A stretch of DNA of 64,000 nucleotides from Candidatus Heimdallarchaeota archaeon (GTDB lineage Archaea > Asgardarchaeota > Heimdallarchaeia > Hodarchaeales > Hodarchaeaceae). Of the stretch, positions 1 to 64,000 are shown in pieces. The stretch lies in contig CP070695.1 in NCBI GenBank assembly GCA_020353515.1, forward strand, positions 1,170,660 through 1,234,659, written 5' to 3'. A program made the position numbers and the translations under genes. The notes beneath the pieces are model-generated. The model was not told the DNA's origin. It saw only the letters and a list, made by a program, of their open reading frames with translations, and searched no databases. Within the stretch, counting starts at the first letter, position 1. Each line of letters starts with the position of its first letter.

Positions 1-1243
1 GGGGCATGTGATATAAAATCTTTATTAAGTGAGTTTCTCCAAGTTTTTGAATTAAAGGAGTTTTCTGTCGGAATGTCATCAAATTTCGTATTTTTCTGAA
101 ATCCTTAAACTGTACTTGTGCTCCATCGCCTTTAAATCGCATTTGGAAGTGATTAATCCCTTTAGGATCAAGTTGAATATTGAAGTTTTCCACAGGAAAG
201 CGAAACTCATAACCTCCCCCATGTGGGGCAAAATTAAGACTACTTAGTGCATTGTATAATCCCATATCTTTAACTCTCTGTCCATGTTCCCATGTATTTA
301 AAAATTCAGCTCTCAGATTTGGGTTGATTTTTGCGGCAATCAAACCTTCTTCTGGATTAAAGGCGATAGGAACGGTGCCATCATGTATCTGAGTCCCAGT
401 CAAATGAAGTTTACCGTTTTTTCTTAAACCCTGATGAGTAATTTTTTCTAATAATCTCCATTCTTGTTGATCAGTGAATATATCGTTCATCGTGACATCT
501 CTATTATTAGCATTAACCTGATTCGTATATTCGTAATTTTTAAGGTATAGCTCTCTAGCTTCCCCTTCTAAGAAGATAACATCATCATGAGGAGTCTGAA
601 CTATGTGATAACCTTCAATTTGGTTTAGCCAAAGGTGAGGATAATAAAGAAAATCAATACCAACATGTCCAGAGCAATGTACAACAACAAAACGTCTCCC
701 TGTATCCTCTCCTGAGATGGGATCTTTGACATAATAAATTGCTGAAAAATGGTTTCCTTTTCCCAATTGATTGAGTTGATCCTTGCCTAGTCTTTTCTGA
801 GTAGTACTGACTAATCTGATTAATTTATCATCTGGCAGGGGATCTATTAATTCATAAAGACTATATCCACAACCATTGGGCATTGAATTGTTTGTGGCAA
901 GTAGTCCATCAAAATCCATATCAAGAATAGCACCATAAGCAAATCCACGTTTGGTTCGAGTACTATTGAAGCTACAGGTACCATCAGGCGCAAAAATGAC
1001 AAATGGGTTAGCAGTCTCAATATCAGCACCTAATTCATTTACTCCATACAAGACTTTAGCAAAACCAATATTCATGATCTTAAGGGCTATGTGAGCTACT
1101 CGATTACCTACTGCTACTGAAAATAATCTTTCTTCCGCTAAAGCTAACCATTTTTCGAATTTTGTGTCTAATCCAGTATACTTAAAATCTTGGATTGCTT
1201 CAGAAGATGTGACTTCGGACGCAATATTATAGCTCAATACCAT
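1..1243 (-). CDS. Divergent RtcB-like protein (3' end outside window)
   Basis: The frame is open from an ATG at 1243 to the left edge, 414 codons, so the C-terminus is missing. I place it in the RtcB tRNA-ligase superfamily because the five active-site positions can be matched: Cys125 in a GCG motif (RtcB metal-binding Cys), His165 in LGKGNHF (RtcB GGGNHF), His189 in VVHCSG (RtcB IHSGSR), His270 in KITHQG (RtcB SHN) and His341 in APHGGG (RtcB SHGAGR, the guanylylated His). The RKGA and GAGR basic motifs are not kept (LTGTQ and GGGYE instead), and the spacing between the Cys and the first His is far shorter than in RtcB. The family call is therefore fairly firm, but RNA-ligase activity is doubtful; it may be a paralogue with another role. 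It is a lone gene; the adjoining 500 bp looks decayed. Confidence 0.6.
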   Translation of the reverse strand, partial: MVLSYNIASEVTSSEAIQDFKYTGLDTKFEKWLALAEERLFSVAVGNRVAHIALKIMNIGFAKVLYGVNELGADIETANPFVIFAPDGTCSFNSTRTKRGFAYGAILDMDFDGLLATNNSMPNGCGYSLYELIDPLPDDKLIRLVSTTQKRLGKDQLNQLGKGNHFSAIYYVKDPISGEDTGRRFVVVHCSGHVGIDFLYYPHLWLNQIEGYHIVQTPHDDVIFLEGEARELYLKNYEYTNQVNANNRDVTMNDIFTDQQEWRLLEKITHQGLRKNGKLHLTGTQIHDGTVPIAFNPEEGLIAAKINPNLRAEFLNTWEHGQRVKDMGLYNALSSLNFAPHGGGYEFRFPVENFNIQLDPKGINHFQMRFKGDGAQVQFKDFRKIRNLMTFRQKTPLIQKLGETHLIKILYHMP

Positions 1244-1636
1244 CTTTCACACTAATCCACAACGAGAGAAGAACATAGCATTTAATATTCTCAATCATAA
1301 CTATATAGACTTGTAGAAGTATTTTTTTAAATTAGCTTCTGCTATTATCGTAATGTCTGATGGTGTTTTGTTTTAACAAAAATTCAAAGAAAGGACAAAA
1401 ATCCTTTTTCAATGAAATCAATAATTCTTCAAAGTATAATTAACTCTGAGAAGATTTTCACGAATAATTAGAAGTACGCCGTATTCCTGAATTTAGAATA
1501 ATTGTTTTTTTTATAGCATAACGACTTTTCATCAAAAGTAGCTTGTAAATTGATTAGCTGCAAATCACTCTGTAATTAATTTTTATCTTATTTTATGTAA
1601 AATTCTGGCTGGTTTGACGATATTTAGGAAAGGTTA
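1244..1636. other. Intergenic, no gene seen
   Basis: AT-rich spacer upstream of the RtcB-like gene. I see no ORF, RNA gene or repeat that I can support; it presumably holds the promoter of the minus-strand gene. Confidence 0.4.
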
Positions 1637-1765
1637 CTAATTAGGAAAATAAGGGTGACGATAACATTCAGCAATCATATTTTCGCGATAAGATTTAGGC
1701 GGATTTTCTGATTTCCACTCAAAGTCTTCTTTATCTTCAGAAAGTCTATAGGTACGTTTTCGCTT
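1637..1765 (-). pseudogene. Possible C-terminal coding remnant
   Basis: The minus-strand frame ending in TAG at 1637-1639 reads as a protein-like, charged 40-residue tail (KRTYRLSEDKEDFEW..., ending ECYRHPYFPN). A TGA precedes it and no plausible start lies between, so it looks like the end of a gene whose front has been lost. It overlaps nothing on the other strand that is better supported. The family is unknown, and the call rests only on residue composition. Confidence 0.22.
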
Positions 1766-1789
1766 TCAATTCTATTAATTATCTATGAG

Positions 1790-1978
1790 TTGGGCGATAT
1801 TGTACCCCCTGTCATTGCATGGATAGGAATTGTGGCTAGTGTTATTGTTGGTATCTATTATGGAATTAAACTAGTAAGACCTAATTATGAAGGGATCCTA
1901 GCTCTAGGTGGACTGTTGGCGATTCTATTTGAAATTCTTATTGGATGTTGGCTATTATTATTTGGTTTCATCTCATAG
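1790..1978 (+). CDS. Small two-helix membrane protein (possibly the head of a decayed gene)
   Basis: TTG-started 62-residue frame with two hydrophobic segments (about residues 8-27 and 38-60), rich in Gly and Ile/Leu as in real membrane helices. No clear ribosome-binding site precedes the TTG, and the frame is hydrophobic for about 15 codons upstream without an ATG. After its TAG the same frame continues protein-like with several stops (see the next entry). It may therefore be the front of a broken membrane-protein gene rather than a working small protein. No family recognised. Confidence 0.35.
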   Translation: MGDIVPPVIAWIGIVASVIVGIYYGIKLVRPNYEGILALGGLLAILFEILIGCWLLLFGFIS

Positions 1979-2191
1979 TGGGATGATTGTTGGTATTTTA
2001 TAATACACGAACCTCGTTGGAAATTAGACATTTCTTATGGAAAAATTACATAAAATTCGTTTTACGAACCCAAATTAGATCGTCTTTTTCTTACTCTAAT
2101 AATCTATGCGATCCATTCCGTGTTCGCTTTATGAAAAATTTTTTATATTTGAACATTCTTGTCTATATGGATTTTTGGACTTGTGGCTTGA
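1979..2191 (+). pseudogene. Stop-riddled continuation of the small membrane frame
   Basis: In the same frame as 1790-1978, translation beyond the TAG gives plausible protein stretches (WYFIIHEPRWKLDISYGKIT, then FYEPKLDRLFLTLIIYAIHS, then FLSIWIFGLVA). They are split by TAA and TGA codons. Composition and hydrophobic blocks suggest a former membrane protein. An 81-residue ORF in another frame over this stretch (1987-2232) looks random. Similarity to an intact homologue would be needed to confirm decay. Confidence 0.3.
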
Positions 2192-2243
2192 CTCAAGCCA
2201 GATGGAGTAAACATAAAAATACTCTAATTTAGAGAATTTGATT

Positions 2244-2273
2244 GGGCAGGTAGCTCAGCCTGGCTAGAGTGTT
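2244..2273 (+). pseudogene. Isolated tRNA 5' fragment
   Basis: The stretch reads as the first 28-30 nt of an archaeal tRNA. It has a 7-nt acceptor strand (GGGCAGG, 2244-2250), T8-A9, a D-stem GCTC/GAGT (2253-2256 with 2267-2270) enclosing a loop with the invariant A14 and G18-G19 (AGCCTGGCTA), then position 26. The sequence then runs into an A tract at 2276. No anticodon arm, T arm or matching 3' acceptor follows. It is a truncated tRNA, perhaps an old integration-site remnant, or less likely a split-tRNA half. Confidence 0.6.
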
Positions 2274-2296
2274 ATAAAAAAAAAGAGAAAAAGTAG
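2274..2296 (-). terminator. T-tract terminator of the ABC operon
   Basis: Read on the minus strand, the 16 bp just past the stop of the FtsX-like gene (ending at 2312) lead into two T runs (5 and 9 T). This is the usual form of an archaeal intrinsic terminator. The tract also abuts the tRNA fragment. Confidence 0.5.
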
Positions 2297-2311
2297 AATT
2301 AATGGATTTCT

Positions 2312-4708
2312 TTAGCCTATAATTCGACTTACTGTTTCTTCGGAGATCGACGCACGGAACAGTGATCGGAGTGAGAGATATGTTGCTATGACAATTCCGA
2401 GACACACATTCGCAACTGATATACCAATGCTGATGGGAGAGAGCTCAAAAATTAGGATCACACCAAATATCGCTGCCCAATCATACACTAGATTTATCAT
2501 AAGAATACTGCAAATGAAGCCAAAAACTATACCACCAATCCCAGTGATAACCAGTTCTAGCAGGATAGTAGTAAATATCTCCTTGTTTGAAACTCCTAGT
2601 GCTCTAAAATTGATGAAATCGTATTTTCGTTCAGAAATCGATATAGAAACTATCGTAACAGCAATAGAGGCTCCAACTAATAAACCAGCAAATAACGCGA
2701 GCCAGATTAATACCATTGTCAAATTGTTAACTAATTCAATAGTCTCTATTAGATCATTCTTGTTAACAACCCTATGTACTTCAGACTCTAATTCTAACTT
2801 TGATGAAAGCTGGTTTGGATCAGAAGCCTTGATATAGAGAGCATTTGAATCATTGTTCTCTAATTGAGCTAACATGCGTGCAGTGCTAATCGTAGAGTAT
2901 ATCCCTGATCCAGAGAGTTCATTTAAGATATTTCCAATTATTAAGGTATGTTCTTTATCAAAAACTTTAATTTTAATATTATCTCCTGTTTTAACCTTAT
3001 ATTTAAGGGCCAGATCTTTGGTTATTGCAAGCTCTCCTTCTGCTGGGAATATATCATTATCAAAACGCCGCATATCAGAATTAGGCACTAACCCAGTTAA
3101 ACTATATATTCGTGACAAGTCCTGTGAAAATCGAATAGGAACGAGTACAACAGGTTCATTTTCGTTTATCTGGCCTGTATTTTCTTGAAGCAAAGTGGTA
3201 ATTTGGCTTTCATTTTGATAATTGCGAAAAATTACCTGAATATCCCAGTTTTGATGAAAGTTCATTTGCTTATCAAAACCAGAATAATAATTTAACGTAA
3301 CATTTGACCCAAAGAATGATATAAACGTTGCCAGAAAAATACCTGCAAGAATAAAGAAAGATTTTCGCTTATCTTGAAAAATGGAACGAATTGAGAATTT
3401 TGATAAAGGAGAGAGAGAACGGAATTTAGTTGTGATCCTTTCAAATAAGCTTACTTTACCAGGATCAAACTTAGCTTTCGGTTTCATTGCGTCTAAGGGC
3501 CGCATATTGAAGATTTTCCTGATTGCGAACAGGGAACCTATAGTAGTCAAGATACAAGTAAGAAGAAAATAGCTTACGGCAGGAAGTAATGAAACTGGAG
3601 ATATTGCAACAACAGTTGGTAATTTCTTAATCCCCGATAACTCAAAAATCATGTAATCACTTAAACCAATTCCAACAATAGCACCACATACGGAACCAAT
3701 AATCCCACCAATAACACTGATGATTAACGAATAGATCACCGTACTGACTATTAATTCCCGATTTGTGAATCCTAAAGATTTGAAAAGACCCAAGGTTGGA
3801 AGTTCTTCTTCTATAATACGTTTCAAAACAATAAACAGTAAGATAGCAGCGATCCCAGTAAACATTATGGCCATTATAACACCCATACCCAGCAGCTCTA
3901 GACCTATTACTTCGATGTACCAATTTCTTCCCTCAGTTTTTAGCACAGTATCTTCCCCTAATACTGTATATAGTTCCCCTAAAAACAGATTCTTTTTGGA
4001 TGGATCATCAAAATGAAATACCAGTTGATTGGCTTGTACTTCATTATCTGTGATACTCAATAAATCCGTATACCGCATCCAAATAACTGAACCTGACCAA
4101 AAGTCAAAAAATTCTGCTGCTGCCGCTCCAGGTGCTACCATATACTCTGGTGAATCAACATGCGCTATTGTACTCACCATGAAAGGTTCTACACCTTCAA
4201 TATCAGTTGAAATTATGAGAGATCCACCCACTTGCCAATCATTGAGTTCAGCCGTAAATTGGTCGACTACTGATACATTTGGCGATCCAGATTCATAGAG
4301 TGTTTCAATAGCACCTGAATGATAATATAACGTATTTACAGCTGAAGGACGAGAGCCATTTACTCCGTAAAGGCGAGTAGTAACCCAAGAGTCTCCTGCA
4401 CTACTAACTTTTACTTCAACAAACGATCGAACTTCGAAATCAGGATCTAAGCCTGAATTTGTTTTAGCTTCATTCACCAGTTGTGATAATTTTCCCGCAT
4501 CCATAGGGGTAACAGTTACAAGAAGATGATGGTAATTTTGGTTTCCCCAAGAAGCATTTGTAGCTTCATACCATGTAAGATAAATATTGCTATACATGAT
4601 AGAGGCTATACCACCTATGATAATGACAATGAATATTGGAATAGATCTAATTTTCTTTCGTTTTAAATCTCTCCAAGCTTTTAGAAAGAATAACTTCATT
4701 TTAAACAC
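2312..4708 (-). CDS. FtsX/MacB-type ABC transporter permease
   Basis: 798 residues with the duplicated architecture of large FtsX-family permeases. There is one membrane segment at about 18-40, an extracytoplasmic MacB_PCD-like domain (about 41-270), three helices (about 273-405), a second N-terminal-type helix (about 448-468), a second extracytoplasmic domain (about 470-660) and three final helices (about 663-790). Such permeases do not move small solutes in bulk; in bacteria they extrude lipoproteins or peptides or transmit force to envelope enzymes. The gene lies 8 bp downstream of its ATPase (4717-5457) and ends at a T tract, so the two form an operon. The substrate is not evident from sequence. 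Confidence 0.85.
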   Translation of the reverse strand: MFKMKLFFLKAWRDLKRKKIRSIPIFIVIIIGGIASIMYSNIYLTWYEATNASWGNQNYHHLLVTVTPMDAGKLSQLVNEAKTNSGLDPDFEVRSFVEVKVSSAGDSWVTTRLYGVNGSRPSAVNTLYYHSGAIETLYESGSPNVSVVDQFTAELNDWQVGGSLIISTDIEGVEPFMVSTIAHVDSPEYMVAPGAAAAEFFDFWSGSVIWMRYTDLLSITDNEVQANQLVFHFDDPSKKNLFLGELYTVLGEDTVLKTEGRNWYIEVIGLELLGMGVIMAIMFTGIAAILLFIVLKRIIEEELPTLGLFKSLGFTNRELIVSTVIYSLIISVIGGIIGSVCGAIVGIGLSDYMIFELSGIKKLPTVVAISPVSLLPAVSYFLLTCILTTIGSLFAIRKIFNMRPLDAMKPKAKFDPGKVSLFERITTKFRSLSPLSKFSIRSIFQDKRKSFFILAGIFLATFISFFGSNVTLNYYSGFDKQMNFHQNWDIQVIFRNYQNESQITTLLQENTGQINENEPVVLVPIRFSQDLSRIYSLTGLVPNSDMRRFDNDIFPAEGELAITKDLALKYKVKTGDNIKIKVFDKEHTLIIGNILNELSGSGIYSTISTARMLAQLENNDSNALYIKASDPNQLSSKLELESEVHRVVNKNDLIETIELVNNLTMVLIWLALFAGLLVGASIAVTIVSISISERKYDFINFRALGVSNKEIFTTILLELVITGIGGIVFGFICSILMINLVYDWAAIFGVILIFELSPISIGISVANVCLGIVIATYLSLRSLFRASISEETVSRIIG

Positions 4709-4716
4709 CTATTAAG

Positions 4717-5457
4717 TTATACTTTTTCAATAGCTGGAGCTGCTGTGAGTGTTTCCCAAAATTCTTCTTCTTTGGCTGGATCATATACAGAAGTTCCGAA
4801 TATTTTACCATCACGTAAATAAATGACTTTATCAGCTAGATATGAGATACCGACGTTGTGTGTTATTAATATCATTGTAACATGGTGATCTTTGTTGATT
4901 TGTTTAAGTAATTTCAATATTTTGCCTGTTGTTTCACTGTCGATGTTTCCCGTTGGTTCATCAGCTAATAATATCTTGGGTTTCTTAGCTAATGCCCTTG
5001 CAATGGCTACTCGCTGCTGTTCACCACCACTAAGCTGAGCTGGAAATTTGTTACTCTTATCCCCTAAACCAACTACATCCAATAACTCTTTTGTTATTTT
5101 ACTTGCTTCATCTGAGGAATTAGTGAGTTTAGCTGCTAGCTCCACATTCTCGAATGCAGTAAGAGAGGCAACAAGGTTATAGAACTGGAAAATAAACCCT
5201 ACATTCCCTCTACGATATTGTGTAAGCTTTTTTTCAGAAAGAGAAGCCAATTCTAACCCATTAAAGTGGATTTTCCCTTTAGATGGACGATCCAGGGCTC
5301 CAATAAGGTTCAGAAAAGTCGTTTTTCCTGAACCTGAAGGGCCTAAAATCACAATGAAATCTCCTTCTTCAATGGAAATAGTGATCTCTTGAAGAGCGGG
5401 TACGGTTAACTCGCCCATAACATAATCTTTTGACAAATCTTCTATTTGTATTGACAT
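4717..5457 (-). CDS. LolD/MacB-type ABC transporter ATP-binding protein
   Basis: Complete nucleotide-binding domain of about 246 residues: Walker [10 protein letters not shown] (about 39-47), Q-loop FQFYNL, signature [15 protein letters not shown], Walker [13 protein letters not shown] with catalytic Glu replaced by the usual D-E pair, and the H-loop in ILITHN. The FQ-YNL and DEPTGN-D motifs are typical of the LolD/MacB/FtsE class that partners FtsX-like permeases, and such a permease follows 8 bp downstream. I start it at the ATG at 5457 (MSIQIEDL); an in-frame upstream start at 5478 adds seven atypical residues. Confidence 0.88.
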
Positions 5458-5512
5458 GGTTTTACACCAGGTAGCCATTTTGTTAATAATTCTTATATTT
5501 AATAGGAAAACA

Positions 5513-5535
5513 AGGGTTATATACCTATAAAACCT
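5513..5535 (-). promoter_or_regulatory. Candidate TATA region of the ABC operon
   Basis: A TATATA/TTTATA-rich element lies about 60 bp upstream of the ATPase start on the minus strand. This spacing fits an archaeal promoter with a leader of 30-40 nt. The rest of 5536-5710 shows no gene. Confidence 0.3.
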
Positions 5536-5710
5536 AGGTGGTTGAGTAGGTAAAGAACTGTACCTGAAGAATCCATAATTTCATTTTATGGGTAGTATTT
5601 TCGTGAATATAAGCATATTCAGGGTAAACACCTGTATACCCTCAACCTTTGAACTGACTGGAAAAATACATATGATGATAAAAAACGTCACAAGGAGAAA
5701 TGAAAGTGCT

Positions 5711-6352
5711 TCAAGTTATAAGTATAAGCCCCATCAAAGTCCCATGAGGGATAGATTCTGGTTTAGCATCACTCCCGATTGGATAGATATCCCATCCAAG
5801 TTTTGCAGCCAATCGATAACAATCAATCCCAACTGCTTCCATACTAGGCCTTGCTTTTAATGTAAACCTGCATTTCTGTCCCAGTAAGACAGCACAATCA
5901 TCTTTCCAACAATATGTAGACTTACATGAGCCTGCTCCAAAACCGACTGATAAATAATAACCATCGTAAAAAGCAGTACTTTCAATTTTATTGACAATCT
6001 CGAAGGTCTTTTGATATGCTCCCACTCGTTCTTTAACGGTTTCTTTGTTTCTTACAATAACTTTGGGAGGAACTTCGCATTTAAAGGTAATTGCCCATTT
6101 GTATTGAGCCACATACCTTCGTGTATCCTCTGGTTTAATGCTGTGAGGGGGACAATTAGCACAAACACCATATCCGAAGCATTTTGGAATAATACATTTC
6201 AAGACAACACGGTCATCAACAGGAATATGACTGGTTTGGATATACTTGGCATCACTGGCGCCAAGTTCCTTGGCAAGTGAACAATATTTTTCTAGATCCT
6301 TTAAAACCTCTTCATCTGAAATATCCAAGCGGATTTTCTCCACATCTGCCAT
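5711..6352 (-). CDS. DUF2284 predicted metal-binding protein
   Basis: 213 residues. The Cys-rich N-terminal block has Cys53, Cys58, Cys64 and Cys67 (LKCIIPKC then YGVCANCPPH). A second Cys group follows near GSCKSTYCWKDDC and GQKC, and then the closing part RPSMEAVGIDCYRLAAKLGW. This is the pattern of DUF2284 (PF10050), proteins of unknown function found in anaerobic archaea and bacteria and presumed to hold an Fe-S cluster or zinc. Start ATG at 6352. A decayed permease fragment lies 4 bp upstream, so its original promoter context may have been altered. Confidence 0.75.
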   Translation of the reverse strand: MADVEKIRLDISDEEVLKDLEKYCSLAKELGASDAKYIQTSHIPVDDRVVLKCIIPKCFGYGVCANCPPHSIKPEDTRRYVAQYKWAITFKCEVPPKVIVRNKETVKERVGAYQKTFEIVNKIESTAFYDGYYLSVGFGAGSCKSTYCWKDDCAVLLGQKCRFTLKARPSMEAVGIDCYRLAAKLGWDIYPIGSDAKPESIPHGTLMGLILIT

Positions 6353-6356
6353 GTTT

Positions 6357-6740
6357 TCACCTCACTTTTCTTAACTCCAGCTTTCTAAAACGAAGATAAT
6401 AACTATTACTCACTAAATCAACAATTAAAAAGAAAGGGAGTCGGTCTCTCCTTAAAAGAAATTCACCAACTTCTTCTTCCATATACACCCCTATGCCATA
6501 AAAGGCATAAAATATCATAAAACCGAGATAGATGATGAACAAGGCCGCATTCGCATGATACTGGTCTCTCACAGCAGGGTATTTCAACTCTAATCTTCCA
6601 GGCAACTTATCCATTGGAGCACGAGAACGTGAGAGTTTATCAGAAAACTTAATCTACGTTTCCTAATGGAAGAAGTTATCAAAGATATCGAAACCAAAAG
6701 ACAAATTACGAAAGTAGCGGCTTTAACTTTGAGATGATTT
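6357..6740. pseudogene. Collapsed copy of the ABC-2 exporter/regulator cassette
   Basis: Two pieces of the locus at 11161-14484 recur here side by side. From about 6470 to 6655 on the minus strand is a copy of an internal part of the 573-residue permease (MDKLPGRLELKYPAVRDQ against MDKLLGRLGWKYPAVRDQ, then the same FIIYLGFMIFYAFY helix and YMEEE). From 6664 to 6740 on the plus strand is a copy of the last 22 codons of the GbsR-like regulator, including a shared end around TTGAGATGAT. In the intact locus these pieces lie 2.3 kb apart with the ATPase gene between. The 85-codon minus-strand frame at 6357-6614 is what is left of the permease, with a short basic tail. I treat it as non-functional. 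Confidence 0.75.
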
Positions 6741-6800
6741 TTTATCTTTTAAAAAAGAAGAGAAGGGTCACTCTTAGTGACCGCTTTTCCTAATTTCATA

Positions 6801-9029
6801 TTACGATGGATTGGAACCACTGTTAAACTGAATATCTAGGATGGCTTCAATAGAGCCCATTCCTATGGCAGTAGTGACCATGATCCCTTCAGGGTTCATA
6901 TTGAAATTCGTGGAGACCTCAATACTGTCAAAATTGCTGTTCACCTCTACATCGGAGTTGAATTCAAAGCTGTCAGTAATTATGTTCATTTCTGTAGTAG
7001 TTAGAACAACACTAGAAGGAGTACTTAATTCAAAATCTGTAGTGATCTGAAGGCCATCTTCAGAGGTACTAAGTTTAATACTAATGATAACTTCCATCTC
7101 TTCATCGAAACTACTCTCCAAGCCGAAATTCATGGCAACTTCAAGGTTATTGGTTCCTAAACTGATGTCTGCAGTGACTTCGATACCTTCAGGGCTAAAT
7201 TTGATATTTGTGTTTACATCGATCTCACTATCAGAACCCAGCTTAATATCTGTTGTGAAATCGAAATTCTCTGGGCTTAATGTTACTCTTAAAGTAACTT
7301 CAACGTCAACATCGCTAATAGGCTCAGGAATACAGAGTGTTTTGATGTATACCTCAAGTGCATTTAAGGAGTTATACGTCCCCAACCAAATGTCTTCGTA
7401 TTGTGGATTGGGAAATAAATCAAGACTGCCTGTCACTCTACCATAAGCAGCTTGTCCTTGATCTGTGGTTAGTTCACCCTCACTATCAAACCATTCCTCG
7501 AGCATATAGGGGTTATCCATATCAGTGTTTGGATCCCAATCGATGTTTATTGCTGCTTGAGCTCCTTCGAAATTAGGATCGAATTCATACACCCAGCTGA
7601 TCCAAACTTTTTTAGAGGGATTTTCATTATCTAAATTAGCTATTCGAACATACCACTGGCCTGGTTGGTCAAGTACAGTTCGTTCTGCCTCATAAGACCA
7701 AGTAGGAATATCACCGATCGCTTTATCCCACCCTGGTATGGGAGTACTGTCTCCAGGATTGAGGGGGTCATCAAAGATCCAGCCTAGTTGAACCTGTGCA
7801 TCCTCATGCCAATCAGGTAACGTTCCTGGACCTATTGTTACAGGTTCAATCTCCTCAACACAAAGTGTTTTGATGTACACTTCTACTGCATTCTTAGAAC
7901 CACCATAGACTCCTAACCAGACGTCTTCATATTGGGGATTAGGGTATAAGTCGAGACTATGCGTTACTCGAGCATGAGTTGCTTGTAAATAATCCGTGGT
8001 TAGTTCACCATCACTATCGAACCATTCCTCTAGATACTGAACATTTTCATGGCCAGAGTCAGGATACCATTCAATGTTAGTAGCTGAACGAATTCCTTCA
8101 ATGTAAGTATCGAATTCATACACCCAGCTGATCCAGAATTTCTTAGATGGATGATCATTGACTAGATTAGGAATACGGATGTACCACTGTGCAGGGTGAT
8201 CATATACAGTGCCGTCAGGATCATAAGTCCAAGTAGGAATTTCACCTATCGCTATATCCCACCCTGTTAAGGGAGTACTGTCTCCAGGATTGAGGGGGTC
8301 ATCAAAGATCCAACCTAGTTGAACCTGTGCATCCTCATGCCAGTCTGGTAATGTTCCTGGGCCTATTCCTTCGGGAATAATTTCTTCAACGCAGAGTGTT
8401 ATGATGTATACTTCTAGGGCATTCTTAGTCCCACCATAAACTCCAAGCCAGACATCTTCATATTGGGGGTTGGGGTACATATCAAGATACAAAGTGACTC
8501 GAGCATAAGCCGCCTGTAAATGATCTGTGGTGGGATCACCATTAACATCAAACCATTCTTCGAGATACTGAGGATCTCCACTATCAGTGGCAGGATACCA
8601 ATTAATGTTAGTTGCAGAACGATCTCCTTCGTAGTAAGAATCGAACTCATAGATCCAGCTGATCCAGAATTTCTTAGATGGATGATCATTGACTAGATTA
8701 GGAATACGGATGTACCACTGCGCAGGGTGATCATATACAGTACCGTCAGGATCATAAGTCCAAACAGGAATATCTCCAACCGCTGTATTCCATTCAGGTA
8801 GGGGTTCACTGCCTCCAGGATTGAGGGGGTCATCAAAGATCCAACCCAGTTGAACCTGTGCATCCATGTACCAATTAGGCAATGTTCCTGGGCCTATTCC
8901 TCCAGCGACACTACCAACTTTAGCATTTATGCTAGGCATAGATGGGAGAATTTTACTTCCCATAAGCATAGGCGCTAAAGAAACAAGTGATATCACGACA
9001 AAAAATTGAAATAATTTTGCTTCTCTCAT
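6801..9029 (-). CDS. Secreted protein with three 177-residue repeats and a beta-rich tail
   Basis: 742 residues from the ATG at 9029, which sits behind AAAGGAGGAAG; an upstream TTG at 9047 is less likely. It begins with a signal peptide (hydrophobic FFVVISLVSLAPMLM, about residues 5-24). Three 177-residue copies follow (about 45-575), each opening IGPGTLP and carrying VQLGWIFDDPLNPG, YIRIPNL, PSKKFWISW and YPNPQYEDVWLG. The last 150 residues are alternating beta strands of a repeating type (E/D-V-T-T-x-I-x-L-G). There is no catalytic motif and no clear C-terminal membrane anchor. It is probably an extracellular surface or matrix protein. Family unknown. Confidence 0.75.
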   Translation of the reverse strand: MREAKLFQFFVVISLVSLAPMLMGSKILPSMPSINAKVGSVAGGIGPGTLPNWYMDAQVQLGWIFDDPLNPGGSEPLPEWNTAVGDIPVWTYDPDGTVYDHPAQWYIRIPNLVNDHPSKKFWISWIYEFDSYYEGDRSATNINWYPATDSGDPQYLEEWFDVNGDPTTDHLQAAYARVTLYLDMYPNPQYEDVWLGVYGGTKNALEVYIITLCVEEIIPEGIGPGTLPDWHEDAQVQLGWIFDDPLNPGDSTPLTGWDIAIGEIPTWTYDPDGTVYDHPAQWYIRIPNLVNDHPSKKFWISWVYEFDTYIEGIRSATNIEWYPDSGHENVQYLEEWFDSDGELTTDYLQATHARVTHSLDLYPNPQYEDVWLGVYGGSKNAVEVYIKTLCVEEIEPVTIGPGTLPDWHEDAQVQLGWIFDDPLNPGDSTPIPGWDKAIGDIPTWSYEAERTVLDQPGQWYVRIANLDNENPSKKVWISWVYEFDPNFEGAQAAINIDWDPNTDMDNPYMLEEWFDSEGELTTDQGQAAYGRVTGSLDLFPNPQYEDIWLGTYNSLNALEVYIKTLCIPEPISDVDVEVTLRVTLSPENFDFTTDIKLGSDSEIDVNTNIKFSPEGIEVTADISLGTNNLEVAMNFGLESSFDEEMEVIISIKLSTSEDGLQITTDFELSTPSSVVLTTTEMNIITDSFEFNSDVEVNSNFDSIEVSTNFNMNPEGIMVTTAIGMGSIEAILDIQFNSGSNPS
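7305..8897 (-). repeat. Three tandem 531-bp in-frame repeats
   Basis: Copies at about 8897-8367, 8366-7836 and 7835-7305. The shared string TTGAGGGGGTCATCAAAGAT begins at 8821, 8290 and 7759, giving an exact period of 531 bp (177 codons) twice. DNA identity is high at the repeat cores, while the acidic loop after YEFD differs between copies. This fits recent duplication with local divergence. Confidence 0.9.
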
Positions 9030-9511
9030 ATTTCTTCCTCCTTTCAAAAGTGTGAAAGGACTGTAAAATCAACCAAATGGTTCTTAAAAAAGTTTCTTTG
9101 CTTATAAATCAAATATATGTACTATCTTACACCTTTTTTTCGAGTATTCATAGTTTGGATGAACCTTCCTAATGCTAATATTCTACTATTTGTGATTTAG
9201 AGAGTTTTTACATTCTTTTACAATTCGACAAGATTATTTACTAAACGATATCTTGCAAGATTTCCGTTGTACCTGCTGAATTCAATGTAATTTCAATATG
9301 AATTGTAACTCCTAAATGAATTAGCCTAAATTTACCAATCAAAACCCAATTACCTATAAATAAGCCTATTTGGGAATTGAGGTTCTTAGTTCAGCATCAA
9401 GAGAAAGAATAACCTATTTGAATGTTCAATCTACAAGCTTTCCCCTTTTTTTTTACTACTCTTAATATTGATGAATAGCTATTTGCTTGCTTTTTCTTAA
9501 AATTCTGTTGG
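9030..9511. promoter_or_regulatory. Intergenic with minus-strand TATA box
   Basis: Contains the AAAGGAGGAAG ribosome site just upstream of 9029 and a TTTATAAG element (minus strand, about 9110-9118) roughly 85 bp upstream of the start, suitable as a promoter for the repeat protein. The remaining 350 bp downstream of the glycosyltransferase gene is AT-rich, with a T-rich stretch at 9441-9452; I see no gene. Confidence 0.35.
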
Positions 9512-11008
9512 TTACGCCACATCGATAGGATTTGGAACAGATTGGATTACTTGTTGGTTTATTGGAAATTCCAAAGATGGTTTTCGGGGAGGTATGCGGA
9601 AATTAGTGAAACTAATGACCATTACTACTAAGTAAGTTGCATAGAATATCAATGCCGATGTATTATACACAAAAATGAAGAGTAACAAGAAGAAAAAGAT
9701 CGCTAAACATGCTTCGAAGATTTTAATGCTCGTATCAGTAGTTGGGATGTTCTTACTAACACGTTGGACACGATAGAATGCCCTTTTTCTTCCAAAAATA
9801 GCGCCAGTAAAGGCCACCACACCTGGTACAAGGCAAACAATGCTATTCAATGGCAATAATAGATAATATAGAAGATCACTTACCTCACCATATTTGATAA
9901 CCATATAAACTAAGAAGAACGTATTTGTGCTTCCTAATAAGGAAAAGAGAGTTAATGTTATTCCAATCCACGATTCAAATGAGATTTCAAAATAGAAAAC
10001 GAAAAACATAAGGAATGGTAAAAGAAGTAGGAGATAAGGTAATAATGGTCCTAGAACTACTTTAATCACAATTTGTAGATTAGTAAAGAGTTGTATCCGA
10101 TTTTCGGAATCATGAGCCATTTTTTTGATTATTTGGCATTGACCATGAGATAATCGCGCCCATTTCTTTTTTCCATCCTTTAGGCTATAAATAATTCCTT
10201 CATCAAATACAACAGCTTTACTTTCAAACCATACACGCCATTTACCGACAGCAGTGGCATAATAACCCATACAACCATCTTCTTGGGTTGTATCCCAACA
10301 AAATTGTTCTGCAACTTCCCGACGAAGAGAAACTCCACTACCTAAAAAACCAACTGGGATACCTACAACAGATTCAATAAAATTCCGAATAAAATAACAA
10401 TGATTTGTTATTCGCACCCAGCGAGCGAAAATGTCTTTATGACGACGATGTACAACTACACGAGGTAAAACGAGTCCGATTTCTTTACGGGAATAGTGTG
10501 GTACAATATTCCGAAGATAGTGGGGATCTAGATAAGAATCACCATCTATAACTACAAATATATCCCCATGACTAATTTGAGTAGCAATATTCAGTGATCC
10601 CGCCTTAAATTGAGTTGAGGTATCTGTAGGGGTACCAAAACGATCTACAAAAACCAATGAAACCCTCATTAAGGTTCTACGTCTAAATTCGGAGACAACT
10701 TTTTTCAGAGCTTCAATGATTTCTTTATCATCACTCTGATCTAGAATTACGATTTCGATCTTATTTTTTGGATAACTTTGACAATAAATACTTTCAAGAA
10801 TCAAACGTATCATATCAGGACGTTCATTATAGATAGGTAATTGAATGGTTACCATAGGAAAATAATCTGTGGGTAAATTGAAGTTGAATGGCCCATTTTT
10901 TAAACAGATTAATAAAAAACGAAAAAAAATGTAAAGAAAATTGAGGGCCCAAATATTGAGTAAGAATATAACTGTTAAATAGACTCCTACAATGAATTCT
11001 TTCAACAT
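9512..11008 (-). CDS. Membrane-bound family 2 glycosyltransferase (cellulose-synthase-like)
   Basis: 498 residues. Helices lie near 8-35. The GT2 domain has LPIYNE (57-62), ILDQSDD (about 88-94), the DxD metal site D155-G-D157 and the acceptor-site TQED (241-244). Four to five C-terminal helices (about 310-480) follow. This is the layout of processive beta-glycosyltransferases that make and thread polysaccharide through the membrane. The usual QxxRW box is altered: the place is taken by KKWARLSHGQ, so substrate gripping may differ, or the enzyme may transfer a single sugar. Start ATG at 11008 behind GAGAGG. It stands alone, next to a surface-protein gene and an exporter. Confidence 0.82.
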   Translation of the reverse strand: MLKEFIVGVYLTVIFLLNIWALNFLYIFFRFLLICLKNGPFNFNLPTDYFPMVTIQLPIYNERPDMIRLILESIYCQSYPKNKIEIVILDQSDDKEIIEALKKVVSEFRRRTLMRVSLVFVDRFGTPTDTSTQFKAGSLNIATQISHGDIFVVIDGDSYLDPHYLRNIVPHYSRKEIGLVLPRVVVHRRHKDIFARWVRITNHCYFIRNFIESVVGIPVGFLGSGVSLRREVAEQFCWDTTQEDGCMGYYATAVGKWRVWFESKAVVFDEGIIYSLKDGKKKWARLSHGQCQIIKKMAHDSENRIQLFTNLQIVIKVVLGPLLPYLLLLLPFLMFFVFYFEISFESWIGITLTLFSLLGSTNTFFLVYMVIKYGEVSDLLYYLLLPLNSIVCLVPGVVAFTGAIFGRKRAFYRVQRVSKNIPTTDTSIKIFEACLAIFFFLLLFIFVYNTSALIFYATYLVVMVISFTNFRIPPRKPSLEFPINQQVIQSVPNPIDVA

Positions 11009-11160
11009 ATCATCCTCTCTTATTGTGTCCTGACTGTGTAATTATACGCTGTCTTTAAGAATTGCACCTTCGAGGTATCTTTATATTTTTTCAATTCACG
11101 AATTCATCTCCGAATCAACAGGAAAAAAGAAAAGGAGAGAATGGCTCCCTTCAAAGAAAC

Positions 11161-12882
11161 CTAGACCAAGTAATCTCTGGTTGGGACTCGTTGAGTAAGA
11201 ACGAATATATAAAAACCAACAGTCAGAATGGTACCAATGACAGCTTCAGGGAGAATCTCAAGAAGAGTGCGTTTATCCAAGATGATACTGAATGGATCGA
11301 AATAACCGAAGGGTGTTAAGAATCGCATCCAAGAGAGATCACTTCCTGGTAGAAAAGCAATGAAGATTATTAGAACAAAAAAGACCCATCCAATTATTAG
11401 TGTTTTGAGAGCGTGTTTGGAAGGAACTAGAAGCGCCAGTGCCAGGAAAAACACAAAGATCACACAATAACCCCATACAGAGATAAGATAGCTTACTAAG
11501 GTGGGCATAATCCCGTGTTTAGAAATACGACCAAGAAGACCTTCCATAATGAAAAGAGTGGAGACCTGAGCAAGGCTTATGAGTAAGAAATAGACGAGAG
11601 CTGCCATAGTTCTGCTTATGAAAATACGCGTTCCAGTCTTTGGAAGAACCCATGTAATCTCAGCATATCCATTTTTGTAATCTCGTGTCAAAATATCATA
11701 AATGAAAACTAGAAAGAGCGGCGCAATAATCATCCAAGTGAAACTATAGATCTCAAAGGCCAGAAATGTTTCCAAGGGTCTTTCAATAATAGTATCTGAA
11801 ATTTTGTTCCCAAAAAGTAATGCTTCCATAAACGGCATGTTGAAACTCTGTAATACTTCACCAAGTTCTTCTTCCATATACATCCCAATGACATAGAAGG
11901 CATAAAATATCATAAACCCTAGATAAATGATGAAGAGAGCCGCACTGGCATGGAATTGATCTCTAACAGCGGGATATTTCCATCCTAGCCTTCCGAGTAA
12001 CTTATCCATTGGAGCACGAATACTAGATATTTTATCAGAAAACTTTACTTGGATTCCTTCTTCTGATTCTTCCACAATTGTTTGTTGTTGGACTCCTGTT
12101 TCCAAAAAATCCTTTCTATAAAATAAAACAATTGAAGCAACAACTAAGATTGAGACAAGCACAATTACTAATAGAAGAAACTCCCCATTCCAACTACCTG
12201 ACAGGCTGTTATTGACAACTTCTGCTTGCGAAAATAAGCTTAATTGACGTAGAGAATCAAGATCACTTATTTGGTTGGCTGTTAACTCCGCAACAATTGA
12301 AAAAACGATATACAATCCACCAATGGCATATCCAGTGACTTTAGAGAAATTAATAGAACACCCGAAAGCAGTGAGAAAAGTTATAGCTATTACGAGCATT
12401 ACTGCTAAAGAAAAACAGATTGTAATGTTTGGAGCAGCATCCCAAGCGTTATTAATGTAGAGAAGAGCCAGAGAAACTATATAACTGGGAAGAGTAAGCA
12501 AACCAATCAAAAGGACAACAGTTACTGAATTTTCTAAGAATGAAATGGTTAGTGATTTTGGAGTAGAGAAAAGGATTTCTTTACCGTCACTTTCTTTAAT
12601 AGGTAATAAGCTAGTCCCAAGAAATACACCAGCAACAGGTAGATACAACGAAAGACTAAAACCACAAAAGAAAATCAGCCACAGAGAAAAACCAGGATTA
12701 TCGGTAGGAAAGTCACCCAGAAATGTCATGAGTTGGATGAATTCTACCAAGGTTTCTTCTCCAGGATAAAACATGGCAATGCCAGTTATTAAGAAAACAT
12801 AGAGAAAAATCGCTAGCCCAACAACAGTTCTATGACGGTAGCTATGAAGATAAAAACGCTGAAGTGTTCTCGAAATGCTCAT
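11161..12882 (-). CDS. ABC-2 type exporter permease
   Basis: 573 residues with about twelve hydrophobic segments in two halves: helices near 18-38, 60-82, 105-145, 155-185 and 235-260, then a cytoplasmic stretch to about 310, then more helices to 570. Polar loops and the strongly hydrophobic helix pairs fit ABC-2 permeases of antibiotic/lipid exporter type. Its ATG overlaps the stop of the ATPase gene by 4 bp, so the two are translationally coupled. Part of a second copy survives as debris at 6357-6655. The substrate is unknown. Confidence 0.8.
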   Translation of the reverse strand: MSISRTLQRFYLHSYRHRTVVGLAIFLYVFLITGIAMFYPGEETLVEFIQLMTFLGDFPTDNPGFSLWLIFFCGFSLSLYLPVAGVFLGTSLLPIKESDGKEILFSTPKSLTISFLENSVTVVLLIGLLTLPSYIVSLALLYINNAWDAAPNITICFSLAVMLVIAITFLTAFGCSINFSKVTGYAIGGLYIVFSIVAELTANQISDLDSLRQLSLFSQAEVVNNSLSGSWNGEFLLLVIVLVSILVVASIVLFYRKDFLETGVQQQTIVEESEEGIQVKFSDKISSIRAPMDKLLGRLGWKYPAVRDQFHASAALFIIYLGFMIFYAFYVIGMYMEEELGEVLQSFNMPFMEALLFGNKISDTIIERPLETFLAFEIYSFTWMIIAPLFLVFIYDILTRDYKNGYAEITWVLPKTGTRIFISRTMAALVYFLLISLAQVSTLFIMEGLLGRISKHGIMPTLVSYLISVWGYCVIFVFFLALALLVPSKHALKTLIIGWVFFVLIIFIAFLPGSDLSWMRFLTPFGYFDPFSIILDKRTLLEILPEAVIGTILTVGFYIFVLTQRVPTRDYLV

Positions 12883-13778
12883 TTCGCACCCTCTTCTTGT
12901 CCTTTGTAAAATTGCAAGAAGTAGTCCTCAAGACTCGCGGGAGGAAACACAATCTCCTCTGGTTTCATCGGAATGAGAACCTCTAGATAACTATCGATAG
13001 AATCTGACTGAGGAACAAGAATTCGTGCCCGATTTTCTTCCAATTCGAGAAGTTTATCACCAAAAGTTTGAAGTTGGTCATTATTTGGTGCACGAAGGGT
13101 CACCTCCAAAACTCGGGAAACTTCCTTGTTAAGACTGTCAACATCAACCACACTAATCAGATGACCGTCCCTAACAATCCCAACACGATCACAAATACGT
13201 TGAACCTCAGCTAAGTTATGACTGCTGAAAAATATTGTTTTTCCACGACTTTTTGCGTCTAGAATGAGATCGTAGGTCTCCTGTTGAAGGAGAGGATCAA
13301 GCCCAGATGTTGGTTCGTCTAGGATCAATACATCAGGGTCATGCATGAAGGCAGCAATAATACTGACTTTTTGTTTGTTCCCTTTAGATAACTCCCCAAT
13401 CTTTTTCTTTGCGGGCAGATCGAATCGTTTGATAAGCTCTTCTCGTCTGGTACTTGGCGTACCCCGCATACTCTCAATATATGTCAAGAAATCGTTAGCT
13501 GTATAACCAGTGGGGAGAATTCCAGCTTCTGCAATATAACCGATGTTTTCACGTAACTTCGGATTTTTACGTTCCACCTTGCTGCCATTAATCCAGATTT
13601 CACCTGTGGTAGGTAATAGAATATTCATCATACATCGAATGGTAGTGGTTTTTCCAGCTCCGTTTGGTCCAAGAAAGCCAAAGATTTCTCCACTATAGAT
13701 TTCCAGGCTTAAATTCTCGATACCTCGTTGTTTTCCATAAAATTTAGTTAGATTTTGGATTTTAATTTTGGTTTCCAT
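12879..13778 (-). CDS. ABC exporter ATP-binding protein (CcmA/NatA-like)
   Basis: About 299 residues from the ATG at 13778 (METKIKI); a GTG at 13787 would add three residues. It has Walker A GPNGAGKTTT (about 36-45), signature LSKGNKQKVSIIAAF (the relaxed LSxGxxQ form of ABC-2 partners), Walker B DVLILDEPTSGLDP and the switch His in FFSSHNL. A C-terminal beta domain of about 80 residues follows, as in drug/bacitracin exporters. It overlaps the permease by 4 bp and is transcribed away from the GbsR-like regulator at 13927, which probably controls it. Confidence 0.88.
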   Translation of the reverse strand: METKIKIQNLTKFYGKQRGIENLSLEIYSGEIFGFLGPNGAGKTTTIRCMMNILLPTTGEIWINGSKVERKNPKLRENIGYIAEAGILPTGYTANDFLTYIESMRGTPSTRREELIKRFDLPAKKKIGELSKGNKQKVSIIAAFMHDPDVLILDEPTSGLDPLLQQETYDLILDAKSRGKTIFFSSHNLAEVQRICDRVGIVRDGHLISVVDVDSLNKEVSRVLEVTLRAPNNDQLQTFGDKLLELEENRARILVPQSDSIDSYLEVLIPMKPEEIVFPPASLEDYFLQFYKGQEEGAK

Positions 13779-13781
13779 TTT

Positions 13782-13889
13782 TTTCACAATTCTGCAATTT
13801 GCGTGATTACTGCAAATTTCATTCGGTTTCTGGGCAGAATAGATCTAGTTTTAGTTTATAAATTTTCCTAATTTGGAAAAATTGTGAAA
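13782..13889. promoter_or_regulatory. Divergent control region with three inverted repeats
   Basis: Between the exporter and its regulator I see three inverted repeats. TTTCACAATT (13782-13791) is matched by AATTGTGAAA (13880-13889), a perfect 10-bp pair. AATTTGC/GCAAATT (13796-13802 and 13812-13818) has a 9-bp spacer. TTTTCC/GGAAAA (13863-13868 and 13875-13880) has a 6-bp spacer. They flank both start sites and are natural candidates for operators of the GbsR-like protein. This is inferred from position only. Confidence 0.45.
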
Positions 13890-13926
13890 TAACGAAAATC
13901 TTATATTATTTTATTATGTCCTTTAA

Positions 13927-14484
13927 ATGATTATAGTGGCAACTAACCAACCGAATTCCCCTGAAAAGACACTCCAAGAATTCAAAAATAGTATTGTACA
14001 GCTATTTGAGGAAATCTGGACTCTTAGGGGGACTAATCCTATTGCGGGAAGATTATATGCTATAGTCTTATTATCAACCAAACCCTTCACTCAAAGAGAA
14101 CTGGTAATTGAATCTGGTTTTTCTCGTAGTCAAGTCTCTAAAACACTAAAAAATCTCGAGACCGCGCTTTTTGTAACAAAGAGTAGGCAGAAGGGATCTA
14201 GGGAGAAGATTTACTCTGTGGGTTCGGGATCATTTCTTAAGATATTTTCCCAAAGAATGAAAATAGCCTCTGAAGTGCTCAGAACACAAATGGAAAATTT
14301 AGAAAAACATGAGAAAGCATGGTTGGAATTACCCAAGGAGATTCAAGACACTCCTGAGGCAAGGCGCGTTTTAGAGGTTGGGGAAACTTTCTACAACTAC
14401 TATGACTTCTATCTTAGTTCAATGGAAAAAGTTATCAAAGATATTGAAACCAAAATCAAGCAATTAGAAGATCAATTGAGATGA
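13927..14484 (+). CDS. GbsR/MarR-like winged-helix regulator
   Basis: 185 residues. A winged-helix region (about 38-100) contains KPFTQRELVIESGFSRSQVS, the recognition helix, and KTLKNLETALFVTKSR, the wing. A long helical dimerisation part follows, ending in a coiled coil (KVIKDIETKIKQLEDQL). This is the layout of GbsR-family MarR-like regulators, common beside ABC exporters in archaea. It is divergent from the exporter genes with 140 bp of shared control DNA. A copy of its last 22 codons sits in the debris at 6664-6740. Confidence 0.8.
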   Translation: MIIVATNQPNSPEKTLQEFKNSIVQLFEEIWTLRGTNPIAGRLYAIVLLSTKPFTQRELVIESGFSRSQVSKTLKNLETALFVTKSRQKGSREKIYSVGSGSFLKIFSQRMKIASEVLRTQMENLEKHEKAWLELPKEIQDTPEARRVLEVGETFYNYYDFYLSSMEKVIKDIETKIKQLEDQLR

Positions 14485-14501
14485 TGCAGTTAACATCAGA
14501 G

Positions 14502-14867
14502 CTATTGAAGAAAACTAGTGAGATGATCAATAGACCTAATCAGTGGTAGTTTTTTCCCATTAAACACAAATCGGGGAGTTCTCATTGAGCCCTTAAACAT
14601 TAGCTTTATTCGCTGTGTTACATGCTGTGAGATATCTACAACTTCAATCGTTATGCCTGTATTTTCATGAAGTTTTTCAGCAATCATCAATGCCTCCCAA
14701 TCTGCATCAGAATAATATCTATCATGGTAATATGTCCCTTTTTTAAATTCAAGAAAGGGTCTCCATGCCCGAGAACACCCATGTGTTCCTCCACGTCTAT
14801 CTACTACTCCATCTGTATCTATACCACTCGACTGTACGTAAAGGACAATTTTTCCACTAGTTTTCAA
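14502..14867 (-). CDS. Thioredoxin-fold-like hypothetical protein
   Basis: 121 residues, unknown function. The order of elements suggests a thioredoxin/glutaredoxin-like fold: strand KIVLYVQS near the start, a single Cys in GGTHGCSRAW (about residue 31), helix ALMIAEKLHE, strand ITIEVVDIS, then MRTPRFVFNGKKLP with a Thr-Pro like the cis-Pro loop, and a final helix. There is no CxxC, so any redox role would be monothiol. It is convergent with the regulator gene. The fold call is tentative. Confidence 0.45.
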   Translation of the reverse strand: MKTSGKIVLYVQSSGIDTDGVVDRRGGTHGCSRAWRPFLEFKKGTYYHDRYYSDADWEALMIAEKLHENTGITIEVVDISQHVTQRIKLMFKGSMRTPRFVFNGKKLPLIRSIDHLTSFLQ

Positions 14868-14967
14868 AATGTGTCACTTCTCTGACTGCGAAATTTCCTC
14901 TCTTAAATAAACTTGTGACTTCTGCAAATTTTGCGGCTTAATAATCTTAATCTGAAAACATTGAAAC

Positions 14968-14975
14968 TTTATAAA
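14968..14975 (+). promoter_or_regulatory. Candidate TATA box for the ASST-like gene
   Basis: TTTATAAA about 140 bp upstream of the start at 15113 and about 190 bp upstream of the later ATG at 15161. It is a good match to the archaeal TATA consensus. The leader would be long, so a nearer promoter is possible. Confidence 0.3.
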
Positions 14976-15112
14976 GCTAGTAATATTCTGAAAAAAGGCG
15001 TAAGATACAAAATTGATGTATCATATTAACGAATGAATTACTTTCAACAAAATAATGATTCAAAATAAGGTAAGGTTCAAAAAATACAACGTAAAATACT
15101 GTTAATAACACT

Positions 15113-17278
15113 GTGAACTCTTTTTCAAAATATACGAAGTGTCAGGATGATCTCTTGTTGATGGTGAAATTATCTCAGCGATTCTTCTCTCCTATTCTAC
15201 TAATTTTCCTCTTTATTCTTTACATCAATCAATCTGGATCTATACTGAATGTTAATAGCACAAAACTCGCATCAAGTAATTCTGATAACATCCTCCTTTC
15301 GGATTTCACCTCAAATACTACTTTAAAAAGCTATAAGGATTTAGAAAAGGTGAGTGAGGATGGTACCTATGTTTTTCATTCAGAAGAAGCTTTTGATGGG
15401 TATAATTTCTTTCAGTTTCGAAATTTTTCGAAGAAAGAATATAATTTTCGAATAACTGATATGGAGGGAAAGATAATCCGAGAATTTCCTGGAAATAATA
15501 CCTTCAGTTATGGGCACATGATTAATTCCACAACCATATTACTATATACAACGGGAGGTACATACTTCTGGAACATTGAAACAGGTGATTATCACAGATT
15601 TCCACTTGGTAGTCATCATGATATTTCCTATAATCCTAGAACGAAAACTTTTATGACGATGAAAGAATCAAAAGTCTACCAAGGACAATATGCTTATCGT
15701 TATGATATTATTCGGGAAGTGAATATGGTTGGAGAGATAATTTGGGAATTAAATACTAGTTCTTTTGTCCCTTTTGAATGGTGGTCTGGAGAGTATGATG
15801 GAGCAGTAAGAGATATAACACACTCAAATTCTTTATTTTGGGACATAGAAGAAGATATGATCTATCTGTTATGTCGAAACTTAAATACATTTTTCAAGAT
15901 CAACCATTCATCAGGAGAAATTGTTTGGGGGTTAGGAGAGTTCGGGAATTTTGCACTACTCGATGATAAGGGGAATCGTCGTCAAAATCTTTTTTCTCAT
16001 GCTCATGCACTGGAGAAAGTGGATAATGATACCTTTATTCTATTTGATAATGACTATCTAAACCAAACAGATCCTCAAAATTGCCGATCACAACTACTTG
16101 AAATAACCATTAATGAAACTAGCATGATAGCTAAAACGTCTTGGTTTTGGAGAGCATCACCTAGATATTATAGTGCTTATTGGGGTGATGCAGATAGATT
16201 ACCAAACGGAAATCGGTTTGGCACATTTGGTACTAAGAGTCATATTGATACAGACATTGGTCCAAGATTGGTAGAGGTTAATGAATCTGGACATATAGTA
16301 TGGGAGATGTACTATAAAGGAAGTACATTAGGTATCTATAAAGCTGAAAGATTCAAATTGAACCCAATTCTAAACTCCCCTGAGGACGTAATTATTCAAA
16401 AAAATGAGATTTATAGGTTATCATGGCAGACGTGGTACAATGCTCGCACTAGACTGAAAATGAATGGTTCATATACTTTATATCAGAATGAACAAGTTAT
16501 TGATGCTGGAGATATAATTTTTAACCAATTTTGGCTTCCTACAACCCTAACATTTGAATTAGACTCGTTCAAATTAGGAGAATATAATTTTACTTTAGTT
16601 GTATTTGATGAAGGAGGACATTTTGTTAAAGATTCAGTTAATGTTACAGTAAAATATCTCATTTATCGTGAAGGCCCGAACCAAATTGAACTTGGACAAG
16701 AAAATGTAAAAATTCGTTGGATTGGTGCAAACATACCTTCAATCACAGGAAAAATCTTTGTAAATAACACTCTAACAAAAACTTTTGCTTGGAATGGGTC
16801 AGAAGAAATTTTCGATCTAGATTCTTTGCAACCAGGTAAACATAATATTTCTTTTCAGCTATTTGATTTAGAGAAATTAGATTTTTATGATCAATTTTGG
16901 ATAACAGTTCATTCACCATCACCTCCAAAAATCACTGATGCGCCTGAGGATTTCTGGGTATGGTCAAATCAAACCAATGTTACTTTAATGTGGAAAGCTC
17001 GTGATATTTCTCCTAAAACTTATTCGATATATGTTGATGATCTATTATATGAAACAGATGCTTGGAACGGTTCTGATATTATTTTTAACTATAATTTACC
17101 CTCGGAAGGCGAAGTTTCCATCACATTATTCTTGTATGACGTCCTAGGTAACAGTGTTGAAGATATCGTCATCATTGAAGTTCGTACTTTACCAACAACT
17201 AAAGCAAATTTCTCAGTTATTGGTCTCCTTCTAGGATTAGGAATAATTCTGAAGAAAAAAAGAAGTAAATTTAACTGA
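15113..17278 (+). CDS. Secreted arylsulfotransferase-like protein with C-terminal anchor
   Basis: 721 residues from the GTG at 15113; ATG at 15161 (residue 17) is an equally good start. A hydrophobic export segment follows (SPILLIFLFILYI). Residues about 60-430 form a propeller of repeated strands with ASST-type signatures (HDISYNPRTKTF, ITHSNSLFWD, FSHAHALEKVDNDTFILFDN, YWGDADRLPNGN). Then come three Ig-like beta modules with NxS/T sites (about 430-690), one C-terminal helix and a KKKR tail. Bacterial ASSTs move sulfate between phenols; archaeal relatives have no tested role. It is outside the cell, held by the C-terminal helix. Confidence 0.6.
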   Translation: MNSFSKYTKCQDDLLLMVKLSQRFFSPILLIFLFILYINQSGSILNVNSTKLASSNSDNILLSDFTSNTTLKSYKDLEKVSEDGTYVFHSEEAFDGYNFFQFRNFSKKEYNFRITDMEGKIIREFPGNNTFSYGHMINSTTILLYTTGGTYFWNIETGDYHRFPLGSHHDISYNPRTKTFMTMKESKVYQGQYAYRYDIIREVNMVGEIIWELNTSSFVPFEWWSGEYDGAVRDITHSNSLFWDIEEDMIYLLCRNLNTFFKINHSSGEIVWGLGEFGNFALLDDKGNRRQNLFSHAHALEKVDNDTFILFDNDYLNQTDPQNCRSQLLEITINETSMIAKTSWFWRASPRYYSAYWGDADRLPNGNRFGTFGTKSHIDTDIGPRLVEVNESGHIVWEMYYKGSTLGIYKAERFKLNPILNSPEDVIIQKNEIYRLSWQTWYNARTRLKMNGSYTLYQNEQVIDAGDIIFNQFWLPTTLTFELDSFKLGEYNFTLVVFDEGGHFVKDSVNVTVKYLIYREGPNQIELGQENVKIRWIGANIPSITGKIFVNNTLTKTFAWNGSEEIFDLDSLQPGKHNISFQLFDLEKLDFYDQFWITVHSPSPPKITDAPEDFWVWSNQTNVTLMWKARDISPKTYSIYVDDLLYETDAWNGSDIIFNYNLPSEGEVSITLFLYDVLGNSVEDIVIIEVRTLPTTKANFSVIGLLLGLGIILKKKRSKFN

Positions 17279-17296
17279 TCAAGATCTTCATGATGA

Positions 17297-18619
17297 TCAA
17301 TCTGTGGAGACTGATTCCTTTACAAGTAAAGTTTCTTTGACACGTAGGAAAAATGGGATTGAGAGAATAAAAAATAAACTCCCAAGTGGGAAAATCCATG
17401 CAATTCCTAGAGCAGTTGCAGATGCTACAAGACCCGCAGCCGTCGCTCCCACAATTTGAGATATTGTATAGATAAAATTCAAAAGTCCATAGAAAGTTCC
17501 TCTTTTTTCGTCTGGTAGTAAATCCTGTGACCATGCTTGTAATGGGGTAGCTAAACCAAGTAATCCTACAATTATAAAGGGGAAACACAAATACAGAAGA
17601 GGGAGATTAACATCATCACCGCTTTTGACGAATAAAACAAGGCTGATTCCGATAGCAACTATAAAGATTGCTATTGGAACGAATTTCTTGCGACCATATT
17701 GATCAGAGAATCGACCAAGAAAATAAGTAACAATAAACATTATGGGAAAGCTAATCAGAACAGTAAAAACTAATTCTAAGGTGGACAAACCTAATGAAAA
17801 AATAAAGATGAATAGGAAAGGCATAATTGCGGCAATTCCTGATTGGAAGATCGTATAGGCGAGTGTAATTTTAAAAAATTCTTTCTGCTTTTTTAATTCA
17901 AGAAAGTTAAAGATATTGGATAATTCTTCGATAAAACCTTTTTTTGGTGGCAGGTTATCTAATGAGGGTTCTTTAGCGAGAAAGAATCCTATAATTGAGC
18001 AGATTATGATAGCTAGACCACCTATCATCATCACAAATAAGTGTCCCTCTTTCGTGATAATGGTACCTGATGGATCCTTTGGATTCTCAATTGCAAAGAT
18101 CTCATTGGCGACAAGAAACCCAGCAATTGCCAATAACAAACCCATATAACCAATAATACTAATTATTCCATTTGCACGTCCTCTATATTCAGGTTCCACT
18201 ATATCAGGGATTAATGCTCTCTCTGAAACATAGTAAGCATTTGAAAACATTCCAATAAGGAATGCATCAATCACTACTGCTACTAGAAAATTTTGAGAAA
18301 ATGCAAATAGAATCATGAATATTCCAGAGAATAACCCACCAATAAGAAAAAAGGGTTTTCTTCTTCCGAATCTTGTCCGTGAATTGTCTGATAAAATTCC
18401 AAATGTAAGATTCATTATCAGACCAACTGCAGCGGATAAAGACACCATTATTGACACAGAAATCGCTGGTTCCCATAAGACGTGGGAAAGATAAGTATTC
18501 ATGAAGTTCTGTTCAAAAAATCCAAAGATATTTTCACCAGCAAACAATATACCAATTATCACAGACTGAATAACTACTATTTTTGGTAGTCTTGGTTTAT
18601 CTGGAACATATTCTTCCAT
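17297..18619 (-). CDS. MFS transporter, sugar/cation symporter-like
   Basis: 440 residues with twelve hydrophobic segments and a central cytoplasmic loop near 210-230. The loop after helix 2 reads SDNSRTRFGRRKPFFLIGG, the form of MFS motif A (D...R.GRR.P) seen in the GPH/SLC45/sucrose-carrier branch; a second copy SDQYGRRK occurs in the C-terminal half. These proteins carry sugars or glycosides with protons or sodium. It lies beside, and opposite in direction to, a UroD-like gene and a GH38-like glycosidase, which suggests uptake of a glycan breakdown product. Confidence 0.75.
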   Translation of the reverse strand: MEEYVPDKPRLPKIVVIQSVIIGILFAGENIFGFFEQNFMNTYLSHVLWEPAISVSIMVSLSAAVGLIMNLTFGILSDNSRTRFGRRKPFFLIGGLFSGIFMILFAFSQNFLVAVVIDAFLIGMFSNAYYVSERALIPDIVEPEYRGRANGIISIIGYMGLLLAIAGFLVANEIFAIENPKDPSGTIITKEGHLFVMMIGGLAIIICSIIGFFLAKEPSLDNLPPKKGFIEELSNIFNFLELKKQKEFFKITLAYTIFQSGIAAIMPFLFIFIFSLGLSTLELVFTVLISFPIMFIVTYFLGRFSDQYGRKKFVPIAIFIVAIGISLVLFVKSGDDVNLPLLYLCFPFIIVGLLGLATPLQAWSQDLLPDEKRGTFYGLLNFIYTISQIVGATAAGLVASATALGIAWIFPLGSLFFILSIPFFLRVKETLLVKESVSTD

Positions 18620-18732
18620 TCTTTTCCCAACAATAATTCTTTTTTTAGAAAATTAATGTTTCATTTGTCCTATTCAGTCAGCTTAAATTTCTTTCATAAG
18701 ACTTTTAGAAAATAATACCAAACAAGCGTATA

Positions 18733-19794
18733 ATGAAACTAGGTTTAGCTGTACAATCTCTATATAATTCCTTGAAGAAAGTTCCCACACCCAAGAGTAT
18801 TACAAGCAATGAAATTGTCAGAAAGGCAATTGAATTTGACAAACCACCAAGAATTCCTTATTGTATGTTTTTTCATCCTACGAGAGGTGATATTTTTGAT
18901 ATTGGGTTTATTGGGAAATGGTTAAGACCCAATAAGCCGAAATTCAAAAATGGTTTTTATTTCGATGAATGGGGTGTCAAATGGCAGGTCACAGGACGGT
19001 GGTGGGACACTGCAGTTGAACATCCGTTGGCTGATTTACGTGTTTTACAGGACTATCAATTTCCTAGAATAGTTCCAAGAGGGATGTACCCAGTATTCAG
19101 AACTCTTGCTAGATTAGCTCGACGTAAAGGAAAGTATATTGTTGTTCCAAACTTAGTTGATATGTATGAAAGAATGAGAGCATTAATGGGCTTCGAAGAG
19201 TTGATGGTGGCTCCATATAAGCAGCCAAACTTATTGGAAGAGCTTTTAGATCATTTGGCTAATATGACAATTGAGATTATTGAAAAGTATGGTAAAACAG
19301 ATTTATTCGATGCTTTCATGACTTGGGAAGATTGGGGACTTCAAACAAGTCTTCAGATGAAAATAGAGACCTTTCGCCAATTCTATAAGCCTAGATATAA
19401 ACGTATCATAGATACTACTCATTCTAACGACATGCACTTCATCTGGCACTGTTGTGGGTATATTATGGATTTGATTCCGGAAATGATTGATTTAGGTGTT
19501 GATGTAATCCAAATAGATCAACCTCGATTAATGGGACATCAAGAGCTAATTGATCAGCTTGGTAGGAAAATGTGCATGTGGAATTGTGTAGATATTCAGT
19601 GGAGTAATAGATCGGAAAGAACTGAAGAAGAAATTTGTACCGAAATCAAAGAAATGATTCAGACCTATAACGTACCTAAATATTCAGGGGGATTCATCTT
19701 TCGTAATTATCCTGATCCAGAAGATATTTCCATATCAAAAGACCGTCAAATTTTAATCAATCGAACTTTCTTAGATTTCATTAATGGGAAGTGA
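18733..19794 (+). CDS. UroD-superfamily protein, methyltransferase-like
   Basis: 353 residues of the uroporphyrinogen decarboxylase superfamily (COG0407), which also contains the MtaA/MtbA corrinoid methyltransferases. The zinc-type motif HCCG (H-x-C-G in HFIWHCCGYIMDL, about residue 238) and a later Cys pair (KMCMWNC) favour a methyl-transfer enzyme over the decarboxylase; the RxPVW-type UroD opening is absent (RIPYCMFFHPTRGD). A 19-bp gap separates it from the GH38-like gene, so they are probably one operon. No corrinoid protein lies nearby, so substrate and acceptor are unknown. Confidence 0.65.
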   Translation: MKLGLAVQSLYNSLKKVPTPKSITSNEIVRKAIEFDKPPRIPYCMFFHPTRGDIFDIGFIGKWLRPNKPKFKNGFYFDEWGVKWQVTGRWWDTAVEHPLADLRVLQDYQFPRIVPRGMYPVFRTLARLARRKGKYIVVPNLVDMYERMRALMGFEELMVAPYKQPNLLEELLDHLANMTIEIIEKYGKTDLFDAFMTWEDWGLQTSLQMKIETFRQFYKPRYKRIIDTTHSNDMHFIWHCCGYIMDLIPEMIDLGVDVIQIDQPRLMGHQELIDQLGRKMCMWNCVDIQWSNRSERTEEEICTEIKEMIQTYNVPKYSGGFIFRNYPDPEDISISKDRQILINRTFLDFINGK

Positions 19795-19813
19795 AGACTC
19801 AAGGTAGATAAAT

Positions 19814-22600
19814 TTGGACTTAGAAGACAAGCATATTTATTTTGTAATGTCACCCCACATAAATTACTACCATTCCTATCGGGGAGATTCAATAGGAACG
19901 GATGGATTCGGCCTTGATTTGAGAATAATGCAGAGGATTTTAGATACAATTCATGATTGCGAAGCAGAAGGATTTTGTGATGGAAATGTAAGGATTTCTT
20001 GGGATTATAGTGACTTATATTGGTCCATTCAACTCCAACGAAAATTTCAACCTGAAATTCTAGATCAAGTTATAAATAGAGTCAAGCAGAGAAAAGATGA
20101 AGTAATTATCGGGAGCTGGGGGAATAATGCACTTTCAATTTTGGATACTGAAGGATTTCTTCAACAATGTCAGTGGAACATGGAAAATTCCATGGGAATC
20201 GGTCTGAATCAATTATTTGCTGGCCGTATTGCACCTTATATACGTGTACAAGAAACAATGTTTACACAAGGCATGATTGAGCTATTAAATCAAGTTGATA
20301 TCCAAGGTATTCTCAATTATTACGCTGTAATTCCATTTGATACCGCACGTCCCCTCATTAACCCCCGCTTAGACTGGAACCAACGTTATGGGCTAGTAAA
20401 TTTCAAGTCAACAGTTTCAGATCAAAGTTTTCTAATGATTCCAATGTATGGTTTCGGAGATATAATTGACCATTTATCAATTGAGAAGTGGTTTAAGTTC
20501 ATTCGTGGAAGACAAAAGTCAGGTGACATCGAAGGACATGCTTTAGTTGTATTAAATCATGATATGGATAGTCCTGCATGGAAAGGAACTACTGTACCTC
20601 GTTTTATGAACTGGATGCCAAATACAGGAGGAATATGGGAAATAATCAAAACAGTAGACAAGTTGGAATATGTAAAATTAGTAAATTTATTAGATATTGT
20701 CCCCAAACTTAAGGTTCACGGATCTTGCACTATTAAACAAGATATAGCTGACGGTTGTTGGTGTGGGTATTATAATTGGGCGCAAAAGTATAGTAATACT
20801 CAATATTGGACAATAGGGCAACGTGCACGTTGGTTAAAATGTAGTACTGATACTTTAGTATCCCATAAGATTTCACAATCAAGTATCGCAGATATTAATA
20901 AATTTTTACGAAATACCGATGATTCGGTCAATAGTTATGTGAAAAATACTGTTCTCTTCTCTTCAACGACACATTTTGGTATGTCAATGCCTTTTCAGCA
21001 CCCTCATCGTCAAAAAACAGCTCTTAAATATGCTATCGAGGCATATAAGTTAGCAGAAAAGGCTTTAGGCTTAGCTTTGGATGGTGCGCTGCAATCAGAG
21101 TGGAAAACTGCTAATGAAGGCATCGATATGTATATTCTCCCCATTCAGGTACGAGGGATAACAGAAAAAGAAAGAAAGTCTGTTGAGTCGTCCATACTAA
21201 TCAGAACAGATGTACCAAAGGAGTTCGGAAATAAAATCTCCATAAATTCTCCAGAAGTTCCTTTATATCTTGAATATTCAGATAACCAAAAATCACATCC
21301 CTTAGAAGCAATTATACCTCCTTCTGTTTTTAAGGAAATAGGATATACTAAACTCAACTTAGAGTTCGGCGAAAAAAAACTATCTAGTTTACCGAGTGAT
21401 GATGAACTAAGGGCATCTCCTAGAGTTCTGAAGAATAGATTTGTGACGATAGTATTCAATGATCAAGGAAAGATTCAATCTTTCATCTTTAATGGGATGG
21501 AATTCAGTTCAAAGAATTTTCTAGATTCAGCAATTGTCTTTGGTAAACCGAAAAATCCAACGAGATATAACTCATCTTTTGATGAAATTGAAGTCATACA
21601 GGATGGAACTAATAACTTCTCAGCTTCGGTAAAGATAAACAGTTTGTTTCAAATGTTTGACGGAGTAGAAGTCAAAGCAGAAAAAATTCTAAAAGTCTAT
21701 ACGAATATTCCTCATGTATTTCTCAAAGTTCGGATGATGATTCCTAATATTAAAGGAACCTCTTCAAGTGATAGTAATATATATGGAGTAAAAACTAAAT
21801 ATGATGATCGTTGGCAAGAAATTATCCCGTGTGAAATTCGATCAAGCATTATTGGTAAAAATGGGGGCTATTTGAAGATTTGGAAGCATAACTTTCTTGG
21901 CCACACTACATATTTTGACTTAGATATGGTTGAGGTCGATCCGAAAAACGCAGATATTGATTGTTTAGTATCAAATATCTCGGATGGATGGATGGCGGTT
22001 TCAAATGGAGAACAAGGCTTACTAGTTGCCTTCAACTCACTGAAGGCTGCCAACTTCGCTTTCACACCAATAAAAATCCGCAACAAAGGATTTGGTGATC
22101 TAAAAAATGTTCAAAAAGGACAACAAGTTCGGATTAATCCATTTGGTACGTATTTTGGAAAGATGCTGCATCATTGGACGCATGGGACTGGCCATGCTCA
22201 ACAGATCATCCCCAGCTATTCAAGTACATTCAAATCGACAGCTCCAACATTCTCTGGAAAAACTCTAGAGTTTGAACTCATGATAACACCTTATCATGGT
22301 GACAAACCCTCAAAAGAACTTCAATCATCAGCAAATCATTTTTCTTTTTCTCCTCTGATTATATTCAAAGATCCGAGTACAGGGAATGTTTACGATAATT
22401 ATTCTCAGTTTACTCAAGAAATTGAGAGTATTATGGAAGAATATGGCCTTGAAGAGATCTTGGATAAGTCTTATCTTGAATGGGTTGATATTGTTAATCA
22501 AGAGGAAGATAAACTTGAAGATAAAGAACGAGATGACACTAATATAAGGTTCAGGCATCTTCTAATATTTCTGATAGATGGGATTAGAAGTAAAATTTAA
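19814..22600 (+). CDS. GH38-like glycoside hydrolase
   Basis: 928 residues. TTG start at 19814 follows AAGGTAG at 8 bp. The N-terminal part (about 8-300) resembles the GH38/GH57 (beta/alpha)7 domain: MSPHINYYHSY (HxN in place of the usual HxHxD), ISWDYSDLYWS, KQRKDEVIIGSWGNNALSIL, and later LVVLNHDMDSP. Then come a helical middle (about 340-430) and a long beta-sandwich region (about 450-870), as in alpha-mannosidases. No signal peptide is visible, so it acts inside the cell, perhaps on what the neighbouring MFS carrier brings in. The exact family and sugar are uncertain; the catalytic Asp cannot be named safely. Confidence 0.6.
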   Translation: MDLEDKHIYFVMSPHINYYHSYRGDSIGTDGFGLDLRIMQRILDTIHDCEAEGFCDGNVRISWDYSDLYWSIQLQRKFQPEILDQVINRVKQRKDEVIIGSWGNNALSILDTEGFLQQCQWNMENSMGIGLNQLFAGRIAPYIRVQETMFTQGMIELLNQVDIQGILNYYAVIPFDTARPLINPRLDWNQRYGLVNFKSTVSDQSFLMIPMYGFGDIIDHLSIEKWFKFIRGRQKSGDIEGHALVVLNHDMDSPAWKGTTVPRFMNWMPNTGGIWEIIKTVDKLEYVKLVNLLDIVPKLKVHGSCTIKQDIADGCWCGYYNWAQKYSNTQYWTIGQRARWLKCSTDTLVSHKISQSSIADINKFLRNTDDSVNSYVKNTVLFSSTTHFGMSMPFQHPHRQKTALKYAIEAYKLAEKALGLALDGALQSEWKTANEGIDMYILPIQVRGITEKERKSVESSILIRTDVPKEFGNKISINSPEVPLYLEYSDNQKSHPLEAIIPPSVFKEIGYTKLNLEFGEKKLSSLPSDDELRASPRVLKNRFVTIVFNDQGKIQSFIFNGMEFSSKNFLDSAIVFGKPKNPTRYNSSFDEIEVIQDGTNNFSASVKINSLFQMFDGVEVKAEKILKVYTNIPHVFLKVRMMIPNIKGTSSSDSNIYGVKTKYDDRWQEIIPCEIRSSIIGKNGGYLKIWKHNFLGHTTYFDLDMVEVDPKNADIDCLVSNISDGWMAVSNGEQGLLVAFNSLKAANFAFTPIKIRNKGFGDLKNVQKGQQVRINPFGTYFGKMLHHWTHGTGHAQQIIPSYSSTFKSTAPTFSGKTLEFELMITPYHGDKPSKELQSSANHFSFSPLIIFKDPSTGNVYDNYSQFTQEIESIMEEYGLEEILDKSYLEWVDIVNQEEDKLEDKERDDTNIRFRHLLIFLIDGIRSKI

Positions 22601-22653
22601 AATATCAGACTAACGAAAAAAACCCTGAATTAGATTACATTTGATGAGATTTA

Positions 22654-23055
22654 ATGAGTAGTGATAATGTTTGTCTTGATTGCATTGGAAAGGATGGCAA
22701 TGATTGCTGTATTGATGTTTACATCATCCTCAATCCAGAGGAAATTCATCTTTTCAAGAAACATAAAGAAGGATTTATTGAAGTCAAAGATGGAGGATTA
22801 TTCTACACAACCAAAGGATGTCCCTATTTCGAGGAAAATCATTGTCAAATTCAATTAAAGAAACCTCTATATTGCAAATATTACCCAGTCTTTATTACTG
22901 GAAAGCCTTTTATCCATGATGAATGCTCAATTAACAGTAACTACAAGCTAACGGCCTCTCTGAGAAAAGAAGTAGTCGAATTACAGCAAATTTATCCAAT
23001 ATATAAGCGAGATTGGTATTGGGAAGAAGTTAAAAGGGAGCTACAACTCCAATAG
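22654..23055 (+). CDS. YkgJ-type cysteine-cluster protein
   Basis: 133 residues. The Cys pattern is that of the YkgJ/UPF0153 family: C7 and C10 (CLDC), C18-C19 (DCC), then CPYFEENHCQIQLKKPLYCKYYPV and a final DEC. The family is thought to bind an Fe-S cluster or zinc, with unclear function. It lies 53 bp after the GH38-like gene on the same strand and converges with the acyl-CoA ligase gene. Confidence 0.75.
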   Translation: MSSDNVCLDCIGKDGNDCCIDVYIILNPEEIHLFKKHKEGFIEVKDGGLFYTTKGCPYFEENHCQIQLKKPLYCKYYPVFITGKPFIHDECSINSNYKLTASLRKEVVELQQIYPIYKRDWYWEEVKRELQLQ

Positions 23056-23061
23056 ACTGTC

Positions 23062-24726
23062 CTACTTACTTGTATAGATCTCTTTATACTTCATCCGTAT
23101 AGCTTTCTTGTCTATCTTCCCTACACTTGTTTTTAATATATTTGTAACATAAAGAATCTCATCAGGTAATTGCCATTTAACAAATTTTTCAGCGAGGTAT
23201 TTTCTGATTTCATCTTGGGTTACCTTTGTTTTGAATTCATCTCTTAAGACCACTAACGCTAAAGGTCGCTCTTCCCATTTGGGGTGCGGACATCCAACAA
23301 CTGCAGCTTCAAGAATTGGAGGATACGAGATTAAGGCGTTCTCCATATCTACAGAAGATATCCATTCCCCTCCACTCTTAATTAAGTCTTTAAGCCTGTC
23401 TGTAATTTTTAAATACCCCTCTGGACTGATAGTTCCAACGTCACCACTTCTGAAGTATCCCTCATCAGAGAATTGAGCCTCAGATTCAGGAGCATTATAG
23501 TAACTTCCAGAAACCCAAGGCCCACGAAGAAGAACTTCTCCTGCTGATTCACCATCGTGGGGAAGTTCCCTCCCATTTTCATCCACTATTTTAATATCAA
23601 GTCCTACTACAATATACCCTTGCTTTCTCTTGAAATCCCATTTATCTTCCTCTGAGAATCCTTTTTCTAAAATTGGGATTACTCGATTCAAGGTTACAAT
23701 TGCATGAGCTTCAGTCGAACCGTATGAATGAATGATTTCAGCACCAGTTAAATCCATATAATCCTTCATCATTGCAACAGGAGGTTCTGAAGCTCCTGAA
23801 ATAATCCGCACTCCGGTTAAATCAGGTTTTGGCTCCATTTTCCTGATATATTCTAACATTGGCATCAATATAGCGGGAGCTCCATTAGCCATTGTTACCT
23901 TTTCCTCAACTAGAAGCGTCGTAAGGTCTTCTAGATTCTTTAAACTGTACCTACCAGGAAAAACTAGTTTAGCTCCAACTATAGTGGCAGCGTAAGGAGT
24001 TCCCCATCCAAGAACATGAAACATTGGTACGAGTTGAAAAACCGTGTCTTTTATCGAAATCGAAGCATTAGCGGCATACATCAAGGCTTGGAGATAAACA
24101 TCGCGATGGGAATAATAGACTCCTTTCGGTCTTCCTGTTGTCCCACTAGTGTAACAAGCAGAATAAGCGGAGGTTTCTTCGATGATAGGCCAATCGTAAT
24201 CAGGAGACGCTTCCCCTAACATCTCTTCGTAGCTGTAAATCGGTTCTAGGGAGGTTGAAATATCACTCAATGGTTTATCAGTGATGATTACATATCCTTT
24301 GACGGTCTTACAAAAAGGTGCAATCGCTTCAGCTACATGAAGCAAATTTTCGTCTACAAAGATGAATTTTGCCTCCGCATGGTTTACTACATAACTCAAT
24401 TCTTGTTGAGAGAGGCGTAAATTCAACAGAAGCATAACAGCTCCAGTACCAGGTAAACCATAATAAATTTCAAAGTGACGGTAAGTATTCCACTCAAGAA
24501 CACCAATTTTCTCACCCACCTCTATTCTTAAAGACACTAGAGAGTTTGCCAACCTTTTAATACGCTCATATGCTTCCTTATATGTGTAACGAAATAAACT
24601 TCCATCATGTTTCCTGCTGACAATTTCCTGCTTTCCAAAGCTCCGTGCTGCATGTTTAAGAAGAGTTGTTACATTTAATTGATAATTGGTCTGTGATGTA
24701 GCTGAAAATCCCTTAACGATCTCCAT
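23062..24726 (-). CDS. AMP-forming acyl-CoA synthetase
   Basis: About 554 residues from the ATG at 24726, chosen because AAAGGAGAAAG stands 6 bp upstream; a start at 24768 would bury that site. The ANL motifs are complete: P-loop YTSGTTGRPKG, SYGSTEAHA, the GYFRSGDVG hinge region, and the C-terminal LKTSVGKIDKK with the adenylation Lys. The layout is closest to medium/long-chain fatty-acid CoA ligases (FadD-like). It probably activates fatty or branched acids for beta-oxidation or lipid turnover. A second ANL ligase is at 45162. Confidence 0.85.
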   Translation of the reverse strand: MEIVKGFSATSQTNYQLNVTTLLKHAARSFGKQEIVSRKHDGSLFRYTYKEAYERIKRLANSLVSLRIEVGEKIGVLEWNTYRHFEIYYGLPGTGAVMLLLNLRLSQQELSYVVNHAEAKFIFVDENLLHVAEAIAPFCKTVKGYVIITDKPLSDISTSLEPIYSYEEMLGEASPDYDWPIIEETSAYSACYTSGTTGRPKGVYYSHRDVYLQALMYAANASISIKDTVFQLVPMFHVLGWGTPYAATIVGAKLVFPGRYSLKNLEDLTTLLVEEKVTMANGAPAILMPMLEYIRKMEPKPDLTGVRIISGASEPPVAMMKDYMDLTGAEIIHSYGSTEAHAIVTLNRVIPILEKGFSEEDKWDFKRKQGYIVVGLDIKIVDENGRELPHDGESAGEVLLRGPWVSGSYYNAPESEAQFSDEGYFRSGDVGTISPEGYLKITDRLKDLIKSGGEWISSVDMENALISYPPILEAAVVGCPHPKWEERPLALVVLRDEFKTKVTQDEIRKYLAEKFVKWQLPDEILYVTNILKTSVGKIDKKAIRMKYKEIYTSK

Positions 24727-24864
24727 TGTACTTTCTCCTTTCTTATTAATAAGTGAATGAATCTCCATCTATTTAGGTTTTAACTTCAAATGATTAGAAA
24801 TATAAAATTAAAGCTGAAAATCTGAATAGGATTAGACTCACAGAATTACTTAATGTGAAAAGAC

Positions 24865-25842
24865 ATGGGAATTATCACATCAACAACAGAAATCATGGCT
24901 TATATTTTATTCTTTATAGTTATCTCTATATTAAGTTTCAGAAGGGATTTTCACTCTGTCGCTCAAGTCTTAAGCGGGAGTTTATTTGGAGTGACTCTTG
25001 AGTACATGAATATCCAAGTTATGCAAACATATATTTATTCCTCTCAATTCCTTCTCCAACTTGGGTCTCCTCCTGATAATATTCCAATATGTATCGGATT
25101 GTGCTGGGGACTAATAATTTATGCGTGTATGAATGTCTCAAACAAAATAATTGAGATTCCAGAATGGTTGAAACCTCTATTGGATGGCCTTTTGGCATTA
25201 ACTATTGATCTATCTATGGATACAATAGCTATCCGCCTAGACGGAGGCTTTTGGACTTGGTTAGAAATCCCTATGGAGAATCTCCCGACTTTGAATAGTT
25301 TTTTCGGAGTAAATTATGGGAACTTTGTAGGATGGTTCTTTGTTGTGTTAATTTTTTCGACAATGTTAAGGATTGAAGAAAAATGGATAGCAAAGAAATT
25401 CAGTAGATCAGTAATTTTAGTATTATATTTTCTCATTATTCCATTCTTTTCATACATCCCCTTATTTCTATCATTTCATACACTCCCTCTCCCAGTGTTT
25501 ATTATTTTTAATATTCTAGGTTTCAATGGTGAATCTACAAATTTAATGGAACTAGCGATACTTGTATATATAATGACCTTGGTCAGTATAATATTTTTCA
25601 TAGCTTTAATCCGTTCAAAACCTAAATTAGAAAAAGATGCCGATTTATTGTCATTGACTATTTTTATGTTCTTTCATTTAAGCTACTTGGGTTTTTATTT
25701 ACTAGATGGATTATTTGAAGAAACACCTTTGATTCTTCTTATAGCAAGTCTTATGTTTACTATTGATGCAATGATTCACTACAGTATTCTCGACAAGAAA
25801 AGGTTAAGCCTCCAAATTGAAAAACTGAAAAAGGCATTATAA
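24865..25842 (+). CDS. CruF-like membrane protein (carotenoid hydratase family-like)
   Basis: 325 residues with eight or nine membrane segments. The middle part reads LALTIDLSMDTIAIRLDGGFWTW, then GVNYGNFVGWFFVV. It resembles the PF04240 family (CruF / bisanhydrobacterioruberin hydratase), whose mark is a D..D.....G.W.W stretch followed by N..GW. No other carotenoid gene lies in the window, so the substrate may be another isoprenoid. The start ATG at 24865 lies 138 bp from the divergent acyl-CoA ligase gene. Confidence 0.5.
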   Translation: MGIITSTTEIMAYILFFIVISILSFRRDFHSVAQVLSGSLFGVTLEYMNIQVMQTYIYSSQFLLQLGSPPDNIPICIGLCWGLIIYACMNVSNKIIEIPEWLKPLLDGLLALTIDLSMDTIAIRLDGGFWTWLEIPMENLPTLNSFFGVNYGNFVGWFFVVLIFSTMLRIEEKWIAKKFSRSVILVLYFLIIPFFSYIPLFLSFHTLPLPVFIIFNILGFNGESTNLMELAILVYIMTLVSIIFFIALIRSKPKLEKDADLLSLTIFMFFHLSYLGFYLLDGLFEETPLILLIASLMFTIDAMIHYSILDKKRLSLQIEKLKKAL

Positions 25843-26096
25843 AGTTAATAATTCACTACTAAAACATATGAAATAACTAAATATCTTACTTAATAGTTAT
25901 ATAAAGAAACTAAACATAATTTAGCGGGTTTAAAAATACTTAATAACACTCAGTTTACAAGTCGAAGTGATGGACGGATCATAATATTAGACACACACGA
26001 ATTCTTCCAATCATGAATGGAACAATAAAACTGATTGATATTAATGAAAATCACTCTTAAATGAGTTATCTACCTGAATATCAAGAGGTTATATGA
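25843..26096 (+). promoter_or_regulatory. Leader of the sulfate-reductase gene with TATA-like boxes
   Basis: TTATATAAAG (25898-25907) and TTTAAAAAT (about 25930-25938) are both archaeal TATA-like. AAGAGG at 26080-26085 is a weak ribosome site for the ATG at 26097. The leader would be 130-165 nt if either box is used. I found no strong hairpin or riboswitch-like structure by eye. Confidence 0.35.
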
Positions 26097-26924
26097 ATGA
26101 AATTTTCAATGAGAGAAAAAAGAAAGAAAGTTGATTCATTGAAAAAGGATTTCATAGGTAGAGATGTTTCAGAGATCATTCTACTTTCTTTTGATGAATT
26201 TGGAGAAGATTTAGCTATGACTACTGCTTTTGGTTATAGTGGTGTCGTATTGATGAGCTTTATCAAAGAAACGGTGCCTGATCTTCCAATATATTTCATT
26301 GACACACGTCTTCACTTTCAAGAGACTATTGATCTCATGAATAAGATAAAAAACGAATGGAAACTAAATATTCATCATTTGTATCCTAATTTTAGCGATG
26401 AGGAGTTAGATCGCATAATTGGTAAAAAGGCATATAGCACAAATCCGGATATATGTTGCCATTATAGAAAAGTTATGCCCCTTCTTAAAATTCTTGAGAC
26501 TAAGAGTGCGTGGTTAAGCGCTATAAGAAGAGATCAATTCAGAACACGTGCAAGAATAGAAGTTATTGAGATAGATGGTCGTGGGATGATTAAGATCAAT
26601 CCAATGTGGGATTGGACAAAAAATAAGGTCTGGTTCTATGTGAAAACCCATAATCTTCCGTACAATCCTCTTCATGACAAGAATTTTCCAAGTATTGGTT
26701 GCAAACCTTGCACATCACAGATAAAAGAGGGAGAGGATGAGAGAAAGGGGCGATGGAAGGGATTAGAGAAAAAAGAATGTGGTATCCACATATCAGAGAG
26801 TAGTGAACAATTTATACGAGAAATGGCTACAACAATTGACTTTACTTCCTTCCCAACAACAATGAAGTCTAATAACAGTGAAAAATCCAACATAAGCAGA
26901 GGGAAAACGGCAAATAAAAAGTGA
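26097..26924 (+). CDS. cysH: [4Fe-4S] APS/PAPS reductase (CysH family)
   Basis: 275 residues. It reduces activated sulfate (APS or PAPS) to sulfite. The PP-loop-like TTAFGYSGVVL (about 42-52) and IYFIDTRLHF (65-74) are in place. The cluster ligands Cys120-Cys121 (PDICCHYRK) and Cys202/Cys205 (GCKPC) point to the [4Fe-4S] APS-reductase branch, and the catalytic Cys228 sits in KKECGIH as in the family. A 40-residue Ser/Lys-rich tail is extra. The gene converges with the ComA-lyase operon, stop to stop with 9 bp between. No ATP sulfurylase is in the window. Sulfite from this enzyme is the co-substrate ComA needs. Confidence 0.85.
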   Translation: MKFSMREKRKKVDSLKKDFIGRDVSEIILLSFDEFGEDLAMTTAFGYSGVVLMSFIKETVPDLPIYFIDTRLHFQETIDLMNKIKNEWKLNIHHLYPNFSDEELDRIIGKKAYSTNPDICCHYRKVMPLLKILETKSAWLSAIRRDQFRTRARIEVIEIDGRGMIKINPMWDWTKNKVWFYVKTHNLPYNPLHDKNFPSIGCKPCTSQIKEGEDERKGRWKGLEKKECGIHISESSEQFIREMATTIDFTSFPTTMKSNNSEKSNISRGKTANKK

Positions 26925-26933
26925 AATTAATAA

Positions 26934-27701
26934 TTAAATTTCACTAGGATCATGAAATGTCAATAGGGTGTCTCCACGTAATCCTAGACGTAATGTTTCT
27001 ACAGGAATTATTTCAGCAGGAGCGATATTACCCAAATTGACATTTGGACCGAATTTTTTTATGAACCAGACCTGTTGTGCCTTCTGTGGAGCCTCCCAAA
27101 TAATTCTTTGATAGTCGATTGCATCAACAATCTCATCTACGAGACCAGTCCGAATTTCAGAGCTTCTCCGATAGAGACCTGATGTTCCTGTTTCTCTTCC
27201 TTCAGCGATCACCTTCCAAGCTCCAGCATCAAGCTCCATAATCATTCCTAACACCCACTCTTTGGGTGCAACAATTGTGGCAGCATCTTTACTCCCAAAC
27301 TCTGATAAAACAGTAAAATCTTTGGAGAACTCTTTAATAAAATCTAGCTTCTCAGATATGGTTAATGTAATTGTACCATCAGAAATTTCCATATATTTTA
27401 TTCCCAATTCTTTCATCCATTTCTTAAACTCATCAATCTTTCCTTCAGCGTACGCTACCTCAAAGAGAGTCCCACCGAATGTAACAGGGATCTTATGCTT
27501 ATGATATAATTCAATTTTTTCTTCGAGATGAGGAACAATTACTCCTAATCCCCATCCGACTTTAACTATATCAATATAATAAGCACAGGTACTAAGCATA
27601 TCTTCTTGTGTTGTGAGTCCAAACCCCTTATCTAAAACATGAGTTAATCCGATTTCTCTTGGTTTTTTAGCCCTTTCAGGAAGATTGAGTATTTTTTTCA
27701 T
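26934..27701 (-). CDS. comA: Phosphosulfolactate synthase (ComA family)
   Basis: 255 residues, the usual length. ComA adds sulfite to phosphoenolpyruvate, giving (R)-phosphosulfolactate, the first step of coenzyme M synthesis from PEP. Family signatures seen: GLTHVLDKG, YIDIVKVGWG, YHKHKIPVTFGGTLFEVA, MEISDGTITL, SEFGSKD, VIAEGRETGTSGLY and WEAPQKAQQVWFIKKFG. It overlaps the upstream lyase gene by 4 bp (ATGA). ComB, ComC, ComD and ComE homologues are not in the window, so the product is probably handled by the neighbouring lyase, ATP-grasp and aminotransferase. Confidence 0.88.
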   Translation of the reverse strand: MKKILNLPERAKKPREIGLTHVLDKGFGLTTQEDMLSTCAYYIDIVKVGWGLGVIVPHLEEKIELYHKHKIPVTFGGTLFEVAYAEGKIDEFKKWMKELGIKYMEISDGTITLTISEKLDFIKEFSKDFTVLSEFGSKDAATIVAPKEWVLGMIMELDAGAWKVIAEGRETGTSGLYRRSSEIRTGLVDEIVDAIDYQRIIWEAPQKAQQVWFIKKFGPNVNLGNIAPAEIIPVETLRLGLRGDTLLTFHDPSEI

Positions 27702-29224
27702 GATTCACCAACTTCTATCTTACCTTTTGCGACCAAAATCAGGTTATCAAGTTGTTTTAATGAACGTTCTTCACAACCGTCCCTCCATACAGATATCCCT
27801 TTGAGGGTTTTCCTACATTCCATAACCATTTCTTGGACACGTACTTTCGCAGCACCACCAAGTCCTTGTCTTGTTTCTATAATAGCTATTGGGTCGAGTA
27901 TTGAGTCAAGTTGTGGTTGTGTCAGATCAAGTTTTTTCTGAAGAACTTGGTTCGCAGCTCCATCAACAATCTCGGGAGTCAATATAAAACGTTTTTCGTT
28001 CTTCTGGATAGCTTCTCGTACTAGAATACCAACAATTTGATGAGCAGAACGATAATCAACTTTTCTTTCTTGCATAATGAGGTCAGCAAGATCTGTTGCC
28101 TGGGAGAACCCTTCTATGGCTTGTCGTGACATATTATCAGTATTAAACTTAATTTCTGCAACAAGAGAAGCCATAAGATCTATTCCCTTTGAAGCTTGTT
28201 CAAGAATTCTGGGTAATTTACCATAAACAAATATTCGAGAATCTGGATTCCCTGATGAAGTCTTTGCTACTCCTGCAATACTCGAAACAACCCCTATCAT
28301 ATCTCCTGTTAGTCCACGAATATATGTAAGTGGATAAGGATTTTTCTTTTGAGGCATGATGACACTTGCTCTACAAAATCGATCTGGAAGATCAATAAAA
28401 TCAAATTCTGTTGTACTCCAAATTTGTAGCTCTTCGGATAAACGATTTACATTTATTAAGAGAGCTAAGAGATTCGATACAGTTTCAATTGGAATATCTG
28501 GTTGCCACATTGCATCCCTTGTATGCTGCGTTATTTCATCAAACCCAAGCAATTCTTTAAGACGTAAGCGGTTAAGAGGGAGTCGCGATCCGTTTACACT
28601 TCCTGATCCAGCTGGACAGGAGTTGATCCTCTTATAAGTTGCTCTAAATCTATCCAAATCCCTTAATGCAGGATACACGAATGTTAACAAGTAGTGTCCT
28701 AAAGATGTTGGTTGCGCATGTTGTAAGTATGTAAAATCAGGCATTATGGTATCTAAATGATTCTGAGCTTGATTCAAAAATTCATCTATTAACCGAATAA
28801 AGATTCTAATAAACTTTAAGACCAATTTTCTCAGATAAAGTAAGTATCCAATGTTAATTGCTTCACGGCGAGGACGCCCTGCATGCATCCAACCTGCAAT
28901 GTGACCAATTTTTTCTTCCAGTAATCCAGCACGGACGTTATAAATGTCTCCTAACTCTACTCGTAGAGGAATATCGTTAATGTTAGTTTCCTGAAATTCA
29001 AGTAAAGCTTCAAGGAGAGTTTTTCCTTCGCTAAAAGGGATGATTCCTTCCTCTATCAACATCAATACATGAGCGATATCAGCTAATCCTATTTCATGGA
29101 AAAATATCATCTCTTCCTCACATTCAAAAGTGTAAGCGGATTTAATTAACTCCTTTGCTGCAGATGTTTTAAGTCGTCCTCCCTTTCCATAATATTCTGC
29201 AGATTCTCTGCTGTTTTTTGACAT
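27698..29224 (-). CDS. Fumarase/argininosuccinate-lyase superfamily enzyme, not ArgH
   Basis: 508 residues, somewhat longer than ArgH. It keeps the superfamily loop SVIMPQKKNP with Ser287, and DxYNVRAG/ QPTSLGH elements of the argininosuccinate-lyase branch. But the THLQ motif is TYLQ (the catalytic-site His is Tyr166), and the ArgH stretch KG-P-YN-D-QEDK is replaced by AKTSSGNPDSRIFVYGK. Bacterial coenzyme M synthesis uses superfamily relatives (XcbC1/XcbD1) to remove phosphate from phosphosulfolactate and add ammonia to sulfoacrylate. Its 4-bp overlap with comA makes such a step likely here. The reaction is inferred, not read from sequence. Confidence 0.72.
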   Translation of the reverse strand: MSKNSRESAEYYGKGGRLKTSAAKELIKSAYTFECEEEMIFFHEIGLADIAHVLMLIEEGIIPFSEGKTLLEALLEFQETNINDIPLRVELGDIYNVRAGLLEEKIGHIAGWMHAGRPRREAINIGYLLYLRKLVLKFIRIFIRLIDEFLNQAQNHLDTIMPDFTYLQHAQPTSLGHYLLTFVYPALRDLDRFRATYKRINSCPAGSGSVNGSRLPLNRLRLKELLGFDEITQHTRDAMWQPDIPIETVSNLLALLINVNRLSEELQIWSTTEFDFIDLPDRFCRASVIMPQKKNPYPLTYIRGLTGDMIGVVSSIAGVAKTSSGNPDSRIFVYGKLPRILEQASKGIDLMASLVAEIKFNTDNMSRQAIEGFSQATDLADLIMQERKVDYRSAHQIVGILVREAIQKNEKRFILTPEIVDGAANQVLQKKLDLTQPQLDSILDPIAIIETRQGLGGAAKVRVQEMVMECRKTLKGISVWRDGCEERSLKQLDNLILVAKGKIEVGES

Positions 29225-29245
29225 TCTAAATCAGCTCATTCGATA

Positions 29246-30325
29246 TTACCCAATTTTCTTACCTAATACACTAGGAACATGAAAATCTTTTACACCATAT
29301 TGTTCATAATAACGGATTGTAATTCTACCGTATTGTATTTTTGATTTTTGAGCAGCTAGTTCTTCTTTTGTAATTTCACCAAGAAGCCATTTTAACGCTA
29401 GATAAGGTAAAACTAAATCATCTTGATAAGCAAAAGTAGATACTCGTGGGTTTATTTCGATGAGATGTTCTCCTTTGAATTGAACATTGATACAATAATC
29501 TAGTCCCAGCTCTTTCATTGCATGTTCAGAGTATGATTCTAGATCTGGACGATTCAAGGTTTTAAAGATCATTGCTAAACCTGATCGTGCTTTTTCACGA
29601 GTTTTCACAGTCGCTAGTAGAGTCTCACCATCTGAAACTAAAGTATCGACTGTACATTCGGGGCCTTCTAAGTATTCCATAAGTAAAAACTGAGGCAGAT
29701 CAATATCTTGAAACATTTCAACGAATTCATTCATGGACATAAATCGATTGAAAGGAAGTTGGTTCATTAATATATCAACTTTATTAATTTCTGGATCTAT
29801 TATCCTAAATCCACGACTTCCTTTCGAAATGTGTGGTTTGAAACAAACTCTCTTATTTGGGAAGCCCAATAACTTAGCACATTCTTGAAATTCATCGAGA
29901 TCTTTTGGATAATAGTATTCTGGTGTTTTTAATCCTCGAGATTTTAAGAATTCAAACAACTCATATTTATTATTGCATATTTCAATTGGTTCAGGTTTAG
30001 AAACCATTACATTAACGTCAAGGTTCTCAAATTTCTTTTTATTTCGAGATATAGGACCAACTTCGGACGAAGATTGAGGAAACAAAATATTGGGTTGCTC
30101 TTCTTCAATAATAGTCAGTAAGGATTGGATATAATCCTCATCATTTGCTGGTGGAACAATATAAGGGGAATCAACCATATTGAAACCAGTTGCATAAGGA
30201 TTCATGTCGATACCAATAATCGTGATTTCCCTCTCTCCGTTATTTTTCAGGCGCCGTATCAAGGCTGGTGCGCCAGGACATCCTACTGATGTGAGTAGTA
30301 TCTTCAATGGTCTTTTCAAAGTCAT
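29246..30325 (-). CDS. ATP-grasp ligase (CarB/PylC-like)
   Basis: About 359 residues; ATG at 30325, with a TTG one codon earlier. An N-terminal pre-ATP-grasp part (ILLTSVGCPGAPALIRRLK, then IGIDMNPYATG) leads into the ATP-grasp core: ICNNKYELFEFLKSRG, RVCFKPHISKGSRGF, a grasp loop LLMEYLEGPECTVDTLV and the metal site LIEINPRVS. These enzymes join a carboxylate to an amine via acyl phosphate. It sits 21 bp upstream of the ASL-like gene in the comA operon, which suggests that a sulfonated amino acid is ligated to another group. No similar gene is part of the known coenzyme M routes. Confidence 0.8.
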   Translation of the reverse strand: MTLKRPLKILLTSVGCPGAPALIRRLKNNGEREITIIGIDMNPYATGFNMVDSPYIVPPANDEDYIQSLLTIIEEEQPNILFPQSSSEVGPISRNKKKFENLDVNVMVSKPEPIEICNNKYELFEFLKSRGLKTPEYYYPKDLDEFQECAKLLGFPNKRVCFKPHISKGSRGFRIIDPEINKVDILMNQLPFNRFMSMNEFVEMFQDIDLPQFLLMEYLEGPECTVDTLVSDGETLLATVKTREKARSGLAMIFKTLNRPDLESYSEHAMKELGLDYCINVQFKGEHLIEINPRVSTFAYQDDLVLPYLALKWLLGEITKEELAAQKSKIQYGRITIRYYEQYGVKDFHVPSVLGKKIG

Positions 30326-30428
30326 CAATACCCTGAAATATTCCTATTATTAGGATAAATGTTATAATTGATCAAATTTAGACTAACTCAAAAGATTTCC
30401 TTTAAGTCTTTGAATTGATAAAAGCTCA

Positions 30429-31508
30429 TCACATTTCTTTGATAGCTAAGCTCAATTTCTCAAGTCCTTTCTCCAGTTCTTCGGTTTCTCCTCCAAAACC
30501 AAGACGGAAAAAATGATCCATTTTGAAACAATAACCTGGGACTGTGAAAGTTCGGTATTTCTCCACCAAAAGACGACAGAGCCTCTCTGAAGACTCATTA
30601 AATCGAGGAAAACAAGTAACACTACCCTTAGGAGGTATAAAACTGAGACGATCCTCATCCTCCATCCAATCAAAAACAATATTATAATTCTCCTTAATCC
30701 TCTGCATGATAGTTTTTAAGTGTCGATCTTTCTTTCGTAAAATTTGAAGTGCGATGGCCTCATTTAAAGCTGAATTACAGATTGTTGTCTGTTCCCTAAC
30801 TTTCAGGATGCCATCAATTATTGTTTTCTCTAGAGAAGCACTCCATCCGACGCGTATTCCAGGAAGACCGTAAACTTTGGACATTGTCGATACACTAATC
30901 ACATTAGAACTTAAATTGGCTGCAGGTGGCAAAACTTTCCCAAAGGTTAATTCACGATATGTTTCATCCAGTAATAAGTAAATATTTCGATCTTCAACAA
31001 TATCAATAATTTGTTTCAACTCTTCTATAGTTATGATTGATCCAGTTGGATTATTAGGGTGGGTTAAACATATAAGCTTTGTATTTGGTTTTATCATGTC
31101 CTCAAGCTTCTGAAAATTTGGTTTAAATCGCTCTTCAAAATCTAAAAAGAACAAATCCATTGATCGTTCCAAAGATTGTGGAATATACCAAAAAGAGGGA
31201 TAATTTGGACATTCTACTATAATATGGTCTTTCTTACTTGTTAAAGAAGCCATAATGGAAAAAATTGATTCCGCTGCTCCTGTTGTTACAGCAATATTAT
31301 CCCAACCTAATTTCTCATAAAAACTTGCAATCTGTGTTCTTAACTCAGGGTTTCCTAAATGATGAGTATATCGTAATTCAACCTCATTTAAATTCAAGTC
31401 TAATTCCCCAAGCTTTAGAAATTTAACTCCACTTTCTCCAATATCATAATCAACATCAAATTGGTATTTATCAAACCATTCTTCTAGAAGCATTCGTTTA
31501 AATGTCAT
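30429..31508 (-). CDS. Fold-type I aminotransferase in the comA operon
   Basis: About 359 residues from the ATG at 31508, chosen for the GAGGTAGGT site just upstream; the longer frame to 31634 adds 42 atypical residues. Class I/II aminotransferase features: CPNYPSFW, THPNNPTGS, LLLDETYREL and the PLP lysine in STMSKVYGLPGIRVGW. It resembles the gene at 39230 and belongs to the aspartate/capreomycidine-synthase-like group. Placed first in the operon, 103 bp before the ATP-grasp gene, it may interconvert sulfopyruvate and cysteate or supply the partner amino acid. Confidence 0.8.
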   Translation of the reverse strand: MTFKRMLLEEWFDKYQFDVDYDIGESGVKFLKLGELDLNLNEVELRYTHHLGNPELRTQIASFYEKLGWDNIAVTTGAAESIFSIMASLTSKKDHIIVECPNYPSFWYIPQSLERSMDLFFLDFEERFKPNFQKLEDMIKPNTKLICLTHPNNPTGSIITIEELKQIIDIVEDRNIYLLLDETYRELTFGKVLPPAANLSSNVISVSTMSKVYGLPGIRVGWSASLEKTIIDGILKVREQTTICNSALNEAIALQILRKKDRHLKTIMQRIKENYNIVFDWMEDEDRLSFIPPKGSVTCFPRFNESSERLCRLLVEKYRTFTVPGYCFKMDHFFRLGFGGETEELEKGLEKLSLAIKEM

Positions 31509-31871
31509 TGTACCTACCTCAGAAGAAATAACTGTGAAATATGTTGTTATTTGGAAATTAAGGTTTGTATCTAAAGTTTTAGGGTAGAACCTATATCTAG
31601 AAAAAAAAGGAGTAAAAACTGCCTGAGAATCCAAACTAGATCTATTGCGTTAAGGATAAAGCTTTTAACCTCAAATAAAAGAAGCAAATATAGATGGAGA
31701 ACCCAGGAATCTCCTTACGAAAACTAGGTGTGACACTATGAAACTTTCAATTGCCTCTATTATGTGGTGTATGGGCAATGGTATTATTGTCACACATCCC
31801 TATTTTAAATAAAAACCCAAGTCTCAACTTTTCCTGGGAGTTTGAGACAAAAGACGGAGGTTTGCTCATAA
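31509..31871. other. Intergenic with hairpin and ribosome site
   Basis: GTCTCAA (31821-31827) and TTGAGAC (31842-31848) form a 7-bp stem with a 14-nt loop. GGAGG at 31856-31860 stands 11 bp before the ATG of the zinc mini-gene. A 24-codon ATG frame (31738-31812) is not convincing as a gene. The left part carries the promoter of the aminotransferase operon on the minus strand. Confidence 0.35.
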
Positions 31872-31997
31872 ATGTTCTGTGAAACCTGTGGTACAGTGTT
31901 AAACGTAAATGGTTTATGTGTAAATTGTGACAAGAAACAAGACAAAAACATGAACACTGAAGGTCAGATAGAAGTAAAATTAGATATGACAGGATGA
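31872..31997 (+). CDS. 41-residue zinc-ribbon mini-protein
   Basis: ATG at 31872 behind GGAGG. The product has two CxxC knuckles, Cys3/Cys6 (FCETCG) and Cys16/Cys19 (LCVNCD), followed by a polar tail. This is the smallest form of a zinc ribbon. It ends 9 bp before a second Cys-rich mini-gene on the same strand, so both are probably made together. Function unknown. The matched spacing, ribosome site and neighbour make it likely to be real. Confidence 0.6.
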   Translation: MFCETCGTVLNVNGLCVNCDKKQDKNMNTEGQIEVKLDMTG

Positions 31998-32006
31998 ATT
32001 AATAGC

Positions 32007-32234
32007 ATGAAGAATGATTCACGATTTTGTTCTGTATGTGATAAGCTCCTATTAAAACGAGATCGATCTGGATTCGTTTTAGTAATACGCTGTGATCAAT
32101 GTAAGAAATTAATACATGAACGATGTTATTTGAATCATCATTTAGAATGTCATAATCTAATTGGCATTGTAATAGAATCTGAGGTTAAAAAAGAGCTTAA
32201 TTCTTTTACTGACGATATAGGTAATATTGGTTGA
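32007..32234 (+). CDS. 75-residue C1-like zinc-finger protein
   Basis: Metal ligands: Cys8, Cys11, Cys29, Cys32, His37, Cys40, Cys48. The spacing C-x2-C-x17-C-x2-C-x4-H-x2-C-x7-C follows the C1/DC1 zinc-finger pattern of eukaryotes (H-x12-C-x2-C-x13/14-C-x2-C-x4-H-x2-C-x7-C), except that the first His is missing and one loop is longer. His44 or His45 could fill in. A 25-residue acidic tail follows. It is in a row with a zinc-ribbon mini-gene and, downstream, a hydrolase, a protein phosphatase and a GNAT. A RING/PHD-like cross-brace is the alternative. Confidence 0.6.
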   Translation: MKNDSRFCSVCDKLLLKRDRSGFVLVIRCDQCKKLIHERCYLNHHLECHNLIGIVIESEVKKELNSFTDDIGNIG

Positions 32235-32296
32235 TTATCATCCCAAGCTATTTTCCTCAAAAATAGACTTAAGATTGATCAAAAACATGTAAGCAT

Positions 32297-33166
32297 GTGT
32301 CAGTAATTCATATTCTATTTTCGCTATGTGCCATTATAGTCGCTTATTTCATTCTAACGTACAGTATTACTTTTCTATTGGCGAATGTTCCAAGAAGATC
32401 AGTGAATGATGTACCTGATTGGGGAATAGTTAATGATATTCGAATTCCTACAGTTGAAGGGAAGAAATTAGAATGTTGGGTAGTTTACCCTAAAGAAAAT
32501 GCCAATAAGAACAATCCTGCTATAATATTAATACACGGGTGGGGAAGAAACAGGGGACGAATGGTTTCGAGGGCTAGGAACTATGGTAGGCATGGATACA
32601 CAACTATTTTGTTCTCAGTAAGGGATCATGGCAATTCTGACAAAGAGCTTACTGGAATGAGTATTTTAAAATTCAGTCAAGATTTAAATTCCTGTGTAAA
32701 TTGGTGGGGAAAACCTGTGATAGTAAATGGCCATTCAATCGGTGCTGGGGCCTCAATAATTGTAGCAGCGCAAAATTCCTTAGTGAAAGGGGTAATAGCA
32801 GAATCTCCTCCATACGCTTTTCTTCATAGCCTTAAATATGTATATAAACCTATCTTGAAGTGGACTACTCCTTTTTTTTTACCAGGTATTAAACTAATTG
32901 CTTTTGTTAAGTTTAGAAATCATTCCAAACAGGAATTTTCCCCGCTTGATGCTGCCTCACTTATAACAGTCCCAACTCTGTTGATACATGGAAAAGAGGA
33001 TGAAATTTTGCCATATGAGCTTACATATCATTTACAAAAAGAAATCTCACAGAGTCAGATGTGGACTCCTAATGGAATCGATCATTACAACATTGAAGAA
33101 CATCCTGAATACAATAATCGAGTTATTAGTTTCATTGAATCTAACTTTGGTTCAAAAAAACATTAA
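32297..33166 (+). CDS. Membrane-anchored alpha/beta hydrolase
   Basis: 289 residues, GTG start at 32297 (the nearby ATG at 32295 hits a stop). An N-terminal helix (about 3-28) anchors it. The hydrolase fold follows: oxyanion LIHGWGRNRGRM, nucleophile Ser in NGHSIGAG, Asp in IHGKEDEIL and His in NGIDHYN. It resembles the BAAT/dienelactone-type or FrsA-like peptidase/esterase group. The substrate is unknown. It lies 35 bp upstream of a phosphatase gene on the same strand. Confidence 0.75.
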   Translation: MSVIHILFSLCAIIVAYFILTYSITFLLANVPRRSVNDVPDWGIVNDIRIPTVEGKKLECWVVYPKENANKNNPAIILIHGWGRNRGRMVSRARNYGRHGYTTILFSVRDHGNSDKELTGMSILKFSQDLNSCVNWWGKPVIVNGHSIGAGASIIVAAQNSLVKGVIAESPPYAFLHSLKYVYKPILKWTTPFFLPGIKLIAFVKFRNHSKQEFSPLDAASLITVPTLLIHGKEDEILPYELTYHLQKEISQSQMWTPNGIDHYNIEEHPEYNNRVISFIESNFGSKKH

Positions 33167-33200
33167 TTAATTTTCTGAATAAAGAAAGTAGGAAGAATAT

Positions 33201-33683
33201 ATGCCCCCTCTAAAAATCAATTGGATTATTCCAGGAAAATTGGCTGGTAGTGCGTTTCCCCTCTCAAATGAGGTTCTTTCCTTACCTAAACTGAATTTAA
33301 TGCTAATTGTAAATCTCACATCTCATGGTTTACCAAATACATTGAAGGAGCAATTGAAAGATAAAGGGGTGGAAATCAGCCGTTTTCCAATTCCTGACTT
33401 TAGTATTCCAACACCAAATGTTATTCATCAATATCTTCAAACCGTATGTGAAACGCTGCGTCAAGATCAAGCAGTTCTAACGCATTGTATTGCTGGATGT
33501 GGAAGAACTGGAACAATGACTGGATTATTTCTAGTAACTCATGATTACTCACCAGAAAAGGCGCTAGAGATCATTCATGAATCTTTAGGTGAAGGATGTC
33601 CCGATACTAAACAACAAGCAAGTCTACTTCATCAGTACAGAAGAAAATGCCCAAATTACTCCCAGTGTAAAGGCAAGTTTTAA
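33201..33683 (+). CDS. Dual-specificity protein phosphatase
   Basis: 160 residues. The signature HC-x5-RT is complete: His95-Cys96, IAGCG, Arg102-Thr (THCIAGCGRTGT). A general-acid Asp66 (PIPDFSIP) stands about 30 residues before. This is the cysteine-dependent tyrosine/dual-specificity class, small form. The start ATG at 33201 follows GGAAG. It probably removes phosphate from Tyr/Ser in proteins or from nucleotides or lipids. It sits 6 bp before the GNAT gene. Confidence 0.82.
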   Translation: MPPLKINWIIPGKLAGSAFPLSNEVLSLPKLNLMLIVNLTSHGLPNTLKEQLKDKGVEISRFPIPDFSIPTPNVIHQYLQTVCETLRQDQAVLTHCIAGCGRTGTMTGLFLVTHDYSPEKALEIIHESLGEGCPDTKQQASLLHQYRRKCPNYSQCKGKF

Positions 33684-33688
33684 AATCA

Positions 33689-34465
33689 GTGTTCCTAATG
33701 GTTATTTTAATTCCTAATTCTCAATTTGATTCCATTCGTTATATATTTGATTCAAATCAACAAATGAGAAATGTAATCGAGGCCATTCCTAGGTTGACAA
33801 CAGGAAAACTCTGGGTAGATAACCTGGACAATCCTTCAATGGCACTTTATTCAATACCTGGCATTAATTTCTTAGCAGGAACCCCTGATCCGCAAAATAT
33901 AGATGATTTACTAGGTAAAATACCTTCCAAAGAGAATATTTTTATCCCTACTACAAAGTGGATAGAAATTTTAAAACAGTATTTTGGGATCAAGCTTGGA
34001 ACCTTTAATAGATATGCTCTTTCTGCGACTTCTTTAAGACTAAAAAATATCCGTAATCTAAAAGAAAAACTTCCTAGAGGATTCTATTTTCTAGATGTTG
34101 ATACATCAATTCTAAATCAAATCAAAGACTCAATTGGGTTTTTTATTCATTTGTTTTTTGGAGACCCTGAGTCTTTCATGATTTCTGGGAGAGGATATTG
34201 TATTAAGCATGATGATACCGTAATAAGTATTGCTTCATCGTTAGTGCCTTATACAAAGAGCCTTGAAATCCAGGTAGACACAATAGATTCTCCAAAGTAT
34301 CGTCGAAAAGGATTTGCCACACGAGTAGCTGCTGAAATGATTGAATATTGCTTAGAAAATGGGATTGAACCCCATTGGGATGCTGATACTATTATCTCAA
34401 GAGATTTTGCCCTTAAACTTGGGTATACCAACCCCCAATCTTATTCTTGTTATTATTGGGTATAA
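33689..34465 (+). CDS. GNAT-family acetyltransferase-like protein
   Basis: 258 residues from GTG at 33689, or 255 from ATG at 33698. The C-terminal half shows a GNAT core: CIKHDDTVISIASS, LEIQVDTIDSPKYRRKGFATRVAAEMI (the RxxGxA acetyl-CoA loop is RRKGFA) and WDADTIISRDFALKLGY. The N-terminal half is of the type found in PF12746-like GNATs. The target is unknown. It is the last gene of the 31.8-34.5 kb plus-strand run. Confidence 0.7.
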   Translation: MFLMVILIPNSQFDSIRYIFDSNQQMRNVIEAIPRLTTGKLWVDNLDNPSMALYSIPGINFLAGTPDPQNIDDLLGKIPSKENIFIPTTKWIEILKQYFGIKLGTFNRYALSATSLRLKNIRNLKEKLPRGFYFLDVDTSILNQIKDSIGFFIHLFFGDPESFMISGRGYCIKHDDTVISIASSLVPYTKSLEIQVDTIDSPKYRRKGFATRVAAEMIEYCLENGIEPHWDADTIISRDFALKLGYTNPQSYSCYYWV

Positions 34466-34668
34466 ATCTAATATTCTGGATATATATAGGATTGAAATAA
34501 TAGAGACATTTCACATCCTTTCTATTATACTTTTTTGAAAGGAAGAATATAAAAAGCCCAAAATTTAAATGTCTTAGATTAATTTTTAGCTTCCCCTGTA
34601 TCATCGGATGGTTTAATTGATCCGTAAATGATCATTTTAAATTGAGATACTGTTTGGAGGATTGAAGA

Positions 34669-36990
34669 ATGAGGAAAAGGAGATTATTCAACTTATTAAG
34701 TATAATTATGTTATTAGCCATTGTTATGGCTAGCAATGTTTTTTCTACACCCAGAAATATAATGCAAGCCACTACTGATAATTGGTCTACAGATTGGCGT
34801 CCTTTCGGTGCATATGTTGAAAATCTAAGATTTGTAGTGTTCACTGAGGGTGAAATCCCCCTTGCGATGTTAGCTCTTCAAAATGGTGATATTGACTGTT
34901 ATGATGATCGAGTTCCCCCTGAGAATGTTAGTGATCTTGAAAGTAATCCAAATATAAATGTGACATATACACCCAGTTTAAGATTTCGGGCTCTCACCTT
35001 GAATTGTGAAAAGTTTCCATTGAACATTACGGCCTTCCGTCGTGCAATGGCCTTCGGATTTGATAAATATCGTGCTAACGAAGAGATCCTCGCGGGGAAT
35101 GGGCAACTACAAGATAGTTATATACCAAGCTGTGCAGAAGAATGGGAAGTTGAAAGTTTACTGGAAAATCATTTTTATGAGGCAGATTATGTCTCTGGTA
35201 ATGCATCTCTTGAAAATGCTGGTTTTACAGACTTAGATGGCGATGGATGGCGTGAATACGATGCTGACCGTTCTGGTACTTGGACACCTAGTGACATTGA
35301 CGACAATGATCCAGCCTTAGTAATGGAAATGTATGCAACAGCAGGATATGATCCAGCTATTATTGCATGTGAAATTCTGAGAGATGGTCTTGCAGCAATG
35401 GGTGTTCGTTCCACCTTTGTTGAAATGGAATTTAGTGAAATTCTTGACCGTCTGCTTGTAGGCGATGCTTGGGTTGCCTGTTGGACTGAAGGTCGAAGTA
35501 TTATAAATACACCAAGAGATCTATATGATTCCTTTAGAACTGGGGGAATCTGGAACCAAGACCCTTTTAATTATTATCATTTTAGTAATGATACTATCGA
35601 TGTAATGCTAGACTCAATGTTTGATTCATCTAGCCCTGAAGAAATAAAACAATATGCTCGTAATGCTGGTTTATTACTAGCTTTTGAGCAACCTCAAATC
35701 GTTGTGTACAACGATGTCAATATAGGGGCTTACCGCACCGACAGATTTGATGGATGGTTTGAATTCGCTGGTGTAGGAACCGCGGGTAGTTATCAACAAA
35801 CTAATCCATACTGTGCTACAAAAGTACACCTAAAAGAATCCTTGGGTGGTCCTTATGGTGGTATTCTCTGGCATTGTTTATCCGACAGAATGAACACTTG
35901 GAATCCTTACTTACAAAATACACGTTATGAAGCTACAGTCTTTCAATACATCTATGAATCTCTATGGAATGTTGATCCTTATACATGGGATCTAATTCCA
36001 GGATTAGCTTATGATTGGGATTCCGAGCAAACAGTAGCGGGGGGAGACCTTCAAGATGGTCAAAAGTATACTTTTTACCTCTACGAGAATGTATTCTGGC
36101 ATGATGGAGAAATGTTAACCGCAGAAGATGTCAACCACTCCATATACATGTGGAGAGATAGTCCATATCATAATCCAGAAATGTGGGACATCTATAGAGT
36201 AGAAATGCCTGATGGCCCTGATGGCCATACCATTGAACTTTATGTCAATAACAAGAATTATTTCGAGTTTGCTGATACTACTAATTTCTATATCACACCA
36301 GAACACATCTGGAATACTGTTGAAAACGTCACAGCTTATAATCCATGGCCAGGAGATGAAACCATTGTTGGAACTGGTCCCTACAAAGTACGCCCTAATG
36401 GCTGGGTACCTGGTGAGTATATCGATATGATTCGGAACGAAGATTGGCGCTGGGATATTCGAGATTGCACAGGATCATCTGTCGAAACGAGTACTTTTTC
36501 AGAAACTACAGCTGGACTGGAAACTACTGAGACTCCCTGTGAAATAAACCCTCCTATAGTTATCATTAGTGGAATAGAGGATGATGGTTCTTATTCTGGA
36601 AGAATTACTATTGAAGTATCAGCTATTGATGAAAGTGACATCATAAGAACAGAAATAACTATCAAAGATGGCGAAATTGATAAGACTGAAGAAATTGATC
36701 TAGATTTAACTGCTGGTACTTGGATTGGTGAATATGAGCTTGACACCAGAGAATTTCCTGATGATACTTATAGGATTATCATTAAAGTTTATGATGCATG
36801 CAATAATGTCCGAACTATCAGACTTGATATCACCTTTCACAATGGTATTACTGAGGTGAATACTGAGACAAGCATTGAATTCACCGGTGAAATACCAGCA
36901 ATTTCACCTGGATTTGAACACATCACAATAATATTAGGTCTTGGAATGATGACACTAGTTCTATGGCGTCGGAGAAAATATATTTACTGA
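34669..36990 (+). CDS. Circularly permuted SBP_bac_5-type solute-binding protein
   Basis: 773 residues with a signal peptide (MRKRRLFNLLSIIMLLAIVM). The normal second half of family 5 peptide-binding proteins comes first (about 40-380): FTEGEIPLAMLALQNGDIDCY, LTLNCEKFP, FRRAMAFGFDK, a calcium-type loop DLDGDGWREYD, and EILRDGLAAMGV. The normal first half follows (about 390-610): LSDRMNTWNPYLQNTRYEA, YIYESLWNVD, YTFYLYENVFWHDG, LTAEDVNHSIYM, ITPEHIWNT and VGTGPYKV. A beta domain (about 640-730) and a tail SPGFE, helix, WRRRK end it. No permease or ATPase genes are nearby. It binds an oligopeptide or similar solute outside the cell. Confidence 0.78.
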   Translation: MRKRRLFNLLSIIMLLAIVMASNVFSTPRNIMQATTDNWSTDWRPFGAYVENLRFVVFTEGEIPLAMLALQNGDIDCYDDRVPPENVSDLESNPNINVTYTPSLRFRALTLNCEKFPLNITAFRRAMAFGFDKYRANEEILAGNGQLQDSYIPSCAEEWEVESLLENHFYEADYVSGNASLENAGFTDLDGDGWREYDADRSGTWTPSDIDDNDPALVMEMYATAGYDPAIIACEILRDGLAAMGVRSTFVEMEFSEILDRLLVGDAWVACWTEGRSIINTPRDLYDSFRTGGIWNQDPFNYYHFSNDTIDVMLDSMFDSSSPEEIKQYARNAGLLLAFEQPQIVVYNDVNIGAYRTDRFDGWFEFAGVGTAGSYQQTNPYCATKVHLKESLGGPYGGILWHCLSDRMNTWNPYLQNTRYEATVFQYIYESLWNVDPYTWDLIPGLAYDWDSEQTVAGGDLQDGQKYTFYLYENVFWHDGEMLTAEDVNHSIYMWRDSPYHNPEMWDIYRVEMPDGPDGHTIELYVNNKNYFEFADTTNFYITPEHIWNTVENVTAYNPWPGDETIVGTGPYKVRPNGWVPGEYIDMIRNEDWRWDIRDCTGSSVETSTFSETTAGLETTETPCEINPPIVIISGIEDDGSYSGRITIEVSAIDESDIIRTEITIKDGEIDKTEEIDLDLTAGTWIGEYELDTREFPDDTYRIIIKVYDACNNVRTIRLDITFHNGITEVNTETSIEFTGEIPAISPGFEHITIILGLGMMTLVLWRRRKYIY

Positions 36991-37128
36991 AATTCTAGCC
37001 TGATTCCATTATCTCAAAGAAATCATAAATTATAAATAGGAGTTCTACGGTTATTACAAGAGCTATTCAAGTCCGAATTTCTATTTTAAAGGGATCTAAT
37101 TTTTAAAAGGGATTAGGAAGGTAATTCA

Positions 37129-39177
37129 TTGAGAAAAGTTAAGTTGTTATATCTAATATGTACAATTATCTCTATAAGTATTTTATTTACTGGAAATGTT
37201 CTCTCATCCCCAATAGGTATTATGCAGGTGAAATGGTCTGGAAATTGGCGTCCTTATGGAGGCTATGCAGATGAACTGTTATTCGTGGTTTTCTCAGAGG
37301 GCGAGAGAGCACAAAAAATGTTAGCACTACAGAGTGGTGAGATCGACGCAGACGATGAACGAGTTCTCTCAGATTATATTGCTGCTCTTGTTCGAGATCC
37401 TAACATCGATGTTACTTTTTCTCCTGGTTTAAGATATCGAGTAATTACCTTAAACTGTGAGAAATTCCCCACTAACATCACAGGATACCGACGAGCGATA
37501 GCTTTTGGTTATGACAAGTACAGAGCGAACATGGAAGCTATCGGAGGCATTGGTTTGGAATTGGACAGCTATGTCCCATGGTCGGCAACTGAATGGGAAG
37601 TCGAAAGCCAGATCGGAGGCGAATTCTATGCCCCAGATTATGCTGCGGGTAACGCGTCTCTTGAGAAAGCTGGTTTTAGAGACTTAGACGGCGATGGTTG
37701 GCGTGAATACGATAAGAACGATAACAACATGTGGGATGCAGGTATTGATATAGACGATGACGATCCTCTCCTTGCTATCGAGATGGGCGCCACCTCAGGT
37801 TATGATCCTGCCATTATCGCTGTTACAATCGCTGTTGAAGGCCTCGCAGTGATGGGTATGCGCGCTACAGTTGTTGAAAAGGACTTTGGCCTCCTTCTAG
37901 ATGAGCTTATACTCGGACAAGCTTCCTGTGCTTGCTGGACTGAAGGTATCCCCACTATTAATACGATCAAACAGATTTACGACCGATTCCACAGAAACGG
38001 AGCAGATTGGGCCTATTATCATTTTGTAAACCAAACTATTGAAGAGCAACTTGATTTAATGGTGAGTTCTACAACCAAAGAAGATGTAAAAATGTACGGC
38101 CTCGAAGCCAGTAAGATGCTCCTATTTGAACAACCCCAAATTGTCGTTTATAACGATGCCATTGTAGAGGCTCGTCGTAATGACGTTTGGGAAGGCTTCT
38201 TTGAGTTTAAAGGTGCTGGTTTTGTTAATGGAGATAATAAATGGGCTGGTGTTAAAGTCCGCCAACAAACTGGTGACTTAGGTGGAACATTCCGCTATGC
38301 CTGTTCAGATAACCTCAATACACTAAATGTCATGATGCGACAAACAGGCTACGAAGATCTAGTTTTCCAGTATGTCTATGAGGGCCTTTATAATGTCGAG
38401 CCAGAGAATTGGGATATCATCCCTGGGCTAGCATATGACTGGAATATTGAAGCAACCATCGCAGACGCTCCTGCTGGTATCCAAGATGGTGAGAAGTACA
38501 CATTCTACCTGTACGAAAACGAAACTTGGCATGACGGAAATGCATTCACCGCTGAAGATGTCAAGTTCACCTATGAACAAGTTTGGCATGAAGGCCTGCA
38601 ATACAATATAGAAGCTGATTCCGTGTACAGGATTGACCTGCCCAATGGTGCGGATGGACACATTGTCGAAATGTATATCAACCAGACAGGGTACTTCATG
38701 TTCCCAGAAATTGCTGGCTGCTTTGCTATTGTCCCAGAACACATCTGGAGTACAGCTGGAAATATCTCATCCTTTGTACCAACTAATGCACAAATGGTCG
38801 GGACTGGGCCTTATAAGTGGAATCAACGTGTCCCTGGTGAATACATCAGCCTTCTCCGCCATCAGAACTGGCGCTGGGATATTCGCGATGCATCCATTGA
38901 AACACCAACAGAAACATCAGAACCTCAAAAAATTACTGTGACTGTACCAGCTTCCTGTCCAGAATGTCCCTCGCCAGCAACAGTAGTAGTTACAGACGAG
39001 ATAACTAAGACTGTTGTTAAAACTATCTATCCAGAGGACACTTCTGAAACCACAGAATCCTCAGAAGAACCAAAAGAAACACCGAGTATCACACCAGGTT
39101 TTGAGTTTTATTCTGTCTTTACTATGTCTGTGATAATTGGTGTTTTGACAATCTACCGTAAACGAAGAAGAAGATAA
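37129..39177 (+). CDS. Second circularly permuted SBP_bac_5-type protein
   Basis: 682 residues, TTG start at 37129 behind a GGAAGG site, then a signal peptide. It is a paralogue of the gene at 34669 with the same swapped order: the ALQSGEID ... AIAFGYDKYRANMEA half first (about 40-370), then SDNLNTLNVMMRQTGYED, YVYEGLYNVEPE, WHDGNAFTAEDVKFTYEQ, IVPEHIWST and VGTGPYKW (about 385-590). The extra beta domain is absent; a Thr/Glu/Pro-rich stretch with CPEC links to TPGFE, a helix and RKRRRR. The two genes are separated by 138 bp. Codons look less AT-rich than in the first copy. Confidence 0.78.
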   Translation: MRKVKLLYLICTIISISILFTGNVLSSPIGIMQVKWSGNWRPYGGYADELLFVVFSEGERAQKMLALQSGEIDADDERVLSDYIAALVRDPNIDVTFSPGLRYRVITLNCEKFPTNITGYRRAIAFGYDKYRANMEAIGGIGLELDSYVPWSATEWEVESQIGGEFYAPDYAAGNASLEKAGFRDLDGDGWREYDKNDNNMWDAGIDIDDDDPLLAIEMGATSGYDPAIIAVTIAVEGLAVMGMRATVVEKDFGLLLDELILGQASCACWTEGIPTINTIKQIYDRFHRNGADWAYYHFVNQTIEEQLDLMVSSTTKEDVKMYGLEASKMLLFEQPQIVVYNDAIVEARRNDVWEGFFEFKGAGFVNGDNKWAGVKVRQQTGDLGGTFRYACSDNLNTLNVMMRQTGYEDLVFQYVYEGLYNVEPENWDIIPGLAYDWNIEATIADAPAGIQDGEKYTFYLYENETWHDGNAFTAEDVKFTYEQVWHEGLQYNIEADSVYRIDLPNGADGHIVEMYINQTGYFMFPEIAGCFAIVPEHIWSTAGNISSFVPTNAQMVGTGPYKWNQRVPGEYISLLRHQNWRWDIRDASIETPTETSEPQKITVTVPASCPECPSPATVVVTDEITKTVVKTIYPEDTSETTESSEEPKETPSITPGFEFYSVFTMSVIIGVLTIYRKRRRR

Positions 39178-39229
39178 AATATTATCTACTTCCCTCCTTT
39201 TTTTTCGTTATCTCAATCAAATGACTCGT

Positions 39230-40342
39230 CTATCTAAGCTCTTCTAACAACTCATCAATTAACTCTAATCCAGCCAATAGATAATTCTTCTCCGATCCAA
39301 TCCCAATACGGATATAGTGATCTAGTCCGAAACAATCCCCAGCTACAATAAATACACTTTTTTCTTCTCTGAGTTTAGTGGTTAATTCTGTTGAATTGAT
39401 GTTCATGTTATATTTCAAAAAAGCAATCCCCCCAGCTTGAGGGGGGATGAATTGGAAGATATCTGAGTGTTTTGCTACCCATTTGGTCAAGACTATTAAA
39501 TTCCCACGAAGCATCTTTCGATTACGTTCTAAGACTTTTTGTCTTCTCTCTGGTTGTAACACTAATGTGGCGATTCGATTGCTTAATATTCCACTAGCAA
39601 TTGAGGTATAATCATGGTAACTCCACATCTTCTCGATGGTCTTTTTCGGACCAATTAACCATCCAATCCTTAATCCAGGTAAGGCATAAGCTTTAGAGAG
39701 ACCGCAGCTAATTATTGTCTTATCATAAAGACCCCAAAAACTTGAAGTTTCATCACCCTCCAATTCAGCACCTTGATAAATCTCATCAGAATAGATCCAT
39801 GCATCTGCTTTCTTCGCTAGATGAACAATCTCCTGCATTATCTCTTCTTCTAAGACTGCTCCTGTTGGATTATTGGGATTACAGACAGTAATCATTTTTG
39901 TTCGAGGTGAGAGTAAACCCTCCAGTTCTTCAATTTCTGGTTGCCAGTTAAGATGTTCTTTTAGATGAAAAGGCTTAACTGTAACTCCGAAAGACTGAGC
40001 AATCCCCCAAATCTGCAAATAGTTTGGTAACATAAGAATAAGCTCATCCTTGGGTTCCAAAGTGCTCCAGGTGCCAATAAAGTTTCCCTCTGATGACCCG
40101 TTTGTCACCAATACATTATCTAAGTTTGTTCCTGGATAAAGAAGACTGATTGCCTCTCGTAATTCAATAGATCCATTTGTCTGACCGTAACCAAGTCGAA
40201 TAGAAAATAAATCCTTTAGTTCATCGTCAGTAAGGAGTTCAGAAAGCATGTAAGGATGAACTCCGCTTTCAGTTAAGTTATATCGCACTCTATTTTCCCA
40301 AACTGATTGTCTCCTCTCCAGCTCGAAAGTTTCAATTTTCAT
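39230..40342 (-). CDS. Fold-type I PLP aminotransferase
   Basis: 370 residues. It opens with the ERRQSVWENRVRYNLTESGV type of N-terminus. Then come NGSSEGNF, LPNYLQIW, CNPNNPTGA, IYSDEIYQG and the PLP lysine in CGLSKAYALPGLRIGW, with the closing Arg in HYIRIGIG. It is related to the aminotransferase at 30429 (same sub-group, capreomycidine-synthase/aspartate-type). It stands alone between a solute-binding gene and a thioredoxin gene, and its substrate is unknown. Confidence 0.8.
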   Translation of the reverse strand: MKIETFELERRQSVWENRVRYNLTESGVHPYMLSELLTDDELKDLFSIRLGYGQTNGSIELREAISLLYPGTNLDNVLVTNGSSEGNFIGTWSTLEPKDELILMLPNYLQIWGIAQSFGVTVKPFHLKEHLNWQPEIEELEGLLSPRTKMITVCNPNNPTGAVLEEEIMQEIVHLAKKADAWIYSDEIYQGAELEGDETSSFWGLYDKTIISCGLSKAYALPGLRIGWLIGPKKTIEKMWSYHDYTSIASGILSNRIATLVLQPERRQKVLERNRKMLRGNLIVLTKWVAKHSDIFQFIPPQAGGIAFLKYNMNINSTELTTKLREEKSVFIVAGDCFGLDHYIRIGIGSEKNYLLAGLELIDELLEELR

Positions 40343-40465
40343 TTGATTTTCCTCAAAAAAGGAGATTAGTCCGTTTTAATGTGAACCTGATAAGCTTTTT
40401 AAGCCTTCAGGATATAATTACATAAATTTGGTATGAAGGAAATTATTTCTTAGGAGGTTGATTGA

Positions 40466-41326
40466 ATGGCTATAAAAAGGAAATATGGAATATCCTTGAT
40501 AGTATTTCTGCAATTATTAGTACTGATAACCCCAATGCCTTTTAGCGCTAAACCAATAGGTTCTGATGTCTTATTTCAACTACCAAATGATACCCCTGCA
40601 CCTGATTTCACCTTAACTGATTTTGTAACGAATGTATCATTTTCATTATCCGATTTTCAGGGGAAAGTAGTTATCCTCGACCTTTTTGCTACATGGTGTC
40701 CTCCGTGTGTTGATGCTATTCCGAAAATAAGAGAAATTTCCCTCTCTTATTCTGTTAATGATCTTGTAATTATTTCAATTGATATCGATTCAGGTGAAGA
40801 TGAACAATTAGTTGAGGATTTTATTGAGGAGCATCAAATGGATTGGTGGGTCGCTTTTGACAATAGCAGTATAGTAAGTAATAATTATGGTTCCGGATAT
40901 ATTCCAACTTTGTACGTAATTGATCAAAATCAAATTGTTACTTATTCTGAAATAGGTTTCGACTTTGAGGAGGTTCTGAATACTTTAGATCAGCTAGGAA
41001 TAGAACCTACACTTCCTATCTCACCAAATGGCTCTTTAGGTGATCTACCCTTTTTTGGAATTGTTCCTACAATCTTTATTGTTGGAATAGGGTTTATGGT
41101 TGTTTTTATTATAGGTGCAGTCATATATGGTAGATATCAACAGAGAAAACAGAGAGAAGCATACCAAGTTCGTTACGGTTTCAACCAACACCAGAAAATC
41201 CAGACATCCACTCTTGATGAAAGAGCTGCATCTAGGATTTGTCCTAATTGTAACCGTTCTTCAGCTTTGAAAGCCAAATTTTGTTTGTACTGTGGCTCAG
41301 ATTTGAGAGAAGATTCCTCCTGGTAG
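40466..41326 (+). CDS. TlpA-like thioredoxin with membrane helix and zinc ribbon
   Basis: 286 residues, ATG at 40466 behind AGGAGG. Signal peptide or anchor (about 8-27). A TlpA/ResA-type thioredoxin domain follows (about 42-180) with the CPPC site at Cys78/Cys81 (FATWCPPC) and the cis-Pro loop YIPTLYVI. Then comes a second membrane helix (about 193-217) and a short C-terminal zinc ribbon (CPNC ... CLYCG). The thioredoxin part would be outside, acting on exported proteins, and the ribbon inside, which is an unusual pairing. Confidence 0.8.
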   Translation: MAIKRKYGISLIVFLQLLVLITPMPFSAKPIGSDVLFQLPNDTPAPDFTLTDFVTNVSFSLSDFQGKVVILDLFATWCPPCVDAIPKIREISLSYSVNDLVIISIDIDSGEDEQLVEDFIEEHQMDWWVAFDNSSIVSNNYGSGYIPTLYVIDQNQIVTYSEIGFDFEEVLNTLDQLGIEPTLPISPNGSLGDLPFFGIVPTIFIVGIGFMVVFIIGAVIYGRYQQRKQREAYQVRYGFNQHQKIQTSTLDERAASRICPNCNRSSALKAKFCLYCGSDLREDSSW

Positions 41327-41336
41327 TCTTTTTATG

Positions 41337-42293
41337 TCACAATATTCCTTCATATACTGCTTTTGAGATTTGAATATCTTGTACTGCAACACCAGTTAAA
41401 TCAGCAACAGTAATTTCATCATCAGTTTGACGTTGGAGGGTTTTACTGGATATCATTGTGCCTAACTCCACCATGTCATCTTTTGTAATCTTTCCATTTT
41501 TCATTGCGTGGAAACATTCCCCACGAAATGCAGCTTGAGGAATACTATCAACTATAACATGGTTAGCAATACGTAAGATTTCTGGATCTAATTCTTGTTT
41601 TTCTGGTGTGTCCGACCCAATTGCCGTAATATGTGTTCCTTTTCGAACCTGTTCCGCTTTTATAAGAGGTACTTTGGATGGAGTGCAGGTAACAATCAGG
41701 TTACATGTACTTGTAATATCTTCTTGATCCAAAGTTGTTTCTATGTTAAATCCAGAATCTATCATATCTTGTTGATACTTGACCAATCCTGTTTCTTTTC
41801 TTCCCCACACAATTGCGTCTCGACATGTTATTATTGTTTTTAAATATTCTAGTTGCATCTTTCCCTGAATTCCATAACCTAAAATACCTATACGATTTAC
41901 TTTTTGAGGACTCATATATTTTGCTACAACTGCTCCTGCTGCTGCTGTTCTCACATTTGTTAAATGACCTTCATCGAGTAAGACGCATAATACCTCACCT
42001 GTCTTTTGACTGAACAAAATATTAAGTCCATTAATAGAAGGGAGGCCTTTTTGGGGATTTTCATAAAATCCTTGGGCAATTTTAACGACATAGTAATCGC
42101 CTTGTTTGATATAACCATATTTAATGTGACAGTCTCCAGGAGGTTCCTCAAAGATCATCTCACCCACAGGGGGAACGACAACTTTCCCTTGTGAATAAGC
42201 TACGAACCCTTCTTCAATTAGTTTGAGAGGATCAATACTTCTTAGAATCTCTTTTATTTTTGATAATCTAATAATCTTAGTCACAATAATCAT
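41337..42293 (-). CDS. Ornithine cyclodeaminase / mu-crystallin family protein
   Basis: 318 residues of the NAD-binding OCD/mu-crystallin/alanine-dehydrogenase family. Seen: EVLCVLLDEGHLTNVRTAAAGAVVAKYM, the Rossmann site IGILGYGIQGKMQ, IVTCTPSKVPLI, HITAIGSDTPEKQELDPEIL and a final AVQDIQISK. The family forms proline from ornithine, or reduces or splits imino and amino acids, so the name does not fix the reaction. It lies 12 bp downstream of a fold-I PLP enzyme gene on the same strand, so the two probably share a substrate. Confidence 0.82.
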   Translation of the reverse strand: MIIVTKIIRLSKIKEILRSIDPLKLIEEGFVAYSQGKVVVPPVGEMIFEEPPGDCHIKYGYIKQGDYYVVKIAQGFYENPQKGLPSINGLNILFSQKTGEVLCVLLDEGHLTNVRTAAAGAVVAKYMSPQKVNRIGILGYGIQGKMQLEYLKTIITCRDAIVWGRKETGLVKYQQDMIDSGFNIETTLDQEDITSTCNLIVTCTPSKVPLIKAEQVRKGTHITAIGSDTPEKQELDPEILRIANHVIVDSIPQAAFRGECFHAMKNGKITKDDMVELGTMISSKTLQRQTDDEITVADLTGVAVQDIQISKAVYEGIL

Positions 42294-42305
42294 TCTTCCT
42301 CAAAG

Positions 42306-43775
42306 TTAATCAGTTAATCCTGCATATTTACATGTGATCTCAACCGCTCGTACCAAAGCTTGGGCAGCTAGGGTTGCTCTCTCTGTGATCAAGTTTCCTT
42401 CTTCATCTAATGTCCCCAATCCAGGTGTTAAAAACATATTTCCACTATAAATAGTAGCACCAAGGCCCACACCCATTTCATCGAGTGCTACAATTATAGG
42501 ATTAGTATTCGCAAACATATCTTCCATATTAAAGATTGGAATGCCAAATTTACCCTCTTCCCAAGTTTGTTCGTAATTCAGTTCAGTACCTCCCATTGTA
42601 TAGCTTTTCGTGAAGATTAATTTGTCTCTAAACCTATTTGGTTCAAATGATTTGAAAGCTTCCACAAGAATCTCATGGTACTGATCAATTGGTTTTGTAA
42701 TTTTTTCAGAGTTTTCGTGAAGCATTTTTAAAACTGCTATCAAACCTACAACGGCATCTCTACCAGGGTCCATCATTGAATAACGAGCTTTTCCGTGTGA
42801 TGACACCTCACCATATTTTTGTCCCCCTACCCCTAATCCTTTACGAACAGGAACCATCACCTCCTCCTTTCCAACGATAAGACCGCAAATTGGAGCTCTT
42901 GCTGCTTTATCCATACTCCACATCATGATATCCCCATTAACATCATTTGGCCCAAGACCTATCACTGGAACTCCTCCCCCACCATCTAGAGCATAAGGAA
43001 CCTCAAATTCCTGAGAAAGTCTCCCAATTCCCTTTTTAAGTAATGGAACGCCATTTTGATCCTTTTCTCCATACCCATAACCTGGAGTATCATAACCAAG
43101 AGTAACAAAACCAGTTAATGATGTGATATGTTTTTCTGCTATCGTTTTTATTTTTTCAATCGATTTCTCGGCGTTTGTCTCAGTCATTAATGGAACAACG
43201 TTGTATTTAATTCCATGGACTTCATATTTTGTCCCAACAGGTTTCACAAGTAGTGAATCGAGATTTGGTAGACATTTTGCTTCCACAGCAAGTTCTCCAC
43301 CTGTAACTGACTTATCAACAAATAGATTCTTGTATTGTGGTGGAAACGGTCTTCCATAACCAGCAGTATATTCCGTATCTTCCCCATAAAGGGTAAGGAA
43401 TCTACACCGATAAGTATCACCTATTCGTAATATTGGTGGAGCCATTAACGTCTCTAATGTTACTCTTATAGCTGCTTCACATGTATTCGTTACCGCGGAA
43501 TCATAGTCATCTCCAAAGATATCTTTAATCAGATTTCGTAATTCATCTTGAACCTTCCTCATGGGAATAACTTCTTTGTTTGCCTTAACGATCGCATCGA
43601 GTACGTAATTAGGCAATAGTCCTGGACAGGAAGAACTACCTGGGTATAATCCAAAAGATCCATCATTCAGTGTATCCAATCCAAATTCTTGCGCTGCTTT
43701 GCGTGCGTCATTCCGAATTCGTGGGAAGTTCTCATATATCTCTTGGTACCATTGGAATTTAAATCTAGATCCCAT
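42306..43775 (-). CDS. Fold-type I PLP enzyme, SelA-like
   Basis: 489 residues. The PLP lysine is probably in MMWSMDKAARAPICGLIVGK, which resembles the SelA/DgaE pattern (SxDKxxGGPQAGxxxG). A glycine-rich stretch precedes it (PYALDGGGGVPVIGLG). The substrate-binding end reads KSYTMGGTELNYEQ. The start ATG follows TAGGAGAGA. It could be an ammonia-lyase, decarboxylase or beta-replacement enzyme; I cannot choose. It is co-transcribed with the OCD-family gene. Confidence 0.6.
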   Translation of the reverse strand: MGSRFKFQWYQEIYENFPRIRNDARKAAQEFGLDTLNDGSFGLYPGSSSCPGLLPNYVLDAIVKANKEVIPMRKVQDELRNLIKDIFGDDYDSAVTNTCEAAIRVTLETLMAPPILRIGDTYRCRFLTLYGEDTEYTAGYGRPFPPQYKNLFVDKSVTGGELAVEAKCLPNLDSLLVKPVGTKYEVHGIKYNVVPLMTETNAEKSIEKIKTIAEKHITSLTGFVTLGYDTPGYGYGEKDQNGVPLLKKGIGRLSQEFEVPYALDGGGGVPVIGLGPNDVNGDIMMWSMDKAARAPICGLIVGKEEVMVPVRKGLGVGGQKYGEVSSHGKARYSMMDPGRDAVVGLIAVLKMLHENSEKITKPIDQYHEILVEAFKSFEPNRFRDKLIFTKSYTMGGTELNYEQTWEEGKFGIPIFNMEDMFANTNPIIVALDEMGVGLGATIYSGNMFLTPGLGTLDEEGNLITERATLAAQALVRAVEITCKYAGLTD

Positions 43776-43909
43776 ATATCTCTCCTACTTCATATTTACA
43801 ATGAATCTCTATTCTATTGTGGATATTATGTATTTGTTATCAAATTCAACAGTTCAAATAAGAATGATTATATGATATCATTGCTTCAATCGGTTGACAG
43901 TGAAAAAAA

Positions 43910-44572
43910 ATGTCATCTCCTGAAGACCAGAATGACAAGGAATTGTCAGTTCTTCAAAAAGACGCCTTGAAGGAACTTGGAAAGATTGGTGCGGATCAGG
44001 CTGCTAAGGCTCTCACAGAATTTCTTGAACAATCAATCTATATGAAGGCTACGTCGTTGGAAATGGGAAATATAGAATCAGTTCCAACTTTATTAAGAAA
44101 TCAATACCACTCTAACACACAGATCGCGATCTTCTCTGCAAGTAACACTACTGAAATAGCCTACACCGTTGTAATCCTATTTGACAAAGAAATTGTGACA
44201 AAAATACTTAGCCAAAAATCACCACCAACAGATGATATTGAAGCAGTAATGGAATTTAGTACAATGTTCATGGATATGCTAAGAGAGATTGGTTCAATAA
44301 TTCTAATCAAGTATATTCTAACTTTGAACGAAATTTTAAATCTTAATGGGGCTCTTCCATCACAACCGATATTACGAATAGGAAAACTAGATTCTTTGTT
44401 AAATTATGAATTGAATACTTTCAAGAAAGAATCGGATGTACTAATTATTGAATGTGACATTCAATTAGAAGCAGAATTCTACTATAATTATCTAAAAACT
44501 TACCTAATTTTAATCCCTCATCATGAGACTTATACTCGCTTTTTAAGAAGAACTAATCAAGAAAATCGCTGA
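43910..44572 (+). CDS. CheC-like protein with degenerate active sites
   Basis: 220 residues with the two-fold CheC/CheX architecture. The first signature reads LKELGKIGADQAAKALTEFL: Glu22 is kept but the catalytic Asn is Lys25. In the second, REIGSIILIKYI, Glu126 is kept and Asn is Ser129. CheC needs these Glu-x2-Asn pairs to dephosphorylate CheY, so this copy is probably inactive as a phosphatase. The next gene is CheD, the known CheC partner, 31 bp downstream. No CheA, CheY or receptor gene is in the window. Confidence 0.75.
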   Translation: MSSPEDQNDKELSVLQKDALKELGKIGADQAAKALTEFLEQSIYMKATSLEMGNIESVPTLLRNQYHSNTQIAIFSASNTTEIAYTVVILFDKEIVTKILSQKSPPTDDIEAVMEFSTMFMDMLREIGSIILIKYILTLNEILNLNGALPSQPILRIGKLDSLLNYELNTFKKESDVLIIECDIQLEAEFYYNYLKTYLILIPHHETYTRFLRRTNQENR

Positions 44573-44603
44573 TAAAAAACCAAATCCCTTCAAGGAGGAA
44601 ATA

Positions 44604-45149
44604 GTGATTCGTCAGCTCTTTAATAAAGAGAAAACAGGTTCATATGATAGTCGAACACATTATGTTGGGATTGGTGAAGTTAAACTTGGATGTTCAAACG
44701 ATCAGTTAAAAATTACATCACTAGGGTCCTGTATTGGTGTGGTTTTATACCCCGAAGATGAAGATCCTGTAAAATGTGCTGTTATGGGCCATATAATGCT
44801 CCCACGATCTCAAGGGAGGGAACCAAAAAAGTATACTTTTGGGCCTACAAGATTTGCCGATATTGCCATACCATTGATGGTTAAAAAACTTGAGAAAGCC
44901 ATTGGGAAACATCGTCGTAAAGCTATTGTAGCAAAAATTATTGGAGGAGCGGAAATGTTTGGGTATACTAAAATAACTTTGAAAATTGGGGAGGAGAACG
45001 CAAAAGTAACAAAAGCATTACTAAAAGATGAAAAAATCCCTCTGATCAAGGAATTCACTGGAGGAGATACTGGAATGTCGGTCAAATTCCGAGTTAGTGA
45101 CTATTTATTAACTGTCAAGCCAACAGGGGGAAGAATAATAATTATATAA
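44604..45149 (+). CDS. cheD: CheD chemoreceptor glutamine deamidase
   Basis: 181 residues, GTG start at 44604 behind AAGGAGGA. CheD converts specific receptor glutamines to glutamate and binds CheC. The catalytic Cys43 (SLGSCIGVVLY) and His63 (AVMGHIMLP) are present, with the FGPTRFADIAIPLM and AKIIGGAEMF stretches of the family. The pairing with CheC is the classic one in archaea and Bacillus. With a CheC that lacks its catalytic Asn residues, the pair may act mainly as a deamidase and its regulator. Confidence 0.88.
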   Translation: MIRQLFNKEKTGSYDSRTHYVGIGEVKLGCSNDQLKITSLGSCIGVVLYPEDEDPVKCAVMGHIMLPRSQGREPKKYTFGPTRFADIAIPLMVKKLEKAIGKHRRKAIVAKIIGGAEMFGYTKITLKIGEENAKVTKALLKDEKIPLIKEFTGGDTGMSVKFRVSDYLLTVKPTGGRIIII

Positions 45150-45161
45150 TGAAATAGAAAT

Positions 45162-46919
45162 TTATTTCTTCTGTCTAAGCTCCTCCTCTTCTTTCAGAGC
45201 GCGTCGAAGAACCTTACCGACTTGGGTCATTGGTAATTCATTGCGAAACTCAATATAAGTCTCATCGTGAGGCTGCTTATATTTTACCAACTTTTCTTGG
45301 CAATATTCCAAGACCTCCGCTTTAGTAAGCTTTTCATCTGTTTTGGGAATAATAAAGACTTTGACAGTTTCTCCAACTTTAGGATGAGGAACTCCAATGA
45401 CAGCTGCATTCGAAATTTTGGGATGAGCAATAAGTACTTCTTCGATTTCCCTGGGATACGCCTTGAAACCTCCCACATCAATCATATCCTTCTTCCGATC
45501 TGTTACATAGAAGTAGAAATCTTCATCATATTTACCAATATCTCCCGTTAAAAAGTAATTTTTTCCATCAATTTCTCTAAAAACTGCTTTAGTTTCTTCA
45601 GGTTTTTTGTAATACCCCTTCATCACTTGAGGACCATGAATTGCAATTTCTCCTTCTTCATTGGGGCCTAATCTTTTCGTACCCGTTTCAAGATCGACAA
45701 TTATAGCATCTGTATCAGGATAAGGTATTCCTACTGATCCTTCTTTCTTCAAAGGTTTGTCACGACCAGGTGCTGCAGCCATGGGATTTGAGTGAGTAAC
45801 TGGAGACGTCTCTGTTAAACCATAACCCTCTGATAAGTTCGCTCCTGTGACCTTTTCGTACTCTTGCAATACTGCCAGTGGTAGAGGAGCTGCTCCACTT
45901 GTGCTTACTATTAAGGAACTTAAATCGTACTCCACAAGCCTGGGATGACGCAATAACGCAATATATAATGTAGGGACGGTATTAAAAATCTGGATTTTAT
46001 ATTTATCCAAGAGATATAAGATTTGATTGAAATTATCTTCACGAGGATCGAGCATCAATACACCTAGAGCCCCATACTGAACACCCAAATTCATGGCAGT
46101 TGTTGCTCCGTAACTATGATAAAAAGGGAGTGACCCAATACCAACTGTTGTTCCTCGTTCGGGTCGAGGGTTCATCCAGACGGAACACTGTTCTACATTG
46201 GCCACAAGATTTCTATGGGTCAACATCGCTCCCTTTGGAGTTCCTGTTGTACCCCCTGTGAACATTATGACAGCTACGTCCTCAGGTTTAGTATTAACTT
46301 TTGGTCTATCTGATACGCTATAATTATCATAAATTTCATGCATATAATAGTCTTGGGGCTCTTTCTTGCTAATTTTTCCAACCAAACCACCTAAGAACCT
46401 TTTTATTCCTGATAAGTATGGTTTTATAGAAGCTACAACAACAAATTCTAAACCAGTATTTCCTTGATCTCGAACTGTTTTACAAGTCTCATAAGGTTGA
46501 GCAGCTGAAGTTATCATATCTGCACAAACAATTCCTTTTGCCTCACTTTGTTGTAATTGTCCAGTCAATTCACTCGCGGGATATTGAAAATTTAACGAAA
46601 CGACGGTAGCACCAGCTTTTAAGATGCCATAATAAGCTATTACAAACTCCACCATATTAGGTAAGAAAACTGCAACCTTATCTCCTGGTTTAACTCCTCG
46701 AACGACCAAGAAAGCGGAAAATTTGTCTGAGAGTTCTCCAAGTTCACGAAAAGTCACTTTTACAACTTTTTTAAAGTTAGTTGTATCAAGAATAAGGGCA
46801 GTATTCTCTGGGAAATCTTCAACTGTTCTATCTAAATTTGTGAAAAGAGGAATTTCGGGATAATCAATTGTTTTTGGAATTCCTTCCGGCCACAAAGGAA
46901 TTTCGTTTGGATTTACCAA
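45162..46919 (-). CDS. Long-chain acyl-CoA ligase (FadD-like)
   Basis: 585 residues, TTG start at 46919. ANL motifs: MFTGGTTGTPKGAML, GYGLTETSPVTHSNP, DTDAIIVDLETG, YFLTGDIGKYDED and the closing MTQVGKVLRRAL with the adenylation Lys. Length and motifs suit long-chain fatty acyl or aryl acids. It belongs to a different sub-group from the ligase at 23062. It lies 37 bp downstream of a zinc alcohol dehydrogenase on the same strand. No signal peptide; cytoplasmic. Confidence 0.85.
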   Translation of the reverse strand: MVNPNEIPLWPEGIPKTIDYPEIPLFTNLDRTVEDFPENTALILDTTNFKKVVKVTFRELGELSDKFSAFLVVRGVKPGDKVAVFLPNMVEFVIAYYGILKAGATVVSLNFQYPASELTGQLQQSEAKGIVCADMITSAAQPYETCKTVRDQGNTGLEFVVVASIKPYLSGIKRFLGGLVGKISKKEPQDYYMHEIYDNYSVSDRPKVNTKPEDVAVIMFTGGTTGTPKGAMLTHRNLVANVEQCSVWMNPRPERGTTVGIGSLPFYHSYGATTAMNLGVQYGALGVLMLDPREDNFNQILYLLDKYKIQIFNTVPTLYIALLRHPRLVEYDLSSLIVSTSGAAPLPLAVLQEYEKVTGANLSEGYGLTETSPVTHSNPMAAAPGRDKPLKKEGSVGIPYPDTDAIIVDLETGTKRLGPNEEGEIAIHGPQVMKGYYKKPEETKAVFREIDGKNYFLTGDIGKYDEDFYFYVTDRKKDMIDVGGFKAYPREIEEVLIAHPKISNAAVIGVPHPKVGETVKVFIIPKTDEKLTKAEVLEYCQEKLVKYKQPHDETYIEFRNELPMTQVGKVLRRALKEEEELRQKK

Positions 46920-46955
46920 TTTAATTCACCATAGATTCAGAATTTGTTCAAGAAC

Positions 46956-47987
46956 TCAGTTGACTTCTATAAAAAGTTTCAACGCTTTATCTTTCTTTTC
47001 TTCAAGATATTGATATGCTTTGTCATAATCATTAAATCTGAAATGTTTTGTCATTAATGGTTCAAGTGCAACTTCCCCAGAATGAACTAATTCGATAGCT
47101 TTGAGATATTCTTTAGTTTGATACATGAGTAGACCAATAAGTCGTAATTCGTGGTCTTGTACCGTTGCTAAATCTACAACAGGTTTATGGCTAAAAACTC
47201 CAACGATAATTATGTCTGTGCCTTTCCTAGCATTCTCAATAGCGTCATCAATTGTTTGATTACTCCCAACACATTCTACAATTAAATCAGCCTTGTCAGG
47301 ACCAAAAGCTTTCACTATCTCTTCAGATAAATTCTTCTTGATGGGATTTATAGTATAATCAATTCCAACTTTTTTGGCGATTTCCAGACGATATTCACTC
47401 ACATCAGTTATTAATACCGATTTAGCCCCCAGAGCCTTTGCTGTCTGCGCTGTTAGATTACCAATGGTTCCTGCTCCTAATACAACTACATTTAACCCTC
47501 TTAAATTATCTGTTTTCGAGAAAACAGCACAAGCTACAGCCATTGGCTCAATCATTGCTCCTTGTTCATAGGACATATCGTAAGGCAGTTTAACAACACG
47601 ATTTGCTTCTGTAACAAAGAACTCGGATGCCATCCCAGTAGTTTGAAAGCCCATGACTTTTAATTTGTCACAGATATGGTAATTACCGTGTGTACATGAA
47701 TAACATTTTCCGCATACAACTTGGGGCTGAATAGTCACTTTATCCCCAATTTTAAGGTTGGCTATTTTTCTTCCTACTTTTTCAATTATACCTGAAACCT
47801 CATGTCCTTGAGTAACTGGATATGCAGTAAGCGGATGTTTTCCATGATAAACGTGAATATCACTTCCACAAATCCCTATACGCATTATTTTAATCATTAC
47901 TTCATTTTCTTTTAATTCTGGGATTGGAATTTCGCGGAATTCAATTTTTCTTGGTTCAACCAAAATTTGTTGTTTCATTGGTTTCAC
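46956..47987 (-). CDS. Zinc-dependent medium-chain alcohol/polyol dehydrogenase
   Basis: 343 residues. Catalytic zinc site: GICGSDIHVYHG and the GHEVSG glutamate/His. Structural zinc knot: CGKCYSCTHGNYHIC with all four Cys. The NAD site is VVLGAGTIGNLTAQTAKALG, followed by Asp in VLITDVS, which favours NAD over NADP. The group is close to threonine/sorbitol dehydrogenases. The substrate is not fixed by sequence. Confidence 0.87.
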   Translation of the reverse strand: MKPMKQQILVEPRKIEFREIPIPELKENEVMIKIMRIGICGSDIHVYHGKHPLTAYPVTQGHEVSGIIEKVGRKIANLKIGDKVTIQPQVVCGKCYSCTHGNYHICDKLKVMGFQTTGMASEFFVTEANRVVKLPYDMSYEQGAMIEPMAVACAVFSKTDNLRGLNVVVLGAGTIGNLTAQTAKALGAKSVLITDVSEYRLEIAKKVGIDYTINPIKKNLSEEIVKAFGPDKADLIVECVGSNQTIDDAIENARKGTDIIIVGVFSHKPVVDLATVQDHELRLIGLLMYQTKEYLKAIELVHSGEVALEPLMTKHFRFNDYDKAYQYLEEKKDKALKLFIEVN

Positions 47988-48085
47988 ACTATGATAATTT
48001 CTTTTTATTTAGAGATAGTTAATCTTAACATTTATTTAATATCATCTTTATACAGAATGAAGAACAGATAATGGTTCTTACAATA

Positions 48086-49513
48086 TTATAAGAAACCATC
48101 CTTGTGGTAAGAGACCATTTTCGATCCTGCTTTAATCCATTCTTCAGAGGCCTCCCTAAAAATCTCCTTAGCTCGTTTATTTGCTTCATTAATTATTGCA
48201 TATTCATCAATATTAAGAAATTGGTCATCAGCTAGGATTAGATTACCAGAGATTATTACATTATCGACCTCTTTTCCTGTTGATGAGTATATCAAATTTG
48301 GGATTAAATTTCTAAATGGTTCATCGATAATAGGCGTCATATTTAATTTTTCAAGATCAATCGTGATTATATCTGCGCGTTTTCCTACCTCAAGACATCC
48401 AATATTGTCTTTGAGATCGAGAGCCACAGCTCCTCCTATGGTTGATAATTGTAAGGATTGCCAAGGTGGTAACGCTGTTGGATCATTATTATTAATTTTA
48501 GTTAAAATACTAGCCATTCTTATTTCTTGGAACATATTATAGTGACCTGGTCCAGGAGCTTGGTCTGTTCCGAGAGCTGCTATCCCTCCAAGCTTCACAT
48601 AATGACCGATAGGAGGAACGATGCCATCTATTACCGCAATAGATGTTGGACATCCAACCATCTTGACCCTCTTTTTTACCATCAATGAACGTTCAGCTTT
48701 TGATGTGTCATGAATATGAGCAGCAACAAGATTATCCTCAAGTAAACCATTCTTTTCCAGTATTTTCACAGTCGTATAGTCCGCACCAAAGCGACCTTGA
48801 ATTTGGAGTCTCTCTCTTTCACCCTGTGCGACATGCATATGTATATTGCAATTTCGGTCTTTTGCCTGTTGTTTGATGTCTGTAAGTAAGTCTAAAGAAC
48901 AAAAGTCTAAAGCCTGGGGCCCATACATAACACTTACTAACTCTGTACCCTTAAATTCCTGAAAAAGATTGTTTGCTTTTTTTAGAGCGGCTGATCCTTT
49001 CGATCCATCAAATTCATAAAGATCTCTTGGCTTCAAATGGGCTCGATCAGAGCTAACCTCGTTGATCGTTTCAATTGCGACAACCCGGACTTTTAATGGC
49101 AAATAAACTTCTTGCACTAAAGATGAAACATTTCCTGCATATTCAGCAAAAGTAGTCGTTCCTGATCTCAAACCTTCCAAGACTGCGAGTTTTGAACCTA
49201 AGATATTATCTTCCTTCTTTAGATATCTTGCTAATGGTCCAATACCTTTATTCATCCATTCAATTTCAGGTAAATCCTGAGCACCTCCTCTTAAGAGAGT
49301 AAATCCTGTATGTGCATGAGAATTGATTAATCCAGGCATTGTGATGTGATTAGTTCCATCAATGATTCGGTCAGCTTTTTTATGATTCAAGTCACTAGAT
49401 TTACCAATAAAACTAATTAAGCCATCTTCAATTCCCAAACTTCCATTGGGAATTATTCCTAACCCTTTTCCTTTGAACGTTATTAACCAAGTATTTATTA
49501 TTGCTATATCCAA
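48086..49513 (-). CDS. Amidohydrolase, MTA/SAH deaminase-like
   Basis: 475 residues of the cytosine-deaminase/TRZ-ATZ branch. Metal ligands: HAHTGFTLLRGG (H-x-H), HMHVAQGERE, HIHDTS and LGTDQAPGPG (Asp). The LLRGGAQDLPEIEWMN stretch matches MtaD-type enzymes that deaminate methylthioadenosine or S-adenosylhomocysteine. Other aminohydrolase substrates remain possible. It follows an APH-like kinase gene (49608) with 94 bp between, on the same strand. Confidence 0.8.
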   Translation of the reverse strand: MDIAIINTWLITFKGKGLGIIPNGSLGIEDGLISFIGKSSDLNHKKADRIIDGTNHITMPGLINSHAHTGFTLLRGGAQDLPEIEWMNKGIGPLARYLKKEDNILGSKLAVLEGLRSGTTTFAEYAGNVSSLVQEVYLPLKVRVVAIETINEVSSDRAHLKPRDLYEFDGSKGSAALKKANNLFQEFKGTELVSVMYGPQALDFCSLDLLTDIKQQAKDRNCNIHMHVAQGERERLQIQGRFGADYTTVKILEKNGLLEDNLVAAHIHDTSKAERSLMVKKRVKMVGCPTSIAVIDGIVPPIGHYVKLGGIAALGTDQAPGPGHYNMFQEIRMASILTKINNNDPTALPPWQSLQLSTIGGAVALDLKDNIGCLEVGKRADIITIDLEKLNMTPIIDEPFRNLIPNLIYSSTGKEVDNVIISGNLILADDQFLNIDEYAIINEANKRAKEIFREASEEWIKAGSKMVSYHKDGFL

Positions 49514-49607
49514 GATTCCAACCCTATCTTAAATGGAATCTAATGAATATTTATGAGTATTTTTCGAGTTGAAACCTCTCGGTCAGGCTGAACAAACACC
49601 CATCCTT

Positions 49608-50726
49608 TTATTTTAAACCCACTTTCCAACAATAATTTGCTAGAGCGATACAGGTTGCCATACGATCAAATGCCATTTCATCATCCATATTCGCACGTTT
49701 TTGGAGGAAAAGACCTTCTAGTAGGGCACACAATCCTAGGTGAAAGGAAAATACAGATTCATAATCCTCATAGATATCATTGATTGATAGCTCAATTGTT
49801 GAAAGGTGCCTTTCATACCCTTCAATAAAGGATTGAACCTCCTTTCGGAATGTGTGTAAATTTCCATTCCTGTCGAAGTTATCGATTGCCGAATGGAGGA
49901 AGAAAGTGCCAACATCTTCCATTCTATCTGCTGATTGTTCTTTTTCTACATATTCAGGATCGATTAACCAAGTTTGAATCTTCTTATTACCATTACCATC
50001 TCTCTCAATCGAGAATAATACATTCCCAGGATGAAAATCCCCGAAACCAGTCGTTCCCCCCGAATGTCCGTTTGATGAAAGAACCTTCGCTAATAAATTA
50101 CTAGCTAGATCAATAAAATTCTTTTTCCTTTCTTCAGGTATAATCAATTCATTAAGCGTTTTTTTCAAAAGGAAAACATATCTTTCTTTTTCGATTGGCT
50201 TTAAAATATCTGAATGAAACTTAGACAGGGCTTCTCCAGTTAGAAATAGCTTTACCTCAGAATTTAATTCTGATTCATAAAATGATTCCCCTTTTATTCC
50301 TTCAAAAATCAATATATGTCCATGCTCGAAAATAACACGGGGAGTTAAAACCCCAGTGTCCTTTAATTTACTCGCTAAATGATTTGTCAGCATTTTATTC
50401 TGCAAAGCCTCCTCTGGAGATGAAAATTTCTTTATCGCAATTTTTAAAGATAAACTTCCCAGTTCACTATTAAACTCGGCTGTTACTAATTGTAATCCTT
50501 TAGATCCAACTTTATGAATTGATGAAATTCCATTAAGGACTACAAAGCGAGATTTTTCCCCAAACTCTTTTAATTGAAGTTCATCAAAATAATCTTTCAA
50601 ATTTTCAACAATCTCAGCTAAAATTTGCTTAATACGTTGTTTACGTCGTATATGCTCTGCTGCAGAATTATTTTCCATTATGGCCTCAAAATTATCATCG
50701 CAATAGGGTTTCAAAAAGGTGTGCAA
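49608..50726 (-). CDS. APH/choline-kinase-like phosphotransferase
   Basis: 372 residues. The catalytic loop is FGDFHPGNVLF (the Brenner HGDxHxxN box with the first His replaced by Phe), and the metal Asp is in TWLIDPEYVE. ATP-site strand VVLNGISSIHKVGSKG and Lys in SLKIAIKKF precede. The family phosphorylates small hydroxyl substrates. Because an MTA-deaminase-like gene follows, a methylthioribose-kinase-like role is conceivable, but this is only context. Confidence 0.7.
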   Translation of the reverse strand: MHTFLKPYCDDNFEAIMENNSAAEHIRRKQRIKQILAEIVENLKDYFDELQLKEFGEKSRFVVLNGISSIHKVGSKGLQLVTAEFNSELGSLSLKIAIKKFSSPEEALQNKMLTNHLASKLKDTGVLTPRVIFEHGHILIFEGIKGESFYESELNSEVKLFLTGEALSKFHSDILKPIEKERYVFLLKKTLNELIIPEERKKNFIDLASNLLAKVLSSNGHSGGTTGFGDFHPGNVLFSIERDGNGNKKIQTWLIDPEYVEKEQSADRMEDVGTFFLHSAIDNFDRNGNLHTFRKEVQSFIEGYERHLSTIELSINDIYEDYESVFSFHLGLCALLEGLFLQKRANMDDEMAFDRMATCIALANYCWKVGLK

Positions 50727-50866
50727 ATAAACATCAGTAGCATAAATTTTGATAAAACTCTAGATCAAACTTCACCTTTTCTGCGCAAATGTAAGCACTA
50801 TTCCTTTAAACATATTATCAAATAGTTTGATCTGTATTAAATGAACATGAAACTGGTGTTCATCTT

Positions 50867-51766
50867 ATGTCCTTGACACGTGAGGAACTTCATGATTTAC
50901 TCCTAGCAGGTAAAGTGGTTCATTTAGCAATGGATCAAATAGCAAAATATGTGAAACCTAAGGTTTCAATTGGTTCACTTTATGATACAATTGTTAAAAT
51001 TATCACTACAACAAAAGGAGTCGACGTAGCATTCCCTCCTAATATTTCCATTAACGAAACTGCTGCTCACGATTCAGCTGGACCGATAGAAAAACGCGTC
51101 ATTCCTAAGAAAGCCTTAGTAAAGATAGATATCGGCGCGAATGTTAATGGAATGTTGTCTGACACAGCTAAGACTTTTTCTACTGACGGGAAACATTTTC
51201 GCTTAATAAAATCAGCCAAGGACGCTTTGAATAACGCTATTGATATTATAAAGCCTAACCTTCGTGTTAGTGAAATAGGAGCAGTAATTCAAGAAACAAT
51301 AGAAGATTATGGGTTTAAACCAATTGCGAATTTAACTGGCCATGAAATGAAAAAGGGAACTCTTCATGCAGGTCTATCAATTCCTAGTGTCAAATCTGTT
51401 CCCTTTGCACAAAGATCAAAACTTAAAAAAGGTATGGTACTTGCTATTGAACCCTTTAGTACACCAGGAGGAGCAGGATATGTAGAAGAAGGATCTACTC
51501 CTCCATTAATCTATTCATCCAAAGGAAATCCGAAAACAGATATTGGAAAGATTCTCGTTAAGAGGTATCAAAGACTCCCCTTTTCTCTACGCTCAGCTAC
51601 CCTTTACTTAAAGAAAAAAAATATTTCGACTGACAATCTTAGGGAAATTATAAACAAAGACAATTTCTATGGGTATCACCCATTAGTTGAAAAAACTCGT
51701 GGATTAGTAGCACAAGCGGAACACACGGTTTTAGTTACAAGTAATGGGGCAAGAATTATTACTTAA
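50867..51766 (+). CDS. map: Methionine aminopeptidase, archaeal type II
   Basis: 299 residues. It removes the initiator Met from new proteins in the cytoplasm. The dimetal ligands are all present: Asp in VKIDIGANVNG, Asp in LSDTAKTF, His in TGHEMKK, Glu in LAIEPFST and Glu in AQAEHTVLV. The type II insert (about 175-265) with the substrate-side stretch PPNISINETAAHDSAG is complete. Start ATG at 50867. It converges with the HEAT-repeat gene (6 bp between stops). It is the clearest archaeal/eukaryotic-type housekeeping gene here besides glyS. Confidence 0.92.
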   Translation: MSLTREELHDLLLAGKVVHLAMDQIAKYVKPKVSIGSLYDTIVKIITTTKGVDVAFPPNISINETAAHDSAGPIEKRVIPKKALVKIDIGANVNGMLSDTAKTFSTDGKHFRLIKSAKDALNNAIDIIKPNLRVSEIGAVIQETIEDYGFKPIANLTGHEMKKGTLHAGLSIPSVKSVPFAQRSKLKKGMVLAIEPFSTPGGAGYVEEGSTPPLIYSSKGNPKTDIGKILVKRYQRLPFSLRSATLYLKKKNISTDNLREIINKDNFYGYHPLVEKTRGLVAQAEHTVLVTSNGARIIT

Positions 51767-51772
51767 GAAGAA

Positions 51773-53767
51773 TTATTTGTCTGATATTTGTATTAAATTA
51801 CTTTTTTTTCCCATTTGGGCTTCAATATTTAGTAATGCAAGACTACTAAAATAACGAATACTTGGATCCTTTTCTAATTCGTAGTTAATAAGATTTATTA
51901 GCTCAGGAACGGCTGATATTCCTCCACGATAACCGAGGGCTTCAGCTGCTAATTCACGAACAGTATAAATACGATCAGTCTTGATAGCTCTTATCAATGT
52001 TGGTGTTATCAAAAAATCATGGCCCTCAAAGTGACCCAAAGCATGTGCACAGGTACTCCTTACAGCATTAGAATTATCTTTCTGGAGTAAGGAAATTAAA
52101 GTATCAATAATTTCATATGTATACTCTTTATTTGTGACGAGATCTGGTGAATCAATAATTGCTGTGAGTAATTCAACCGCTCGTTGGCGCCATTCATTCT
52201 CTAAATCTGGTTTTAAATAGCTTAATGCTAGAGGAACATCCTCAATATCTGCCCAAGAAGTCAATATTTCTAAAAAGAGGGGTGTGATCTTGTTATGAGT
52301 CTTATTATGTAAGAGTGAGCGAATTTGAGCTATATGATTTGTTGGATCCAAAATAGATATAGCCCAGGCTGCTTGTCGCTGCACAAAAGCATCCTCATCG
52401 TTTATTAACCTATCTAAGAGGAATAGAAAGGTTGAATCTTCTTTTAAATGTCCAAAAAATGAACAAATTGCTGCACGAAGTGAGAAAGATGGTGAAATTG
52501 CTAAAATTTCTTGAATATAGGGGAGATCATCATCTAAAAATTTTTGGTCGTCTTTTAAGATATGCACAAACTCTTCTAAAGCCTCAATCACTAATTCACG
52601 TAACGGAGTTCTATCTTTTCTGAAAATTGTTAATAAACAATTAGCTGCATGTGGTATAGAACTCATTCGAGCGAGTAATGCTACCATTCCACTTCGAATA
52701 CTTGATCCCTGTTCAATCGATCCAGCAGCAGAACAAATTCTTTGAATAAGCTCCGGAGGTGTTGGTTGAATCTGTTCTATAGACCACGCAGAGATAGATC
52801 GGACATATGAATCCTGATCTTCTAGTCCTTTGAGAAGAGCTGCTAACGCTTGTTGAGATTTTAAATTACCTAATGCTTCGGCAGAAGCTTCTCGTACAAA
52901 GAAGCTAACATCTGTCTCTAATGCCTCTGCTAGCTCAGGAAGAGCTTCAAAGGAGGAGATTGCTCCAAGAGCAGTAGCTGCGGATGCACGAACAGTGGCA
53001 ATTCCATCATATTTTAATTTTTCAATTAATAAAGAAGATAATTCAATGACTCCCCAATTACCTATAATTTCAACAGCTTTTCTTCGTAACTCAGGATTAT
53101 GATCCGTTTCCACAATCAATTCTAATAAATCAATTACTTCAGCATTGTGAGTTTTTCCTAAAGCATCTAATCCAATTTTTCGGAGGATAGGGCGTTCATA
53201 AGAAGTTTCGACTAGGTCAATCAGATAATGTAAGAGCTCATCAGGAAGACTCTGAGACTTATATGCAAGATGTAAAATTCCTCGTAAGACTGAAGCTCTG
53301 ATTTCATCGTTGAAACGATATTTATGTGTAGCTTCCATTAATGTTTTTTCAGCAATGTCTTCAGAACAGTACCCGATTAATTCAAGACAATAGTTCAAGT
53401 GATGTTGTTCGTCTATCAATTTCTTAAGTCGAAGAGCAGTCTTAGTCGCAGCTGTACCCTCTGCTACTTTATGAAGAGTTGAAGAGAGAGTAATGAAAAG
53501 CTTATTAAGTGTTGCTTCATCTATTTCAGTTTCAAACCAATCCAACATCGCATCAAGTACATCAAAATGACCTTCGAGACTCATTGCAATAATTTCGCGA
53601 ACATCTGGAGCTGGTGATTTAACCAACGACATTAGCTTCTGTGTTATAAGAGGTGAATTCCGTTGGGCAAGATGCGAGGCAACTAAGGCTTTTATTTGAA
53701 TATCTGGATCCTCTTCAATAACCTCTAGGAGTACTTCATGAATCATATCAATATCAGGTGGTTCCAC
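51773..53767 (-). CDS. Large HEAT-repeat protein
   Basis: 664 residues built of about twenty helical pairs of HEAT/PBS-lyase type. Marks of the repeat: ELRRKAVEIIGNWG, VRASAATALGAIS, VREASAEALGNLKSQQALAALLKGLED, VRSISAWSIEQI and VRELAAEALGYRGG. There is no signal peptide, membrane helix or catalytic motif, so it is a cytoplasmic scaffold or adaptor for protein partners. The repeats at 190-340 and 560-640 are the most regular. A 12-bp palindrome (ATGTTTAAACAT, 53809-53820) lies upstream but is not rare enough to call an operator. Confidence 0.85.
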   Translation of the reverse strand: MEPPDIDMIHEVLLEVIEEDPDIQIKALVASHLAQRNSPLITQKLMSLVKSPAPDVREIIAMSLEGHFDVLDAMLDWFETEIDEATLNKLFITLSSTLHKVAEGTAATKTALRLKKLIDEQHHLNYCLELIGYCSEDIAEKTLMEATHKYRFNDEIRASVLRGILHLAYKSQSLPDELLHYLIDLVETSYERPILRKIGLDALGKTHNAEVIDLLELIVETDHNPELRRKAVEIIGNWGVIELSSLLIEKLKYDGIATVRASAATALGAISSFEALPELAEALETDVSFFVREASAEALGNLKSQQALAALLKGLEDQDSYVRSISAWSIEQIQPTPPELIQRICSAAGSIEQGSSIRSGMVALLARMSSIPHAANCLLTIFRKDRTPLRELVIEALEEFVHILKDDQKFLDDDLPYIQEILAISPSFSLRAAICSFFGHLKEDSTFLFLLDRLINDEDAFVQRQAAWAISILDPTNHIAQIRSLLHNKTHNKITPLFLEILTSWADIEDVPLALSYLKPDLENEWRQRAVELLTAIIDSPDLVTNKEYTYEIIDTLISLLQKDNSNAVRSTCAHALGHFEGHDFLITPTLIRAIKTDRIYTVRELAAEALGYRGGISAVPELINLINYELEKDPSIRYFSSLALLNIEAQMGKKSNLIQISDK

Positions 53768-53970
53768 TAAGATAACCTATTCAGAAATTCTTATTATTCA
53801 AAATTATGATGTTTAAACATTGATATAATAAAACATTTTAGTTAAGGTAAACAAAAATGCAATATTTGAGAAAATTCGTCTTTTTAAGATGGACTATGTC
53901 AAGATAGGTTATCCTCATCTTTCAGACTGGGTTCCATAATGATGATCTGAAAGGAATAGAAAATTGTATT

Positions 53971-54735
53971 CTACTTAGTTTTAATTAGAAACTCATAGAG
54001 GATATCATTAAATTGCTCTGAATGTTCATGAGCTATACCATGATCACTTTCAAGCTCAATTATTTTTGCTTTAGGTAAATGCTCTTTTAAGACTCTATAT
54101 GTGATAGAAGGATTAACAGTATCTTTATTACCATGGATCATTAAGATGGGAACATCAATTTGCTCAAGTTGTTGAATGTATTGATTTGAACCTTTATACT
54201 GCCGTTTTATGGAGATGTATGTCTTTATTTTCTGGACTCTCTTTACAATTCTCCATAAGATTGAGATTAGTAGACTTCTATTCTCACCACTTCGCTTTTC
54301 TTTGGCTAAAAAATTCCAAGACCGAGTTATCTTACCCAGAAAAGGCCTGGGACTCACCAGAACGATACTTTGAACATTTTCAGGATATTTTATAGCATAT
54401 TTCAATGCTAAGGTACCCCCTATACTATAGCCAACAAAAACTGGTTTTTGCTTAAGTTGGAGCTCATTTGTTATGAGCTCATGCATATCAAGAAGATGAT
54501 CTTCAGTATGATGTTTTTCAACCTTTTTTCCAATACTAGATCTACCGTAACCTCTTAGATCTGGTGCAATAAGGTGAAATTGGGAAAATTGATTATTATT
54601 GAGTTGAGATCCCCAATGGGTTTGGGAGCTCCCTAAATATCCATGGACAAAGACGATTGGGTAACCTTCCCCATTCCGATAATAATATAGTTGGTAACCA
54701 TCTCGAGTATAATAGGGCATCTTTCTGGGCTCCAA
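53971..54735 (-). CDS. Alpha/beta hydrolase
   Basis: 254 residues. Oxyanion loop VFVHGYLGSS, strand-turn APDLRGYGRS, nucleophile Ser in VGYSIGGTLA, Asp in HGNKDTV and His in ESDHGIAHEH form the full triad. It is of the soluble esterase/epoxide-hydrolase/lactonase type, with a helical cap (about 130-190). No signal peptide. The substrate is unknown. The 200 bp before the HEAT gene hold no gene. Confidence 0.8.
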   Translation of the reverse strand: MEPRKMPYYTRDGYQLYYYRNGEGYPIVFVHGYLGSSQTHWGSQLNNNQFSQFHLIAPDLRGYGRSSIGKKVEKHHTEDHLLDMHELITNELQLKQKPVFVGYSIGGTLALKYAIKYPENVQSIVLVSPRPFLGKITRSWNFLAKEKRSGENRSLLISILWRIVKRVQKIKTYISIKRQYKGSNQYIQQLEQIDVPILMIHGNKDTVNPSITYRVLKEHLPKAKIIELESDHGIAHEHSEQFNDILYEFLIKTK

Positions 54736-54912
54736 AGGCTGTAAAACAGTTCTGAATGGGACAGGGAGATATTTGAGGTTTCAATATTAAATTGCATTAG
54801 AAGGTGGATTGAACCATTTGTAATTACTTTATAAGTCTGGAAGGTTAGTTATCTCAAATTTATTGGGAGTTCGAAGTTCATATTTCCCAAGAAACACTTG
54901 AACTGATATATT

Positions 54913-56577
54913 ATGCGAATAAATAAAGTAAATCTGCGAAATTTCCGTAGTATCCCACATCTAAAGCTGGAAAATCTTCAAAATTTGAATTGTTTCATCG
55001 GTGCTCATAATTCTGGAAAAACTAACATTTTAGACGGGATCTCAGTATTTTGGGATCTGTTCATTCGGGCAAAATTTCAACAAAACCAATTGAAAAAAGA
55101 AAGTTTAGGCCAATTAGAACAACAGGCTCCTCCAATTCTCTCATATATTAGTGAAACAAATACTATTCGGGCAATATTTGAATTAGAGATTGATAAAAGT
55201 CTCGAATCATGGTCTGAGAATAACTATCTTCGTGAAATCTTCACTAGGACTGCTTTTCTTCATACTCAAAAACAATCATATGATTTTTTCAACGAATTTC
55301 TTGAAAATTTAGAAACGGAGACAAATCTTTCAAGAATCTCTGCTTTTACGTTTGATATGACCCTTTCACAAGAGCAACTAATGTTCATTGCACAAGAATG
55401 CTTTTTAAGACTCAAAGATGGCCAAATTTTACCTTTTAAACCTAATAGCCTTTCAATTATCCAACAAGCAATTGGAACAGCTTTTCTTAGACGTTTCGAT
55501 GAAACAACTGAACACAAGTTCCTAAACGAAAATATTGCCCGAATAATTAAGAACAAGGACTATAAAGCAATTACAGCAATTGAGAGTTTTTTAAAAGATA
55601 TTATTGGACAGGAATTTATTTTTGAATTGAGACAGAATCAAACAGTTGAAGTCACAATTGAACAGGCATTTACGAGCCCTCTTTGGAGATTATCTAATGG
55701 CACCATAAGAATCATTTCATTAGCCTATCTTTTAACAGCAAGTCCAATTAATCAGATTATTATCATTGATGATCCGGGGTTATATCTACATCCAAAGAGC
55801 GAACGTAGATTAGCCAGAAAGCTTGAAAATTTCTCAATTGACCACCAAATTCTCTTTTCAACTCATTCAACACGGTTTCTCATTGGTCATGCATACTTAG
55901 TAGAGCTTATTAAAGGGTGGACCAAAGTTCGACCAATTCGGGGAGAGAAATCGATGAAAAAGGTAGTTAAGTTACTCGGTATTAGGCCTTCTGACTCCTT
56001 AGGTGCTGATGTCGTAGTATTTGTTGAGGGGAAAACAGATGCTAGAGTTTTTCGAGTATTTGAGGATCTGCTAATAGAAGACCGAATGTCTCGAAATTGG
56101 GTTTCTTATATTGGAGTTGGAGGCTGGACTAATATGAAATTTGTGCTTTCTATGGAGTTATTGAAGAGCAAATTCGTCCGAAGTCGAGCAATAGCGATTA
56201 CTGATGGAGACATTGATAATTCTGATACTTATCTCAAAATAAAAAAGAATTGGGTATCAGTTTTTCAGAAAAATACCTTTCTTTCATTGAATGAAGAATG
56301 TATTGAATCATTATTCCTTAATAATCCGATTGTATTTCAACGGGTATTTTCAAAGAAAAATGAATCCTCAATCTCTATAAGTGAAGTTCAAGAAATTATT
56401 AAAAGAAATAGAGAAAAAGGAATCTCAGATAAAACTATCACACGTAATATCACCGAGAGATTTATGAGTGGGAAACGCTACACGTCTTCTGTTGCTGAAC
56501 GCCTCGCAAGAAGTTTTAAGAAAAATGAAATCCCTGAATATTTGGCTGCATTCTTTAACAAGTTCATTCTAAATTAA
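54913..56577 (+). CDS. OLD-family ATP-dependent nuclease
   Basis: 554 residues. An ABC/SMC-like ATPase begins it: RNFRSIPHLKLENLQ, Walker A GAHNSGKTN (30-38), a signature-like LSNGTIRIISLAYLL, Walker B IIIIDDPGLYLHP and the His switch ILFSTHSTRFL. A Toprim nuclease domain follows (about 370-480): VVVFVEGKTDARVFRVF with the metal Glu, and AIAITDGDIDNSD with the metal Asps. A helical C-terminal part ends it. This is the class of OLD nucleases, of which some act in phage defence; no UvrD-like GajB gene accompanies it. The next gene, 83 bp on, is a Rag-like GTPase. Confidence 0.85.
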   Translation: MRINKVNLRNFRSIPHLKLENLQNLNCFIGAHNSGKTNILDGISVFWDLFIRAKFQQNQLKKESLGQLEQQAPPILSYISETNTIRAIFELEIDKSLESWSENNYLREIFTRTAFLHTQKQSYDFFNEFLENLETETNLSRISAFTFDMTLSQEQLMFIAQECFLRLKDGQILPFKPNSLSIIQQAIGTAFLRRFDETTEHKFLNENIARIIKNKDYKAITAIESFLKDIIGQEFIFELRQNQTVEVTIEQAFTSPLWRLSNGTIRIISLAYLLTASPINQIIIIDDPGLYLHPKSERRLARKLENFSIDHQILFSTHSTRFLIGHAYLVELIKGWTKVRPIRGEKSMKKVVKLLGIRPSDSLGADVVVFVEGKTDARVFRVFEDLLIEDRMSRNWVSYIGVGGWTNMKFVLSMELLKSKFVRSRAIAITDGDIDNSDTYLKIKKNWVSVFQKNTFLSLNEECIESLFLNNPIVFQRVFSKKNESSISISEVQEIIKRNREKGISDKTITRNITERFMSGKRYTSSVAERLARSFKKNEIPEYLAAFFNKFILN

Positions 56578-56660
56578 TCCAAATAATACTTTAAATCGAC
56601 AAAGTACTTAAGCAAATATTAGTATTAAAGGAAGGAATAACCTGACTAGTTGAGATTCTA

Positions 56661-57533
56661 ATGGGTAAGATTTTACTTTTTGGATTACCTAAATCTGGGA
56701 AATCTTCAATTTATCGAGAATCCTATCAAACAATAACTAGTGCAGAAGATAATCCATATAAGGAAAGGATTCTGAAGGTCAAATCCCTTGAAAAGCTTCT
56801 ACAGATTGAATTCTATGAAGAAAACACTTTTGAATCTTTTTCCAAGGAAGAGATCGAAAAAATCTTTTCAGATGTTGAAGTTATTTTATGGGTTATTGAT
56901 GTTTCTGATCAACGAACCATCTCCACTTCACTCTTTCATTGGAACAAAGTGTTAGAATATCTGAAAACGCATTCTGCTTTTGCTGTAAAATTTGTTTGCT
57001 TTCACAAAACTGACCTACTTACTTTAGAAGATAAAGATACGCTTTTTAACACTTTGAGGAGTAATTTTCAGGCAGACCTTGAAGACCAAGTAAATTTTTA
57101 CAATACAACTTTAAAGGATGATTCAGTTTTAGCCATGATGGCTCAGATAATGAAGATGATCCATGAGTCGTCTTTTGAGATAAAACAAGCTAATAATAAA
57201 ATAACTGAATTTTTACAAACAAACGAGGATTTTTATGGTGTTACAATCCTCTCATCAGATGGATTACCCATTATCGAAGTGGGAGAAAAGGTTGAATTTG
57301 TTATCCTACCAGCAAATTTATGGCTAGGTACTAATGAGCGATTAAAAGAAGCTTTTGGGATAAATACCCTAACGTGCACGATTCATCTTGATGATCAGAT
57401 TTTACTTTTCTTTGATATTGGTTCAGAACTACTTATGACCACAGTAGCTAAAAAAGAAGCGCCTTTACAATTCTCTTTTATTCGAAGTGACTTATTGTCC
57501 CAATCCCTCCGTGAAATTCTTATCAGTTCTTAA
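56661..57533 (+). CDS. Rag/Gtr-like GTPase with C-terminal roadblock-like domain
   Basis: 290 residues. The GTPase part (about 1-175) has the P-loop GLPKSGKSS (8-16) and the Rag-type base-binding box HKTD (115-118, eukaryotic Rag HKMD). The G3 box is degenerate: QIEFYEENTFESF stands where WDxPGQ is expected. The C-terminal 95 residues (GVTILSSDGLPIIEVGEKVE then CTIHLDDQILLFFDIGS) have the strand pattern of roadblock/LC7 proteins. Fusions of this kind are hallmarks of Asgard archaea and relatives. It lies downstream of an OLD-nuclease gene on the same strand. Confidence 0.75.
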   Translation: MGKILLFGLPKSGKSSIYRESYQTITSAEDNPYKERILKVKSLEKLLQIEFYEENTFESFSKEEIEKIFSDVEVILWVIDVSDQRTISTSLFHWNKVLEYLKTHSAFAVKFVCFHKTDLLTLEDKDTLFNTLRSNFQADLEDQVNFYNTTLKDDSVLAMMAQIMKMIHESSFEIKQANNKITEFLQTNEDFYGVTILSSDGLPIIEVGEKVEFVILPANLWLGTNERLKEAFGINTLTCTIHLDDQILLFFDIGSELLMTTVAKKEAPLQFSFIRSDLLSQSLREILISS

Positions 57534-57547
57534 TATCCTTCATGTTT

Positions 57548-58699
57548 CTATTTCAGCTTCTCCTCCTGACCGAAATCCCGATACAAAGAGAACTCTTCAA
57601 GTATTTCTTTATCTCTAGATGTCTTTTTATCAGCTAGAATGCGTGCCAAAAGTTCACCAATGCCAGGGCCAATCATGTAACCTTGGCCACACATTCCTAC
57701 TGCATTGAAATAACCCTCGATTTCCTTAATTGAACCTACAATAGGGTTTCCATCAGGAGTCATTGGATAGATTCCACGCCACGTTCGACGTACTTTGATA
57801 TTCTTAAGTCTTGGAAGCAAATTTATCATTCTTTTTGCAATTTGCGGTAGAAAAACGCTAGTCTCTCTCCTATCTGTCCCAATAATTGGAGGTTCAGGTG
57901 TAAGACAAAAAATGATCTTTCCTTCTTTATTTTGATAAAAATAGAAATTTTTAGATCCTTCTGATGGTCGGATATCAACAACCATTGGTGAAAAAAAACG
58001 TTTAACGGATTCTGTTATACCAGCTTCATGAGATTCGGGTATTACTTGGACATCGCTTCCAACCATTTGAGCGACATCTCGAGCTTGGGCCCCAGCGGCA
58101 TTAATTACATTTGAGGCTTTATATGTCTCCTTAGACGTTTTTATAGCTATGACTCGGTTGTTTACCGTTTTTATATCAATTACTTTTTCCTTAAACTTGA
58201 ATTTTACCCCTAAATTACGTGCTTGACGATAGAAGGCATTTATAGCTAATAATGGAGACGCATTGCCATCCTCTGGCGAAAAAGTTCCTCCTAGGAGCTC
58301 CGTTCGATTTATTCCTGGAACTATTTCTTGGATCTTTTCAGCATCAACATAGTCAATATTCAAGCCACTCTGCTTCTGGTGAAGCACAGTGTCTTTTAGT
58401 ACCTGTTCATGAGCTTCATTATAAGCTAAGAAAGAATAACCTCCTTGAATCCACTCAATATCGTCACCAAAGTTTTCCTCCCATGTCGAAAAGATTTCAA
58501 TTGATCGTTGACAAGTCCAAATCTTCCCTTTCTGGGAATGGGTCGCTCTAATTCCTCCTATCGCATGTTTGTTATCACCACAACCCACCGAAGGAGCACT
58601 ATCAATTACTAACGTTTTGATGTTGTAGTTACCCATAGCTAATGCTGTTGGAACTCCTATACTGCCTGCACCAATGATAATGCAGTCGTATTCTACCAC
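57548..58699 (-). CDS. FAD-dependent amine dehydrogenase, HcnC/SoxB-like subunit
   Basis: 383 residues of the D-amino-acid oxidase fold. FAD site CIIIGAGSIGVPTALAMGN (6-24), then KHAIGGIRATHSQKG, the NAAGAQARDVA stretch and the closing GNPIVGSIKEIEGYFNAVGMCGQGYMIGPGIGELLA. It is close to the beta subunits of hydrogen-cyanide synthase, sarcosine oxidase and archaeal dye-linked proline dehydrogenases. The gene starts 3 bp after the stop of the partner subunit (58703-60778). The substrate is a secondary or alpha-amine such as proline, hydroxyproline or sarcosine. Confidence 0.82.
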   Translation of the reverse strand: MVEYDCIIIGAGSIGVPTALAMGNYNIKTLVIDSAPSVGCGDNKHAIGGIRATHSQKGKIWTCQRSIEIFSTWEENFGDDIEWIQGGYSFLAYNEAHEQVLKDTVLHQKQSGLNIDYVDAEKIQEIVPGINRTELLGGTFSPEDGNASPLLAINAFYRQARNLGVKFKFKEKVIDIKTVNNRVIAIKTSKETYKASNVINAAGAQARDVAQMVGSDVQVIPESHEAGITESVKRFFSPMVVDIRPSEGSKNFYFYQNKEGKIIFCLTPEPPIIGTDRRETSVFLPQIAKRMINLLPRLKNIKVRRTWRGIYPMTPDGNPIVGSIKEIEGYFNAVGMCGQGYMIGPGIGELLARILADKKTSRDKEILEEFSLYRDFGQEEKLK

Positions 58700-58702
58700 T
58701 GT

Positions 58703-60778
58703 TTACTTCACATCCTCTGTATGAGCGAAAATTCCTAATGGAACCTCAATAAATAAAGGCCGTCGGGTACCTTGAGTGATTTGCTCAAAAGGAACTCCTT
58801 CCTCACTAAAAATCCTGTTAATCATTGCTGTACACGTTTTACCTCCGCATGCTCCCATTTGCACATGTGTAAGAGCTTTTAGCTGGTTGACATCAGTTAT
58901 TCCTTGTTGAATCCATTTTCGTATCTCTCCTGCTGAAACCCGTTCACAACGACAAACAATTGCTTCATCTGCTAATGGGGGTTTGTGATAAATCGACAAA
59001 GGTCCACTTATCTCATTGGCTTGGATTTTTATACCAATTGCACATTTCGCAATTTGTTTGGGTAGTTTAACCGTAACCAATTGAGTTCTTGGATACTGCT
59101 TTAATTTTCTAGTCAGTTCAATAAAAAATACTCCTAGTTCTCCTGTATCACTCACCACTATTATTTTATCCCCATTTTTAAGGCTCTTCTCAGCCATTTC
59201 ATGCGGAAAAGTTACATATGGAAATTCTTTATCTTTTCTATAATCCACTAATGAAATAGCGAGTCCTGGACAGACCGCAACACATCTTCCGCAACCTGTA
59301 CAGTCTTCTTCCCCTTTGAAATAAGGTAAGCTAGTTAATAGATCATTTTCAGTAAAAATTTGATGTTGAGGACAGACTGATATGCAGGGATTACACGGGA
59401 TTTCTTGATCACAGTGGAAAATAGGAAAAATACCCTCCTCTTGTGTTGGGATTTCTCTCATTTTAGGTGGTGGTGGTGGTGCCTTCAAAATCTGTGCTTT
59501 TTTTTCAAGTTCTTCTATTTTTACATCTGTTTCAATTCCATATGAATGTAGGATCTTAATAGCTTCCATTCGACCAGTAAAGATGGCTGCAGATGCCTCT
59601 GCGATTTCTTGCGCATCTCCAGCCATCCAAACTTTGATTCCATATCCTAAAGCCTTGTCATAGAATTCATTTACAGGATCTAATCCGACCGCGATTAAAA
59701 TGGTATCACAAAGGAATGATTTTTCCGTACCTTTGATCAAGTTCCAATCAGAATCCAATTTACCTACTGTAATTGATTCTACTCTATCAGTACCGTTAGC
59801 AGAAAGAATTGTATGACTAGTGTAGATGGGAACCCCTAAACGTTTGAGCTTATTTTCATGGACTTTATACCCACCACATTGAGGTAACGCTTCAACTAAC
59901 CCGATAACTTCCATCCCTGCCTGTAAAGCATGGTATCCTGCAATCAATCCAACATTCCCTCCACCAACAATGAATATCTTGTCAGCAGCCTTGACAAGAT
60001 CACGATTTACTAATGTTTGAAACGCTCCAGCCCCATAAACCCCTGGAAGAGTATCACCTGGAAATACGAGCATTTTTTCTCTAGCGCCAGTAGCAATAAA
60101 CAGATTGTCTGGTATTACCAAAATATATTCATTTTCTTTCACAATTCCGACCAATTTATCACTGAAAATTGCAACAACAGTGCTTGATAGCCATATATCT
60201 ACTGTTGGTAATGATTCTACTGCTTTACCGAGAATTTCTGCAATATCAATTCCCCTCTTTCCTGCATATACATCTTCTGTTGAACCAAAGAATTTATGAG
60301 TTTGAAGAACTAGTTTTCCTCCAACACGATCCTTATCATCAACCAAGATGACTTTTAGTCCTTTTTCCCCTAGAATTTTTGTTGCAGATAAACCGGCAGG
60401 TCCTGCGCCAATTACTAGAATATCAGTTTTTACAACTGAGGTCACACCGAATGTAGTTGGTGAATCATCCATTAGAAGTTCTGGTAGTCCTTGACAGCTA
60501 TTTATTTCCATCCCCGCTTTTAGTAGAGTCATGCAAGATTTCACAGGTCTCCCATTAACAAGTACCGTACACTGCGCACACTGGTTATTAGCACAGAAGA
60601 TACCTTGAGGGCTGTTATCTTTAGGGTGATGCCCGAAAATTTTCACACCATTCATGAATAATACTGATGAAATAACCATACCCTCTATCCCCTTCATAGT
60701 TTTCCCCTCCCAAAAGAAAGTGATTTCTTTTAACTCTGGAATAGAGAGAATAGGATGCTCCGTAATTAGGTTTAGCAT
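58703..60778 (-). CDS. Iron-sulfur flavoprotein subunit (HcnA-HcnB fusion with ferredoxin and BFD domains)
   Basis: 691 residues, four modules in order. An HcnA/SoxA-type [2Fe-2S] domain (about 15-110) has GIFCANNQCAQCTV and SCMTLL. An FAD/NAD reductase (about 118-430) has VIGAGPAGLSATKIL and VGGGNVGLIAGYHAL. A ferredoxin insert (about 465-530) has CNPCISVCP and CTGCGRCVAVCPG, the ligands of two [4Fe-4S] clusters. A C-terminal BFD-like [2Fe-2S] domain (about 620-670) has CRCERVSAGEI and GACGGKTC. It passes electrons from the FAD partner at 57548 to the respiratory or ferredoxin pool. Cytoplasmic. Confidence 0.85.
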   Translation of the reverse strand: MLNLITEHPILSIPELKEITFFWEGKTMKGIEGMVISSVLFMNGVKIFGHHPKDNSPQGIFCANNQCAQCTVLVNGRPVKSCMTLLKAGMEINSCQGLPELLMDDSPTTFGVTSVVKTDILVIGAGPAGLSATKILGEKGLKVILVDDKDRVGGKLVLQTHKFFGSTEDVYAGKRGIDIAEILGKAVESLPTVDIWLSSTVVAIFSDKLVGIVKENEYILVIPDNLFIATGAREKMLVFPGDTLPGVYGAGAFQTLVNRDLVKAADKIFIVGGGNVGLIAGYHALQAGMEVIGLVEALPQCGGYKVHENKLKRLGVPIYTSHTILSANGTDRVESITVGKLDSDWNLIKGTEKSFLCDTILIAVGLDPVNEFYDKALGYGIKVWMAGDAQEIAEASAAIFTGRMEAIKILHSYGIETDVKIEELEKKAQILKAPPPPPKMREIPTQEEGIFPIFHCDQEIPCNPCISVCPQHQIFTENDLLTSLPYFKGEEDCTGCGRCVAVCPGLAISLVDYRKDKEFPYVTFPHEMAEKSLKNGDKIIVVSDTGELGVFFIELTRKLKQYPRTQLVTVKLPKQIAKCAIGIKIQANEISGPLSIYHKPPLADEAIVCRCERVSAGEIRKWIQQGITDVNQLKALTHVQMGACGGKTCTAMINRIFSEEGVPFEQITQGTRRPLFIEVPLGIFAHTEDVK

Positions 60779-61129
60779 TTAGTTTCCTCATTTTATACTT
60801 GAAGTAATAGCAATAGACTTTAGCGTATCTAACCCATTTTAACGGGTATTTAAGGTTCACTCGACCTTAATCTGGATTTTCTCAAGTATAAACCATGTTT
60901 TTGGGAAATTAATTTATAAAAGTTTTAAACTTATTCTCACATTTTACGGAAATTACTATATAATAACTGTTTTCTAACATAATTACGTGAAAATACTGAA
61001 TATAATAACAATAGATTTTGAATTAAAGACCAAACTGCAAAAATTAAATGGATTGGTAAAATATGGAGGCAATTTCATCTTAGATTCATCTAGATAGAAC
61101 TTAAAAGTCAAATTAAGAAGGTATGATAT
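60779..61129. promoter_or_regulatory. Divergent region between the two amine-oxidation units
   Basis: 351 bp without a gene. It serves the minus-strand dehydrogenase pair and the plus-strand proline dehydrogenase. ATTTATAAAAG (about 60909-60921) and several TTTTAAA-type elements could be TATA boxes for either side. GAAGGT at 61117-61122 is the ribosome site for the TTG at 61130. No repeat or RNA structure was evident. Confidence 0.35.
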
Positions 61130-62059
61130 TTGAAAGCATTCTTAATTACCCATTTTATGCCATCCTTTATAGTCAGGCTTTTTGCGAAGCCTTATGTTGC
61201 TGGGGATAGTCTAGAGAAAGGTATTGATAAAGCACGACATCTATGGATCCAAAGGGGGATAGCTTCTACTATTGATTTACTGGGTGAGGAAATTACAACA
61301 AAAGAAGAGGTTGAAGAAATCCTCGATATCTACCTAGATGTCGTCGACGCCATTAAAAAAGAGGAATTTTCGTCATTCGCCACTGTTAGCATCAAACCTA
61401 CATCCTTAGGAGTTGATATTTCGAAAGAATATTGCATTGACAATATTAAACGAATCCTAACATCAGCGCTAGAATCGAATATCGGTGTTACTATTGATAT
61501 GGAATCATCAAGATACACTGATGTTACATTGGAAATATTTCACCAGCTTAAACCTGATTTTCCAAATTTTGGGACTGTGCTCCAAACACGGCTATTTCGG
61601 ACAGAAAAAGACATTTCTGAATTGAATGGGTTGAATGCGCATATTCGTCTTTGTATTGGGATTTATATAGAAGACAAAAGCATTGCGTACACAAAGAAGA
61701 GCGAAATGAAGACTAAATTAGTCGAATACACCAAACTCTTGCTAGACCACAATCATTACGTCGAAGTAGCTACCCATGATGAGAAAACAATAGTTGAATG
61801 TCTTGAAATAATTGAAGATCATGGAGGGAGTCAAGTAGCTGAATTTCAAATGCTCTTAGGTGTACCACGAGACAAAATCCAAGAAGAATTACTAGAAAAA
61901 GGCTATATAATGCGGTATTACGTACCATTTGCGACAGAATGGAAGTATGCAACCAACTACCTTAGAAGAAGGTTGATTGAGAATCCTCGGTTAGCAATCT
62001 ACACTTTGAGGAATTTATTTGGTCGTGTGCTTCAACCGTTTAGAAGAAAAACAAAGTAA
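61130..62059 (+). CDS. Monofunctional proline dehydrogenase
   Basis: 309 residues, TTG start at 61130 with GAAGGT 8 bp upstream. PRODH barrel features: GIASTIDLLGEE near the start, FATVSIKPTSLGVD, GVTIDMESSRYTDVTLEIF, FGTVLQTRLFRTEKDI, HIRLCIGIYIEDK, YVEVATHDEKT, and the closing QMLLGVPRDKIQ then YVPFATEWKYATNYLRRRLIEN. It oxidises proline to pyrroline-5-carboxylate with FAD. No P5C dehydrogenase follows; a membrane-protein gene does, 29 bp later. Confidence 0.88.
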   Translation: MKAFLITHFMPSFIVRLFAKPYVAGDSLEKGIDKARHLWIQRGIASTIDLLGEEITTKEEVEEILDIYLDVVDAIKKEEFSSFATVSIKPTSLGVDISKEYCIDNIKRILTSALESNIGVTIDMESSRYTDVTLEIFHQLKPDFPNFGTVLQTRLFRTEKDISELNGLNAHIRLCIGIYIEDKSIAYTKKSEMKTKLVEYTKLLLDHNHYVEVATHDEKTIVECLEIIEDHGGSQVAEFQMLLGVPRDKIQEELLEKGYIMRYYVPFATEWKYATNYLRRRLIENPRLAIYTLRNLFGRVLQPFRRKTK

Positions 62060-62088
62060 TTTTATCTGAAAAATGGAGTTTTGGAACA

Positions 62089-62760
62089 ATGAGTCCAACA
62101 GTAGCTTCAGAGAATGCGTTAAAAATTTTAAGAGTTTTCCCTGACGAATTCAAGTGGTATTTGATCCCCTTATTTGCAATTGTAGTTTATATGTATGCTG
62201 TTGAAATTGAAAAACGAAATTGGAGTCGTGTTCTCGCAGGTCTTGCGTTCTTTAGTATGGATCTATTTAATGAAACATGGAACGCGTTGATTTTGTACTT
62301 TACAGACTATTCTGCTTTCTGGACCTGTGCTGGAGAAACTGGATTTCTAATTTTTGTTGGATTAAACATTGAAATATCTCTAATGTTTGCTATGGCAGGT
62401 ATTGCATTCACTAAAATGCTCCCAGAAGACAAGAATATGAAATTTGATCTTAATATGATTAAAATTCCAGTAAAAATTCCTAATCGCTGGGTATTTGCAG
62501 TTGGCAATTCAGTATTTTGCGTTTTTGTAGAAGTCATCCTGAACAAAGCAGGAGCATTAGTATGGGAATATCCTTTTTGGAATGCGACTCTTATTGGTGT
62601 CATTCCTATTATTATCTTTGGCTATCTCCACTTTATGATTGTCTCTTTCTGGGTTTACGATATGGAAGAAATAAAAAATAAAATTATTGTGGTTGCATCC
62701 ATTTTGATATTTGATCTAATTGCTATAGGACTTTTTGCAGTTGTATTAGGTTGGATCTAA
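62089..62760 (+). CDS. Multi-helix membrane protein, family not recognised
   Basis: 223 residues with six or seven helices (about 22-40, 47-72, 82-107, 133-157, 162-190, 198-222). Charged or aromatic positions within the helices (FSMDLFNETWNAL, FVEVILNKAGALVWEYPFW) are strongly suggestive of a functional site. It lies 29 bp after proline dehydrogenase on the same strand, so a joint role (transport or quinone/lipid work) is possible, but I have no family match. Confidence 0.65.
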   Translation: MSPTVASENALKILRVFPDEFKWYLIPLFAIVVYMYAVEIEKRNWSRVLAGLAFFSMDLFNETWNALILYFTDYSAFWTCAGETGFLIFVGLNIEISLMFAMAGIAFTKMLPEDKNMKFDLNMIKIPVKIPNRWVFAVGNSVFCVFVEVILNKAGALVWEYPFWNATLIGVIPIIIFGYLHFMIVSFWVYDMEEIKNKIIVVASILIFDLIAIGLFAVVLGWI

Positions 62761-62970
62761 TTTATTCTTATTCTATAATTTTGTAAAAGGAAAATTCACT
62801 GGGATTCTTCTTTTATTTTGGATGAAAAATAGCATTAAAAGTAAGAATTTCATTATGATAAGCCTTTAAATGATGACTTGTGCTTATACTAAAAGATTGA
62901 AAAATATTTACTGAAGATTATACCCTTTATGAGCTGTCCACTGTAAGAAAGAGCACTACAGGCGATTGAT
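62761..62970 (+). promoter_or_regulatory. glyS leader
   Basis: 210-bp spacer with CCTTTAAATG (about 62863-62872) as a possible TATA element about 100 bp upstream of the GTG start. No T-box-like structure, gene or repeat is visible. Confidence 0.3.
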
Positions 62971-64000
62971 GTGAAAACCAAGCAAAATGACAAAGAAATG
63001 CGACAATTTCTAGAGGAAATCATGGCCTTTGCGAATAAGACTGGGATCGCCTTTATTACAGGAAATATTTATGGTGGCCTAGCTGGTTTTTGGGACTATG
63101 GGCCTATAGGAGTGGAAATAAAAAATCGAATCAAAGATGCATGGTGGACGGATTTTGTTCGTAATCGTGATGATATTGTGGGTTATGAAGGGGCAATAGT
63201 TACTCACCCGAAAGTGTGGGAGGCTTCAGGCCATTTAACAAGTTTTAATGATCCATTAATCTTCTGTCAGGGAAAATGCAAGAAAAAACACAGGTTGGAT
63301 CATTTAGTAGAGGATCACATGGAAATTCGTACAGAAGACTTAGATATCGACGAATTAGGAAATATTATCAAAGAGAAAGAGATTAAATGTCCAGAATGTG
63401 GGGGAAATTTCGGAGAACCTATCACATTCAATTTAATGTTTGAAACATATGTAGGTCCAGTACGGGACTCCTCTTCTCTTGCCTATTTACGACCAGAAAA
63501 CGCCCAACTTATCTTCTCTGGATTTAAGAATGTCATTGATTCAACTCGTGTGAAAATGCCATTTGGGATAGCTCATTCAGGAATAGTATTTCGAAATGAG
63601 ATATCTCCCCGTAATTTTCTTTTTAGAGTAAGAGAATATGAACTTATGGAATTTGAATATTTTACAAATCCTGATAAAACCAACGAATGCCCATATTTTG
63701 ATGATATAGCAGAATATGAAATTAATATTCTATCTCAACTTGAACAAAATCAAGATTATGAGGGAGACTATCGAATCATAACTGCAGGAGAAGCATGGGA
63801 AAAAAGAATATTTAAGAATAAATGGCAGGCTTATTGGCTTACTATCTTTATTCGCTGGTTTATTGAATCGTTAGGGATTCGAGGGGAGAAATTACGATTG
63901 CGACAACATTTGGAAACTGAATTAAGTCATTATGCCTTGGATACTTGGGATCTGGAATATAAATATCCTTTTGGTTGGAAGGAACTCATGGGGTGTGCAA
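62971..64000 (+). CDS. glyS: Glycyl-tRNA synthetase, archaeal/eukaryotic type (3' end outside window)
   Basis: The frame runs from GTG at 62971 (an ATG at 62998 is also possible) to the window edge, 343 codons. It charges tRNA-Gly with glycine. Seen in order: FANKTGIAFITGNIYGGLAGFWDYGPIG, the motif 1 region AIVTHPKVWEASGHL, a zinc-type insert with CQGKCKKKH and CPECGG, then YLRPENAQLIF, FRNEISPRNFLFRVREYELME (motif 2) and the start of the anticodon-side part. This is the alpha2 class IIc form of archaea, eukaryotes and some bacteria. Confidence 0.93.
   Translation, partial: MKTKQNDKEMRQFLEEIMAFANKTGIAFITGNIYGGLAGFWDYGPIGVEIKNRIKDAWWTDFVRNRDDIVGYEGAIVTHPKVWEASGHLTSFNDPLIFCQGKCKKKHRLDHLVEDHMEIRTEDLDIDELGNIIKEKEIKCPECGGNFGEPITFNLMFETYVGPVRDSSSLAYLRPENAQLIFSGFKNVIDSTRVKMPFGIAHSGIVFRNEISPRNFLFRVREYELMEFEYFTNPDKTNECPYFDDIAEYEINILSQLEQNQDYEGDYRIITAGEAWEKRIFKNKWQAYWLTIFIRWFIESLGIRGEKLRLRQHLETELSHYALDTWDLEYKYPFGWKELMGCA

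Follow-up and report, generated by a model that had tools for sequence, protein, structure and literature searches.

The 64,000-bp stretch of the Candidatus Heimdallarchaeota archaeon genome analyzed here (GenBank:CP070695.1), hereafter the window, had been read from its sequence alone as carrying a five-gene locus for sulfonate synthesis. All five open reading frames were present, with 9 bp between the stop codons of CysH and ComA and a 4-bp overlap between the lyase and ComA, as described (Table 1). Pfam and NCBIfam profiles upheld the five family calls: in Pfam, CysH scored 140 bits against PAPS_reduct, the lyase 105 bits against Lyase_1 and the aminotransferase 174 bits against Aminotran_1_2, and the ATP-grasp gene matched ATPgrasp_Ter/PylC-like_N. 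CysH showed the CC...CxxC signature of [4Fe-4S] enzymes, the class to which it had been assigned. ComA passed PF02679 (298 bits, cut-off 25.2) and stayed below the cut-off of the archaeal equivalog TIGR03849 (250.7 versus 280 bits). The aminotransferase reading frame opened with a TTG at 31634, and an ATG at 31508 is a plausible start.

Table 1. Features of the cassette and its flanks (positions within the window)
Feature	Position	Strand	Role	Basis
CysH, [4Fe-4S]-type (P)APS reductase	26097..26924	+	cassette member, sulfite supply	Pfam/NCBIfam, CC + CxxC motifs
ComA, phosphosulfolactate synthase	26934..27701	-	cassette member	PF02679, tree
XcbC-family lyase (aspartase/fumarase superfamily)	27698..29224	-	cassette member; predicted phosphate elimination to sulfoacrylate	NF052535, residues, tree
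ATP-grasp carboxylate-amine ligase (PylC-like N-domain)	29246..30328	-	cassette member; predicted amidation of sulfonated acid	
Class I/II aminotransferase	30429..31508	-	resident gene next to the cassette; probably no part of the pathway	
Inserted cassette	25843..30428	.	same site in congener G045 (L189) without cassette	
Caroten_synth-like membrane protein (CarS)	24865..25842	+	resident flank of insertion	64% ortholog adjoining aminotransferase in G045
AMP-dependent acyl ligase	23062..24768	-	resident flank	77% ortholog directly downstream of aminotransferase in G050

Comparison with the congener G045 (L189) revealed only 32 bp between the stop codons of the aminotransferase and CarS, with the four genes absent between them. 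Because this site is empty in the congener, the inserted unit consists of exactly CysH, ComA, the lyase and the ATP-grasp gene, and the aminotransferase lies outside it because the same gene sits beside CarS without the cassette. Its proposed membership of the operon and pathway was therefore dropped: it is a resident gene located 100 bp upstream and present in the genus without the other four, and its orthologs (76% in G050, 53-57% in family f28) were all without ComA or lyase. The XcbC-like lyase was found in this genome alone among 228 genomes of the phylum. Among the 11 other members of the genus, none had ComA, and 10 had no CysH homolog at E<=1e-25, the eleventh having one of 34%. The gene order proved not to be conserved in relatives inside the Asgard archaea, an outcome named beforehand as counting against the proposed pathway, but ComA, lyase and ATP-grasp recur together in bacteria. 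Contamination as the source of the cassette is unlikely, because the genome consists of one contig and orthologs of both flanks occur in the genus. Foreign base composition was rejected as a sign of transfer, the GC content of the cassette (about 0.34-0.38) being similar to that of the flanks, and the two ends of the cassette, searched for target-site and inverted repeats, gave short, chance-like matches only.

The best model for the lyase among 18,950 NCBIfam models was NF052535 (XcbC), at 493 bits, below the curated cut-off of 575 bits. It also scored 309 bits against TIGR00838 (argH), above the cut-off of 279.5, as would an ordinary ArgH located near ComA by chance. Such an origin can hardly be correct, given that no argG was found in the genome (positive controls were found in 14/14), that the SRNDQ motif and the YTH histidine of ArgH have given way to PRREA, TYLQ and DAMWQ, that Asgard ArgH proteins form a clade apart from the lyase (support 100), and that the lyase gene overlaps ComA in a pairing shared by many bacteria. 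The XcbC-family residues R-R-E-A, T-Y-L-Q and D-A-M-W were all present. The assignment to the ASL superfamily was borne out, and profile score, residues, tree and lack of argG place the enzyme with the bacterial XcbC kind rather than with ArgH; it is predicted to eliminate phosphate from phosphosulfolactate.

In the ComA tree, the archaeal protein grouped with ComA of bacterial operons that encode a fumarate-reductase-like flavoprotein (99/93), apart from other Asgard ComA. When ComA and lyase were concatenated, both joined five of these flavoprotein-type operons (100/99), and forcing them into the coenzyme M (CoM) group was rejected (p-AU 1e-5). The trees indicate that ComA and the lyase have one common history. 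The ComA proteins of other Asgard genomes were considered as relatives of the cassette and set aside: they fall on a different branch, with no lyase relative in view.

In Xanthobacter, the CoM-specific part of the pathway opens with ComA and an XcbC-family lyase. The cassette holds the same pair, and its lyase shares 34-41% identity with those encoded in CoM operons L115, L114 and L089, so that CoM synthesis by the Xcb route of bacteria, or by a new form of that route, might be suspected, CoM having been among the products suggested. However, CoM synthesis is improbable because XcbD is lacking (the other Lyase_1 protein in the genome is PurB only), because a search of the genome found no mcrA, in agreement with the predicted non-methanogenic lifestyle, and because a second locus of the same genome, with CysH, cysteate synthase and ComDE inside a glycan cluster, could supply sulfoacetaldehyde. 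In addition, both genes fall outside the CoM group in the trees, and the ATP-grasp ligase has no role in the Xcb pathway and, as had been pointed out, is used by no known CoM pathway. Neither an XcbE-type PLP enzyme nor XcbA was seen beside the cassette. In that second locus, ComDE is a fused gene next to the cysteate synthase (532 bits) and lies 148 kb ahead of the window; it scored 158 bits against TIGR03845 (cut-off 148, passed) and 212 against TIGR03846 (cut-off 221.5, below). The Xcb chemistry used here was drawn from NCBIfam names, PMC11507031, PMC12068725 and general knowledge.

ComA-lyase loci without XcbD differed in gene content from CoM loci: a fumarate-reductase-like flavoprotein occurred in 12/22 versus 0/32, an ATP-grasp gene in 7/22 versus 0/32 and CysH in 4/22 versus 0/32. 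In L066, the lyase, ATP-grasp, flavoprotein and ComA genes are four adjacent genes. The flavoprotein retains most of the fumarate-reductase motifs HP, HYxxGG and RLxxNS. The flavoprotein-type operons (L036, L037, L047, L064, L066, L069, L070, L071, L085 and L101), from Pseudomonadota, Bacteroidota, Nitrospirota, Verrucomicrobiota and Actinomycetota, lie mostly in glycan clusters and contain genes for DegT aminotransferases, GT2, NeuB, CMP-transferase, Maf or N-acyltransferase; the related locus L045 leads into an NRPS. In the archaeon, no such flavoprotein was found in the cassette or flanks, the genome encodes three full-length FAD_binding_2 proteins that resemble SDH, SdhA/FrdA and NadB, and no glycan genes were seen beside the cassette in the window. 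The literature searched yielded neither a description of the flavoprotein-type operons nor an assayed enzyme from the non-CoM ComA-lyase group.

The ATP-grasp protein retained the catalytic K164, E291, N293 and R295, and its predicted structure (pLDDT 85.7) had Foldseek matches that include L-amino acid ligases and PylC. A PIG-L sugar deacetylase adjoins each of its three nearest homologs (43-48%), and its subfamily differs from that of the bacterial ComA-lyase loci.

Taken together, we propose, at a probability of about 0.5 for the explanation as a whole, that one Asgard archaeon acquired the four-gene cassette laterally and uses it to make a C3 sulfonated acid and join it to an amine. CysH would supply sulfite, and ComA would condense it with PEP to (2R)-phospho-3-sulfolactate, a step already proposed and supported here; no ATP sulfurylase of family PF01747 was found in the genome. 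The XcbC-type lyase would remove phosphate to give sulfoacrylate, a fumarate analogue, which an unlinked flavoprotein might reduce to 3-sulfopropionate. The ATP-grasp ligase would then activate the carboxylate of either acid and form an amide, the acceptor most likely being an amino sugar in a glycan at the cell surface. We infer the ComA step and the phosphate elimination from homology to characterised enzymes, and the amide step and the glycan from genomic context; the amino-sugar acceptor is the weakest step. Among the products suggested earlier, CoM is not retained and the best match is a sulfonated amide, for which an amino sugar is no less probable than a dipeptide. On odds a little short of even, ComA and XcbC-type lyases may form a general non-CoM module that provides sulfoacrylate and 3-sulfopropionate acyl groups for bacterial surface glycans (and one NRPS product) and that was acquired by the Asgard archaeon.

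If the ligase instead coupled one of the two acids, sulfoacrylate or sulfopropionate, with an amino acid supplied by the aminotransferase, the product would be a sulfonated peptide or amino-acid amide in soluble form, serving as osmolyte, metallophore or cofactor. The L-amino acid ligases and PylC among the structural matches, the NRPS of L045 and the position of the aminotransferase, adjoining the cassette in the same direction, are consistent with this, but it is unlikely given that members of the genus carry the aminotransferase without having the cassette, the nearest kin of the ligase occur in sugar deacetylase contexts and many related flavoprotein-type loci of bacteria are glycan loci. 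Enzymes of the aspartase/fumarase superfamily catalyse additions of ammonia or water, and with the adjoining aminotransferase one could picture cysteate or sulfolactate being formed from sulfoacrylate. The chance of this is slight: the genome has its cysteate synthase elsewhere, the aminotransferase lies outside the cassette, and the ATP-grasp ligase would be left without use.

C3 sulfonates are food for sulfite-respiring bacteria in gut and sediment, and the cassette points to a little-known branch of their chemistry. If our proposal is true, the ComA-XcbC pair is not a CoM marker and genome annotation relying on it is at risk, bacterial surfaces are repeatedly decorated with sulfonated acyl amides, the resulting sulfonated sugar amides make up a new class, fumarate-reductase-like enzymes have a new biosynthetic use, and an Asgard archaeon has two independent sulfonate routes without methanogenesis. 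The breakdown of sulfoquinovose is a known source of 3-sulfopropionate (PMC11489063). Neither a biosynthetic route to it nor a glycan bearing it was found in the literature searched, and the only relevant papers on sulfopropionyl glycans, sulfoacrylate and Asgard cysteate synthase dealt with degradation.

Among known systems, PylC/PRK12767-type ligases share the fold of the ATP-grasp protein (2pn1, TM 0.67; PylC, TM 0.59) and its catalytic residues, whereas sequence identity is just 18-20%. Methanogens make CoM by ComABCDE or by phosphoserine-cysteate synthase-ComDE (PMC12068725); ComA is common to the cassette, and the cysteate synthase-ComDE pair occurs elsewhere in this genome, but ComB, ComC and ComDE are lacking from the cassette and mcrA from the genome. 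The XcbB-XcbC module of Xanthobacter autotrophicus Py2 (pXAUT01, L115) likewise pairs ComA with a phosphate-eliminating lyase of the same family, the two genes being adjacent or overlapping, with the residues RREA, TYLQ and DAMW in common, whereas the archaeal cassette lacks neighbouring XcbA, XcbD and XcbE, carries CysH and ATP-grasp genes and belongs to a separate clade. Although the cassette differs from the flavoprotein-type bacterial operons in its ATP-grasp subfamily and in having neither a flavoprotein gene nor glycan genes nearby, these operons hold the closest relatives of the archaeal ComA and lyase.

The five ORFs of the sequence-only reading, with their coordinates, the 9-bp stop-to-stop gap and the 4-bp overlap, were all recovered in G000 (the genome containing the window; a single contig of 4.94 Mb, completeness 96, contamination 7.4), and Pfam and NCBIfam bore out the five domain assignments. 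However, the proposal that all five form one sulfonate-synthesis locus had to be narrowed by removing the aminotransferase, since its orthologs in the congeners G050 (76%) and G045 and in another family (53–57%) all occur without the cassette, having neither ComA nor lyase. In G050, 49 bp separate this gene from the window AMP-ligase's ortholog, and in G045 (site L189) 32 bp separate it from that of the Caroten_synth-like gene; as these neighbours are the flanks of the window cassette, the surplus unit is exactly CysH, ComA, lyase and ATP-grasp. The cassette showed no foreign base composition, and no repeats marking its ends were found. Among 228 genomes of the phylum, an XcbC-like lyase (E 1e-147) was found in G000 only, the remaining matches being far weaker and the best of them clustering as ArgH (argininosuccinate lyase). 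ComA was found in none of the 11 other genus members, absences that are based on draft genomes 70–93% complete.

Coordinates of the features discussed
Feature	Position	Strand
URO-D family protein	18733-19794	
AMP-ligase	23062-24768	-
Caroten_synth-like gene	24865-25842	+
Surplus unit	25843-30428	
CysH	26097-26924	+
ComA	26934-27701	-
Lyase	27698-29224	-
ATP-grasp	29246-30328	-
Aminotransferase	30429-31508	-
Second sulfonate locus	about G000:C1:1019010-1022412 (L205:7011-10413)	
Anaerolineales locus	L045:2-9354	
Desulfovibrio locus	L034:2567-9438	

Scores alone were indecisive for the lyase, which fell below the curated cut-off (575) of its top NCBIfam model, CoM_syn_XcbC (493 bits), yet exceeded that of argH (309 bits; cut-off 279.5). 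The residues, unlike the scores, mark it as a predicted XcbC-type enzyme rather than ArgH. In the alignment, the ArgH SRNDQ position reads (P/A/T)RREA or PRREP in the window lyase and all XcbC-family rows, a tyrosine stands where ArgH has the histidine of YTH, and DAMW, an XcbC-family word, replaces ArgH sequence; the serine ahead of the MPQKKNP loop is retained. A true ArgH, the alternative raised by the sequence-only reading, is also opposed by the lyase tree, in which Asgard ArgH proteins form a clade of their own excluding the window lyase, and by the failure to find argG in G000 (control genomes positive 14/14), where the sole further Lyase_1 protein is PurB.

A homolog scan of 84,980 genomes, one per species, gave 80 bacterial loci: 32 with a CoM set (XcbA-B-C-D-E or parts), 22 with lyase and ComA and no XcbD, and 26 with ComA not in view. 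A NadB- and TfrA/FrdA-related flavoprotein (12/22), DegT aminotransferase (9/22), ATP-grasp (7/22), GT2 (7/22) and CysH (4/22) occurred in the second group and in none of the 32 CoM loci; for the flavoprotein, Fisher p was 2e-6, a descriptive value because the loci are kin and the groups were drawn after the contexts were seen. Tight operons were FRD-lyase-ComA-CysH with overlapping genes (L047; FRD, the fumarate-reductase-like flavoprotein) and lyase-ATP-grasp-FRD-ComA (L066), while L069 also holds NeuB, cytidylyltransferase, AMP-ligase and an aminoglycoside N-acetyltransferase-like gene, and L064 a Maf flagellin glycosyltransferase. The window lyase (98 SH-aLRT) and ComA (99/93) each branched at the base of the flavoprotein-type operon clade, the concatenation joined the window to these operons (100/99), and a concatenated tree constraining it to CoM loci was rejected (p-AU 1e-5). 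Thus, both genes share a common history with a bacterial, non-CoM lineage; the direction of transfer is suggested by wide bacterial spread and absence in relatives.

Other neighbourhoods were diverse. In Anaerolineales L045, lyase-ComA-CysH are followed immediately by genes for NRPS adenylation, condensation and carrier domains, the candidate product being a sulfonated peptide or lipid. Pairs of lyase and ComA with neither XcbD nor flavoprotein were seen in L038 (adjoining an MBOAT acyltransferase), L041, L043, L046, L050 and L053–L055; L053, recorded as Klebsiella pneumoniae, is most likely a mislabelled MAG. The Desulfovibrio locus, with TctC receptor, divergent ComA-like protein, XcbC-like lyase and fumarase-family gene, perhaps serves C3 sulfonate catabolism. 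Chloroflexota XcbC-like lyases (L059, L060, L062, L067, L068) have no ComA and a conserved neighbourhood, and a large, mainly actinobacterial XcbC-like clade (L092–L113) mostly has ComA not in view.

Sulfoacrylate is fumarate with one carboxylate swapped for sulfonate. The bacterial FRD-like partner, which retains most of the HP, HYxxGG and RLxxNS motifs and, in the five closest operons, the catalytic arginine (missing in several others), may reduce it to 3-sulfopropionate, which would then be attached to an amino sugar by ATP-grasp or by AMP-ligase plus N-acyltransferase. The archaeal cassette has no flavoprotein, and the three full-length candidates in G000 resemble SDH, SdhA/FrdA and NadB; therefore, either the ATP-grasp would join sulfoacrylate itself, or an unlinked enzyme would reduce it first. 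No ATP sulfurylase of PF01747 was found for APS supply. The window ATP-grasp has intact catalytic residues and a confident predicted fold resembling 2pn1 and PylC. Its closest Asgard kin (43–48%) adjoin PIG-L deacetylases, and 2/3 also a glycosyltransferase-like gene, which is consistent with acylation of a freed sugar amine. The Asgard pairs of ATP-grasp and PIG-L deacetylase at L140, L141 and L142 are likely a sulfonate-independent sugar deacylation/re-acylation module.

A second locus precedes the window by 148 kb and encodes a CysH paralog, cysteate synthase (TIGR03844, 532 bits vs cut-off 325) and fused ComDE (TIGR03845, 158, over 148; TIGR03846, 212, under 221.5) within a glycan cluster (WbuX, cytidylyltransferase-like protein, glycosyltransferases). 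The window URO-D family protein is weakly similar to methylcobalamin:CoM methyltransferases (38 bits vs cut-off 244). The presence of this second locus in G000, where mcrA was not found, renders CoM, proposed earlier beside cysteate and a sulfonated dipeptide-like compound, unlikely as the cassette's purpose, and raises the general likelihood of sulfonated glycans. By its genes, the second locus would encode the phosphoserine route to sulfoacetaldehyde, as known in Methanosarcina (PMC12068725).
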